Positions 1-38,524 of a stretch of DNA of 38,524 nt are shown here, piece after piece. Source of the DNA: Haloparvum sedimenti (GTDB lineage: Archaea > Halobacteriota > Halobacteria > Halobacteriales > Haloferacaceae). The notes under the pieces were generated by a model, which saw only the letters and a program-made list of their open reading frames with translations, was not told the origin of the DNA and searched no databases. The stretch spans positions 15,866-54,389 of the forward strand of contig NZ_LKIR01000116.1 in NCBI RefSeq assembly GCF_001462205.1. Direction: 5' to 3'. Each line of letters begins with the position of its first letter. Positions within the stretch are counted from its first letter, which is position 1. The position numbers and the translations under genes were made by a program.

Positions 1-70
1 CCGTATCTGAAGGTCAAAACGCAGCGCTACGACCGGAAACGGCGTCGTACACCGAGTCTCCGTCGAGTTC

Positions 71-256
71 CTACTCCTCGTCCTCGTCGCGCATCTCCGA
101 GAGGCGGCCGACCAGGTCGTCGGTGGATGCCTCGCTCTCGAAGGAGACCTCGCCCTCGTGGTCGTGCTCGTGGACGCTGACGGCCTCAGAATCGTCGTCC
201 TCGTCGGTTTGGCTCCCCGTTTCCTGCTCGGATTCATCGTAGCTGCCAAAGCCCAT
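71..256 (-). CDS. Small acidic haloarchaeal protein (DUF5786-like)
   Basis: This 61-residue protein begins MGFGSYDESEQE and is dominated by Asp, Glu and Ser, with a short His/Asp stretch (HEHDHEG, residues 29-35) and an acidic C-terminus. From memory the MGFGSYDESEQ start is typical of a small family conserved in Halobacteria (DUF5786), whose function is not known. The ATG at 256 is chosen because that start is characteristic; the open frame runs further upstream, but there its composition turns basic and non-halophilic. No membrane segment or known catalytic motif is visible. The gene is divergent from the methylthiotransferase gene. The family name is recalled, not searched. Confidence 0.75.
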   Translation of the reverse strand: MGFGSYDESEQETGSQTDEDDDSEAVSVHEHDHEGEVSFESEASTDDLVGRLSEMRDEDEE

Positions 257-432
257 GTGTATCGGTTCGACCCCCCACGGAAAACTCGTCCGGCCGCGGA
301 GCGCCGCGACAACGGCTGGCGCGGTTGCGGATCGGTAGCGTGGTTCGATCCCACGTCCGGTATCGGGATCGGTGCCGGTTCGACGTGGATCCGTCGTCCT
401 TTTGCCCGCGGGCGCGCTACATCGGACAAGCG

Positions 433-1689
433 ATGGCGACGTACCACATCGAGACGTACGGCTGCACCTCCAACCGGGGTGAGAGCCGCGAGATCGAGCG
501 CGCACTGCGGGACGGCGGCCACCACCCCGCCGAGGGGCCGGCCGAGGCCGACGTCGCCATTCTGAACACCTGCACCGTCGTCGAGAAGACCGAGCGGAAC
601 ATGCTCCGGCGCGCCGAGGAGCTCCAGGAGGAGACTGCCGACCTGGTCGTCACCGGCTGCATGGCGCTCGCGCAGGGCGAGCAGTTCCGCGAGGCCGGCA
701 TCGACGCCGAGGTGCTCCACTGGGACGAGGTACCGGACCACGTGCTCAACGGCGAGTGCCCGACGGTGACGCCCGACACCGAGCCGGTGCTCGACGGCGT
801 CGTCGGCATCCTCCCCATCGCGCGCGGCTGCATGAGCAACTGCTCGTACTGCATCACGAAGTTCGCGACCGGGCGCGTCGACTCGCCCACCGTCGAGGAG
901 AACGTCGAGAAGGCCCGCGCGCTCGTCCACGCCGGCGCGAAGGAGATCCGGATCACCGGACAGGACACCGGCGTCTACGGCTGGGACGACGGCGAGCGCA
1001 AGCTCCCCGAACTGCTCGACCGCATCTGCGACATCGACGGCGAGTTCCGGGTCCGCCTCGGGATGGCCAACCCCGGCGGTATCCACGGCATCCACGAGGA
1101 GCTCGCGGACGTCTTCGCCGCCAACGAGAAGCTGTACGACTTCGTCCACGCGCCGGTCCAGTCCGGCTCCGACGAGGTGCTGGAGTCGATGCGCCGCCAG
1201 CACCGCGTCGACAAGTTCCGCGAGGTCGTCGCGACGTTCGACGACCGGCTCGACGAGTGGACGCTCTCGACGGACTTCATCGTCGGCTTCCCCACCGAGA
1301 CGAGCGAGGACCACGAGCGGTCGATGGACCTGCTCCGCGAGGTCCGCCCCGAGAAGATCAACGTCACGCGCTTCTCGAAGCGCCCCGGCACGGACGCCGC
1401 CGACATGAAGGGCCTCGGCGGCACCGTCAAGAAGGAGCGCTCGAAGGCGATGTCGGAGCTGAAGATGGCGGTCGTCGGCGAGGCCTACGAGTCGATGGTC
1501 GGCACCGAACGCGAGGTGCTGGTCGTCGAGGAAGGCACCGGAGACTCCGTGAAGTGCCGCGACTCCGCGTACCGGCAGATCATCGTCCAGAACGCGTCCA
1601 ACCGCGGCGTCGAGGTGGGGGACGTGCTCGACGTCGAGGTGACCGGCCACAACACGGTCTACGCGTTCGCGGACCCGGTCGACGCCTGA
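433..1689 (+). CDS. tRNA t6A37 methylthiotransferase (MtaB/e-MtaB type radical SAM enzyme)
   Basis: This 418-residue enzyme is predicted to add a methylthio group to N6-threonylcarbamoyladenosine at position 37 of tRNAs reading ANN codons. The N-terminal UPF0004 domain carries its three cluster cysteines at C11 (ETYGCTSN), C47 (NTCTVVE) and C76 (VTGCMA). The radical SAM CxxxCxxC is C133-C137-C140 (RGCMSNCSYC), and a TRAM-like RNA-binding domain ends the protein. Length and domain order fit the archaeal/eukaryotic e-MtaB (CDKAL1) branch better than MiaB or RimO. The ATG at 433 is used because the family starts directly with the beta-strand before C11; the open frame extends 36 codons upstream with no homology. 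An A/T-rich element near 398-405 suggests a promoter. Confidence 0.93.
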   Translation: MATYHIETYGCTSNRGESREIERALRDGGHHPAEGPAEADVAILNTCTVVEKTERNMLRRAEELQEETADLVVTGCMALAQGEQFREAGIDAEVLHWDEVPDHVLNGECPTVTPDTEPVLDGVVGILPIARGCMSNCSYCITKFATGRVDSPTVEENVEKARALVHAGAKEIRITGQDTGVYGWDDGERKLPELLDRICDIDGEFRVRLGMANPGGIHGIHEELADVFAANEKLYDFVHAPVQSGSDEVLESMRRQHRVDKFREVVATFDDRLDEWTLSTDFIVGFPTETSEDHERSMDLLREVRPEKINVTRFSKRPGTDAADMKGLGGTVKKERSKAMSELKMAVVGEAYESMVGTEREVLVVEEGTGDSVKCRDSAYRQIIVQNASNRGVEVGDVLDVEVTGHNTVYAFADPVDA

Positions 1690-1803
1690 CGGGCGTGGGG
1701 GGTTTCTGCCCCCGTCTCGCCGCTGGAGCTTTTCTGAACCGCGGACCGGGCGGTCCGGTGAGTCGTCGCCGTCGTCTGCCCGGCGACCTCGGGGGTCAGC
1801 CGG

Positions 1804-2250
1804 TCAGTCGTCGCCGTCGTCGCCGTCGAGCGTCACGGAGTGGGTCGCGGCGTTGCGGAGCGCGTCCGAGCGCCCGAACGTGCCCGGCGCGATGGCGAGC
1901 GTTCGGATGCCGTAGCTGTTGGCGGTCTCGACGACCGGCTTGAAGTCCGTGTCGCGGGACGCGATGGCGATGGCGCCCGCGCGCTCCTCGGCCGCGTACC
2001 GGGTGGCGTCGACCGCGAGCTTCACGTCCACGTCGCCGCTCGTGACCACGACCTCGTAGCCGCGCGCCTCCGCCGCCTGGATGAGTCCCGGCGTGGCGTG
2101 CTCGTCGAGGTAGAGCCGCGTCGTCACCAGGTGGCCTTCGGCCTCCGCAGCCTCGCGCACGTCGTCGAGGTCCACGTCGAACTCCTCGCGCAACACGTTC
2201 GGGCCGTCGACGAACAACGCGACGCCGGTCGGCCCCTCCTCCGCGTCCAT
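1804..2250 (-). CDS. NYN-domain protein (PIN-like putative RNase)
   Basis: This 148-residue protein has the layout of a NYN domain, a PIN-like nuclease fold. It begins with the strand ALFVDGPNVL carrying Asp15 and Asn18, followed by VTSGDVDVKL (Asp73, Asp75) and IASRDTDFKP (Asp100, Asp102), which together would form the acidic metal site. It resembles the archaeal NYN family related to LabA-like proteins (TIGR00288). RNA cleavage is an inference from the fold. The C-terminus ends in a poly-Asp tail. The ATG at 2250 lies just before the first strand. It may be cotranscribed with the small membrane protein 65 bp upstream on the same strand. Confidence 0.85.
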   Translation of the reverse strand: MDAEEGPTGVALFVDGPNVLREEFDVDLDDVREAAEAEGHLVTTRLYLDEHATPGLIQAAEARGYEVVVTSGDVDVKLAVDATRYAAEERAGAIAIASRDTDFKPVVETANSYGIRTLAIAPGTFGRSDALRNAATHSVTLDGDDGDD

Positions 2251-2315
2251 ACCCCGCGTACCTCCCCAACCGGCAAAGGGCTGCTGGTTCCGCGTCCCGG
2301 CCGCTACTCGGCCGT

Positions 2316-2471
2316 TCACCCGGCCGTCGGCGTCGGAATCGGGTTCGGCAGCCCCGAGAGCACGACGAGGGTGTAGTAGAGGAAGACGGCGAGCGCGACG
2401 ACCGCCAGCAGGGCCAACAGCAGGAGGACGACCAGCTCGCTCCTGCCACGGTTCCCGCGCCCAGCGTTCAT
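2316..2471 (-). CDS. Small single-pass membrane protein (51 aa)
   Basis: Reading the minus strand from the ATG at 2471 gives a 51-residue protein that ends at a TGA at 2316-2318. A charged N-terminus (MNAGRGNRGRSE) precedes one strongly hydrophobic segment (about residues 13-39, rich in Val and Leu, containing FLYYTLVVL), and a proline/threonine tail (PNPIPTPTAG) closes it. The hydrophobic helix with a positive-inside flank looks like a genuine membrane anchor, not random GC-rich ORF. It sits between the NYN gene and purU, both on the same strand. No family or function is recognised. Confidence 0.6.
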   Translation of the reverse strand: MNAGRGNRGRSELVVLLLLALLAVVALAVFLYYTLVVLSGLPNPIPTPTAG

Positions 2472-2524
2472 CGCGTCGATGGTGGCGTGAAGCGGGCAAA
2501 AAGGCGTCGTCGCTCGCTCGCGGC

Positions 2525-3499
2525 TCAGTCGTCGGACGGCGCGGGTGGGGACTGCAGGGGTTCGCCGTCGACCGGCGAGTCCGGGTTCGCCTCACGAGCC
2601 GAGGTCGGGAGCCCGAGCTGTGCGTCCACGTCGGCGTCCTCGCGCAGGCGGACGCGGCCCTTGTGGACCGAGACGGCGTCCGCGAGGTGGAGCCGGACCG
2701 CCTCCAGCAGCGCCTCCGCCTCGAGCGGCTGGCCGCGGGCCTTGATGTCGGCGACGCTCGCGCCGTCGGGCACGTCGAACGCGCGCTGGGTCACGACCGG
2801 GCCCTGGTCGAGATCCGTCGTCACGTAGTGAGCGGTGACGCCCGCGACCCGGACGCCGGCCTCCTTCGCCTGCCGGTACGCCTGCGCGCCGGGAAACGCC
2901 GGCAGCAGCGACGGGTGAATGTTGAGGATCCGCCCCTCGTACCGGAAGACCACGTTCGGGCCGAGGATGCGCATGTAGCGCGCCAACACCACCAGATCGA
3001 CATCGTACTCGGCCAGCAGGTCGAGGATGCGGTCCTCGTCCGGCGAGCCGTTGCCGTCGCCCACGTCGTAGAAGGGCTTGTCGTAGCGCTCCGCGAGGTC
3101 GCGGAGGTCGCCGCGGTTGCCGATGACGACCGGGATTTCGGCCTCGCCGTCCTCGGCGAGCTCGCCGTTCCGCTCGGCCTCCAGCAGCGTCTCGGGCGCG
3201 TGGCTCTCCTTCGTGACGAGCAGCGCGATCCGCCGGGACTCGCGGTCGTTCGGGAACCGCACCTGGATGTCCACGTCGAGTTCGCGGCCCAGGTCCGCGA
3301 GCGCGCGGCGGAGCTCCTCGCGGGAGGTGTCCATCTCCGCGGCGTCGACGCGCATCGTCATCCGGAACAGCCCGTCCCGGACCGCCTGGTCGAGGTCCTC
3401 GATGTTGATCGACCGCTCGAACAGCAGGGTCGTGACCCGCGCGATGAGTCCCGTCTTGTCTCCTCCGACCACGGTGATCTCGGTCAGTTCGCGGGTCAT
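2525..3499 (-). CDS. purU: Formyltetrahydrofolate deformylase
   Basis: This 324-residue protein has an N-terminal ACT domain (about 6-80, EITVVGGDKTGLIARVTTLL) and a C-terminal formyltransferase-fold domain (about 90-290). The catalytic triad of this fold is seen as N193 and H195 (ILNIHPSLLP) and D231 (DLDQGPVV). The ACT plus formyltransferase arrangement identifies PurU, which hydrolyses 10-formyl-THF to THF and formate, and not PurN, which lacks ACT. The acidic, Pro-rich tail after about residue 295 is haloarchaeal. A clear Shine-Dalgarno GGAGGTG (3505-3511) sits 5 nt before the ATG, so this gene is probably leadered. It is divergent from purS-purQ, which fits a purine/one-carbon role. Confidence 0.9.
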   Translation of the reverse strand: MTRELTEITVVGGDKTGLIARVTTLLFERSINIEDLDQAVRDGLFRMTMRVDAAEMDTSREELRRALADLGRELDVDIQVRFPNDRESRRIALLVTKESHAPETLLEAERNGELAEDGEAEIPVVIGNRGDLRDLAERYDKPFYDVGDGNGSPDEDRILDLLAEYDVDLVVLARYMRILGPNVVFRYEGRILNIHPSLLPAFPGAQAYRQAKEAGVRVAGVTAHYVTTDLDQGPVVTQRAFDVPDGASVADIKARGQPLEAEALLEAVRLHLADAVSVHKGRVRLREDADVDAQLGLPTSAREANPDSPVDGEPLQSPPAPSDD

Positions 3500-3504
3500 G
3501 CGAC

Positions 3505-3511
3505 CACCTCC
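3505..3511 (-). promoter_or_regulatory. Shine-Dalgarno site of purU
   Basis: Minus-strand GGAGGTG lies 5 nt before the purU ATG. A TATA-like GCTAAACC (minus strand, about 3553-3560) lies some 55 nt upstream of the ATG, which would give a leader of roughly 25-30 nt. Confidence 0.6.
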
Positions 3512-3665
3512 GTCGGTTCGAGCGGAACCATGGACCTACCGAGGCACCGGACGGTTTAGCCCCTTTCGCTCCGCGCCAGGTCTGCCACGGCATCCCATCG
3601 GCCGGTGCGCCGGACCTCGACCGCCCGCGTCCCGACGCAGATACACAGGGACGTGCATATCGGAG

Positions 3666-3687
3666 CGTTTCCAAAACGGTTTTTGCA
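3666..3687 (+). promoter_or_regulatory. purS promoter region with a small palindrome
   Basis: TTTTGCA at about 3681-3687 lies 23-29 nt before the purS ATG at 3710, as expected for a leaderless TATA element. Just upstream is the inverted repeat CGTTT-CCA-AAACG (3666-3678), placed where an operator overlapping the BRE would be. Binding by any protein is an inference. Confidence 0.4.
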
Positions 3688-3709
3688 CACGACCCCGCAC
3701 TACACACTG

Positions 3710-3961
3710 ATGACCGACTACACCGCGACCGTCACCGTCCGGCTGAAGCGGGGCGTCCTCGACCCGGAGGCCGAGACGACGAAGGACGCGCTGGAGCGGC
3801 TCGGCTTCGAGCTGTCGGGGCTCCGGTCGGCCGACCGCTTCGAGATCGACCTGTCGGCCGACGACGCGGACGCCGCGGCCGCGCGCGCCGACGAGATGGC
3901 CGAGCGCCTGCTGGCGAACCCGACCATTCACGACTACGAGGTCGCGGTCGAGGAACGATGA
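3710..3961 (+). CDS. purS: Phosphoribosylformylglycinamidine synthase subunit PurS
   Basis: This 83-residue protein begins MTDYTATVTVRLKRGVLDPE and matches the small PurS subunit in size and sequence (TTKDALERLGF, then the DRFEIDL strand). PurS bridges PurL and PurQ in the complex that converts FGAR to FGAM using ammonia from glutamine. The ATG at 3710 is used because PurS starts directly with the first beta-strand; the frame is open further upstream without homology. purQ follows after 61 bp. The last bases, GATGA, overlap an ATG that opens a 22-codon mini-ORF (see that entry). purL is not in the window. Confidence 0.93.
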   Translation: MTDYTATVTVRLKRGVLDPEAETTKDALERLGFELSGLRSADRFEIDLSADDADAAAARADEMAERLLANPTIHDYEVAVEER

Positions 3962-4026
3962 CGGTCTCGGTCGTCGCGACGATCGAAACCGTCACTGACG
4001 CCGCCCACGCGGGGTGTTCGGCGTGA
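3958..4026 (+). other. Mini-ORF between purS and purQ, a copy of the purQ start
   Basis: An ATG at 3958 overlaps the purS stop (ATGA) and opens a 22-codon frame whose first six residues, MTVSVV, are identical to those of PurQ. It ends at a TGA (4024-4026) that overlaps the purQ GTG (4023-4025) as GTGA. The 18 bases at 3958-3975 match 4023-4040 at 16 positions. The offset is 65 bp, so the upstream copy is out of frame with purQ. It looks like a small duplication of the purQ start that now forms a possible translational-coupling leader. No independent protein function is likely. Confidence 0.55.
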
Positions 4027-4700
4027 CGGTTTCGGTCGTCCAGTTCGGCGGCTCCAACTGCGACCGCGACGCCGTCCGCGCGCTGGGCCACCTCGGCGTC
4101 GACGCGGAGCGCGTCTGGCACGAGGACGGCCTGCCGGACGACACCGAGGGGATCGTCCTCCCCGGCGGCTTCTCCTACGGCGACTACCTCCGCGCCGGCG
4201 CGATGGCCGCGCGGGCGCCGATCATGGAGGAAGTCCGCGACGCGGCCGCCGATGGCGTCCCGGTCCTCGGGGTCTGCAACGGCGCCCAGATCGGCTCCGA
4301 AGCCGGACTGACGCCGGGCGCGTTCACCACCAACGCCTCCGCGCGCTTCCAGTGCGAGCCGGTCCACCTCCGCGTCGAGCGCACGGACACGCCGTGGACC
4401 GCGGCCTACGACGAGGGCGACGTCATCGAGGTCCCCATCGCCCACGGCGAGGGCCGCTTCGAGATCGGCGACGACGCCTACGACGACCTCGTCGCCGACG
4501 ACCGCGTCCTCTTCCGCTACTGCGACGCGGACGGGAACGTCACCGACGACGCGAACCCCAACGGCTCGACCGGCAACGTCGCCGGCGTCCTCGGCGAGCG
4601 CGAGACGGTCGCGGTGCTGATGCCGCACCCCGAGCGCGCGACGCTGCCCGACGTGGCGACGAGCACCGACGGGGCGGGCATTCTCGAAGCGTTCGCGTGA
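4023..4700 (+). CDS. purQ: Phosphoribosylformylglycinamidine synthase subunit PurQ (glutaminase)
   Basis: This 225-residue class I glutamine amidotransferase supplies ammonia to PurL for FGAM formation. It begins MTVSVVQFGGSNCDRD, which is characteristic of PurQ, has the oxyanion region VLPGGFSYGDYLRAGA (45-60), the nucleophile C85 (VLGVCNGAQI), and the catalytic pair H202/E204 (MPHPER). The GTG at 4023 is preferred over the in-frame GTG at 4014 because it gives the family N-terminus and overlaps the stop of the preceding mini-ORF as GTGA. It forms an operon with purS. Confidence 0.93.
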   Translation: MTVSVVQFGGSNCDRDAVRALGHLGVDAERVWHEDGLPDDTEGIVLPGGFSYGDYLRAGAMAARAPIMEEVRDAAADGVPVLGVCNGAQIGSEAGLTPGAFTTNASARFQCEPVHLRVERTDTPWTAAYDEGDVIEVPIAHGEGRFEIGDDAYDDLVADDRVLFRYCDADGNVTDDANPNGSTGNVAGVLGERETVAVLMPHPERATLPDVATSTDGAGILEAFA

Positions 4701-4780
4701 GTCGATCGGGGTCACTCCCCACACCCTGCAACCCTTGTTTCCTTGCGACGATTTAACCGGACCGAGCGCGAGGTTCCCGT

Positions 4781-6562
4781 ATGAGCCAGCAGCAGCCGCG
4801 GGGCGACGGGACCGACCCGGACGACCGCGACGAGGACCGATTCGCCGGCGAGAAGGACGAATCCCTCCGGAGCCGCGACGTGACCGAAGGGGCGGACAAG
4901 GCGCCCCACCGCGCGATGTTCCGCGCGATGGGGTTCGACGACGCCGACCTCTCCTCGCCGATGGTCGGCATCGCCAACCCCGCGGCCGACATCACGCCCT
5001 GTAACGTCCACCTCGACGACGTGGCCGACGCCGCGCTCGACGGCGTCGACGCCGCGGGCGGGATGCCCATCGAGTTCGGCACCATCACCATCTCGGACGC
5101 CATCTCGATGGGGACCGAGGGGATGAAGGCCTCCCTCATCTCGCGGGAGGTCATCGCCGACTCCGTCGAACTCGTCTCCTTCGGCGAGCGCATGGACGCG
5201 CTGGTGACGGTCGCGGGCTGTGACAAGAACCTGCCCGGCATGCTGATGGCCGCCATCCGGACCGACCTCCCCTCGGTCTTCCTCTACGGTGGCTCCATCA
5301 TGCCCGGCCAGCACGACGGCCGCGACGTGACCATCGTGCAGGTGTTCGAGGGCGTCGGCACGTACGCGCAGGGCGAGATGGACGCCGAGGAACTGGACGA
5401 ACTGGAGCGGCACGCCTGCCCCGGCGCGGGCTCCTGCGGCGGCATGTTCACCGCCAACACGATGGCGTCCATCTCCGAGGCGCTCGGGCTGGCGCCGCTC
5501 GGCTCCGCGTCCGCGCCCGCCGAGGACCCCGAGCGCTACGCGGTGGCCGAGCGCGCGGGCGACCTCGTGCTGGAGTGCGTCGAGGAGGACCGCCGCCCAT
5601 CCGACATCCTCACCCGGGAGTCGTTCGAGAACGCCATCGCGCTCCAGACCGCGGTCGGCGGCTCCACGAACGCGGTGCTGCACCTGCTCGCGCTCGCGGG
5701 CGAGGCGGGCGTCGACCTGACCATCGAGGACTTCGACGAGATCTCCCGCCGCACGCCGAAGATCGCGGACCTCCAGCCCGGCGGCGCCCACGTGATGAAC
5801 GACCTCCACGAGGTCGGCGGCGTCCCGGTCGTCATCCGGCGCCTGCTGGAGGCGGACCTGTTCCACGGCGACCAGCTCACCGTGACGGGACGGACCATCG
5901 AGGAGGAGCTCGCCGAACTCGAGGCTGACGGCGTCCTCCCCGACGACGACGAGATCGACGCCGAGTTCCTCTACACGGTCGACGAGCCCAAACAGCCCGA
6001 GGGCGCCATCAAGATCCTGAAGGGGAACCTCGCGCCGGACGGCGCGGTGCTGAAGGCGACCGGGCAGGACGAGTTCTACCACGAGGGCCCCGCGCGCGTC
6101 TTCGAGAACGAGGAGGACGCGATGGAGTACGTCCAGACCGGCGAGATCTCCTCGGGCGACGTGATCGTCATCCGCAACGAGGGGCCGACCGGCGGGCCGG
6201 GGATGCGCGAGATGCTCGGCGTCACGGCCGCGGTCGTCGGCGCCGGCCACGAGGACGACGTGGCGCTGTTGACCGACGGGCGCTTCTCCGGCGGCACGCG
6301 CGGCCCGATGATCGGCCACGTCGCGCCCGAGGCGGCGGACGGCGGCCCGATCGCGCTGCTCGAGGACGGCGACGAGGTGACCGTCGACATCCCGAACCGC
6401 GACCTGACCGTGGCCGTCGACGACGACGAGTTGGCGGCCCGCCGCGCGGAGTGGGAGCCGCCGGAGCCGGTCTACGACGGCGGCGTGCTGGCGAAGTACG
6501 GTCGCGACTTCGGCTCCGCGGCCCGCGGCGCGGTCACCAACCCGGCGCTCCGCAAGGAGTAG
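4781..6562 (+). CDS. ilvD: Dihydroxy-acid dehydratase
   Basis: This 593-residue enzyme dehydrates 2,3-dihydroxy-isovalerate and 2,3-dihydroxy-3-methylvalerate to the 2-keto acids of valine and isoleucine synthesis. Iron-sulfur cysteines are visible at C74 (DITPCNVH), C147 ([10 protein letters not shown]) and C219 ([15 protein letters not shown]). Other IlvD signatures include [11 protein letters not shown] (167-177), [12 protein letters not shown], and [11 protein letters not shown] near the C-terminus. About 30 acidic residues precede the conserved region ([16 protein letters not shown]). The ATG at 4781 is the first start after the purQ region. No other branched-chain gene is adjacent, so it is probably a single-gene unit. 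Confidence 0.96.
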
Positions 6563-6620
6563 CTCGCAGCGCGGTCGGCACGGCGAACGACTTACGTCCC
6601 GGGCGGGCGATTTTCCGAGC

Positions 6621-7115
6621 ATGCAAGCGCGTGACCTGATGACGACCGACGTGCAGACGGTGGCCTCGGACGACGACGTGGCCGACGTGCTCAAGCGGTT
6701 CGCCCGCGTCGAGTTCTCCGGGTTTCCGGTCGTCGACGAGGAGCGATTCGTCCTCGGCGTCGTCACGGAGTCCGACCTCGTGGACCTGTTCGAACCGGAG
6801 GACAAGACGCTCTGGATCCCCGTTGGGCTGCCGCCGTTCGTCGACACGCTCACCTATCAGGTCGACCCGCCGTGGGAGGACTTGGACCTCGGCCTCGACT
6901 TCGTTCGGAACACCGGCCGCGAGATATCGGAGGTGATGACGACCGAGGTGATAACGGTCGAACCCGACGCCGACGTGGACGAAATCCTCGACCTGCTGTC
7001 CGGCGACGACCCGAACATCAACCGCCTCCCGGTGGTCGACGACGAGGGACGACTCATCGGGATCGTCGCCAGACAGGACGTGATCCGGGCGTTCCGGGAC
7101 GAGCGGCAGGCCTAA
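6621..7115 (+). CDS. Tandem CBS-domain protein
   Basis: This 164-residue protein consists of two CBS domains. The first (about 1-60) contains DLMTTDVQTVASDDDVADVL and FPVVDEERFVLGVVTESDLV. The second (about 100-162) contains EVMTTEVITVEPDADVDEIL and LPVVDDEGRLIGIVARQDVI. A linker with LPPFVDTLTYQVDPPWEDL separates them. Paired CBS domains usually bind adenine nucleotides or S-adenosylmethionine and regulate a partner. No catalytic domain is present and the partner is not evident here. It lies 58 bp after ilvD on the same strand, which could allow cotranscription, though a separate promoter is possible. Confidence 0.9.
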   Translation: MQARDLMTTDVQTVASDDDVADVLKRFARVEFSGFPVVDEERFVLGVVTESDLVDLFEPEDKTLWIPVGLPPFVDTLTYQVDPPWEDLDLGLDFVRNTGREISEVMTTEVITVEPDADVDEILDLLSGDDPNINRLPVVDDEGRLIGIVARQDVIRAFRDERQA

Positions 7116-7221
7116 ACGACGGAACGCGGCTCGGGGACGGTTCGTGACCGCACCGACCGCGGCCCGCGGCAACGCCGTCCCGCTTCGAAACCGTAAGGGC
7201 GTCCGCGCGTGGACGGGCACT

Positions 7222-8145
7222 GTGAGCCGACACCGAAACCTCGCGCTGTTCCTGGTCCTCGCGGCGGTGTGGGGATCGGCGTTCATGGCGATCAAGGCGG
7301 GACTGGAGTTCTTCCCGCCGGTGCTGTTCGCGGCGATCCGCTACGACGTGGCCGGCGTCATCATGCTCGCGTACGCCGCGGTCGTCGTCGACGACCCGAT
7401 CCCCCGAACCCGGGGCGAGTGGACCCTCGTCGCGCTCGGCGCGACGCTGCTCATCGCCGCCTACCACGCCTTCCTGTTCGTCGGCGAGACCGACCCCAAC
7501 GTGACAAGCGCGGTCGCGGCCGTCCTCGTGAGCCTCTCGCCCGTCCTGACGACCGTCTTCGCGCGGGCGTTCCTCCCGAGCGAGCGCCTCACGCTGATCG
7601 GCACCGTCGGCCTCCTGATCGGACTGGGGGGCGTCGTCGTCCTCTCCCAGCCGGATCCCGGAAATCTGCTGGGACAGGGAACCGGCGCGAAGTTGCTGGT
7701 GTTCCTCGCGGCCGCGTCGTTCGCGCTCGGCTCGGTACTGACCGGCACCGTCGACGCCGACCTCCCCATCGAGACGATGGAGGCGTGGTCGATGATCCTT
7801 GGCGCGGCCCTGATGCATCTGCTTGCGGTCGGGCTCGGCGAGTCCGTCGCCGACATCGTCTGGACGTGGGAGGCGGTCGCCTCGCTCGCGTACCTCTCGA
7901 TCGCCGCCAGCGCGCTCGGCTTCCTGATCTACTTCGACCTGCTCGACCGCCTCGGCCCGATCGAGATCAACCTCGTCTCCTACGTCGCGCCCGTCTTCGC
8001 GGCCCTCTCGGGCTGGCTGTTCCTCGGCGAAGTGATCGCGGTGCCGACCGTCGTCGGCTTCGTCCTCATCTTCGGCGGCTTCCTGCTGGTCAAGCGAGAG
8101 GCGATCCGGCAGGAGTGGAGCCGGTACCTGGCGTCGCGGTCGTAG
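7222..8145 (+). CDS. EamA/DMT-family membrane transporter
   Basis: This protein of about 307 residues has ten hydrophobic segments arranged as two EamA repeats. The first repeat has LVLAAVWGSAFMAIKAGLEF and FAAIRYDVAGVIMLAY. The second has LAYLSIAASALGFLIYFDLL and APVFAALSGWLFLGEVIAVP, followed by a short cytoplasmic Lys/Arg tail. Members of this drug/metabolite transporter superfamily move small metabolites across the membrane; the substrate cannot be told. I chose the GTG at 7222 (VSRHRNLALF), directly before the first helix. The frame is open to a GTG at 7144, but the 26 extra residues look like untranslated sequence. Confidence 0.9.
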   Translation: MSRHRNLALFLVLAAVWGSAFMAIKAGLEFFPPVLFAAIRYDVAGVIMLAYAAVVVDDPIPRTRGEWTLVALGATLLIAAYHAFLFVGETDPNVTSAVAAVLVSLSPVLTTVFARAFLPSERLTLIGTVGLLIGLGGVVVLSQPDPGNLLGQGTGAKLLVFLAAASFALGSVLTGTVDADLPIETMEAWSMILGAALMHLLAVGLGESVADIVWTWEAVASLAYLSIAASALGFLIYFDLLDRLGPIEINLVSYVAPVFAALSGWLFLGEVIAVPTVVGFVLIFGGFLLVKREAIRQEWSRYLASRS

Positions 8146-8150
8146 TCGGG

Positions 8151-8188
8151 CGGCGTTGCGGTCCTCGTCCGCCGGCGTTGCGGTCCTC
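8151..8188 (+). repeat. Direct repeat of 16 bp downstream of the EamA gene
   Basis: CGGCGTTGCGGTCCTC occurs at 8151-8166 and again, identically, at 8173-8188 (period 22 bp). It lies in the gap between the transporter stop and the GNAT promoter. No function is apparent. Confidence 0.6.
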
Positions 8189-8275
8189 AAACGAGGGCGT
8201 CGCGGCCGGCGGAACCGTGCGGGTTCTTCTCACCCCCGGAGTAGCCTTTATGTCTCGGAGCGTCACCCTCGGGGC

Positions 8276-8887
8276 ATGTTCCCCGAGACGTTCGAGACGG
8301 AGCGCCTCCGGTTCGAGCCGCGGTGGCCAGAGCGCGTCGACGTTCACGAGCTGTACGACATCTGTTCGAACGACCCCGGGATCGACGAGATCACGGAGTA
8401 CGTCTCGTGGAGCCCCCACGAGACCCCGAAGGAGACCGCGGAGTTCCTCGAACGCGGCCGGACGAAGTGGGACGACCGCGAGGCGGCCGGCTACGTGATC
8501 CGCCCGCGCGAGGGCGAGGACGGCGCCGGCGAGATCGCCGGCATGACCGGCATCGGCCTGAAGTGGGACCGGCGGACCGCCGTCCTCGGCCTCTGGCTCC
8601 GCAAGTGGTTCTGGGGTCGGGGCTACTCCGGCGAGCGAGCGGCCGCGCTCTGCGAGCTCGCGTTCGACCGCCTCGACCTGGAGATCGTCGTCGTCTCGCA
8701 CCATCCGAAGAACGAGCAGTCCGAGCGCGCCATCGGGAAGTACGTCGACCGGTTCGGCGGCCGCCGCGAGGGACGCCTCCGCAACACCCTCCTCGACCTG
8801 GATGGCGGCGTCGCCGACGAGGTGCGCTACTCGATCTCACAGGCGGAGTGGCGCGAGGCGACCGACGGCGGCACCGACATCCTGTAA
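8276..8887 (+). CDS. GNAT-family N-acetyltransferase (RimJ/RimL type)
   Basis: This 203-residue protein begins MFPETFETERLRFEPRW, the usual start of the RimJ/RimL branch of GNAT acetyltransferases (E-T-E-R-L-x-L/F). Central strands TGIGLKWDRRTAVLGLWL (91-108) are followed by the acetyl-CoA pyrophosphate-binding turn WGRGYSGERA (113-122). The acceptor, a protein N-terminus or a small amine, cannot be predicted. The ATG at 8276 is chosen because homology begins there; CCTTTATG at about 8246-8253 sits some 25 nt upstream as a leaderless TATA element. The gene ends in a small hairpin. Confidence 0.88.
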   Translation: MFPETFETERLRFEPRWPERVDVHELYDICSNDPGIDEITEYVSWSPHETPKETAEFLERGRTKWDDREAAGYVIRPREGEDGAGEIAGMTGIGLKWDRRTAVLGLWLRKWFWGRGYSGERAAALCELAFDRLDLEIVVVSHHPKNEQSERAIGKYVDRFGGRREGRLRNTLLDLDGGVADEVRYSISQAEWREATDGGTDIL

Positions 8888-8890
8888 CTG

Positions 8891-8909
8891 AAGCGGGATG
8901 ATTCCGCTT
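8891..8909 (+). terminator. Hairpin after the GNAT gene
   Basis: AAGCGG (8891-8896) pairs with CCGCTT (8904-8909) around a 7-nt loop, followed by TTC. It lies directly after the acetyltransferase stop and before the TATA-like TAATTAG (8921-8927) of the next gene. A terminator role is inferred. Confidence 0.4.
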
Positions 8910-8952
8910 TCGGCCGCCAGTAATTAGTCTCGCCGCTCGAAACGCGGCCAGT

Positions 8953-9528
8953 ATGGCCGACAGATCGCTTTCCGACCGCGTCCCGCTCGCCGCTGGTGCC
9001 GTCGCCGGCGCCGCCGCGTCCCTCCTCGGCTACCTGATCACCTACGTCTGGCAGTCCGGCTCCGTCGAGGAGCGCCTCCAGGGGTTCAACTTCCTCGCCG
9101 ACCTGTTCGGCGGTGACCCGATCCCGGTGTGGAAGGCCGTCGGCTGGCTGTTCTACAATGCCCACTTCGTCCGCACGCGCTTCGAGGGCGGCCTCGGCGG
9201 TCCCCGGTCGGAGAACTTCATCGCCGCGGCGGAGGGCGGCTCGCTGGCGCTGCTCTACCTCGTTCCGGTGGTCCTCCTGATCGCCGCCGGGGTCGCACTC
9301 GTCGTCCTTCAGGGAGCCTCCGAGCCCGCGGACGGCGCCCTTGCGGGTGCCTCGGTCGCGCTCGGCTACCTCCCGCTCGCGGTCGTCGGCGCGTTCCTGT
9401 TCTCGTACGACGGCTCCATCGCGCCGGACACCGTGACGGCGGTGCTGCTGGCTGGCGTCGTCTACCCGCTCGCGCTCGGCACGGTCGGCGGCGGGGTCGC
9501 CGTCATCGCGGGACTCGGCGAGGACTGA
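8953..9528 (+). CDS. Predicted four-helix membrane protein
   Basis: This 191-residue protein has four likely membrane segments (about 11-32, 98-119, 129-150 and 160-187). A loop of about 65 residues between the first two contains FNFLADLFGGDPIPVWKAVG and FYNAHFVRTRF. It resembles haloarchaeal transmembrane proteins of unknown function; I do not recognise a named family with confidence. The ATG at 8953 follows a TATA-like TAATTAG by about 26 nt, fitting leaderless transcription. It converges on the carotenoid operon, with only 32 bp between its stop and the cruF stop. Confidence 0.75.
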   Translation: MADRSLSDRVPLAAGAVAGAAASLLGYLITYVWQSGSVEERLQGFNFLADLFGGDPIPVWKAVGWLFYNAHFVRTRFEGGLGGPRSENFIAAAEGGSLALLYLVPVVLLIAAGVALVVLQGASEPADGALAGASVALGYLPLAVVGAFLFSYDGSIAPDTVTAVLLAGVVYPLALGTVGGGVAVIAGLGED

Positions 9529-9560
9529 CGAGGACTGATCGGGACGCAGGAGGGGATTTT

Positions 9561-10472
9561 TCACCAGCTGCGCGGGTCCAGTACCGCGGCGTCGAACCGG
9601 TCCGCGCGGACGAGCGCGAGGCCGAACCCGGCCGCGACCAGCGTCGGCAGGTAGTTCCCGAACCAGAGGTTGATCCCGCCCCAGAGGATCACGAAACTCA
9701 CCATGTCGTCGAGCATGAACTCGCAGTCGCTCAGGCGCTCGCCGAGCGCCTCGCGGTCGAACGCGCGGTCGAGCGCGCCCACGGCGACGGTCGCCGAGAG
9801 CACCCAGCCGAGGTAGTTCGAGAGCGGGACGCCGTAGAACCCGCCCGCGGCGTCGTAGCGCCAGAAGCCGAGCGCGACGGCGCCGGGGTCTAACACCACG
9901 TCCATCGTCACGACGGCGGCGATCACCACCAGCAGTCGCGGGAGCGTCCGCGCGGCGCGGTCGCCGAGCAGGAGCAGACACAGCAGGTAGGCGTTCGCGA
10001 CGAGCGGGAGGAAGAACACCGGGAGTGCCAGCGGGACGCCGCCGAGCATCGGCCCGAGGTCGACGCCGTACGAGAAGCCGCCGTAGGGCCAGCCAGTCCG
10101 GACGCCCACCGTCTCGATGACGTAGGTGTAGGCGGTCAGGAGGCCGATCCAGCCGACGGCCCGGCGGTCCACGAGCGGGAGTACGCCCGCCACGAGCGGC
10201 GAGCGCATCACCAGCACGCCGAACAGGACGAACCACGGGTTGAACGCGAGCGGGTCGGGAAGCCACCCTTCCGCGCTGGCGACGAGCGTCGCCGCCCCCA
10301 CCGCCGGGAACAGCACCGCGATGGTGAACCGGTTCTCCCGGACGAGACGGTCGAAGCGGGCCTCGAACGCGGCCCGGGAGTCGGGGACGGCGGCGCGGAG
10401 GCGGTCGGCGGTCGAGGCGCTCGGCGCGTCCGCGGCCCCCGCGCCGGCGGACTCGGTGCCGTCGCCGCTCAC
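9561..10472 (-). CDS. cruF: Bisanhydrobacterioruberin hydratase CruF
   Basis: This 303-residue multi-pass membrane protein carries out the last step of bacterioruberin synthesis, hydrating the ends of bisanhydrobacterioruberin. It is recognised from segments such as GWPYGGFSYGVDLGPMLGGVPLALP, the conserved VTMDVVLDPGAVALGFWRY and FYGVPLSNYLGW, typical of the CruF/carotenoid 1,2-hydratase family. Its position after lyeJ also fits. The GTG at 10472 (MSGDGTESAG) overlaps the lyeJ stop as GTGA, so translation is probably coupled. An N-terminal acidic Ser/Ala stretch of about 45 residues precedes the first helix. Function comes from family knowledge of Haloarcula japonica. Confidence 0.9.
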   Translation of the reverse strand: MSGDGTESAGAGAADAPSASTADRLRAAVPDSRAAFEARFDRLVRENRFTIAVLFPAVGAATLVASAEGWLPDPLAFNPWFVLFGVLVMRSPLVAGVLPLVDRRAVGWIGLLTAYTYVIETVGVRTGWPYGGFSYGVDLGPMLGGVPLALPVFFLPLVANAYLLCLLLLGDRAARTLPRLLVVIAAVVTMDVVLDPGAVALGFWRYDAAGGFYGVPLSNYLGWVLSATVAVGALDRAFDREALGERLSDCEFMLDDMVSFVILWGGINLWFGNYLPTLVAAGFGLALVRADRFDAAVLDPRSW

Positions 10473-11470
10473 CCGACCACCTCCGTGACCGGCACGAGGA
10501 GCCACAGCCCGCCCATCGTGATCCCCGCGCCGACGACGCCGTTGACGAGTGGGAACCACCAGTAGGCGCGCTCGACGGCCACGTCGCTCGTCGCGACCCA
10601 CGACAGGAAGAGGGGGTAGACGCCGAACGCGAACAGGAACCGAACGTCGAGCGCCGCGAACGCGGCCGCCGCGCCGGTCCAGCAGACCAGACAGTAGGCG
10701 TAGGTGCGCGCCTTCCCGAGCGCGGTCGCGGTCGTGGTGATCCCCGCGGCGCGGTCCGGTTCGATGTCGGGGACCGCGGAGAAGGTGTGCATCGCCATCG
10801 TCCACAGCCACGCGCCGGCCAGCGCGAGCGCGGGCGGGTGGGCGCCGGCGACCGTCGCGTAGGCGGCCGCGCCCGGGAGGATGTAGAGCCCGTTCGAGAG
10901 CGAGTCCAGGAGCGGCGTGGTCTTGAACCGGAGCGGCGGCGCGCTGTACTCCACGCCGAGCAGGAAGAAGCCGGCGAGGTAGGGCCACGCGAGCGGCGGC
11001 GCGAGCGCGAACGTCGCCAGCCCGAGCAGCCCCGAGGCGGCGACCGCGACGGCCGCGAGCGGGTCGCCGCGCCAGCGCGCCTCCTTCGCCGCCTCGCTCG
11101 GCTCCGGTGCACCGCTGCCCGGCTCCGTCGCGTCCGCGACCACCCCCGCCGCGTCGCCGTTCGCTTTCTTGGGATTCCGGGCGTCGATCTCGGCGTCGTA
11201 GGCGTCGTTGACGCCGTACAGCAGGACGTTCGCGGGAAACAGGAAGTAGGCGAACAGCCCGATTGCGGCGGGCGCCAGCAGGTCCGCGGTCGAGTCGGCC
11301 GCGTAGACGACCCCCACCGCGACCGGGCCGGCGAGGTAGAGCCAGAACCGCGGCCGCGAGAGCGTCAACAGGTATCGGAGGCTGTCGCCGGGCGACCGAT
11401 CGCTGTCGGCGCGGTCGCTCCCCGACCGGCCGCCGTCCGCGTTGACGTTCTCCTCCGGTGTGTTGTCCAT
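10469..11470 (-). CDS. lyeJ: Lycopene elongase/1,2-hydratase (UbiA-family prenyltransferase)
   Basis: This 333-residue UbiA-type membrane prenyltransferase adds C5 units to both ends of lycopene, giving the C50 skeleton of bacterioruberin. After an acidic N-terminal stretch (1-30) comes LTLSRPRFWLYLAGPVAVG, then the metal/prenyl-diphosphate motif N88-D89-x-x-D92-x-x-x-D96 (NDAYDAEID). A second Asp motif lies in SAVPDIEPDRAAG. Eight or nine hydrophobic segments follow the UbiA pattern. It starts 4 nt after crtD and overlaps cruF by 4 nt. The gene order crtD-lyeJ-cruF is the one described in Haloarcula japonica. The same enzyme is called Lye or LbtA elsewhere. Confidence 0.92.
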   Translation of the reverse strand: MDNTPEENVNADGGRSGSDRADSDRSPGDSLRYLLTLSRPRFWLYLAGPVAVGVVYAADSTADLLAPAAIGLFAYFLFPANVLLYGVNDAYDAEIDARNPKKANGDAAGVVADATEPGSGAPEPSEAAKEARWRGDPLAAVAVAASGLLGLATFALAPPLAWPYLAGFFLLGVEYSAPPLRFKTTPLLDSLSNGLYILPGAAAYATVAGAHPPALALAGAWLWTMAMHTFSAVPDIEPDRAAGITTTATALGKARTYAYCLVCWTGAAAAFAALDVRFLFAFGVYPLFLSWVATSDVAVERAYWWFPLVNGVVGAGITMGGLWLLVPVTEVVG

Positions 11471-11474
11471 CGGG

Positions 11475-12974
11475 TCAGTGCATCTCGCTCACGCGCTCGG
11501 CCGTCAGCTGACCGCTTATCAGACACATCGGTACGCCGATTCCGGGCGTCGTGGTCGAGCCGGTGAAGTAGAGCCCGTCGACCGCCTCGGAGTGATGGGG
11601 CGGCCGCAACAGCGCGGTCTGGCGCAGGGTGTGGGCCAGCCCGAGCGCGGAGCCCTGATAGCTGTTGTACCGGTCCGCGAAGTCGCTCACGCAGAACGTC
11701 TCCTCGAAGACGATGCGGTCGCGGAGGTCGGTCCCCGTGTTCTCGGCGATGTCGTCGAGCACCAGTTCGCGGAAGGTCTCGCGCATCTCCGGCGTGTCGT
11801 CGAGTCCCGGCGCGATGGGGACCAGCGCGAACAGGTTGCTGTGGCCCTCGGGGGCGACCGTCTCGTCGGTCTTCGAGGGGACGCAGAGGTAGTAGGCCGG
11901 GTCGTCGGGCCAGCCGGGCTCCTCGAAGATCGTGTCGAAGTGCGACTGCCACTCCGTGGGGAGCACCAGCGTGTGGTGGGCGAGTTCGGGCACGTCGCCC
12001 TCCACGCCGAGGTAGATCAGGAACGCCGAGGGCGCGTACGTCCGCGACTCCCAGTACGCCTCCGTGTACTGGCGTTTCTCCGGCGGCAACAGTGCCTGTT
12101 CCGTGTGGGCGTAGTCGGCGTCCGAGACGACGAGATCCGCGAGGTGGCGCTCGCCGTTGACGGTGTCGAGCGCGAAGCCGCCGCGACGCCCCTCGATGGC
12201 GGTCACCTCCGCGTCGGTGACGTAGTCGACGCCGAGCTCGTCGCCCAGGTCCACCACGCCGTCCACGACCGCGCCCAGCCCGCCGTCGGGGTAGTAGACG
12301 CCCATGTTGAAGTCGACGTGACTCATCAGGTTGTAGAGCGCGGGCGTGTTGGTGGGCGAACCGCCGAGGAACACCAGCGTGTACTGCATCAGCTGCTGGA
12401 GCTTCGGGTGCTCGAAGTAGTTCTCCACGTGGCCCTGCATCGTCCCGAGCAGCGAGAGTCCCCACGAGTGCCGCAATACGTCGAGATCGACGTAGTCGCG
12501 GAGGTTCGGCCGGTCCTCGTAGACGAAGTGCTCCATCCCCACCTCGTAGTTGCGCTCGGATTTCTCGAGGTAGCGCTCCAGCGCGTCCGCGGCGCCCGGC
12601 TCGTAGGACTCGAACAGCTCCTTGTTCGCCTCCAGGTCGGGCAGCACGTCGACGCTGTCGCCGTCCTTCCAGAAGACGCGGTAGTGCGGGTCCAGCCGCG
12701 AGAGCGTGTAGTACTCCGGCGGAGCTCTGCCGAAGTGGCCGAAGAAGCGCTCGAACACGTCAGGCATCAGGTACCACGAGGGGCCCATGTCGAATCGGAA
12801 CCCCTCGGCCTCCAGCCGGCTCGCGCGGCCGCCGAGCTGTTCGTTCTTCTCCAACAGCGTCACGTCGGCGCCGGCGTCGGCAAGGTAACAGGCGGTCGAG
12901 AGTCCGCCGAACCCGCCGCCGATCACCGCGACGGATTCGCCCGCGAGGGAGTCCATGTCGGGGGCCACGTCCAT
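11475..12974 (-). CDS. crtD: Carotenoid 3,4-desaturase (phytoene desaturase family)
   Basis: This 499-residue FAD-dependent desaturase introduces the 3,4 double bonds during bacterioruberin synthesis. The N-terminal dinucleotide-binding motif is VAVIGGGFGGLSTACYLADA (16-35), followed by LLEKNEQLGGRAS and FDMGPSWYLMPDVF, all typical of CrtI-like desaturases. The C-terminus has the FAD-contact region LYFTGSTTTPGIGVPMCLISG. The ATG at 12974 is preferred over that at 12956 because a TATA box (12998-13003) lies 24 nt upstream, fitting a leaderless start. It is the first gene of the crtD-lyeJ-cruF operon. The phytoene desaturase crtI proper is elsewhere. Confidence 0.92.
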   Translation of the reverse strand: MDVAPDMDSLAGESVAVIGGGFGGLSTACYLADAGADVTLLEKNEQLGGRASRLEAEGFRFDMGPSWYLMPDVFERFFGHFGRAPPEYYTLSRLDPHYRVFWKDGDSVDVLPDLEANKELFESYEPGAADALERYLEKSERNYEVGMEHFVYEDRPNLRDYVDLDVLRHSWGLSLLGTMQGHVENYFEHPKLQQLMQYTLVFLGGSPTNTPALYNLMSHVDFNMGVYYPDGGLGAVVDGVVDLGDELGVDYVTDAEVTAIEGRRGGFALDTVNGERHLADLVVSDADYAHTEQALLPPEKRQYTEAYWESRTYAPSAFLIYLGVEGDVPELAHHTLVLPTEWQSHFDTIFEEPGWPDDPAYYLCVPSKTDETVAPEGHSNLFALVPIAPGLDDTPEMRETFRELVLDDIAENTGTDLRDRIVFEETFCVSDFADRYNSYQGSALGLAHTLRQTALLRPPHHSEAVDGLYFTGSTTTPGIGVPMCLISGQLTAERVSEMH

Positions 12975-12997
12975 ACCGCTCCTTCGACCGTCGCAGG

Positions 12998-13003
12998 TAT
13001 AAA
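12998..13003 (-). promoter_or_regulatory. TATA box of the carotenoid operon
   Basis: Minus-strand TTTATA in the context GAGGTTTATACC lies 24 nt before the crtD ATG, the spacing of a leaderless haloarchaeal transcript. It probably drives crtD-lyeJ-cruF. Confidence 0.6.
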
Positions 13004-13076
13004 CCTCGGCCGCGGCTCGACGGGCGACCCCGGGAGGCGACGGCATCACTAAGGTCCCGACGGGCCAACGGCGGGC

Positions 13077-13805
13077 ATGGACACGACGGTCGTCATCACC
13101 GGAGCCACGAGCGGGATCGGACGGGCCGTCGCCGCGGCGTTCGTCGAGGCCGGGGCGTTCGTCGCCGTCTGCGGGCGCGACGCCGACGCGGTCGACGCGA
13201 CGGTCGACGACCTGAACGCCGCGGACGCAGACGCCGGCGCGGACGCCGACGCGGATCCCGACGGCCGCGCGTGGGGGATGCGCGCGGACGTTCGGGACGA
13301 GTTCGACGTGGAGCGATTCCTGGAAGGCGCCGTCCGCGAGGGCGGCCCCCTCGACGTGGTGCTCGCCAACGCGGCGGTCATCCACGGCGCGCCGGGAGAG
13401 GTCCCGCTCCACGAGGCCTCCTACGCCGACTTCGACGACGCGATGCGGACGAACGCCCGTGGCGTCTTCGCGACGGTCACCGAGGCGGTCCCGCACCTCG
13501 CCGACGGGGCCCGAGTCATCGTTCCGTCCGGCGCCGTCGCCGCCGAGAGCCGGAGCGGGATGGGCCCCTACGCGGTCTCGAAGGCCGCGGCGGAGGGAAT
13601 CGCCCGCGGCTTCGCCGCCGACCTCGACGCGGCGGTCGGGGTGGTCGACCCCGGCATCGTCGCCACGGACCTCACCGGTAAGGAGAGCGCGCGTGATCCC
13701 GAGAGCGTGGCTCCGCTCTTCGTCTGGGCGGCGACCGAGGCGCCCGCCGAGGAACTGGACGGCCAGCGACTCGGGCTCCGCGAGTGGAAGGCTGCGACCC
13801 GTTAA
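13077..13805 (+). CDS. Short-chain dehydrogenase/reductase (SDR)
   Basis: This 242-residue classical SDR oxidoreductase shows the cofactor motif TGATSGIG (8-15), the core LANAA (97-101), Asn126, Ser151 (VPSGAV) and the catalytic pair Y165/K169 (YAVSK). The CGRDAD turn after the second strand suggests an NADP preference, but this is weak. Residues 48-62 form an Ala/Asp repeat insertion typical of haloarchaeal surface loops. The substrate is unknown. The gene is divergent from crtD, 102 bp away, and a carotenoid link is possible but not shown. The ATG at 13077 precedes the first strand directly. Confidence 0.9.
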   Translation: MDTTVVITGATSGIGRAVAAAFVEAGAFVAVCGRDADAVDATVDDLNAADADAGADADADPDGRAWGMRADVRDEFDVERFLEGAVREGGPLDVVLANAAVIHGAPGEVPLHEASYADFDDAMRTNARGVFATVTEAVPHLADGARVIVPSGAVAAESRSGMGPYAVSKAAAEGIARGFAADLDAAVGVVDPGIVATDLTGKESARDPESVAPLFVWAATEAPAEELDGQRLGLREWKAATR

Positions 13806-13821
13806 CGCACAGACCCCACAC

Positions 13822-13849
13822 GGGACATTCGTGCGGACATTTTTGTCCC
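13822..13849 (+). terminator. Nested hairpin after the SDR gene
   Basis: GGACA-TTTT-TGTCC (13835-13848) forms a 5-bp hairpin. An alternative outer pairing joins GGGACA (13822-13827) to TGTCCC (13844-13849). The T-run and the position 17 bp after the SDR stop fit a terminator between convergent genes. A further inverted repeat, CCGTGACC/GGTCACGG, lies at about 13867-13901. Confidence 0.4.
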
Positions 13850-13977
13850 GGAACGAACCAGCCGTCCCGTGACCTGAGGGCTCGCCCGGGTCGGTCACGG
13901 CGGGAGTGCGGCACGCCGGCCCGGGTTTGTCGACGCGCCGCCTGTTCGCCCCACAACGCGCGATCCTCTCTCCGCGG

Positions 13978-14634
13978 TCAGCCGTCGACGCGCGACTCGC
14001 CGGCCTCGATGACGCTCGCGCGAAGCTCGCGGGCGGCCGCAGTCGGATCCTCCGCGCCCGCGATCGCGGTGATGACGGCGACCGCGCTCGCGCCCGCCTC
14101 GACGACCGGCGCCGCGGTCGAAGCGTCGATGCCGCCGATGCCGACCACGGGTACGTCGACCGCACGCGCGATCTCCCCGACCCTCTCGGGGCCGATGCCG
14201 TCCTTCCCTTCTGCGACGTCCTTCGACGACGTGCCGTAGACGGCACCGACGCCGAGATAGTCCGCACCGGCGTCGACCGCCGCCTCCGCCTCGCGGACGG
14301 TGGATGTCGAGCAGCCGACGACCGCGTCCGGACCGAGTTGCTCGCGTGCGACCTCGACCGGCAGGTCCGACTGACCGAGGTGGACGCCGTCGGCGTCGAG
14401 CGCCGCGGCGAGATCCACGCGGTCGTTGACGATCAGTGCGGCGTCGGCCGCGGCGGTCAGCTCGCGGAGTCGTCGACCGATCCGGTAGCGCGTCCGCGCG
14501 TCCACGTCCTTCTCACGCAGTTGGACGGCGTCGACGCCACCGGAGAGGGCCGCTTCCACTACCGACTCCGTGGAACGTCCGCCGGATCGGCTCCGTTGGG
14601 TCACGAGATACGTCCGCCACTCCGTGGGGTCCAT
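13978..14634 (-). CDS. thiE: Thiamine phosphate synthase
   Basis: This 218-residue TIM-barrel enzyme couples HMP-diphosphate and thiazole phosphate into thiamine monophosphate. Family motifs are GGVDAVQLREKDVDARTR (about 33-50), IVNDRVDLA, DGVHLGQSDLP, the pyrophosphate-binding VGCSTST, and VVGIGGIDA near the end. Length is normal for stand-alone ThiE, without a fused ThiN or ThiM. The ATG at 14634 is used. It lies 69 bp downstream of the MscS gene on the same strand. I saw no convincing TPP riboswitch in that gap, which is too short to hold one. Confidence 0.93.
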   Translation of the reverse strand: MDPTEWRTYLVTQRSRSGGRSTESVVEAALSGGVDAVQLREKDVDARTRYRIGRRLRELTAAADAALIVNDRVDLAAALDADGVHLGQSDLPVEVAREQLGPDAVVGCSTSTVREAEAAVDAGADYLGVGAVYGTSSKDVAEGKDGIGPERVGEIARAVDVPVVGIGGIDASTAAPVVEAGASAVAVITAIAGAEDPTAAARELRASVIEAGESRVDG

Positions 14635-14703
14635 CGGCTTCGACTACTTGGTTGTACCCCTTGGAAGTACCGCTCCGGTCAAGAAGGGGAACCGCCGTGG
14701 CCG

Positions 14704-15561
14704 TCACTCCGCGGCGCGCTCGAGGACCTCGACGCTGCCGGTGAGTTCGCGGTGCACGTACGGCATGTCGATGTCCGCCGCGTCGAACCGCTCCTTGACG
14801 CGCTGGACGTACTCGGAACGTACCTGGACGAAGTCGCCGCGATCCGGGTCCTCGATCCACCAGCGCGACTGGAGGCCGACCGCGGAGTCGCCGAGCTCGA
14901 CCAGTCGGACGGACGGCCCGGGGTCGTCGAGGATGTCGGCGTGGGCCTCCGCCTCCTCGATGATGATGTCCGTCGCCGCGTCGATGTCGTCCTCGTAGCC
15001 GATCCCGAAGACGAACTTCTGGCGCAGCGTCTCGTAGGCAACCGGGTTCGTCACGGCGTCGTTGGCGAGGTCGCCGTTCGGCACCGTGATCCGCTCGTTG
15101 TCGAACGTCCGGACGCGGGTGACGCGGAGGTCGATGTCCTCGACGCGGCCGGCGTTGCCGTCCCACTCGATCCAGTCGCCGACCTCGAACGGCTTGTCCT
15201 TCAGGATGAAGACGCCGGCGACGAAGTTACCGAGCAGATCCTGCGCGGCGAAGCCGATCGCGAGGGCGATCGCGCCACCGAACACCGCGAACGCCGACAG
15301 GAACGCGCCGAAGCCGGCGACGGTGAACGCGATCGCGACCGCGCCCACCCAGACGACCGCCCGCGCGACGCTCGTCGCGAGGCTGCGGACCGCTTCGTCG
15401 AAGCCCTTCGAGCCGAGCAGCCGCCGAACCGCCGGCACGAACAGCGCCATGCCGAGCAGGTAGACGGCGACGAACCCGGCGACGAACAGCGCCGCCGAGA
15501 CGGCTATCGACCCGAGGTCGACGGCGTCCAGTACGGCACCGAGCTGCAGGAGTGACACCAT
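14704..15561 (-). CDS. MscS-family mechanosensitive channel
   Basis: This 285-residue small-conductance mechanosensitive channel homologue would open under membrane tension and release solutes during hypo-osmotic shock. Three hydrophobic segments (about 15-42, 65-85 and 88-118) end in the pore helix, here AFLSAFAVFGGAIALAIGFAAQDLL, then NFVAGVFIL. The MscS beta domain follows (KPFEVGDWIEWDGNAGRVEDIDLRVTRVRT, PNGDLANDAVTN), then the alpha/beta C-terminal domain. The ATG at 15561 lies 20 nt from the TATA box at 15581-15588. Confidence 0.93.
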   Translation of the reverse strand: MVSLLQLGAVLDAVDLGSIAVSAALFVAGFVAVYLLGMALFVPAVRRLLGSKGFDEAVRSLATSVARAVVWVGAVAIAFTVAGFGAFLSAFAVFGGAIALAIGFAAQDLLGNFVAGVFILKDKPFEVGDWIEWDGNAGRVEDIDLRVTRVRTFDNERITVPNGDLANDAVTNPVAYETLRQKFVFGIGYEDDIDAATDIIIEEAEAHADILDDPGPSVRLVELGDSAVGLQSRWWIEDPDRGDFVQVRSEYVQRVKERFDAADIDMPYVHRELTGSVEVLERAAE

Positions 15562-15580
15562 ACCGAGAGAGTAGGACGCA

Positions 15581-15588
15581 TTTATAAA
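15581..15588 (-). promoter_or_regulatory. TATA box of the MscS-family gene
   Basis: TTTATAAA (self-complementary at its centre) lies 19 nt before the ATG at 15561. It sits in the 46-bp gap after the cofG stop. Because cofG runs toward it on the same strand, it most likely serves the channel gene only. Confidence 0.6.
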
Positions 15589-15607
15589 GAGTCTGGTGGC
15601 AGCGACA

Positions 15608-16786
15608 TCAGTCGGTCGGCCTCGGTCGGACCGGGATCGGTGCGTCGCGGGCGGCGACCGCGCGGAGTCGGCGGCCGTGCGGGTCGTCGCGCTCGATCCG
15701 ACCGCGAACCGATCCGGGGACCCACTCGTCCCGGTCCGCGGCCGCGGGCGCGGGAGCCGTGCCGGCCTCGTCCCGTCGCAGGTCCGCCGGGAGGTAGCGG
15801 TCGTAGGTCGGAAGCCGTTCGTTGAGCGGCACGCCGCCGGCGTCGGCCACGTCCCGAAGCTCGTGGATCGCCGGCCACTCGTACTCGGGGTTGATGTAGT
15901 CGTCAGTCACGGGGGAGACGCCGCCGAGGTCGTCGATGCCGCAGTCGACCAGCTCCGCGGCCGGCGAGAGGTTGGGTGGCACCTGCACCGACACCTCCTC
16001 GGGAAGCGCCGCCCGGGCCATGGCCACCGTCCGTCGCATCGTGTCGAGGTCGGGCTTCGCGAAGTCCGATCGCTCGTTCGGCACGACGTTCTGGACGATC
16101 ACCTCCTGCACGTGCCCGTACCGCTCGTGGAGGTCGCGGATCGCCAGCAGGCTCTCCGCGCGGTCTCGGGGCGTCTCGCCGATCCCCACGAGAATTCCGG
16201 TGGTGAAGGGGACGCCCTGCCGGCCCGCCGCACGGATCGTGTTGAGCCGCTGGCCCGGCGTCTTTCTGCGGCCGCCGGTGTGGGCGGCCACGTCCGCGGT
16301 CGTCTCCAGCATCACGCCCATCGAGGCGTTCACCTCGCGGAGGTCGGCGAACTGCTCCTCGGAGCAGTCGCCGGGGTTCGAGTGGGGGAGCAGCCCCTCC
16401 TCCAGAGCGATCTCACAGGCGCGGTAGAGGTAGTCGTGGATCGAGTCGAACCCCCACGCGTCCAGCTGGTCGTGGATCGCGGTGTAGCGGTCGTCGGGGT
16501 CGTCGCCGAAGGTAAAAAGCGCCTCCGTGCAGCCGGCGTCGGCGCCGACCCGGCACTGCTCGTGGACCTCCTCCGGGCTCATCAGGCTCGCCTCGCCGGG
16601 CACGTCGTAGTAGGTGCAGTACGTGCAGGTGTACCGGCAGGCGGTCGTCAGCGGGAGAAAGACGTTCCGCGAGAAGGTGAGCGCGTCGGCGGCCTCGACG
16701 TCGCCGGGGCCGACCGCCAGCAGCCGCTCGACGGCGTCCTGACCGATCGAGATATCGATGTCGTACGCGTCGACGCCCTCGAACAC
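15608..16786 (-). CDS. cofG: 7,8-didemethyl-8-hydroxy-5-deazariboflavin synthase subunit CofG
   Basis: This 392-residue radical SAM enzyme works with CofH to make FO, the deazaflavin core of coenzyme F420. The radical SAM cysteines are C50, C54 and C57 (TTACRYTCTYCTYYDVPGE). Other CofG signatures are LFTFGDDPDDRY, LPHSNPGD, TTGILVGIGET and VQNVVPNERSDF. The GTG at 16786 (VFEGVDAYDIDISI) is chosen because it matches the family start and lies about 25 nt after a minus-strand CTTTTGAG element (16811-16818). The frame opens nine codons earlier at a TTG. The C-terminus carries about 50 poorly conserved Pro/Arg/Asp residues. Confidence 0.93.
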   Translation of the reverse strand: MFEGVDAYDIDISIGQDAVERLLAVGPGDVEAADALTFSRNVFLPLTTACRYTCTYCTYYDVPGEASLMSPEEVHEQCRVGADAGCTEALFTFGDDPDDRYTAIHDQLDAWGFDSIHDYLYRACEIALEEGLLPHSNPGDCSEEQFADLREVNASMGVMLETTADVAAHTGGRRKTPGQRLNTIRAAGRQGVPFTTGILVGIGETPRDRAESLLAIRDLHERYGHVQEVIVQNVVPNERSDFAKPDLDTMRRTVAMARAALPEEVSVQVPPNLSPAAELVDCGIDDLGGVSPVTDDYINPEYEWPAIHELRDVADAGGVPLNERLPTYDRYLPADLRRDEAGTAPAPAAADRDEWVPGSVRGRIERDDPHGRRLRAVAARDAPIPVRPRPTD

Positions 16787-16886
16787 GCCCCCACCTCGTC
16801 GGGCGACCCTCAAAAGCGTATCAGTCCCGGCACGCGGTGGCGGGAGCCGCCGTCGAGCCGGAGAGGCCGCCGTCGGACCGGACCGA

Positions 16887-17549
16887 TTATCGGTCGCCGT
16901 CGGTCCGCTTCACGCCGACGCGCCCGGCATCGATCGCCAGTTCGAACCCGGCGTCGGCGAGCCAGTCGCGGGCGGCGCCCCCGCCGTGGAGCAGCACTTC
17001 GGCCAAGTCCGCGCGCTCGTCGACGTCCGTGGCGAGGCGGCGGGAGTCGACCTCTCGCAAGTCGGCGCCGACCTCGCGGGCGATCCGCCGGTGATCGCGA
17101 CAGGAGGCGCCGTGGTAGTCGACCCGAAACGTCGGATGGTCGACGACGAGCGCGTTCGTCCCGCCGCCACGACCGGGCGCCATCGCCACGCCGCCGTCGG
17201 GCGCCACGTCGAACAGGCGCTCGAGGGGCTCCGGCGTCGCCAACGCGAGGTCGCTCACGACGACCGCGACCGGGTCGTCCTTCGGATCCTCGGGTAACAT
17301 CGCGTTCACGGCCGGCGTGAGCGGTCGGTCGTCGACCGTGACCGGCATGTCCGCGCCCGCGGCCGAGGGCACGCGATCGCGGTCGAGCGGCGCGGTCGCG
17401 AGCAGGTGGGGCTCGCCGCCCGCGGACGCGACCGCCTCGAGCACGTCCGCCAGCATCGCGTGGGCGAACGACTCACGCTCGGTCGGCGTCAGCGTGTCGG
17501 CCAGCCGGCTCTTGGGGCGATCGGTCGAAAACGGGAGGAAAACGTCCAC
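16887..17549 (-). CDS. cofC: 2-phospho-L-lactate guanylyltransferase
   Basis: This 220-residue nucleotidyltransferase activates 2-phospholactate (or a related acid) with GTP to form the precursor that is joined to FO in F420 synthesis. The N-terminus VFLPFSTDRPKSRLADTL (3-20) contains the nucleotide-binding PxK-S-R-L motif (K13, R15). Asp100 (VVVSDLAL) and GRGGGTNAL (126-134) are also typical of CofC. The start is a GTG at 17549, giving the family N-terminus. It lies 18 bp after cetZ on the same strand, so the two are likely cotranscribed. cofG follows after 100 bp with its own promoter-like element. Confidence 0.9.
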   Translation of the reverse strand: MDVFLPFSTDRPKSRLADTLTPTERESFAHAMLADVLEAVASAGGEPHLLATAPLDRDRVPSAAGADMPVTVDDRPLTPAVNAMLPEDPKDDPVAVVVSDLALATPEPLERLFDVAPDGGVAMAPGRGGGTNALVVDHPTFRVDYHGASCRDHRRIAREVGADLREVDSRRLATDVDERADLAEVLLHGGGAARDWLADAGFELAIDAGRVGVKRTDGDR

Positions 17550-17567
17550 GAGCGGGAAACCGGGGAC

Positions 17568-18746
17568 TCAGAACAGCGACTCGAGCTCGTCCTCGTCGTC
17601 GTTGACGAGGGTCTCGAGGTTGTCGTCGCTCTCCTCGCGGATCTCCTCGAGGTTATCCTGGGCCTCGATGGCGACCTGCTGGAGCTCCTTGATGCGCGGG
17701 ACGTTCGTCACGCCCGCGAGCAGGATGACCGCCGCGACGAAACCGGCCCCGCGGTAGGGGTAGTCGCCGCCGCGAACTTCCATCGAGCCGGTCTGCTCCT
17801 CGAGCCACTTCCGGCCGCGCTCGATCCCCTTCCGGTTGAGGTACTGCGGCGGGCCAGCCATCACGAGCAGCGCCCGCTCGGCGCCCTCGATCTCACACGG
17901 GAGGGTGAGTCGGCCGAGCGCGGCCTTGCGCACGAGGCTGGTGATGCGGTTGGTCGTGTGCGCCGTGTCGAGCTCCTCGTCCCCTTCGCCGCCGCGGAGG
18001 CGCGAGAGCAGGCCGTTAGAGCTCTGCTCTTCCACTTCCTCCTCCGCGAAGCCGACGGTGGAGACGCCGCCGCCGGAGAGGGTATTGATGATCTCGGAGG
18101 AGTCGACGACGGACTCGGCGACCTCCTGGCCCTGCTGGATCTCGCCGGCGCCGAACAGGATGCCGAACCGTCGGACGATCTCCTCGTTTATCTCCTCGTA
18201 GCCGCCCTGCACCGACTCGCCGGTCTTCCGCCACGCGTCGTTGTCGAACACCATGAGGTTGTCAACCTCACGGACGAACGTCTGGAACGAACGCGCCGCG
18301 TTGAGCGTGTAGATGCCCCCCTCGTCGCTGCCGGGGAGTACGCCGAGCCCGTACACCGGCTCTGTGTAGATACGCTTGAGATGCTTGGCCAGCACCGGTG
18401 CGCCGCCGGAGCCGGTCCCGCCGCCGAGCCCGGCGACGACGAGGAACGCGTCCACCTCGTGAACCGGGATCGAGTCGATGGCGCCCTGCACCTCGTCGAT
18501 GTCCTCCTCGGCGATCTCCGCGCCGAGTTCGTTGTCCGCGCCGACGCCGTGGCCCTTCACCCGCGATTGGCCGATAAGTACGCGCTGGTCCTCCGGGATA
18601 TGCTCGAGACCCATGAGGTCCGCCTTCGCGGTGTTGACCGCGGCCGCGGCGCGGACGATCTCGGAACCGGTCCGCTTGTCGTACTCCAGGAACTTGTCGA
18701 CGATTTTGCCCCCCGCCTGTCCGAATCCGATCATTGCCAGTTTCAT
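17568..18746 (-). CDS. cetZ1: Tubulin-like cytoskeletal GTPase CetZ (CetZ1 type)
   Basis: This 392-residue protein belongs to the archaeal CetZ branch of the tubulin/FtsZ superfamily, which forms GTP-dependent filaments at the membrane; in Haloferax volcanii CetZ1 controls rod formation and motility. It begins MKLAMIGFGQAGGKIVDKF and has the tubulin signature GGGTGSG (108-114). The co-catalytic Glu218 (DSSEIINTL) aligns with the residue altered in the known H. volcanii CetZ1 GTPase mutant. The C-terminal NDDEDELESLF tail is conserved in CetZ1. A TATA box at 18792-18797 and an SD-like AGGGGA (18751-18756) precede the ATG. Confidence 0.93.
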   Translation of the reverse strand: MKLAMIGFGQAGGKIVDKFLEYDKRTGSEIVRAAAAVNTAKADLMGLEHIPEDQRVLIGQSRVKGHGVGADNELGAEIAEEDIDEVQGAIDSIPVHEVDAFLVVAGLGGGTGSGGAPVLAKHLKRIYTEPVYGLGVLPGSDEGGIYTLNAARSFQTFVREVDNLMVFDNDAWRKTGESVQGGYEEINEEIVRRFGILFGAGEIQQGQEVAESVVDSSEIINTLSGGGVSTVGFAEEEVEEQSSNGLLSRLRGGEGDEELDTAHTTNRITSLVRKAALGRLTLPCEIEGAERALLVMAGPPQYLNRKGIERGRKWLEEQTGSMEVRGGDYPYRGAGFVAAVILLAGVTNVPRIKELQQVAIEAQDNLEEIREESDDNLETLVNDDEDELESLF

Positions 18747-18750
18747 GATG

Positions 18751-18797
18751 TCCCCTGATGGTCTTTGAAGGAAGCACAGTAGGATCGCGGATATAAA
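18751..18797 (-). promoter_or_regulatory. cetZ promoter and SD-like site
   Basis: Minus-strand TTTATA (18792-18797) lies about 46 nt before the ATG, predicting a leader of about 20 nt. AGGGGA (18751-18756) lies 4 nt before the ATG and could act as a Shine-Dalgarno site, unlike the leaderless genes around it. Confidence 0.55.
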
Positions 18798-19041
18798 CCT
18801 TGTGATGCCCCCAATCGGCGTATTCGGGCGATATGGCCGTCTAGGCCCCCGAAGACCCTCGTTTATCAGAGCGTGAGACTGGCAGTAGGGAGCCGTTGAC
18901 GGGGACCGAGGACGGCACGGCGTCCCCGAAGCCCCCGGATTGGGAGGATCACGCTCCGATCACGTGCGGTTGTCTGACGGGCGCGCGGCGTGCGGTGTGC
19001 GGTCGTCCGGCGACGAACGGTCAACGGACCGGCCGGTCTCG
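18798..19041. other. Gap between cetZ and the epimerase-like gene, no gene seen
   Basis: About 240 bp between the cetZ promoter and the 3' end of the next minus-strand gene. The open frame here (TTG at 18896) encodes Arg/Ser/Pro-rich, non-acidic sequence and continues antisense into the neighbour, so I do not call it. TCGTTTATCAG at 18859-18869 resembles a plus-strand TATA element but has no convincing gene behind it. Confidence 0.5.
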
Positions 19042-19938
19042 CTACGCGACGCCGAGGTACTCGCCGAGCGTCGTGAGGTCGTCCTCGTCGACGCCGAAGG
19101 CGCCGATGTCGTTGTCGTCGGTCGTGTTATCGAACTTCAGCGATCGGTACTGATCGGGACCCATCGGGAACCCGGGGATCGCTCCGAGCACCGTCAGACC
19201 GAGTTTGGCCATCGGCATCGGGAGCGGGAGGATGCTGATACTCTTCCCCTCGGCTTCGTAGACGAGGTCCGTGACCTCCCGCAGCGTCAGCCGCTCCGGA
19301 CCGCCCACCTCGTACGTCTCGCCGACGTGCTCGTCGCCCTCTAACCCGTCCGCGAGGACCGGGACGAGGTCCTCGACGTGGATGGGCTGGAACCGGGTGC
19401 GACCGCCGCCCGGGAGCGGGTACACCGGGACGCCGGGCGCGAACATCTCCTTCAGCCGCGTGGTGAACGAGACGAACTCGCCGCCGTCACCGAACACCAC
19501 CGACGGCCGGAAGATCGTCCAGTCGAGGTCGCTCGCGCGGACGGCGGTCTCGGCCGCCCCCTTCGCCCGGATGTAGGCGGTGTCGCCGTCCGGGTCCGCC
19601 CCCAGCGCGCTCATCTGGAGGAAGCGGTCGGCGCCCGCCTCCTCGGCCGCGCGGATGAGGTTCTCCGTCCCGGCGCGGTGAACGCGGTCGTGCATCTCGT
19701 TGCCGCCCGACGGCTCGAACAGCGGCGAGAGGGCGACGAGGTTCACCACCGCGTCGTGGCCGGCGACCGCCTCGTCGAGCGTCTCGCGGTCGGTCACGTC
19801 GCCGACCGCGATCTCGATGCCCTCGGGCGCTCCCTCCCCCGAGCGCGCGAGGGCGGTCACTTCGTGGCCCCGGTCGCGGAGTTCGCGACAGAGGTACGAC
19901 CCGATGAATCCCGTGCCGCCGGCGACGAGCACCTGCAT
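19042..19938 (-). CDS. NAD(P)-binding epimerase-like protein (NDUFA9/atypical SDR group)
   Basis: This 298-residue atypical short-chain dehydrogenase has the glycine motif VAGGTGFIGSYLCREL (5-20), followed by AVGDVTDRETLDEAVAGHDAVVNLVAL and MSALGADPDGDTAYIRAKGAAET. The Tyr-x-x-x-Lys is present as YIRAK, and WTIFRPSVVFG and HVEDLVPVLADGLE follow. It is closest to the complex I NDUFA9-like sugar-epimerase homologues common in haloarchaea. Whether it is catalytic or a complex I-associated structural protein cannot be told. The ATG at 19938 precedes the first strand; minus-strand GGTTTAC (19964-19970) lies 26 nt upstream. Confidence 0.85.
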   Translation of the reverse strand: MQVLVAGGTGFIGSYLCRELRDRGHEVTALARSGEGAPEGIEIAVGDVTDRETLDEAVAGHDAVVNLVALSPLFEPSGGNEMHDRVHRAGTENLIRAAEEAGADRFLQMSALGADPDGDTAYIRAKGAAETAVRASDLDWTIFRPSVVFGDGGEFVSFTTRLKEMFAPGVPVYPLPGGGRTRFQPIHVEDLVPVLADGLEGDEHVGETYEVGGPERLTLREVTDLVYEAEGKSISILPLPMPMAKLGLTVLGAIPGFPMGPDQYRSLKFDNTTDDNDIGAFGVDEDDLTTLGEYLGVA

Positions 19939-19987
19939 GCGCTCACGTTGTGGCGGACTCGCCGTAAACCTACCGCGGGACGGCCAC

Positions 19988-20045
19988 CGAACCGACCCGC
20001 AAGCGATCGCCGAACTGACCCGCAAGCGATCGCCGAACCGACCCG
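19988..20045 (+). repeat. 23-bp tandem repeat upstream of tmk
   Basis: Two copies of a 23-bp unit (19988-20010 and 20011-20033) differ at one base, and a third, partial copy of 12 bp (20034-20045) runs into the TATA-like GATTATG of tmk. Each full unit contains CGAACCGACCCG and the 8-bp palindrome GCGATCGC. It lies between the divergent epimerase-like and tmk genes, where an operator would be expected. Confidence 0.8.
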
Positions 20046-20075
20046 ATTATGGGGGCTGCCCCGCGAGAGACGGAT

Positions 20076-20666
20076 ATGCTGATCACGCTGGAGGGCCTCG
20101 ACGGGAGCGGGAAGACTACGGTGTGGGAGGCGCTTCACGCCTCGCATCCGGAGGCGGTGTTCACCCGCGAGCCGACGGACACGTGGTACGGTGAGGCGGT
20201 CTACCGCTCGATCGAGGACGACGCGGCCGACCCCCTCGCGGAGCTGTTCCTCTACACCGCCGACCACGCCGCCCACCTCTCCGAGACGGTCCGGCCGGCG
20301 CTCGCGGATGGGAAGCTGGTGGTCTCGGACCGCTACTCCGACTCGCGGTTCGCGTACCAGGCGGCGTCGCTCGCGGAGTCGGGGATCGAGCGCCCGCTGG
20401 AGTACATCCGCGGCATCCATCAGGCGTTCTCTCGGAAACCGGACCTGACTATCTATCTCGATCTCGACGCGAAGCGCGCGGCCGAGCGGTCGGGTGCGAC
20501 GAACAAGTTCGAGCAGCGCGAGTACCTCTCGACGGTGCAGGCCAACTACGAGCGACTGATCAAGGCGGAGCCGGGCCGGTTCGTTCGCGTCGACGCCACG
20601 CGGTCGCCCGAAGAAGTCATTGAGCGCGTCGAGCGCGTGGTCGACGACGCCCTCGGGGACGAGTAG
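20076..20666 (+). CDS. tmk: Thymidylate kinase (dTMP kinase)
   Basis: This 196-residue kinase phosphorylates dTMP to dTDP. It has the P-loop [10 protein letters not shown] (6-15), the REPT motif (31-34), the DRY motif ([13 protein letters not shown]85-R86-Y87) and a LID region with [14 protein letters not shown]. Length is normal. The ATG at 20076 is chosen because [15 protein letters not shown] is the family start and a TATA-like GATTATG (20045-20051) sits about 25 nt upstream. The frame is open from 20049 but without homology. A 23-bp tandem repeat abuts the promoter. Confidence 0.93.
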
Positions 20667-20693
20667 GCGCAGGGCAGCCGAAACTGTCGGGGA

Positions 20694-21014
20694 CTACGAC
20701 TCCACGTCGGGCAGCTCGTACTCCTCCGGCGGCTCGACGTAGAGGAAGTCCACGGCCGCGCCCAGCGCCCCGGGGATGAACACCAGGATCGCGAAGACGG
20801 CGCCCGAGCTCCCCAGATCGACGCCGATCCCGAACGGGCCCGTGAAGACCAGCGTGGACACGAGCAACACGATCGGAACGAGCGTCACGGCGTATATCGC
20901 CGTCCCCCAGTCGGTCTCCAGCTGCAGTCGGAAGAAGCGGGTCATCACCGCGGCGGCGAGCGCGTGCGCCGCCACGAGCCCGACAAGGAGGACGACCTGA
21001 AGCACCGAGGCCAT
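20694..21014 (-). CDS. Small three-helix membrane protein
   Basis: This 106-residue protein has three likely membrane segments (about 4-24, 38-58 and 69-91) and an acidic cytoplasmic tail (YVEPPEEYELPDVES). The segment FGIGVDLGSSGAVFAILVF lies in and before the third helix. It resembles haloarchaeal membrane proteins of unknown function; I do not recognise a named family with confidence. The ATG at 21014 starts directly at the first helix. It converges with tmk (27 bp between stops). Confidence 0.7.
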   Translation of the reverse strand: MASVLQVVLLVGLVAAHALAAAVMTRFFRLQLETDWGTAIYAVTLVPIVLLVSTLVFTGPFGIGVDLGSSGAVFAILVFIPGALGAAVDFLYVEPPEEYELPDVES

Positions 21015-21111
21015 GTGCGGGTTACGGGCGCGGTGCATTTCTCCCTGTCGGCTTCGCCACGCCGATCTCGTTCTCCCGCGTTGGTCACTTCGCGCCGGTC
21101 CCCCGGTCCGC

Positions 21112-21345
21112 TCACTCCTCCATCGAGACGTACGTCTTCGTGTCCACGACGCCGTCGAGGCGCCCGATCTGCTCCGAGACCGCCGAGAGCACGTCGTACA
21201 CCTCGGGCGCGTCGACCTCCGCGATCAGGTCCCAGTCGCCCGCGACGACGTGCGCCTCCGCGACCGCGTCGATCCCCCGGATCGTCTCCACGAGATCGGC
21301 GGCCGCGCCCACGTCCGCCTTGACCAGTACGTACGCGTGAACCAT
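21112..21345 (-). CDS. Stand-alone RAM (Lrp/AsnC effector-binding) domain protein
   Basis: This 77-residue protein is a single RAM domain, the ligand-binding half of Lrp/AsnC regulators without the DNA-binding part: MVHAYVLVKADVGAAADLV, then IDAVAEAHVVAGDWDLIAEV and VDTKTYVSMEE. Such domains assemble as dimers or larger rings and often bind amino acids. It is divergent from trkA, and a paralogous RAM protein follows trkA directly, so both probably serve the TrkA protein. The ATG at 21345 lies 22 nt from a minus-strand GTTTTTGAG element. Confidence 0.88.
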   Translation of the reverse strand: MVHAYVLVKADVGAAADLVETIRGIDAVAEAHVVAGDWDLIAEVDAPEVYDVLSAVSEQIGRLDGVVDTKTYVSMEE

Positions 21346-21366
21346 GTGTGTCCTTCTCTCACAATG

Positions 21367-21435
21367 CTCAAAAACGTTCCCCCATCGGGGGCCTCGCGTC
21401 GGCGGAACTCCGGACCGCCGGGGACACGGTTATTG
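21367..21435. promoter_or_regulatory. Divergent promoter region of the RAM/trkA cluster
   Basis: Minus-strand GTTTTTGAG (21367-21375) and plus-strand GGTTATTG (21428-21435) are the likely TATA elements of the two divergent genes, both at leaderless spacing. Between them lies the palindrome CCCCC-ATC-GGGGG (21379-21391), which could be a shared operator or an RNA hairpin. The operator role is inferred. Confidence 0.45.
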
Positions 21436-21459
21436 TCGAGGGGGTCGTTAGCACACTTC

Positions 21460-22152
21460 ATGAAGTACGTCATCGTCGGAGCCGGGCGGGTCGGCCTCCG
21501 TACCGCGCGGGTCCTGCGCGAGGAGGACCACGAGGTCACCGTCGTCGAGTTCGACCCCGAGACCGCCGAGCGAGCGGAGTCGGCGGGCTTCGAGGTGGTG
21601 GTCGGCGACGGCGCCCGCGAGGACACGCTGGAGAGCGCAGGGATCGACGAGGCGGACGCGCTCGGCGCGCTCACGGGAGACCTCAACGTCAACTTCGCCG
21701 CCTGCATGATCGGGAAGCACCACGGCTGCCGGACCGTGATGCGCATCGACGAGGACTACCGCGAGGAGATTTACCAGAAGTACGCCTCCGACGTGGACGA
21801 GATAGTCTACCCCGAGCGGCTCGGCGCCATCGGCGCGAAGAACGCCCTGCTCGGCGGCAACGTGCAGGCGATCGCCGACATCGCCCAGAGCCTGCAGGTG
21901 CTCCTGTTCACCGTCACCGACCAGTCGCCGATGGCCGGCTACACGCTTTCGGAGGTCGCGCTGCCCTCTGAGGCGCGGATCCTCGCGTTCGGGAAGGGAG
22001 AGGACCCGCTCGGCGTGCCGCTCGCGGACGACTCGCTGGAGGTCGGCGACCGCGTGGCCGTCCTCGCGGACTTCTCCGTGCTGGACGAGGTGCGCCAGCT
22101 CCTCGTCGGCGACGCGGACGCGGTCACCTCGGTGACGGGAGGTGAGGCCTGA
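21460..22152 (+). CDS. trkA: TrkA-N/TrkA-C (RCK) protein, potassium uptake regulator
   Basis: This 230-residue protein has a Rossmann TrkA-N/RCK domain beginning MKYVIVGAGRVGLRTARVL (GAGRVG, 7-12), with acidic residues at the end of the second strand (VVEFDPE) that favour NAD(H). A TrkA-C domain (about 145-220) ends with DSLEVGDRVAVLADFSVLDEVRQLL. It would be the cytoplasmic gating subunit of a TrkH-type potassium channel or another transporter. Potassium uptake is vital to salt-in halophiles, but no TrkH membrane partner is adjacent. The ATG at 21460 is used. Its stop overlaps the following RAM gene by one base (TGATG). Confidence 0.9.
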   Translation: MKYVIVGAGRVGLRTARVLREEDHEVTVVEFDPETAERAESAGFEVVVGDGAREDTLESAGIDEADALGALTGDLNVNFAACMIGKHHGCRTVMRIDEDYREEIYQKYASDVDEIVYPERLGAIGAKNALLGGNVQAIADIAQSLQVLLFTVTDQSPMAGYTLSEVALPSEARILAFGKGEDPLGVPLADDSLEVGDRVAVLADFSVLDEVRQLLVGDADAVTSVTGGEA

Positions 22153-22382
22153 TGGTCGTCGCCTACGTGATGGTGAAGGTGAACACCGGCGAGGCTGACC
22201 GGCTCAAGGCGGCGATGAGCGACCTCGACGGCGTCGAGGAGGTCCACGTCGTCGCGGGCGACGTGGACTTCGTCGTGAAGGTGAACGTGGACTCGCCGGG
22301 CGCGGTCAAGGAGGTGGCCGCGACCGGCATTCAGGGCATCAGCGGCGTCGAGAACACGCAGACGTACATCGCGATGGACTGA
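22152..22382 (+). CDS. Stand-alone RAM (Lrp/AsnC effector-binding) domain protein
   Basis: This 76-residue RAM-domain protein (MVVAYVMVKVNTGEADRL, VEEVHVVAGDVDFVVKVNV, VENTQTYIAMD) is paralogous to the protein on the other side of trkA; both share the pattern V-x-AYV-x-VK and the HVVAGD-x-D strand. No DNA-binding domain is present. The start ATG overlaps the trkA stop as TGATG, which implies translational coupling and a likely physical or functional partnership with TrkA. Confidence 0.9.
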   Translation: MVVAYVMVKVNTGEADRLKAAMSDLDGVEEVHVVAGDVDFVVKVNVDSPGAVKEVAATGIQGISGVENTQTYIAMD

Positions 22383-22588
22383 CCGCGCCTCGCCCGAACG
22401 CGGGTGTGGTCCCTCCTTCCGACGCCACCGGCTCGGCGTACCCTTTTGACCCATGCCGCGCCAGACGGCGCGTGCTCTGACCGTTCGCCCGGGTCGAACG
22501 AGGCGGTCGCGCGGCGGCCCGACCCGGAGCCACCGCACCGCGGAGACGCGGGACGTTCCGCCGCCTGTTCGCCACTGCTCTCGCGGCC

Positions 22589-23101
22589 CTACGGCACGCC
22601 GCCGGACTTCCCCTGCCGGCGCGCCTTCGACAGCAGCGACGCCGCCGGCCCCTCGTACTCGTAGCCCGGAACGATCCCCTGCACGTAGGTCCCTTCGACG
22701 AAGTCGATGACGGCCGCCGCGTCGTCGACGCCCCGCCGCTCGTTGATGTCGACCAGCGACGTCTCCACGACCACCGTCTCCTCGTGCCGCGTCACGTCCA
22801 CATCGAACTCGCGCGATTTGCGAGTGACCCCGCCAACGTCGACGACGCGCCGCTCGAACGCGTCGAACCAGCCGTCCTCGACGACGTCGGCGACGCCCTC
22901 GGTCGCGGCCGCACCGAGCGTCGGCACGGTGACGGTCACGTCGAAGCGGAGCTGCCCGTCCTCAGCCGCAGCCGGCGTCACGACGCCGTCGAACGCGGTG
23001 CTCGTGGAGACGTAGCGGTCGCCCTCACCGGCCGCCTCGAAGGAGCCGTGATCCGAGAAGGCCCGCCGAGCGCGGTCGGGGGCGTCCGTCGTGTCGCTCA
23101 T
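22589..23101 (-). CDS. Haloarchaeal protein of unknown function (probably DUF5813)
   Basis: This 170-residue acidic protein begins MSDTTDAPDRARRAFSDHGSF. It continues with alternating strands (DRYVSTSTAFDGVV, LRFDVTVTVPTL) and a central VVEDGWFDAFERRV, then DEETVVVETSL-like and IDFVEGTYVQGIVPGYEYEGPAASLL segments. I recall this as a haloarchaea-specific family (DUF5813), function unknown. The C-terminus turns basic (SKARRQGKSGGVP). No membrane segment or catalytic motif is evident. The ATG at 23101 is chosen because upstream sequence in the frame is Arg/Pro-rich. It is divergent from the ATP-grasp gene. Confidence 0.75.
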   Translation of the reverse strand: MSDTTDAPDRARRAFSDHGSFEAAGEGDRYVSTSTAFDGVVTPAAAEDGQLRFDVTVTVPTLGAAATEGVADVVEDGWFDAFERRVVDVGGVTRKSREFDVDVTRHEETVVVETSLVDINERRGVDDAAAVIDFVEGTYVQGIVPGYEYEGPAASLLSKARRQGKSGGVP

Positions 23102-23296
23102 ACCCGGAGAAGGGCGTCCGCGCTCAAAAGGGCGTTGCGTCGGGAGAGGGCGACCGCGAGCGACGCGGTCGGACCTGCCAGCGGCGGCACGGGTCGCGAC
23201 CGGGGGCGCCCGGCGACGCACCTACGGGCCGTCACCGACGGTGGCAGGGGCATCCGGATCTGGTGCGCTTTTGAGCGCCGCCGGCCAACACCGCCC

Positions 23297-24535
23297 ATGG
23301 CAGAGGAGTTTCTCTCGACGGCGGCCCTCCGCGAGGAGCTGGAGGGGGTCACCTTCGACCGACCGCCGGCGCTCGTCAGCAACGCGCACATCACCGGCCT
23401 GAGCGTCGCCCGGGCGCTCTCCGAGCACGGCGTCCCCGTGATCGCGCTGGACAGGAACGGCGACGGCGTCGCGCCGCCGTCGGACGCGATCGACTTCGCC
23501 GGCGAGGTGACGTTCCCGCTGGAGGACCTCGACGGCTTCCGCGAGGACGTGGAGGCGGTCGTCGACGCGGTCGGCCGCGAGGTCGTCGCGTTCGGCTGCA
23601 TGGACGAGTGGGCGCTGTCGTACGCGGCCGCGGAGCCGGAGGGAGTGAGACTCCCGTTCGCGGAGTCCGACGTGCTCGACGCGGTCCTCGACAAATCGGA
23701 GCTGTACGCGACGTGCGAGGAACTCGGCGTTCCGTACCCGGAGACGCACCGGCTCTCGGAGACGAGCGTCGACGAGGCCGCCGAGACGCTCGGCTTCCCG
23801 CTCGTCGTCAAGCCGGCGCTCAAACGCGAGTTCGAGGAGGCGTTCGGCACGAACGTGATCGAGGTCGCGGACCGCGAGGAGTTCGCGGACGTCGTCGAGG
23901 CGGCCGACGCTGAGGAGATCGAGGTGATGGCACAGAAACGGGTGAACGTCGCGACCGGCGAGGACCGCTCGCTGGCGTCGTACGTCCCGCCCTCGGGGGT
24001 TGAGGACGCGCTCGCGGTCGTCGGCAACGCTCGGGTGCGCTACCCCCAATCGTTCGGCACCTCGTGTCTGGTTGAGCGCGTCGAGGACCCCACCCTGCGC
24101 GAGCGCGCGCTCTCGGTGCTCGACGAGGCGGGCTACTACGGCATCAGCGAGGCGGAGTACGTCTACGACGCCGACCGCGAGGAGTACCTCCTGCTCGACG
24201 TGAACACGCGGCCGTGGAAGTGGATCTCCATGCCGGTCGCCGCGGGCGCGAACCTCCCGATGGCGGCGTACGCGGCGGTCACCGACGCGACCTACGAGTC
24301 CGAGGGGATCGAGGACGCGCGCTGGGTCTACCTGCGCGACTACCTCTCGCTGCTGGCCACCGACGACGCCTTCTGGGACATCCTCTCGACGACCGACTGG
24401 GCGTCGCTTTTGTCCGGTGCGTTCGAGGAATCCGGCGCGCTCACGACGGGCGTCTACCGTCCCTCCGACCCCGATCCGGCAGCGAAGCTGATCGAGACGG
24501 AGTTCACCGACCGCGAGTACTACTGCTCCTGTTGA
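23297..24535 (+). CDS. ATP-grasp carboxylate-amine ligase-like protein
   Basis: This 412-residue protein has a PreATP-grasp domain (LVSNAHITGLSVARALSEHGVPVIALDRN, 26-54) and an ATP-grasp domain. The latter has the ATP lysine K172 (FPLVVKPALKREFEE) and metal-binding residues D301 and N303 (LLLDVNTRPW). Such enzymes join a carboxylate to an amine through an acyl phosphate; the substrates are not evident. The C-terminal 100 residues (YLRDYLSLLATDDAFWDILS) are typical of the carboxylate-amine ligase subgroup, and the protein ends CSC. The ATG at 23297 has a CTTTTGAG element about 25 nt upstream. Confidence 0.88.
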   Translation: MAEEFLSTAALREELEGVTFDRPPALVSNAHITGLSVARALSEHGVPVIALDRNGDGVAPPSDAIDFAGEVTFPLEDLDGFREDVEAVVDAVGREVVAFGCMDEWALSYAAAEPEGVRLPFAESDVLDAVLDKSELYATCEELGVPYPETHRLSETSVDEAAETLGFPLVVKPALKREFEEAFGTNVIEVADREEFADVVEAADAEEIEVMAQKRVNVATGEDRSLASYVPPSGVEDALAVVGNARVRYPQSFGTSCLVERVEDPTLRERALSVLDEAGYYGISEAEYVYDADREEYLLLDVNTRPWKWISMPVAAGANLPMAAYAAVTDATYESEGIEDARWVYLRDYLSLLATDDAFWDILSTTDWASLLSGAFEESGALTTGVYRPSDPDPAAKLIETEFTDREYYCSC

Positions 24536-24625
24536 GGCGGCGGTGGGGACGCGCTTCCGAGAAACGATCCGGGCCGCGTCGTCCCCGACCGGAACGCTTT
24601 GTGCCCCCGCCCGGCAGGGTTGGGT

Positions 24626-25816
24626 ATGTATCTCCTGACGAACGGACTGATCCACACGGCGACCGAGGCCGGCACGATCGAGGGCGACCTCCTGATCGCG
24701 GACGGCGAGATCGCAGCGGTCGGCGACGTGGACGCCACCGCGGACGCGACCGAGATCGACGTGGACGGCGCCCACGTCACGCCCGGACTGGTCGACGCGC
24801 ACAGCCACGCCGGCATGGCCGAGTGGGGCGAACCGGAGGACGGCGACGTCAACGAGGGAACCGACGCGGTGACGCCGCACGTCTCCGCGCTCGACGGCTT
24901 CCACCCGCGCGACGAGGAGCTCAAACACGCCTTCCAGAACGGTGTCACGTCGGTCTCCGCGCGGATGGGGTCGGGCAACGTCGTCGGCGGCGTCATCTGC
25001 TCGATGAAGACGTACGGCCGGACCGCCGACGAGATGCTGATCCGCGAGGACGGCATGAAGGCGGCGATGGGCGAGAACCCGAAGCGCTTCCACGGCGAGG
25101 AACAGGGCCGTCAGCCCTCGACGCGGCCGGGCGTCGCGGCGACACTCCGGCAGGCGCTGATGGACGCGGAGGACTACGTCGACCGCCGCGAGCACGCGCG
25201 CAACGAGGGCGAGCCCTTCGAGCGCGACCTCGGCATGGAGAACCTCTCCCGCGTGCTCACGGAAGGACTCCCGCTCCGGGTCCACGCCCACCGCTCCGAC
25301 GACATCATGACGGTCTTCCGGATCGCCGAGGAGTTCGGGATCGAGAACCTCTCCATCGAGCACGCCACCGAGGGGCACCTGATCGCCGAGGAGTTCGCGA
25401 AGCGCGACGTGCCCGCGGTCGTCGGCCCGTCGCTCTACTCCGGTGCGAAGTACGAGCTCCGGAACATCACCTTCGAGACACCCGCGCTCCTCCACGAGGC
25501 CGGCGTCGACGTGGCCATCCAGACAGACGCGCCCGTGGTCCCGCAGCACCACCTCGACGTCTGCGTCGGGCTCGCGGTCCGCGAGGGATTCCCCGAGGGC
25601 GCGGCGCTGGAGGCCGTAACTCGGGTGCCAGCGGAGATCCTCGGCATCGACGACCGCGTCGGCACGCTCGAGGAGGGGACCGACGCGGACGTGGCGGTCT
25701 GGGACGGCATCTTCCACGAGAACGGCAGCCGGACCCAGCACGTCTTCGTCGACGGCGAGCACGTCTTCGACCGCGAGCGGGACGCGGTCGACCCGCGGGA
25801 AGAATACGCCTGGTAG
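24626..25816 (+). CDS. Amidohydrolase (imidazolonepropionase-like)
   Basis: This 396-residue metal-dependent hydrolase opens with the small beta-domain (YLLTNGLIHTATEAGTIEGDLLIADGEI), followed by the first metal motif H59-x-H61 (GLVDAHSHAG). Further barrel residues are H220/H222 (RVHAHRSDD), H246 (SIEHATEG) and D301 (IQTDAPVV). It ends with the typical RVGTLEEGTDADVAVWDG region. It belongs to the imidazolonepropionase-like amidohydrolases; the natural substrate, a cyclic amide or dipeptide, is not predictable. The ATG at 24626 gives the family N-terminus. It lies 90 bp after the ATP-grasp gene on the same strand; a functional link is possible. Confidence 0.9.
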   Translation: MYLLTNGLIHTATEAGTIEGDLLIADGEIAAVGDVDATADATEIDVDGAHVTPGLVDAHSHAGMAEWGEPEDGDVNEGTDAVTPHVSALDGFHPRDEELKHAFQNGVTSVSARMGSGNVVGGVICSMKTYGRTADEMLIREDGMKAAMGENPKRFHGEEQGRQPSTRPGVAATLRQALMDAEDYVDRREHARNEGEPFERDLGMENLSRVLTEGLPLRVHAHRSDDIMTVFRIAEEFGIENLSIEHATEGHLIAEEFAKRDVPAVVGPSLYSGAKYELRNITFETPALLHEAGVDVAIQTDAPVVPQHHLDVCVGLAVREGFPEGAALEAVTRVPAEILGIDDRVGTLEEGTDADVAVWDGIFHENGSRTQHVFVDGEHVFDRERDAVDPREEYAW

Positions 25817-25951
25817 GTCGGCGCCCCTGATAGATCGGCGCGGTCGTACTCGGTGGGCTCCGGGCGTCCGCTGCGTGGGTTTTCTCGCCCGGACGCCGAT
25901 GTCGCTGATCCGGGCCGTGACACCGTCTGGAGCGCTCTCGACAGCCCCCTC

Positions 25952-25992
25952 ATACGGTTCCGTGTCTGCTGTCGAATACGGTTCCGTGTCTG
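25952..25992 (+). repeat. Direct repeat of 17 bp, period 24
   Basis: ATACGGTTCCGTGTCTG occurs identically at 25952-25968 and 25976-25992. Each copy contains the small inverted repeat ACGG-TT-CCGT. It lies about 135 bp after the amidohydrolase stop. Confidence 0.75.
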
Positions 25993-26068
25993 TCGGGGAT
26001 CCCGCTACGTAAGACGGCAACATCTCGAAAGTCCCAGCCGGCTTCCTCTTTCAGTCCTACCCGCTCCG

Positions 26069-26123
26069 CCCCGCAACCACCCCGCAACCACCCCGCAACC
26101 GCCCTGCAACCGCCCCGCAACCG
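26069..26123 (+). repeat. Five tandem 11-bp units
   Basis: Units read CCCCGCAACCA (twice), CCCCGCAACCG, CCCTGCAACCG and CCCCGCAACCG. The strand bias (almost no G on the plus strand) is marked. A related 10-bp array occurs at 35371-35402. Confidence 0.8.
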
Positions 26124-26151
26124 CACGGCAGCCTCGCACCTCCCCAGCCTC

Positions 26152-26200
26152 GGCGGTGGCGCGGCCGCGAAACCGCACAGCAGGCGGCCGCGCCACCGCC
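26152..26200. repeat. 17-bp perfect inverted repeat (strong hairpin)
   Basis: The arm 26152-26168 (GGCGGTGGCGCGGCCGC) is perfectly complementary to 26184-26200, around a 15-nt loop. It would be a very stable hairpin in RNA of either strand. Its position between the ends of convergent genes suggests a bidirectional terminator or RNA-stability element; this is inferred. Confidence 0.75.
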
Positions 26201-26248
26201 TCCCTCGCGCGCGTTCCTCGCGCGCGCCACCGCCGATAAGTGGTGGCT

Positions 26249-26266
26249 CGTGAGTGACAACTCACG
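26249..26266. terminator. Small hairpin downstream of lrp
   Basis: CGTGAGT-GACA-ACTCACG forms a 7-bp perfect stem with a 4-nt loop, about 50 bp beyond the lrp stop. It is a possible transcript end for lrp. Confidence 0.45.
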
Positions 26267-26303
26267 GTCTCTCCCCGAATCACTCCCCGAGACCGCCTGG
26301 TTA

Positions 26304-26344
26304 CTCGTCGAGGATCAGCCGAGTCGCTCGTCGAGGATCAGCCG
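26304..26344 (-). repeat. Tandem 23-bp-period duplication at the lrp 3' end
   Basis: CTCGTCGAGGATCAGCCG (plus strand) occurs at 26304-26321 and 26327-26344. The second copy encodes RLILDE inside Lrp. The first lies after the stop in a shifted frame and, read in the Lrp frame, would itself have ended RLILDE followed by TAA. Confidence 0.75.
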
Positions 26345-26728
26345 CGTCTTCGTCGACTTGACCTCTTCCATCTCGCGGGCCTGTGAGATCAGGTCGTTGA
26401 CGGCGCGGGTGTCGACCGCGTCGACGATCAGCACGATGTCCTCCTCGCCGGAGACCTGCCAGACGAAGTCGACCTCCGCCCAGTCGGTCATGCGCTCGCC
26501 GACCGCGCTCGTGTCGACGTTCATCTGCACCGAGATCTCGATCATCGCCTTCACGTTCCCCGTTCGCGTCGTCACCGTGAACCGCTCGATGACCCCCTCC
26601 TCAGTCATCCGGTCCACGCGGTTCCGCACGGTCCCCTCGGAGGTGCCCACACGCTCGGCGATCTCCGTGTAGGGAGTTCGCGCGTCCCGTCGGAGGATCG
26701 AGAGGATCTGCCGGTCGAGGTCGTCCAT
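26315..26728 (-). CDS. Lrp/AsnC-family transcriptional regulator
   Basis: This 137-residue regulator has an N-terminal winged helix-turn-helix (DLDRQILSILRRDARTPYTEIAERVGTSEGTVRNRVDRMTEEGVIERF, about 3-50) and a C-terminal RAM effector domain (about 62-132) with VDFVWQVSGEEDIVLIVDAVDT. Lrp/AsnC proteins bind palindromic sites as dimers or octamers in response to amino acids. The ATG at 26728 starts at the conserved MDDLDRQIL. A perfect 7-bp-arm palindrome lies at 26759-26775 in its promoter and recurs upstream of carA, so autoregulation and control of carA are likely. Its effector is unknown. Confidence 0.92.
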   Translation of the reverse strand: MDDLDRQILSILRRDARTPYTEIAERVGTSEGTVRNRVDRMTEEGVIERFTVTTRTGNVKAMIEISVQMNVDTSAVGERMTDWAEVDFVWQVSGEEDIVLIVDAVDTRAVNDLISQAREMEEVKSTKTRLILDERLG

Positions 26729-26758
26729 GCCCGAGTGTACGCCCCCCGCCACTTACTC

Positions 26759-26775
26759 GTTACGAATATCGTAAC
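26759..26775. promoter_or_regulatory. Palindromic operator candidate upstream of lrp
   Basis: GTTACGA-ATA-TCGTAAC, a 17-bp inverted repeat with perfect 7-bp arms, lies 31-47 nt before the lrp ATG. It is next to the probable TATA region GAGTAAG (minus strand, 26752-26758). The identical 17-mer occurs at 29764-29780. It is the best candidate binding site for the Lrp protein; binding itself is inferred. Confidence 0.65.
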
Positions 26776-26854
26776 AGCTCTTCGAACAACGCGGCAAAAT
26801 GGGTTTTCCGGTGCGATCTTCGTAGCAACGCGTCGCTTCTCGAACCGTCGCTCC

Positions 26855-27202
26855 TCACCGGAGCCCGCGCGCCAGCCCCCCGACGACCCCGAGGGCGACC
26901 GCTATCGCGACCGGGGCGGCCGCCAGCGGACCGGCGCCCAGCAGCGGAGCGAGGTCGCCGCTCCCCGACAGCGACAGCGCGAACGCCGCGAGGACGACGA
27001 GCGAGAACGCGGCGCCGTACGCCACGCCGCGCCGGAGGGTCGGCGCGAGCAGGCCCCACGCGCCAGCGCCGAGCAGGATCCCGAGTGGGTGCAGCGTCGC
27101 GAGCGCCACCGCGACCGCGCCCGTTCCCGCGAACGCGACGGCCCGGACGAGGGTGACCCGCGAGCGCCGGTCCGCGGCCGCCCCGGCGCGCCGATCACGC
27201 AT
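26855..27202 (-). CDS. Small hydrophobic membrane protein
   Basis: This 115-residue protein has a basic N-terminus (MRDRRAGAAADRRSR) followed by three or four hydrophobic segments (about 20-52, 60-80 and 88-112) rich in Ala, Gly, Val and Leu. I do not recognise a family. Its ATG at 27202 lies inside the last codons of the acylase gene, an 8-bp overlap, so the two are almost certainly cotranscribed and translationally coupled. A membrane partner or accessory role for the acylase is possible but unproven. Confidence 0.7.
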   Translation of the reverse strand: MRDRRAGAAADRRSRVTLVRAVAFAGTGAVAVALATLHPLGILLGAGAWGLLAPTLRRGVAYGAAFSLVVLAAFALSLSGSGDLAPLLGAGPLAAAPVAIAVALGVVGGLARGLR

Positions 27203-29678
27203 TGTCGGCCTCCGCGAACCGGAACTGCACCTCGCCCGTCGGCTCCAGCCGGAGGGGTTTGTACTCGCCGTCCGCCCAGCGCTTCAGCTGGCTCGCGTAG
27301 CCGTTCGAAAAGGGCCGACCGGAGTTGCCTCCGGGAAGGATCGCGCGCGCCTCGTCGGGCGACCAGAGCATGCGCCAGCTCGACCCGGCCGACGACTCGC
27401 GACGGTAGTTGAACAGCGTGGCCGGCGAGCCGTCCGTCGGGTACGCGGGGTAGTTCAGGAACGACTGCCCGAAGGGGTGCCGGATCGCGGCGGTGGAGTT
27501 CACGTCGCCGTATGTCGTCGCCTCGCCCGCCTCTCGCTCCGCCGTCACGCGATCGACGGCAACCGCGAGGCTCTCGCGCAGCAGGGCGTCCCGGGACCGC
27601 CCACCGAGCCAGTCCCCGTCCGGATCGAGGCCGACGAGGACCCAGTCGGTCGGCCAATCGCCCTCGTCGAGGCCCGCGGCCGCGAACCGGTCGGCGAAGA
27701 CGCGGTCTCGGTAGGCCGCGATCAGGCGGTCGAACAGCAGGGCCGCCTCCGAGTCGCGGGTCATTCGCCGGTCCCAGTCCTCGAGGGTCGCGGCCGCCTC
27801 GCGGAGGGCAGGGTCCGAGTCGCCGTCGGCCGCCGCGACGGCGTCCACCACGAGGGGGACCAGCCGACCCGCGCGACCGTCGCGGACGTCGCGCTGGACG
27901 CTCGCCATGTCGCCGAGCGTGAGGGGTGTCTCCGCCGCGACCGCCGCGTCCAGCCGGTCGTAAACGCGGATCCCGCGCCACGGCGTCGAGTACCCCTCCG
28001 CGAGGTAGTAGGGGTAGGCGTCGTCGTCGACGATCCGCTGGTTGGCGGTCGCCAGCAGGTCGGGGTCCTCGCGGGCCGGCATCTCCTCGAAGGGGATGGC
28101 TCCGGACCAGTCGGGGTCCGGGTCGTAGGGCTCGTAGCCGGGCCACTCGCCCTCCCGCGCGGATCCGTCGTGGACGCGGTCGCCGCGGACCGGCTCGCCG
28201 CCGGTCTCTCGGATCGGAACGCGGCCGGTGACGCGAAACAGGGTGCCGCCGTCGGCGTCGGCCGCGACCAGGCACTGGCTGAACGAGTCGAACGAGCGCG
28301 ACGCCGCGTCGATCTCGGCGACCGTCTCCGCGCGCGGGAACTCCCTGATCGCGGTCGTGACCCCCGAGCCGACCAGGCCGGTCCACGCGATACCCACTTC
28401 TCGGCCCTCCCGGTCGAGGACGGGACCGTGGACGGATTTTCTGACCGCGACCGTCCGGTCCGCTGCGCCCGCGACCGGGATCGTCGCGGTCTCCGTCTCG
28501 AACGCGCGCCACTCGTCGCCGCATCTGTACTCCGCGGGGACCGTGTCCGAGTCGGTCATGTCGTCCTCGACCGCCACCTCCCCGCGCGTCTCGTAGGTGT
28601 AGCAGTCGAGCTGGTCACTGCCCGGGTTGGTGAACCCCCACGCGCAGCGGTCGCTGGCACCGATGACGACGAAGGGGACGCCCGGGAACGTGACGCCGCG
28701 CACGTCCGACTCCGGCGTGGTGACGTGCTGTTCGTACCACACCGGCGGCGCCTGTAGACTCAGGTGGGGATCGTTGGCGAGCAGCGGATCTCCGGAGGCG
28801 GTGTGGGCCCCGGAGACGACCCACGAGTTCGATCCGAACCCTGGCGGCGACTCGAACCCCGAGAGCCACGAAGCGAGGTCCGGGTCCACGTCGGCCGCGG
28901 GCGGCGCGTCGGGTCGCGTCTCGTCTCGCAGTCCGACGCGCCGAGACTCGTCCCCCTCGGGTTCAGCGTCCCGGAGGATCGGCGAGTCGTGGTCGTAGCG
29001 TTGCGGGAACAGTTCAGCGACCGCCGCCTCGCCGAGGGCGTCGCGGAGCGCGGCCCGGCGGAGGCTTCGGAAGCTCCCGGTCAGCGCCCACGCGATCTGT
29101 TTCTCCATCAGCATCGTGTCGACGGGAGTCCACGGCACGGGCTCGTAGTCGAGCAGCCGGAACTCGACGGGGAGGTCTCCCTCCTTCATGCGGGCGTTGA
29201 CCCCGTCAGCGTAGGCGCCGACGGCGTCGCCGGCGGGCGTGTCGCGGATCCGATCCCACGACGCCTCGGCCGCGCGGACGAAGTCCATGCGGACGTGGAA
29301 CTCGTCGGAGCCGAGCGTCGCGGGGCCCACGACCTCCGAGAGGCGACCGCGCATCACGCGCCGCTGGAGGTCGAGCTGGAACAGCCGGTGTGTCGCCTGC
29401 GCGTAGCCGGTGGCGTACGCCGCCGCGAGCTCGTCGTCGGCCGCGACGTGGGGGACTGCTTCCTCGTCGATCCGGACGGTCGCCGGGCCGTGCGGGCTTG
29501 CGACGGTTCCGTCGGCCGGCGGATCGCCCCACGCGGAGCCCGAGAGCGGAGCGAACGCGCGCAGGTAGCCCGCCACGGGCGAGAGGGTCCCGGCGGCGGC
29601 GGTCCCGCCGATGATCGCGCCGATCAGACCGCGCCGCGTCGTGGAGGGTCCGTCTCCTAGATCGGTCACAACTCTCAC
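27195..29678 (-). CDS. Penicillin acylase-family amidase, Tat-exported
   Basis: This 827-residue Ntn-hydrolase is related to penicillin G acylase and acyl-homoserine-lactone acylases, which cut amide bonds after self-processing. The N-terminus has a twin-arginine motif (TTRRGLIG, R15-R16) and a hydrophobic stretch, so Tat export is likely. The alpha-chain region includes AVPHVAADDELAAAYATGYAQ and QLDLQRRVMRGRLSEVVG. The self-cleavage site and nucleophile are seen at G282-S283-N284 (FGSNSWVVSG), followed by LLANDPHLSLQAPPVWYE. Starts at GTG 29678 or 29669 are both possible. Substrate is unknown; quorum-signal or peptide amides are guesses. It lies between lrp and carA. Confidence 0.92.
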   Translation of the reverse strand: MRVVTDLGDGPSTTRRGLIGAIIGGTAAAGTLSPVAGYLRAFAPLSGSAWGDPPADGTVASPHGPATVRIDEEAVPHVAADDELAAAYATGYAQATHRLFQLDLQRRVMRGRLSEVVGPATLGSDEFHVRMDFVRAAEASWDRIRDTPAGDAVGAYADGVNARMKEGDLPVEFRLLDYEPVPWTPVDTMLMEKQIAWALTGSFRSLRRAALRDALGEAAVAELFPQRYDHDSPILRDAEPEGDESRRVGLRDETRPDAPPAADVDPDLASWLSGFESPPGFGSNSWVVSGAHTASGDPLLANDPHLSLQAPPVWYEQHVTTPESDVRGVTFPGVPFVVIGASDRCAWGFTNPGSDQLDCYTYETRGEVAVEDDMTDSDTVPAEYRCGDEWRAFETETATIPVAGAADRTVAVRKSVHGPVLDREGREVGIAWTGLVGSGVTTAIREFPRAETVAEIDAASRSFDSFSQCLVAADADGGTLFRVTGRVPIRETGGEPVRGDRVHDGSAREGEWPGYEPYDPDPDWSGAIPFEEMPAREDPDLLATANQRIVDDDAYPYYLAEGYSTPWRGIRVYDRLDAAVAAETPLTLGDMASVQRDVRDGRAGRLVPLVVDAVAAADGDSDPALREAAATLEDWDRRMTRDSEAALLFDRLIAAYRDRVFADRFAAAGLDEGDWPTDWVLVGLDPDGDWLGGRSRDALLRESLAVAVDRVTAEREAGEATTYGDVNSTAAIRHPFGQSFLNYPAYPTDGSPATLFNYRRESSAGSSWRMLWSPDEARAILPGGNSGRPFSNGYASQLKRWADGEYKPLRLEPTGEVQFRFAEADNA

Positions 29679-29763
29679 ACGGTTGGTGATGTGTTAAGCG
29701 TACCTCCGGTCGTGGGGGCTCTCTCGGTCGTCTCTGACGCAGCGCCGACCGTCTCCGCAGCCG

Positions 29764-29780
29764 GTTACGAATATCGTAAC
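29764..29780. promoter_or_regulatory. Palindromic operator candidate upstream of carA
   Basis: GTTACGA-ATA-TCGTAAC, identical to the site before lrp, is centred 58 nt before the carA ATG. This is upstream of the TATA-like TTATTAC (29800-29806). Downstream, TTCGAACGACGC parallels TTCGAACAACGC beside the lrp copy. Confidence 0.65.
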
Positions 29781-29799
29781 TCTACTTCGAACGACGCAC

Positions 29800-29806
29800 T
29801 TATTAC
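29800..29806 (+). promoter_or_regulatory. TATA element of carA
   Basis: TTATTAC lies 23-30 nt before the carA ATG, the spacing of a leaderless promoter. Confidence 0.55.
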
Positions 29807-29814
29807 GCTTCCTC

Positions 29815-29831
29815 CGTACGTATCTCGTAAT
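29815..29831. promoter_or_regulatory. Second, degenerate operator on the carA start
   Basis: CGTACGTATCTCGTAAT matches the 17-bp palindrome at 12 positions and keeps perfect inner arms TACG-TATCT-CGTA (29817-29829). It covers the predicted transcription start and the first bases of the ATG, so a protein bound here would block carA. Confidence 0.5.
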
Positions 29832-30891
29832 GACGGACGCCTACCTCGCGCTGGAGGACGGCCGCGTGTTCGAGGCGCGCGCGCGTGCTCCGGGGCAGAC
29901 CCGCGGCGAACTGGTGTTCACGACCGCGTATACGGGGTACGAGGAGTCGCTCACCGACCCCTCCTACGCGCAGCAGGTGCTCACCTTCTCCTACCCGCTG
30001 ATCGGGAACTACGGCGTCCGAGACGAGCGGTTCGAGTCCGACCACGTGCAGCCGAGCGCCGCCATCGCCCGTGAGTTCACGGACGACGTGGCCGACTGGC
30101 TGGCGAGCGAGGGCGTCCCGGCGATCGACCACCTCGACACCCGCGAGATCGTGACGAGCGTCCGCGAAGAGGGCGCGATGGCGTGCGGCATCGCGGCGGG
30201 CGAGGACGCGACGCCGGAGGACGCGGTCGCGGAGATGGAGGCGTGCGTCCCGATGAGCGACCACACCGACATCGGCGCGGAGGTGTCGGTCGACGAACCC
30301 GAAGTCCACGACGGCGGCGGCGACTACACCGTCGCGCTGCTGGACTGCGGCGCGAAGGGCTCGATCATCGAGAACCTCACCGCCCGCGGCGCGGACGTGC
30401 ACGTGCTCCCGTACGACGCGACGCCCGAGGCGGTTTCGGCCGTGAATCCCGATGTCGTGTTCGTCTCGAACGGGCCGGGCGATCCGGAGAACTTCGAGGC
30501 CGCACAGACGGTCGCGGAGGCGTTCGCCGGCGACGTGCCGCTTGCGGGCATCTGCCTCGGCCAGCAGATCGTCGCCTCGGCGCTCGGCGGGTCGACGGAG
30601 AAGATGGCGTTCGGCCACCGCGGCGTCAACCAGCCCGTCCGCGACCTGGAGACGAACCGCGTCGTGATGACGACCCAGAACCACGGCTACACGGTCGCGG
30701 ACCCCGGTCCGCTGGAGGTGACGCAGGTGAACGTCAACGACGACACCCCCGAGGGGCTCGACAGCGAGGACCTCGACATCATCACGCGCCAGTATCACCC
30801 CGAGGCCAACCCCGGCCCGAACGACAGCCTCGACTTCTTCGACGACGTGCTGGACCTGGCGACCTCGCGCTCGCCCGTCACGGCCGACTGA
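29830..30891 (+). CDS. carA: Carbamoyl phosphate synthase small (glutaminase) subunit
   Basis: This 353-residue subunit hydrolyses glutamine and passes ammonia to CarB for carbamoyl phosphate synthesis, feeding arginine and pyrimidine pathways. The N-terminal CPSase domain starts MTDAYLALEDGRVFEARA, with FTTAYTGYEESLTDPSY. The amidotransferase domain has NGPGDPENFEAA, nucleophile C242 (AGICLGQQIV), and the catalytic H322/E324 (YHPEANPGP). The ATG at 29830 follows a TATA element by about 25 nt. Two palindromic operator candidates precede it. carB is not downstream; the next gene is on the opposite strand. Confidence 0.95.
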   Translation: MTDAYLALEDGRVFEARARAPGQTRGELVFTTAYTGYEESLTDPSYAQQVLTFSYPLIGNYGVRDERFESDHVQPSAAIAREFTDDVADWLASEGVPAIDHLDTREIVTSVREEGAMACGIAAGEDATPEDAVAEMEACVPMSDHTDIGAEVSVDEPEVHDGGGDYTVALLDCGAKGSIIENLTARGADVHVLPYDATPEAVSAVNPDVVFVSNGPGDPENFEAAQTVAEAFAGDVPLAGICLGQQIVASALGGSTEKMAFGHRGVNQPVRDLETNRVVMTTQNHGYTVADPGPLEVTQVNVNDDTPEGLDSEDLDIITRQYHPEANPGPNDSLDFFDDVLDLATSRSPVTAD

Positions 30892-30926
30892 ACGCGGTCG
30901 GTCCGCTTCCGGCGGCTATTCCTCCA

Positions 30927-31757
30927 CTATTCTTCCCCGCCGAGCCACGCGAGCGCGTCCCGACGGCGGTCGAGGAGCGTCCCGAGGTGGTCGGTCTCGG
31001 ACGTGACGAGTCGGCCGCCCGCCGCCTCGACGAACTCCCGCGCCGGGCCGATCGGCGTGTTCTCGTCGCGCGTCCCGTGCCACGCTCGGACGGGACAGCT
31101 CGGTCGGTCGGGATCGAGCGAGCGGTCGCCGAACGCTCGCGTCTCGCGAGCGACGACGCCCGGTCCCTGCCGCAGCGCCTCGTGGAAGTCGGTCGCGACG
31201 GCCGCGGCGGTCGGCTCCGGCACGTCGCGGTCGGTGTACTGGCCGACGACGGCGTCCGGCCCCACCACCCGGGCGACCGCGGCGGAGCACCGGAAGAGAA
31301 GGGGGATCGCGTACGGGATCCGGGAGAGCGTGGCGAGCCCGTTGTCGGCCGGCGGGACGACGGTGCTGACCAGCCCGAGTCGGGTCACCCAGTCGCGCTC
31401 CGCCGCCGCGACCGCGAAGGGACCGCCGCCGGAGAACCCGAGGACGGCCGCGCGGTCGATCGACGCGGCCTCGCGAAGCGCCGTCAGGTCTGCGCCCCAG
31501 TCGTGCCACGTCCAATCGCTCGGCGGCGGCGACGAGCGGCCCGCTCCCGGTCGGTCGGGGACGATCAGTCGGACGTCCGCCGCGGTGGCCGCCTCGTCGA
31601 ACAGCGCGGCGAACAGCCGCGACCCGGGAGTGCCGTGGTGGGCTATCACCGGGGCGCCGTCCTGCGCGCCGCAGGTGGCGTACGCGAGCGTGCGGCCGTC
31701 GGGGAGTGAGCACGTGTCGGTCGCGAGCGTCCGCCGTGGGTCCGTCGTGGAGGGCAT
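30927..31757 (-). CDS. Alpha/beta-fold hydrolase
   Basis: This 276-residue hydrolase has the oxyanion region HHGTPGSRLF (40-49), the nucleophile elbow G-F-S109-G-G (VLGFSGGGPFAVAAA), a likely acid D231 (WHGTRDENTP) and the catalytic H257 (ETDHLGTLL). It belongs to the broad esterase/haloperoxidase-like group, and the substrate is not predictable. The ATG at 31757 is supported by a minus-strand ATTTAT element (31781-31786) about 24 nt upstream. It converges on carA, with 35 bp between the stops. Confidence 0.9.
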   Translation of the reverse strand: MPSTTDPRRTLATDTCSLPDGRTLAYATCGAQDGAPVIAHHGTPGSRLFAALFDEAATAADVRLIVPDRPGAGRSSPPPSDWTWHDWGADLTALREAASIDRAAVLGFSGGGPFAVAAAERDWVTRLGLVSTVVPPADNGLATLSRIPYAIPLLFRCSAAVARVVGPDAVVGQYTDRDVPEPTAAAVATDFHEALRQGPGVVARETRAFGDRSLDPDRPSCPVRAWHGTRDENTPIGPAREFVEAAGGRLVTSETDHLGTLLDRRRDALAWLGGEE

Positions 31758-31780
31758 CGGCCGGCGCTTCGCGTCGACCG

Positions 31781-31786
31781 ATAAAT
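31781..31786 (-). promoter_or_regulatory. TATA element of the alpha/beta hydrolase gene
   Basis: Minus-strand ATTTAT (context CCCCATTTATCGG) is 24 nt before the ATG, leaderless spacing. It lies just beyond the 3' end of the PHP gene. Confidence 0.55.
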
Positions 31787-31809
31787 GGGGTTGTGATCTC
31801 CGGCGGCGG

Positions 31810-32739
31810 TCAGCGGAACCACGCTGCGATCCGCGCGAGCCGGTGAGCACCCTGGAGCGCGCCCACGCGAGCCGTCGAGGCGGCGCTGAACGCCGCCCAC
31901 TTCGCGGTCGCGGCGCTTTTGACCGCGCCCGTCTTCGCGTAGTAGCCCGACTTGCGAGCGGCCGCGATGGCGTAGTGACGCGCCGCCATCGGAACGGGCG
32001 CGCGCTTTCCGCTGACGGTGGTCGAGCCCGCGCGGATCGCGTCGAGCACGTCGGCGGCGGTCACCTCGGCCGCGGACGCCGCGCCCTCGACTTCCACTTC
32101 GGTGAACGCGCGACCGACGTACTGGAGCGTGTGGGCGTCGCTGGCGGCGACGCCCGGCAGGTCGTGGACCGTCGCGAACCGCCGCGCCTTGCGGTTGCGG
32201 TAGCCCGTGAACAGCCACGCGTTGAACACCTCGACGGCGTCGACGCCGCGTCGCGGGGGAACGCGGTCGGGGGACTCGGCGTCCATGTCGGGGGACTCCG
32301 CGTCGGCGTCGCCGTCCCCGTCGGCGGCGTCTCCTGCCGGCCCGTCCGCTTCGTCCCCCGGGACCGGGACGTGTCTGCGCCGGACGCCGTGCCGCGACCG
32401 CTGGAAGGGATGGGGAACGACCGCGACGCCGCCGTGGTCGTGGATCCACGCGACCGTCTCGTCGTAGGGGGCGCGGTGGGGCGGCATCTCCTCGACGCCG
32501 ATCGCAAGCAGGTGGCCGTGGGCGGTCGACACCTCCACGCCGGGGATGCCGATCAGGTCGTACTCCGGGGCCAGCTCGGCCGCGCGGAGCGACTCGCTCA
32601 TCGTGTCGTGGTCCGTGATGACCACCGCGTCCAGGCCGATGTCCGCCGCGTGTTCCAAGATCAGCTCCACCGGCTCATGGCCGTCGTAGCTGCCGTCGGA
32701 GTGGACGTGCGGGTCGATGCGGACGGTGGCGCGCTGCAC
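31810..32739 (-). CDS. PHP-domain metal-dependent phosphoesterase
   Basis: This 309-residue protein has the PHP-fold metal motifs: H11-x-H13 with D15 (DPHVHSDGSYDG), D43-H44-D45 (VVITDHDTMSES), then GIPGVEVSTAHGHLLAIG, a later VVPHPFQRSRHG and ASDAHTLQYVG. PHP proteins of this size are often phosphoesterases acting on nucleotides or small phosphates. An acidic insertion (about residues 125-160) contains the seven-residue repeat DAESPDM/DAESPDR, coded by near-identical DNA (32266-32304). The C-terminal 80 residues are helical and Ala/Lys-rich. The GTG at 32739 is supported by a TATA box 22 nt upstream. Confidence 0.88.
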   Translation of the reverse strand: MQRATVRIDPHVHSDGSYDGHEPVELILEHAADIGLDAVVITDHDTMSESLRAAELAPEYDLIGIPGVEVSTAHGHLLAIGVEEMPPHRAPYDETVAWIHDHGGVAVVPHPFQRSRHGVRRRHVPVPGDEADGPAGDAADGDGDADAESPDMDAESPDRVPPRRGVDAVEVFNAWLFTGYRNRKARRFATVHDLPGVAASDAHTLQYVGRAFTEVEVEGAASAAEVTAADVLDAIRAGSTTVSGKRAPVPMAARHYAIAAARKSGYYAKTGAVKSAATAKWAAFSAASTARVGALQGAHRLARIAAWFR

Positions 32740-32760
32740 GGGGCCCGTTACGTCGGTCGG

Positions 32761-32768
32761 ATATATAA
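32761..32768 (-). promoter_or_regulatory. TATA box of the PHP gene
   Basis: Minus-strand TTATATAT lies 21 nt before the GTG at 32739. It supports that GTG as a leaderless start. Confidence 0.6.
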
Positions 32769-32856
32769 GGTCGTCCGCCGGTCACCGATTCATAATCCGT
32801 CCTACAAGAACGCGCTTCAGGGAACGGTTATGTCCCGGGTCGTGGTACTAATTACC

Positions 32857-34590
32857 ATGGGTGTTCCCGAGACGCACGAGGCGGCGGTCGAACTGGACGA
32901 ACTGCGGGAGTCGGGCCGCGAACTGGTCGCGCTCGACGGCGTGCCGATCGCGGTGTTCCACCACGAGGGCGAGGTCCGCGCGGTGAACAACCGGTGTCCG
33001 CACATGGGGTTCCCGCTCACCGAGGGGACCGTCGACGAGGGGATCCTCACCTGCGAGTGGCACCACGCGCGCTTCGAGCTCTCCTGCGGGAACACCTTCG
33101 ACCCGTGGGCCGACGACGTGGAGACGTACCCCACCCTGGTCGAGGACGGCACCGTTTACGTGAACCCGAACCCGGAGCGCGACCGTTCCCCGGCCGAACA
33201 CTGGCGGGAGCGGCTGGAGGACGGCCTCGAGCGAAACATCCGGCTGGTGATCGCGAAGTCCGCGGTCGGGCTGGCGGACGCCGGCGTGCCGGTGTCCGAG
33301 CAGTTGGAGGCGGGCGTCGCGTTCGGCACGCGGTACCGGCAGGGGGGCTGGTCGTCCGGGCTCACCATCCTCACGGCGCTGTCGAACGTCGCGGCGGACC
33401 TCGACCCGCAGGACCGCCAGCGCGCGATGTACCAGGGGCTGACCGAGGTGGCGAGCGACTGCGCCGACGAGCCGCCCAAGTTCGAGGAGGACGAGTTCGA
33501 CACCCGCGAGGTCCCCTACGACCGGCTGAAGGAGTGGTTCCGTGACTGCGTCGAGGTCCGCGACCCGGACGGCGCCGAGCGGTGTCTGCGCACCGCGGTC
33601 GCGTGCGGCCACGACGACGCCGAGCTCGCGGAGATCGTTGCCGCGGCCACGACCGACCACCGCTACCTCTCGACGGGCCACGCGTTCGACCACTTCAACA
33701 AGGCGACCGAGGCGCTCGACCGCGTCGGCTGGGACGAGGCGGACGCGGTGCTGTCGAGCCTCGTGGAGAACCTCACGAGCGCCGAGCGCAGCGAGGAGCT
33801 GGCCGAGTGGCGCCGCCCCGACGACCTCGCCGGCATGTGCGAGGACCTGTTCGACCGACTCGACGACCTCGTCGCGGCTGGGGAGGGCGAAGAATGGACC
33901 GAGCCGGACGACTTCACCGAGACGCTCCGTGGGTCGGATCCGGAACCGATCTTCGACGCGCTGGAGACCGCGATCCGGAACGGCGCGACCGTCGAGCAGC
34001 TCGCGGGCGCCGTGGCGTACGCGGCCGCGACGCGGGTCGCGCGGTTCGGGACGAGCAACGAGTTCGTCGACTGGAACACCGTCCACCACACGTTCACGTA
34101 CGCAAACGCCGTCCACCGGATGGCGGAGCGCGTGGACGCCCCCGAACTCTACCGCGGCGTCGTCGACGCGGCCGTGAACGTCTACCTCGACCGGTTCCTC
34201 AACACGCCGCCGGCGCCGTATCCGGACCCGGCGCCCGACGCCGACCCCGACGAGGCACTGGCCGACCTCCGGCTGTGCTTCGAGACGGAGGGCGAGGTCG
34301 ACGCGGCGGCGCGGGCGACCGCGCGCTACCTCGACGGGGGCGGCGACCCCGACCGTCTCAAGGCCGAACTCGGCAACGCGCTGCTGATCGAGGACACGAA
34401 CTTCCACACGTTTCAGGCGCTGGAGGCGGCGTTCTCACAGTATGACCGCCGCGAGGACCCAGCAGAGCGTCGCCTCCTCCTGGTCGCGCTCGCGCGCTAC
34501 ATGGCCGCCCACTACCCTACCCGCCGCGAGCGCGAGGGGACCTTCTCGATCGCCACCCGGCTCCACCGCGGCGAGGCAGTCCACGAGTAG
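32857..34590 (+). CDS. Rieske [2Fe-2S] protein with a long histidine-bearing helical domain
   Basis: This 577-residue protein has an N-terminal Rieske domain (about 20-105) with cluster ligands C47-x-H49 (NRCPHMGFP) and C66-x-x-H69 (LTCEWHHARF). The remaining 470 residues are predicted helical. They contain repeated-looking blocks with clustered histidines: H268, H275, H279 (TTDHRYLSTGHAFDHF); H410, H411, H420 (NTVHHTFTYANAVHR); and E512, D513, H517 (LIEDTNFHTFQ). Similar Rieske-plus-helical proteins occur in actinobacteria as far as I recall, without known function. The ATG at 32857 is favoured over 32830 because a TATA-like GGTTATG (32826-32832) overlaps the latter. Confidence 0.82.
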   Translation: MGVPETHEAAVELDELRESGRELVALDGVPIAVFHHEGEVRAVNNRCPHMGFPLTEGTVDEGILTCEWHHARFELSCGNTFDPWADDVETYPTLVEDGTVYVNPNPERDRSPAEHWRERLEDGLERNIRLVIAKSAVGLADAGVPVSEQLEAGVAFGTRYRQGGWSSGLTILTALSNVAADLDPQDRQRAMYQGLTEVASDCADEPPKFEEDEFDTREVPYDRLKEWFRDCVEVRDPDGAERCLRTAVACGHDDAELAEIVAAATTDHRYLSTGHAFDHFNKATEALDRVGWDEADAVLSSLVENLTSAERSEELAEWRRPDDLAGMCEDLFDRLDDLVAAGEGEEWTEPDDFTETLRGSDPEPIFDALETAIRNGATVEQLAGAVAYAAATRVARFGTSNEFVDWNTVHHTFTYANAVHRMAERVDAPELYRGVVDAAVNVYLDRFLNTPPAPYPDPAPDADPDEALADLRLCFETEGEVDAAARATARYLDGGGDPDRLKAELGNALLIEDTNFHTFQALEAAFSQYDRREDPAERRLLLVALARYMAAHYPTRREREGTFSIATRLHRGEAVHE

Positions 34591-34696
34591 GGCGCGGAGC
34601 GCGGTGCGGAGGCGCCCGTCACGGCCTCGTTTCGGCCCGAATCGGGGTGACCCGGCCGGTGAAACCTTTTTCCGCGCGCCTCGCCGACGTACGGCC

Positions 34697-35356
34697 ATGT
34701 ACGACGCCGTCGTGTTCGACAACGACGGGGTGTTAGTCGGTCGGACGCCGTTCGACACGCTCCGCGAGGCCGCCTGGGACGCCTTCGAGAGCGCCGGCGT
34801 GGAGGACCCGGACCTGGCCCACGTCGACGACGTGGCCGCGGGCGTGACGCCGGGCGACCTGGCCTCGCTGTGCGAGCGATACGACCTCGACCCCGGCGAG
34901 TTCTGGACCCTCCGCGACCGGGTCGCCAGCGAGGCGCAGGTCCGGGACGCCCGGTCCGGCCGCAAGACGCCCTACGACGACGTGGACGTGCTCCGGGAGT
35001 TCGACGCCAAACTCGGCGTCGTCTCCTCGAACCAGCAGGCGACGGTGGACTTCCTCCTCGACCACTTCGGGCTGGACGGCCACTTCGGGACGGCCTACGG
35101 CCGCGAGCCGACGATCGCCAGCCTCTCGCGCAAGAAGCCCTCGCCGTACTACATCGAACGTGCGCTGGAGGACCTGGAGGCCGACACCGCGCTGTTCGTC
35201 GGCGACAACGAGTCCGACATCGAGGCGGCCGACAACGCGGGCGTCGACTCCGCATTTATCCGGCGACCGCACCGGCGCGACTTCGACCTGAGCCGGCAGC
35301 CCACCTACGAGGTCGCGGACCTCCACGACCTGTTGAGCATCTGCGGTCGGCGGTAG
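34697..35356 (+). CDS. HAD-superfamily hydrolase
   Basis: This 219-residue phosphatase-like protein has HAD motif I D8-N-D10-G-V (VVFDNDGVLV), motif II S110 (GVVSSNQQ), motif III K147 (SRKKPSPYY) and motif IV D170/D174 (VGDNESDIEAADNAG). The cap region (about 16-90) is helical, as in the phosphoglycolate phosphatase-like group, so it may dephosphorylate a small metabolite; the exact substrate is unknown. Asn9 between the two aspartates is less usual than Leu, Met or Ala. The ATG at 34697 lies about 24 nt after CCTTTTTCC. Confidence 0.92.
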   Translation: MYDAVVFDNDGVLVGRTPFDTLREAAWDAFESAGVEDPDLAHVDDVAAGVTPGDLASLCERYDLDPGEFWTLRDRVASEAQVRDARSGRKTPYDDVDVLREFDAKLGVVSSNQQATVDFLLDHFGLDGHFGTAYGREPTIASLSRKKPSPYYIERALEDLEADTALFVGDNESDIEAADNAGVDSAFIRRPHRRDFDLSRQPTYEVADLHDLLSICGRR

Positions 35357-35370
35357 GGCGGCCCAGGTCG

Positions 35371-35402
35371 CTCCCGCACCGTCCCGCACCGTCCCGCAAC
35401 CG
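35371..35402 (+). repeat. Three tandem 10-bp units before pyrH
   Basis: GTCCCGCACC-like decamers occur as CTCCCGCACC, GTCCCGCACC and GTCCCGCAACC. They lie just after the HAD stop. The unit resembles the CCCCGCAACC array at 26069-26123. Confidence 0.65.
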
Positions 35403-35430
35403 CCCGTCACGCTCGGCGGGGCTTGATAAT

Positions 35431-35437
35431 CCTTAAG
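35431..35437 (+). promoter_or_regulatory. TATA element of pyrH-lysS
   Basis: CCTTAAG, in the context GATAATCCTTAAGAG, is about 26-32 nt before the pyrH ATG. This fits leaderless transcription of the pyrH-lysS unit. Confidence 0.55.
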
Positions 35438-35462
35438 AGCGGGACGGCGGAACTCATCCGTA

Positions 35463-36182
35463 ATGAGAGTCGTCGTTTCTGTCGGCGGGAGCGTGCTCGC
35501 GCCGGATCTCGATTCCGACCGCGTCGGGGACCACGCCGACGCGATCCGGACGCTGGTCGACGAGGGGTGCGAGGTCGGCGTCGTCGTCGGCGGGGGCGGC
35601 GTCGCCCGTGACTACATCGGCGCCGCCCGCGAGCTGGGCGCCAACGAGGTCCAGCTCGACAAGCTGGGAATCGGCGTCACGCGGCTCAACGCCCGCCTGC
35701 TGATCGCGGCGCTGGGCCAGCGGGCCACGCTCTCGCCGGCGGAGGAGTACGACGACGCGGCGGCCGCGCTCCGCCGCGGCGAGGTGGCGGTGATGGGCGG
35801 CGTGATGCCCGGACAGACGACCGACGCGGTGGCGGCCGCGTTCGCGGAGTCCGTCGACGCCGACCTGCTCGTGTACGCCACGAGCGCCGACGGCGTCTAC
35901 GACGCGGACCCCAACGAGAACCCGAACGCGGAGCAGTACGCGGCGCTGTCGCCCGCGGAGCTGGTCGACATCGTGGTCCCCATGAGCCGGGACGCGGGGG
36001 CGTCCGCGCCGGTCGACCTGCTCGCGGCGAAGCTGATCGACCGGGCCGGCATCCGGTCGATCGTGCTCGACGGAACCGACCCCGAGGTGCTGGTGGACGC
36101 GGTCCTCCGCGGGACGCACACCGGCACCGACGTGGTGCCGGAGGGGACCGCCGAGCCGACCGACTGGGCACAGGAGGAATAA
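35463..36182 (+). CDS. pyrH: UMP kinase
   Basis: This 239-residue amino-acid-kinase-fold enzyme phosphorylates UMP to UDP. It begins MRVVVSVGGSVLAPDLDSD, with the nucleotide-binding VVVGGGGVARDYI (about 40-52), LDKLGIGVTRLNARLL, the central VMGGVMPGQTTDAVAA and YATSADGVYDADPNENP. It follows the archaeal UMP kinase pattern; about ten acidic residues extend the C-terminus. lysS starts at the base after the pyrH stop, so the two form an operon. The ATG at 35463 has a TATA-like element about 26 nt upstream. Confidence 0.93.
   Translation: MRVVVSVGGSVLAPDLDSDRVGDHADAIRTLVDEGCEVGVVVGGGGVARDYIGAARELGANEVQLDKLGIGVTRLNARLLIAALGQRATLSPAEEYDDAAAALRRGEVAVMGGVMPGQTTDAVAAAFAESVDADLLVYATSADGVYDADPNENPNAEQYAALSPAELVDIVVPMSRDAGASAPVDLLAAKLIDRAGIRSIVLDGTDPEVLVDAVLRGTHTGTDVVPEGTAEPTDWAQEE
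36172..36177 (+). promoter_or_regulatory. Shine-Dalgarno site of lysS
   Basis: A perfect AGGAGG lies 5 nt before the lysS ATG, inside the last codons of pyrH. It indicates internal ribosome entry or reinitiation in the operon. Confidence 0.7.
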
Positions 36183-37892
36183 ATGAGCGCAGACGACCGC
36201 CGCGACCCGCACACGCTGTCGACGGGCGGAGGGAGCGGCGACGATGGCGACGCCGAGTCGGGAACGGGCGACGAGACCGACGACGGCGAGCCGACCCACC
36301 ACGCCTTCTGGGCGGACGCGGTCGCGGACGCCGTGGCGGCGCGCGACCCCGACGACCCGGTCGTGATCAAGGGGGGCGTCTCGCCGTCGGGCGTCGCGCA
36401 CCTCGGCAACTTCAACGAGATCATCCGCGGCTACTTCGTCGCCGAGGTCCTGCGCGAGCGCGGCCACGAGGTCCGGCAGGTGTTCACCTCCGACGACAAG
36501 GACCCGCTCCGGAAGGTGCCCCGGAAGCTCGCGGACCCGGATGGCAACATCGTCGGTCTCGGCGAGGTCGACGCGGGCGCGCTCGGGCGGAACCTCGGCA
36601 AGCCGTACACGGACATCCCGGACCCCTTCGGCGAGAAGGAGTCGTACGCGGCCCACTTCGCGTCGCTCCTCAAGGCGGACGCCGACCGGCTCGGCGTCCC
36701 CGTCGAGATGGTCTCGAACACCGACCTGTACGCGGACGGCACCTTCGAGCCGGTGGTCCGCAAGGCGCTCGAGCGCGTCGACGACGCCCGAGAGGTCCTG
36801 GGACAGTACCAGGACAAGGTCGACGAGACGTACGTCCCGTTCAACCCGGTGTGCGCGGAGTGCGGCAAGGTGACGGAGACGGTGACCGCGGTCGACCTCG
36901 AGGCCGGCACGGTCGAGTACGAGTGCACGGGGATGGAAGCGGGGGGCAACGAGATCGAGGGCTGCGGCCACGCGGGCACCGCGACGTTCCGCGAGGGGAA
37001 GCTCCCGTGGCGCTTCGAGTGGCCCGGCCAGTGGGGCGTCCTCGGCGTCGACTTCGAGCCGTTCGGCAAGGACCACGCCGAGGGGTCGTGGCCCTCCGGC
37101 GTCGACATCGCCGAGAACGTTCTCGACGTGGAGCCGCCGGTGCCGATGGTGTACGAGTGGTTCACGCTGAACGGCGAGGCGCTCTCCTCGTCGGCGGGCA
37201 ACATCGTCACCGTCCCGGAGATCCTCGACCTGCTGGAGCCGGAGGTGTTACGCTACTTCTTCGCGCTCGACCCGAAGAAGGCGCGCGACCTGAACCTGGA
37301 GCGGCTCGACCAGCTCGTCGACCGCTTCGACCGCTTCGAGCGCGCCTACTTCGGCGAGGTGGACGACGAGGAGCTGACGCGCTTCGCTGAGCGCGCGTAC
37401 CCCTTCGTGGTCGAGGAGGTCCGCGAGGAGCGCGTCCGGCTGCCGTACACGTTCGCGGCCGTGCTCGGCATGGTCGAGGACCCCGACTTCCGCGAGCAGC
37501 TGGCCCGCGACGAGGGGCACTTCGACGACGACACGCCCGACTGGGCGGTCGCGGACGCGCTCAAACGCGTCGAGAAGGCCCGCGCGTGGGCCGAGCGCAT
37601 GGACAACGAGTACAACTACCGGCTGCAGACGGAGCTCCCGGCGGCGGAGTTCGACGCGGACGTGGCGGCCGCGCTCGACGACCTCGCCGACTTCGTCGCG
37701 GCGGGCAACGACGGCGAGGCGATCCAGGGCGAGATGTACGAGACCGCCCGCAGACACGACATCGAGGTCTCGGACTTCTTCGCGGCCGGTTATCGCCTCT
37801 TCTTCGACGAGACGCAGGGGCCGCGGCTCGGCGAGTTCCTCGGCGAGCTGGAGACCGATTTCGTGGTCGACCGCCTGCGACGGGAGGCCTGA
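36183..37892 (+). CDS. lysS: Lysyl-tRNA synthetase, class I
   Basis: This 569-residue enzyme charges tRNA-Lys. It is the class I form usual in Euryarchaeota, with the HIGH-like H73-L-G-N76 (SGVAHLGNFNE) and the KMSKS-like LSSSAGN (334-340). Zinc-type cysteines occur at C224/C227 (NPVCAECGK) and C248/C261. The first 38 residues are a Gly/Asp/Glu-rich extension not needed for catalysis. The C-terminal helical domain has YRLQTELPAAEFDAD and FFDETQGPRLGEFLG. The start ATG directly follows the pyrH stop and has a perfect Shine-Dalgarno site. Confidence 0.96.
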   Translation: MSADDRRDPHTLSTGGGSGDDGDAESGTGDETDDGEPTHHAFWADAVADAVAARDPDDPVVIKGGVSPSGVAHLGNFNEIIRGYFVAEVLRERGHEVRQVFTSDDKDPLRKVPRKLADPDGNIVGLGEVDAGALGRNLGKPYTDIPDPFGEKESYAAHFASLLKADADRLGVPVEMVSNTDLYADGTFEPVVRKALERVDDAREVLGQYQDKVDETYVPFNPVCAECGKVTETVTAVDLEAGTVEYECTGMEAGGNEIEGCGHAGTATFREGKLPWRFEWPGQWGVLGVDFEPFGKDHAEGSWPSGVDIAENVLDVEPPVPMVYEWFTLNGEALSSSAGNIVTVPEILDLLEPEVLRYFFALDPKKARDLNLERLDQLVDRFDRFERAYFGEVDDEELTRFAERAYPFVVEEVREERVRLPYTFAAVLGMVEDPDFREQLARDEGHFDDDTPDWAVADALKRVEKARAWAERMDNEYNYRLQTELPAAEFDADVAAALDDLADFVAAGNDGEAIQGEMYETARRHDIEVSDFFAAGYRLFFDETQGPRLGEFLGELETDFVVDRLRREA

Positions 37893-37898
37893 TCGATC

Positions 37899-38198
37899 GT
37901 GCCCGAGGACCGCTCGCTGGACGACTTCGCGGGCGAGGCGAGCGAGGCAGGCGAGACTGACGAGGCGGGCGAGGAGTCCGCCTCGCCGTCGGACGCGCCC
38001 GCGGAGTCGACGGAGAACGGTTCGGAGTCGGAACGGACCGATACGGACTCGGGCGGTGCTGCCGCCGACCCGGACCCGGCGACGCCGACGGCCGACTGGA
38101 CCACGGGCGGCACCGACTGCGAGCGCTGCGGCGCGACCGTCGAGCGCCGGTGGCTCGACGACGGCGATCGTGTCTGTGCCGACTGCAAGGCGTGGTAG
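37899..38198 (+). CDS. Small acidic protein with a C-terminal zinc ribbon
   Basis: This 99-residue protein has a long Asp/Glu/Ser/Ala-rich disordered region (1-70) and a C-terminal four-cysteine zinc ribbon: C74-x-x-C77 (DCERCG) and C93-x-x-C96 (VCADCKAW). The ribbon suggests nucleic acid or protein binding. I do not recognise a family name with confidence. The GTG at 37899 is 6 bp after the lysS stop, so it is probably the last gene of the pyrH-lysS operon. Confidence 0.78.
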   Translation: MPEDRSLDDFAGEASEAGETDEAGEESASPSDAPAESTENGSESERTDTDSGGAAADPDPATPTADWTTGGTDCERCGATVERRWLDDGDRVCADCKAW

Positions 38199-38217
38199 GT
38201 CGGCACCCGCAAACGTG

Positions 38218-38262
38218 ACAATCCTCTTGTGATTTTCCGAGCCGGCGCCACAAAGTTCTTGT
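38218..38262. promoter_or_regulatory. Paired ACAA-N5-TTGT inverted motifs
   Basis: ACAATCCTCTTGT (38218-38230) and ACAAAGTTCTTGT (38250-38262) share the form ACAA-N5-TTGT. Their centres are 32 bp apart, about three helical turns. They could be operator sites for a gene to the right. The arms are only 4 bp, so chance is not excluded. Confidence 0.35.
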
Positions 38263-38420
38263 CGTGTGGGTTGTTACCATAGACCGAGAGGTGGTGCCCA
38301 ACTGAACCGACGCTCGACACACGGACGACGCACGCGCACCGCCCGCCGACTGCCCTGAACGGGGACACGGACGGAATCGGCAGCCGCTCCCGCGAGCCGT
38401 ACAGGACTCGAGAACGGTAT

Positions 38421-38524
38421 CGAACAGAGACCGCACGCGAGACGCACCGAACGGAGACCGCACGCGAGACGCACCGAACGGAGACCGCACGCGAGACGCA
38501 CCGAACGGAGACCGCACGCGAGAC
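38421..38524 (+). repeat. 27-bp tandem repeat, cut by the window edge
   Basis: A 27-bp unit starting CGAACGGAGACCGCACGCGA is repeated at 38421-38447 (one base different, CGAACAGAG), 38448-38474, 38475-38501 and 38502-38524 (23 bp, truncated). Because 27 is a multiple of three, all frames stay open through it on the minus strand, giving nine-residue peptide repeats such as RSPFGASRV. The total copy number is unknown. Confidence 0.9.

Follow-up and report, generated by a model that had tools for sequence, protein, structure and literature searches.

The window, the whole stretch of 38,524 nucleotides that we analyzed, comes from Haloparvum sedimenti (assembly GCF_001462205.1, contig NZ_LKIR01000116.1, positions 15,866 to 54,389; genome size, 3.24 Mb), a genus that is monotypic here and is represented as a whole by this one genome. 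The minus strand carries lrp (26315 to 26728, ATG at 26728), which encodes a 137-aa regulator of the Lrp/AsnC (feast/famine) family. Both the helix-turn-helix and the ligand-binding domain of that family are present, with scores above the Pfam cut-offs (PF13404 [HTH_AsnC-type], 70.6 bits, E value of 9e-20; PF01037 [AsnC_trans_reg], 46.9 bits, E value of 3e-12); scores for LysM, LrpA1, and Lrp are below the NCBIfam cut-offs. On the plus strand is carA (29830 to 30891), which encodes the small subunit of glutamine-hydrolysing carbamoyl-phosphate synthase (TIGR01368; 359.7 bits, above the cut-off). Two genes, both on the minus strand and transcribed toward lrp, lie between them. The first (27195 to 29678; GTG start at 29678, alternative GTG at 29669) encodes an 827-aa protein of the penicillin-amidase family of N-terminal nucleophile hydrolases (PF01804; 594.5 bits, E value of 6e-178, profile positions 1 to 670 of 675), and its predicted translation contains a GSNSW motif and starts with a twin-arginine-like N-terminal sequence. 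The second, an open reading frame at 26855 to 27202 that overlaps the acylase stop, encodes a small hydrophobic protein (115 aa), probably of the membrane.

The acylase pair is bracketed by a direct repeat. Positions 26759 to 26792 and 29764 to 29797 are identical at 29 of 34 positions (85%), and no other direct-repeat family in the region is longer. When both intergenic stretches were shuffled, the best match reached at most 21 of 34 positions, which confirms the repeat that had been reported in a preliminary description of this DNA. Each copy begins with the 17-bp palindrome GTTACGAATATCGTAAC (operator 1). The palindrome has two exact copies in the genome, both at the lrp-carA locus, and the next-best genomic site has 2 mismatches. 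The left copy (op1-L, 26759 to 26775) precedes the lrp ATG by 30 bp; the right copy (op1-R, 29764 to 29780) is upstream of carA. As had also been noted, the similarity reaches past the palindrome: 12 of the other 17 positions are identical, chiefly CTTCGAAC-R-ACGC, with the CTTCGAAC element at 26780 to 26787 on the left and at 29785 to 29792 on the right. The right copy is followed by a TATA-like element of carA (ACTTATTA, 29798 to 29805, plus strand) and by a second operator (op2-R, TACGTATCTCGTA, 29817 to 29829) that abuts the carA start codon.

The preliminary description held that the left block leads nowhere. This was wrong, because the left block has its own second operator, a degenerate one (op2-L, core TGCGATCTTCGTA, 26811 to 26826). 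Its center is 51 bp from that of op1-L, the same spacing as between op1-R and op2-R. We built an operator matrix from the operators of other genomes and scored it on 38,510 positions of the window; the two palindromes ranked first, op2-R third, and op2-L fourth. The putative duplicated unit is therefore larger than 34 bp and includes a second operator at a fixed distance. Between the left and right arrays is an inserted block of 2,937 bp (26827 to 29763), in which the acylase and membrane protein genes are the only genes recognized; it has no transposase or integrase gene. Among the 25 longest inverted-repeat pairs, none joins the two ends of the block (26827 and 29763).

A compact control region in most haloarchaea

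We surveyed the gap between lrp and carA in 198 genomes: 112 genomes of the family (those with lrp and carA on one contig), 42 further Halorubrum genomes, and 44 genomes of other families (the lrp-carA pairs that could be measured). The survey of Halorubrum (genus g14) took in 53 genomes. The two genes are compact and divergent, with a gap of 96 to 103 bp, in 186 of the 198 haloarchaeal genomes, from many families of the order. Gaps of 96 to 99 bp were found in 108 of the 112 family genomes, gaps of 96 or 97 bp in 34 of the 42 further Halorubrum genomes, and gaps of 96 to 103 bp in all 44 genomes of other families. The adjacency of lrp and carA in other haloarchaea, which the preliminary description had mentioned, is borne out, and its suggestion that the two genes once shared one divergent region is supported. 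We concluded that these gaps support, as the ancestral state, one compact divergent region common to lrp and carA.

Wherever the sequence of a compact region was read, it had a single palindrome. Four blocks are nearly invariant: operator 1 (TTACGAATTTCGTAA), matching op1-R of the window; TTCGAACGACGC, with the CTTCGAAC element; a TATA-like CTTATTA approximately 25 to 32 bp upstream of the carA ATG; and TACGTWTCTCGTA directly before that ATG. The sequence TACGTWTCTCGTA-ATG is highly conserved among 60 aligned compact genomes. This last block is an imperfect operator and, in the window, is centered 51 bp from operator 1. In three genomes of genus g4 (G003, G030, and G050), which are only 70 to 80% complete, carA was found and an lrp orthologue was not. 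In two others (G123, locus L149; G144, locus L155), the carA match is in two pieces, as if frameshifted or interrupted, and the compact control region is intact.

Split control regions and their cargo

The remaining 12 of the 198 genomes are split; they are the window genome and 11 Halorubrum genomes, among them Hrr. aquaticum, cibi, rubrum, halodurans, and alkaliphilum. Four of them belong to the family set, with gaps of 3101 bp (the window genome) and of 653, 791, and 794 bp (three Halorubrum genomes). The other eight Halorubrum genomes have gaps of 265, 266, 299, 382, 392, and 11,579 bp or, in two cases, have the two genes on different contigs. The window genome thus has no single control region common to lrp and carA, and its arrays are 3 kb apart. 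In the literature that we searched, we found no described split of the lrp-carA region. One locus of the Halorubrum type of split (L163) is from a strain named Halobellus captivus ZY8 that falls within the Halorubrum genus group and may be misnamed.

On the right side, all 12 split genomes keep the blocks of the compact region, and conservation does not extend upstream of operator 1. On the left side, the distance from the op1-L core to the lrp ATG is also kept in all 12. The left CTTCGAAC element is present in 11 of the 12 (with one mismatch in G154) and is degenerate in G153. An op2-L of the form TGCGAT[C/G]TTCG[C/T]AG stands at exactly +51 from operator 1 in 11 of the 12; the left side of G153 has no recognizable op2-L. 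Positions 38 to 51 between the left sites are mostly unconserved. The op2-L core differs from op2-R and is common to the window genome and 10 Halorubrum genomes. The two copies of operator 1 are identical at 17 of 17 positions in the window genome, versus 12 to 15 of 17 in Halorubrum. The left array is, by its sequence, a carA-type operator array without the TATA box.

What lies between the arrays varies. Two Halorubrum genomes have a pyridoxamine 5′-phosphate oxidase-like gene (detected as PF12900 in G037; G088 has homologous DNA). The block in G153 is 11.4 kb long and encodes an oligopeptide ABC transporter, M28 and M20 peptidases, and a TldD-like protein. Three genomes (G056, G128, and G136) have related repeat-rich DNA, and in five (G127, G145, G120, G141, and G154) there is only a spacer of ~85 to 210 bp. 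Since the 11 Halorubrum genomes are doubled without the acylase, some with just 85 to 210 bp of spacer, the doubling needs no acylase, and the split does not depend on it. The two operator copies are thus conserved independently of the acylase, and the claim that its entry left a duplicated operator behind is not supported. In G136 (Halorubrum rubrum), lrp with the left array and carA with the right array are on different contigs (L150 and L151). Both contigs run far past the arrays, with related repeat-like DNA after the left array and before the right one, and the locus looks rearranged.

Relatives of the acylase occur in 44 other genomes of the 118 in the family, and never between lrp and carA. 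At that position the pair is found in the window genome alone and is absent from the 197 other genomes, so that a place there throughout the order was rejected. At other loci, which the preliminary description had proposed to search, the pair was found in many haloarchaea: acylases are directly followed by proteins 38 to 48% identical to the membrane protein or by hydrophobic reading frames of the same size, so that the same two genes occur in the same order at many other places in the order. The acylase of the window is only ~50 to 58% identical to the relatives found (58% being the maximum), and its operon is the only one between lrp and carA. Because the two genes stand side by side at other haloarchaeal loci, they most likely arrived as a ready-made unit. 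An origin of the acylase from a Halorubrum-type locus was unsupported; the tree places it, weakly, with genera g2, g9, and g15, away from the Halorubrum copies.

The 12 split genomes are not monophyletic in trees of lrp plus carA or of rpoB. Approximately unbiased (AU) tests rejected monophyly of all 12 (P = 0.0006 for lrp plus carA; P near 0 for rpoB), which rules out a single clade of split genomes, and likewise rejected monophyly of the 11 that belong to Halorubrum (P = 0.018 and 5e-5, respectively). A clade of the ten Halorubrum genomes that carry op2-L is possible (P = 0.43 and 0.26, respectively).

Probable identity of the regulator and candidate targets

In Halobacterium salinarum, the regulator Trh3 is encoded next to carA, and the shared promoter holds two conserved signals (Ashworth et al. 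2014; PMC4177876). Chromatin immunoprecipitation detected Trh3 at the trh3, carA, and carB promoters of that species, and autoregulation of trh3 was inferred in a study that compared 18 haloarchaea; the text of that paper mentions neither pyrB nor Halorubrum (PMC4177876). Gene order makes it most likely that the window lrp is orthologous to trh3. Its effector may be arginine or lysine, which were suggested for Trh3.

After the two palindromes, the next-best operator of the H. sedimenti genome is upstream of pyrB, which encodes aspartate carbamoyltransferase, the enzyme that follows in the pyrimidine pathway (contig C32; L003, 1501 to 1517). An operator-like site also precedes pyrB in a second genome (G112; L012, 1501 to 1517). 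In genus g2, an operator lies upstream of a carB-like start (L007 and L008, 1501 to 1517) and is followed by a TATA-like CTTATTA; the call is based on a translation that begins like the large subunit of carbamoyl-phosphate synthase. The sites before pyrB suggest this gene as another candidate target, and all of these sites are in line with a putative regulon for carbamoyl phosphate, pyrimidines, and arginine.

Discussion

The regulatory rearrangement at this locus is real and well supported. We consider it probable that one bidirectional control region doubled, such that each gene obtained a Trh3-type array, and that the spacer then took up unrelated genes. In the ancestor, a region of ~97 bp would have held one array (operator 1, CTTCGAAC, and operator 2 at 51 bp) that served both genes. 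In one direction this array would have mediated autoregulation of lrp, and in the other it would have controlled carA. This region would have doubled in the window genome and in part of Halorubrum. carA would have retained the original array with the TATA box, and lrp would have obtained a second array of the same architecture without it. The DNA between the arrays, free of regulatory duty, could then have taken up a different cargo in each lineage, which in the window lineage would have been the ready-made acylase and membrane protein operon. We predict that regulation is preserved, given that a full set of Trh3-type sites remains at each gene; binding of the regulator to op2-L and autoregulation of lrp in the window genome would follow from this scheme. 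Of the interpretation in the preliminary description, the ancestral compact region stands (186 of 198 genomes) and the acylase as the cause of the doubling is not supported (11 split Halorubrum genomes lack it). Because the split genomes fall into more than one clade, a doubling before the entry of the acylase in the Haloparvum lineage is no more than an inference; we know of no split relative of this monotypic genus that lacks the acylase.

Either the region doubled about three times, or it doubled once and the copies collapsed by recombination at least three times. The second history would place the doubling before the divergence of Haloparvum and Halorubrum, followed by several scarless collapses through the operator copies, and we give it somewhat less than an even chance. 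The odd op2-L core at exactly +51, unlike op2-R and common to the window genome and 10 Halorubrum genomes, favors one origin of the arrays, and deletion between direct repeats would be expected to give back exactly the compact spacing. However, at least three collapses would be needed (in genus g12, in G146 and G159, and in the main Halorubrum group), against three doublings for the alternative, provided that the ten Halorubrum genomes with op2-L form a single clade, and no collapse scar is identifiable. The trees, for their part, favor several origins of the split, and the identical operator 1 copies of the window genome would be consistent with a more recent doubling that took place independently.

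The strict form of the model in the preliminary description, in which the acylase pair was inserted into one region shared by the two genes and this event directly produced the 34-bp repeat (by target duplication or duplicative recombination), seems to us unlikely. The repeat does bracket the insert, the operator 1 copies of the window genome are identical, its split does not form a clade with those of Halorubrum, and the region is compact in its nearest relatives (genus g12). However, a target duplication of 34 bp would be unusually long, and the insert has neither a transposase nor terminal inverted repeats at its ends. Furthermore, the left array also carries operator 2 at the same 51-bp spacing, so that the duplicated or selected unit would be ~67 bp, and 10 Halorubrum genomes without the acylase have the same left-array architecture. 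We rejected a mobile element that duplicated 34 bp of its target: the transposase and terminal repeats are missing, and the repeat is regulatory.

Another reading is that the acylase pair joined the Trh3 regulon because it came to lie between the arrays. The acylase start is ~85 bp from op1-R, which lies upstream of it, and transcription of the pair runs toward lrp. We nevertheless find this improbable, since the presumed acylase promoter lies well downstream of the operator and the cargo varies among split genomes, several of which have none. That the two palindromes are independent, always-present operators, unrelated by duplication, we regard as highly improbable: each copy is at a functional distance from its own gene, but 186 of 198 genomes are compact, with one palindrome wherever read, and the similarity runs through CTTCGAAC-R-ACGC to operator 2 at equal spacing.

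The Trh3-carA-carB circuit of H. salinarum (PMC4177876) likewise has an Lrp-family gene divergent from carA and two regulator-like sites. In H. salinarum one promoter is shared by both genes, whereas in the window genome it is doubled, and the copies are separated by 2.9 kb with cargo.

Ss-LrpB of Sulfolobus is an archaeal Lrp-type autoregulator with several regularly spaced boxes in its own control region. The window resembles that system in having several operator boxes at a fixed spacing ahead of the gene that encodes the regulator itself, and it differs in the spacing (51 bp in the window) and in the sequence of the boxes.

The split genomes can be read as a natural promoter dissection, since the sites left beside lrp show what autoregulation would need. 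Operator 1, CTTCGAAC, and operator 2 at a fixed spacing were kept there and the TATA box was lost, which yields a testable prediction of how the regulator binds. These genomes also show that a tightly conserved divergent control region of ~100 bp can open to new genes without loss of its operator sites. Tentatively, we suggest a broader reading, which may well prove too strong: a bidirectional archaeal promoter would have been split repeatedly in nature, with lrp needing the whole array each time, the spacer serving as a recurrent landing place, and recombination between the arrays being able to erase the event without trace. If this is true, lrp also needs a site that in compact genomes had seemed to be only a start-site element of carA.

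Downstream of lrp, at 26040 to 26260, the window has a low-complexity block of repeated CCCCGCAACC units. Short parts of this block resemble repeat-rich DNA that lies between the arrays of Halorubrum G136 and close to the locus in other genomes.

Follow-up and report, generated by a model that had tools for sequence, protein, structure and literature searches.

The window (that is, the whole 38,524-nucleotide stretch of Haloparvum sedimenti DNA analysed here) contains a gene encoding a 577-residue protein in which a short N-terminal Rieske [2Fe-2S] domain is fused to a large C-terminal domain (Table 1). An in-frame ATG at 32830 provides an alternative start, and a TATA-like stretch, atatataag, at 32761-32769 lies some 70-95 bases upstream of both possible starts, which is consistent with this gene having a separate archaeal promoter. 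Its neighbours are mostly housekeeping genes, and include those for the carbamoyl-phosphate synthase small chain (carA), an alpha/beta hydrolase, a PHP-domain protein, a HAD hydrolase, an amino-acid-kinase-family protein and lysyl-tRNA synthetase. Near carA, on the reverse strand (27195-29678), is a gene whose full-length product belongs to the penicillin amidase family (Pfam E = 5.8e-178).

Table 1. Coordinates of the features discussed (positions in the window, unless a locus identifier is given).
Feature	Position	Strand	Basis
Gene, 577-residue two-domain protein	32857..34590	+	ATG start, stop included; full-length homologues
Rieske [2Fe-2S] domain, residues 13-105	32893..33171	+	Pfam PF00355; Rieske ferredoxins as PDB matches
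Rieske cluster ligands C47-x-H49 ... C66-x-x-H69	32995..33063	+	each in 58/58 distinct homologues
All-helical C-terminal domain, residues 109-577, predicted questin-oxidase fold	33181..34587	+	AlphaFold, VIA-align
S167 to T170, place of first questin-oxidase His (N-H-x-P-M), no His	33355..33366	+	alignments
Repeat copy A, about residues 236-291, with H275	33562..33729	+	hhalign against copy B
H275, proposed metal ligand	33679..33681	+	58/58; first residue of predicted helix 275-290; superposes on H411
Repeat copy B, about residues 361-427, with H411	33937..34137	+	hhalign against copy A
H411, proposed metal ligand	34087..34089	+	58/58; aligns with a His that is invariant in bacterial questin oxidases
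E512, invariant carboxylate near H517, possible ligand or second-shell residue	34390..34392	+	58/58
H517, proposed metal ligand	34405..34407	+	58/58; aligns with fourth invariant questin-oxidase His
Q520 (H517+3), at Lys (or Ser) place of questin oxidases	34414..34416	+	58/58 Gln
Other Rieske fusions	L105:509-2596 and 2524-4377	-	Pfam-checked
Putative other Rieske fusion	L107:886-2898	-	haloarchaeal relative
Other Rieske fusions	L108:1887-3911 and 6744-8501	+	Pfam-checked

The Rieske domain is of the ferredoxin type: PF00355 covers residues 13-92 (E = 1.1e-15), related Rieske models extend over residues 10-103 or so, and the cluster motif C-x-H ... C-x-x-H is complete, as it is in 28/28 aligned homologues. 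Residues 4-108 superpose on Rieske ferredoxins such as BphA3, the naphthalene dioxygenase ferredoxin and CarAc; these, however, are stand-alone proteins that serve a separate oxygenase, whereas in the window protein the carrier is fused. An earlier interpretation of this locus (termed here the sequence-only reading) had noted that the Rieske part is a small share of the 577 residues, and this is borne out. Residues 109-577 (about 470 residues) have no significant Pfam, NCBIfam or PADLOC match, and a search of PDB sequences with a profile of the C-terminal domain returned chance matches only. A defence function was considered and set aside, since the PADLOC search gave no match.

Genome and plasmid searches indicate that the family is broad yet patchy beyond the haloarchaea and that its two domains travel together. 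The search covered 60 genomes, namely the organism's own and 59 others from its family or order. Some match is present in 44 of them; it extends into the C-terminal domain in 33 and is Rieske-only or fragmentary in the remaining 11. Outside the haloarchaea, full-length relatives occur in Marininema and Paludifilum (L037 and L038) and in a Desulfurococcales metagenome-assembled genome (L040). All 24 matching plasmid records span the whole C-terminal domain; their hosts are haloarchaea, cyanobacteria, Priestia, Metabacillus, Paraburkholderia, Microvirga and Sinorhizobium, and, where these records are annotated, family members are named only as Rieske proteins, which leaves about 470 of 577 residues unannotated. 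A C-terminal profile found two full-length matches and one partial match among 299 genomes of one phylum (that of genome G060) and, among 300 genomes of another (that of G061), the starting genome only. Removing duplicates from the 87 loci with the protein left 58 distinct homologues--from haloarchaea, the Desulfurococcales genome, Bacillota, cyanobacteria and proteobacteria--all of which have both domains. One further locus (L109:846-2381, reverse strand, genome G030) holds a decayed gene of this type, with a damaged cluster motif and a degenerate C-terminal part. Haloarchaeal relatives also include other Rieske fusions (Table 1), in which a Rieske domain is joined to a thiamine-diphosphate enzyme (TPP_enzyme N, M and C); the gene for this fusion lies near one for a protein combining a Rieske domain with a glutamate-synthase-type (FMN) domain.

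The sequence-only reading had suggested surveying the gene neighbourhoods of homologues; among 50 loci compared (49 of them with the gene), this survey found neither a conserved gene partner nor a reductase gene. That carA and a gene for an AsnC-type regulator are neighbours in haloarchaea seems to reflect local synteny. Alpha/beta hydrolase genes occur near the gene in the window and, of eight non-haloarchaeal loci with inspected gene tables, at five (L041, L043, L045, L102 and L103, but not L042, L044 or L046); as a partner this was rejected, the copies being mostly unrelated to each other (only those of L045 and L103 are close, at 90%). SDR genes lie near several loci, which may be no more than their background frequency.

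For the full-length protein AlphaFold yields a model with mean pLDDT 91.4 and pTM 0.89, and for the C-terminal domain alone an all-helical model with mean pLDDT 92.0 and pTM 0.91. Because the fold search with the whole model was dominated by Rieske entries (on which residues 4-108 superpose at Z of about 16-17), the C-terminal domain was run by itself. VIA-align then placed questin-oxidase or hydroquinone-dioxygenase entries at all of ranks 1-6, with Z = 14.0-17.6 over 323-331 residues: 7y3x (BTG13; Z 17.6, rmsd 4.3, 326 aligned), 7y3w (BTG13; 17.2, 4.5, 331), 7y3y (BTG13; 16.3, 4.2, 324), 8yxs (AflY, titled a non-heme iron dioxygenase; 16.1, 4.5, 331), 8z4q (hydroquinone dioxygenase PaD; 14.2, 4.4, 323) and 8z4r (PaD; 14.0, 4.7, 331). 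Since mostly helical models can reach a best Z of about 14 through a common arrangement, the weight of this match lies in its coverage and in the gap below the sixth entry, the seventh having Z = 9.1 over only 94 residues. Foldseek likewise ranks 8yxs first for the domain alone, at a modest E of 4.3e-3 (probability 1.00; next E = 0.39). Two other resemblances were discarded as reflecting only the common helical-hairpin arrangement, namely AAA C-terminal collar domains (Z of about 8-9 over 85-107 residues) and a weak Pfam MgsA_C match. The predicted C-terminal fold thus specifically matches the non-heme-iron questin-oxidase family, at a sequence identity to the matched structures of 7-9%. The sequence-only reading had proposed an oxygenase-like second domain and had looked to structure prediction for a convergence of its histidines; the first proposal gains support from this fold match, and the prediction supplies a high-confidence, oxygenase-type fold (mean pLDDT 91-92, questin-oxidase family at ranks 1-6), within which the histidines considered below may converge.

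Two similar helical blocks had been noticed within the domain, and these are indeed an internal repeat. When sub-profiles of a 28-sequence alignment were compared using hhalign, with 60 column shuffles and a reversed profile as controls, residues 217-323 matched residues 354-462 with a score of 39.0 (probability 90%, P = 1.7e-6); none of the 60 shuffles reached this score (maximum 18.0) and the reversed control scored 12.6. The resulting alignment of copies A and B superposes H275 on H411. When single sequences are aligned, the repeat shows up only weakly (z = 2.8 for the window protein), so that it could not have been proved by the sequence-only reading. Besides copies A and B, only the first and third repeats, more weakly, beat both controls (score 26.5, 0/60 shuffles), W165 falling on W406 and T170 at the place of H411. 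The fourth repeat is not separable from controls: its match to the second is equalled in 11/60 shuffles, and its match to the third, which no shuffle of 60 equals, is outscored by the reversed control.

Conservation among the 58 homologues narrows the set of candidate ligands. Ten residues of the C-terminal domain are present in all 58: H275, H411, H517, E512, D278, N281, E313, E314, D405 and Q520; H552 and D513 are each present in 56. Of the residues nominated by the sequence-only reading, therefore, H275, H411, H517 and E512 stand and D513 nearly so, whereas H268 (53/58, with arginine in four homologues and serine in one), H410 (49/58), H420 (45/58) and H279 (6/58) are not invariant. The histidine 'clusters' were consequently wrong in detail, in that each of the two blocks reduces to a single invariant histidine.

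Members of the questin oxidase family (Pfam PF14027, formerly DUF4243) include BTG13, AflY, PaD and GedK. Eleven bacterial members share four invariant histidines (H33, H126, H241 and H313 of L057), the first of which sits in an N-H-x-P-M motif and the third of which is followed, at +3, by T244. Counted from the alignment, the second to fourth of these are H158, H296 and H374 in BTG13, with T299 and K377 at +3 from the latter two (the position of T299 being confirmed by a T299V structure entry); the first is presumably H58, the mutated residue in the title of 7y3x. The metal ligands in BTG13 we take to be the four histidines and a carboxylated lysine three residues after the last of them, a place occupied by serine in four rhizobial members of the eleven-sequence alignment. 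The window family resembles these proteins in its predicted fold over about 330 residues, in its succession of helical hairpins, three of which each carry an invariant histidine, and in an H-x-x-T-x-x-x-A pattern around one of these (H-x-x-T/S-x-x-x-A at H411). It differs in carrying its own Rieske domain, in lacking the first of the four histidines, and in having glutamine in 58/58 homologues at the lysine or serine place.

In a joint MAFFT alignment the third and fourth questin-oxidase histidines fall on H411 and H517, and Q520 falls on the lysine place, while S166/S167 lie near the first N-H; S167 is variable and T170 is present in 56/58 homologues. The second histidine falls on H268 rather than H275 in this alignment; nevertheless, H275 is preferred as its probable counterpart, because it is invariant, starts the second helix of its hairpin and superposes on H411. 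The loss of the first histidine together with the invariant glutamine suggests that the site would be distinct from that of BTG13 and would have more open coordination positions.

Profile methods establish no sequence-level link between the window family and the questin oxidases. The PF14027 profile does not match the window protein at E up to 10, and whole-domain comparison by hhalign gives a probability of 0.5%. In block-by-block comparisons, the R4-Q4 score is reached in 5/40 shuffles and the R1-Q1 score in 24/40, and in a neighbour-only window test the matching histidine columns rank 77 (H275), 9 (H411) and 42 (H517) of 467. A 455-residue Rieske-less protein from a Bacillota genome (L053:1492-2859, reverse strand, genome G220) shows weak similarity to the final part of the C-terminal domain (E = 1.9e-5), has an H-x-V-T-G stretch like that of questin oxidases and has three SDR-like matches nearby. 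It was rejected as a bridge between the families: it has no relatives in plasmids or viral contigs, and a search of 299 genomes returned only itself.

Oxygenation that depends on a Rieske cluster normally goes with a single catalytic domain and a single set of metal ligands. The window protein shares with the classic Rieske non-heme iron oxygenases (the class of naphthalene dioxygenase, CntA and KshA) a larger chain that begins with a Rieske domain and a proposed electron flow from [2Fe-2S] cluster to mononuclear centre, and might on that account be taken for an alpha subunit with a diverged catalytic domain. This is very improbable. The catalytic motif of that class, D-X2-H-X3,4-H-Xn-D (PMC5209329), is missing: the window protein does not contain D-X2-H-X3,4-H, which occurs in only 3/28 homologues, in each case at the H275 site. 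Moreover, no Pfam family, a Rieske-oxygenase catalytic domain included, covers residues 109-577, the C-terminal fold is predicted to be all-helical, and the proposed ligands are three histidines instead of two histidines and a carboxylate. The expectation of the sequence-only reading that this enzyme would be unlike the classic Rieske oxygenases is accordingly supported. In CntA, as described in PMC7948474, electrons pass between the subunits of a trimer.

The interpretation favoured here, with a probability of about 60%, is that the protein is a self-contained, oxygenase-like enzyme whose Rieske cluster feeds a probably iron centre held by H275, H411 and H517. The ferredoxin-type cluster would take electrons from a general cellular reductase, which is assumed because no reductase gene travels with the family, and, being tethered, would pass them directly to the mononuclear centre or to a bound quinone. 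This centre would draw one histidine from each of three consecutive helical hairpins, with E512 and Q520 near by in sequence. Either O2 would be activated there, or a quinone-type substrate would be reduced and then attacked by O2; the outcome may be hydroxylation or cleavage of a hydrophobic aromatic or quinol-like ring. The geodin pathway of fungi, as outlined in PMC9890505, uses an NADPH reductase (GedF) to form the hydroquinone and a second enzyme, the dioxygenase GedK, to cleave questin; a tethered electron carrier is therefore a plausible substitute for such a two-enzyme arrangement.

The same review describes GedK as an unusual cofactor-free dioxygenase, and thus iron in the questin-oxidase family is not undisputed. 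The C-terminal domain might accordingly be metal-free, its histidines having structural or acid-base roles in a cofactor-free dioxygenase or a Rieske-fed quinone reductase. Yet an invariant histidine on each of three successive hairpins, with two of the three lying in repeat copies that superpose, is a usual pattern for a metal site, and 8yxs is titled a non-heme iron dioxygenase; this makes a metal-free domain quite unlikely. It is unlikely, too, that the domain binds metal at the three histidines without being an oxygenase--for example, acting as a redox sensor, dealing with peroxide or NO, or working as a metal enzyme without a redox role. Replacement of the first histidine and the lysine of the questin site would fit such a role, as would genes that stand alone without common catabolic partners, but the nearest folds are those of oxygen-using, ring-cleaving enzymes, and the tethered Rieske domain in 58/58 aligned homologues points to electron delivery. 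The protein is best described as one that would act as questin-type oxygenases do, with its own Rieske donor built in, and that by strict test belongs neither to the questin oxidases nor to the classic Rieske oxygenases.

In the openly licensed PubMed Central text searched, no paper names both Rieske and questin oxidase, or both Rieske and DUF4243. The chances are about even that the family constitutes a second, independently evolved class of Rieske oxygenase, present in archaea and bacteria, in which a single chain combines a Rieske domain with a three-histidine iron site on a questin-oxidase fold--as against the two-histidine, one-carboxylate site in the usual catalytic domain of the classic enzymes--and so merges the reductase and dioxygenase of the fungal two-enzyme system. 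If so, joining this electron carrier to another fold and a three-histidine site would be a second solution to Rieske-dependent oxygenation. It would also make available for assay an oxygenase encoded by one gene, and offer a way to test how electrons reach questin-type dioxygenases.
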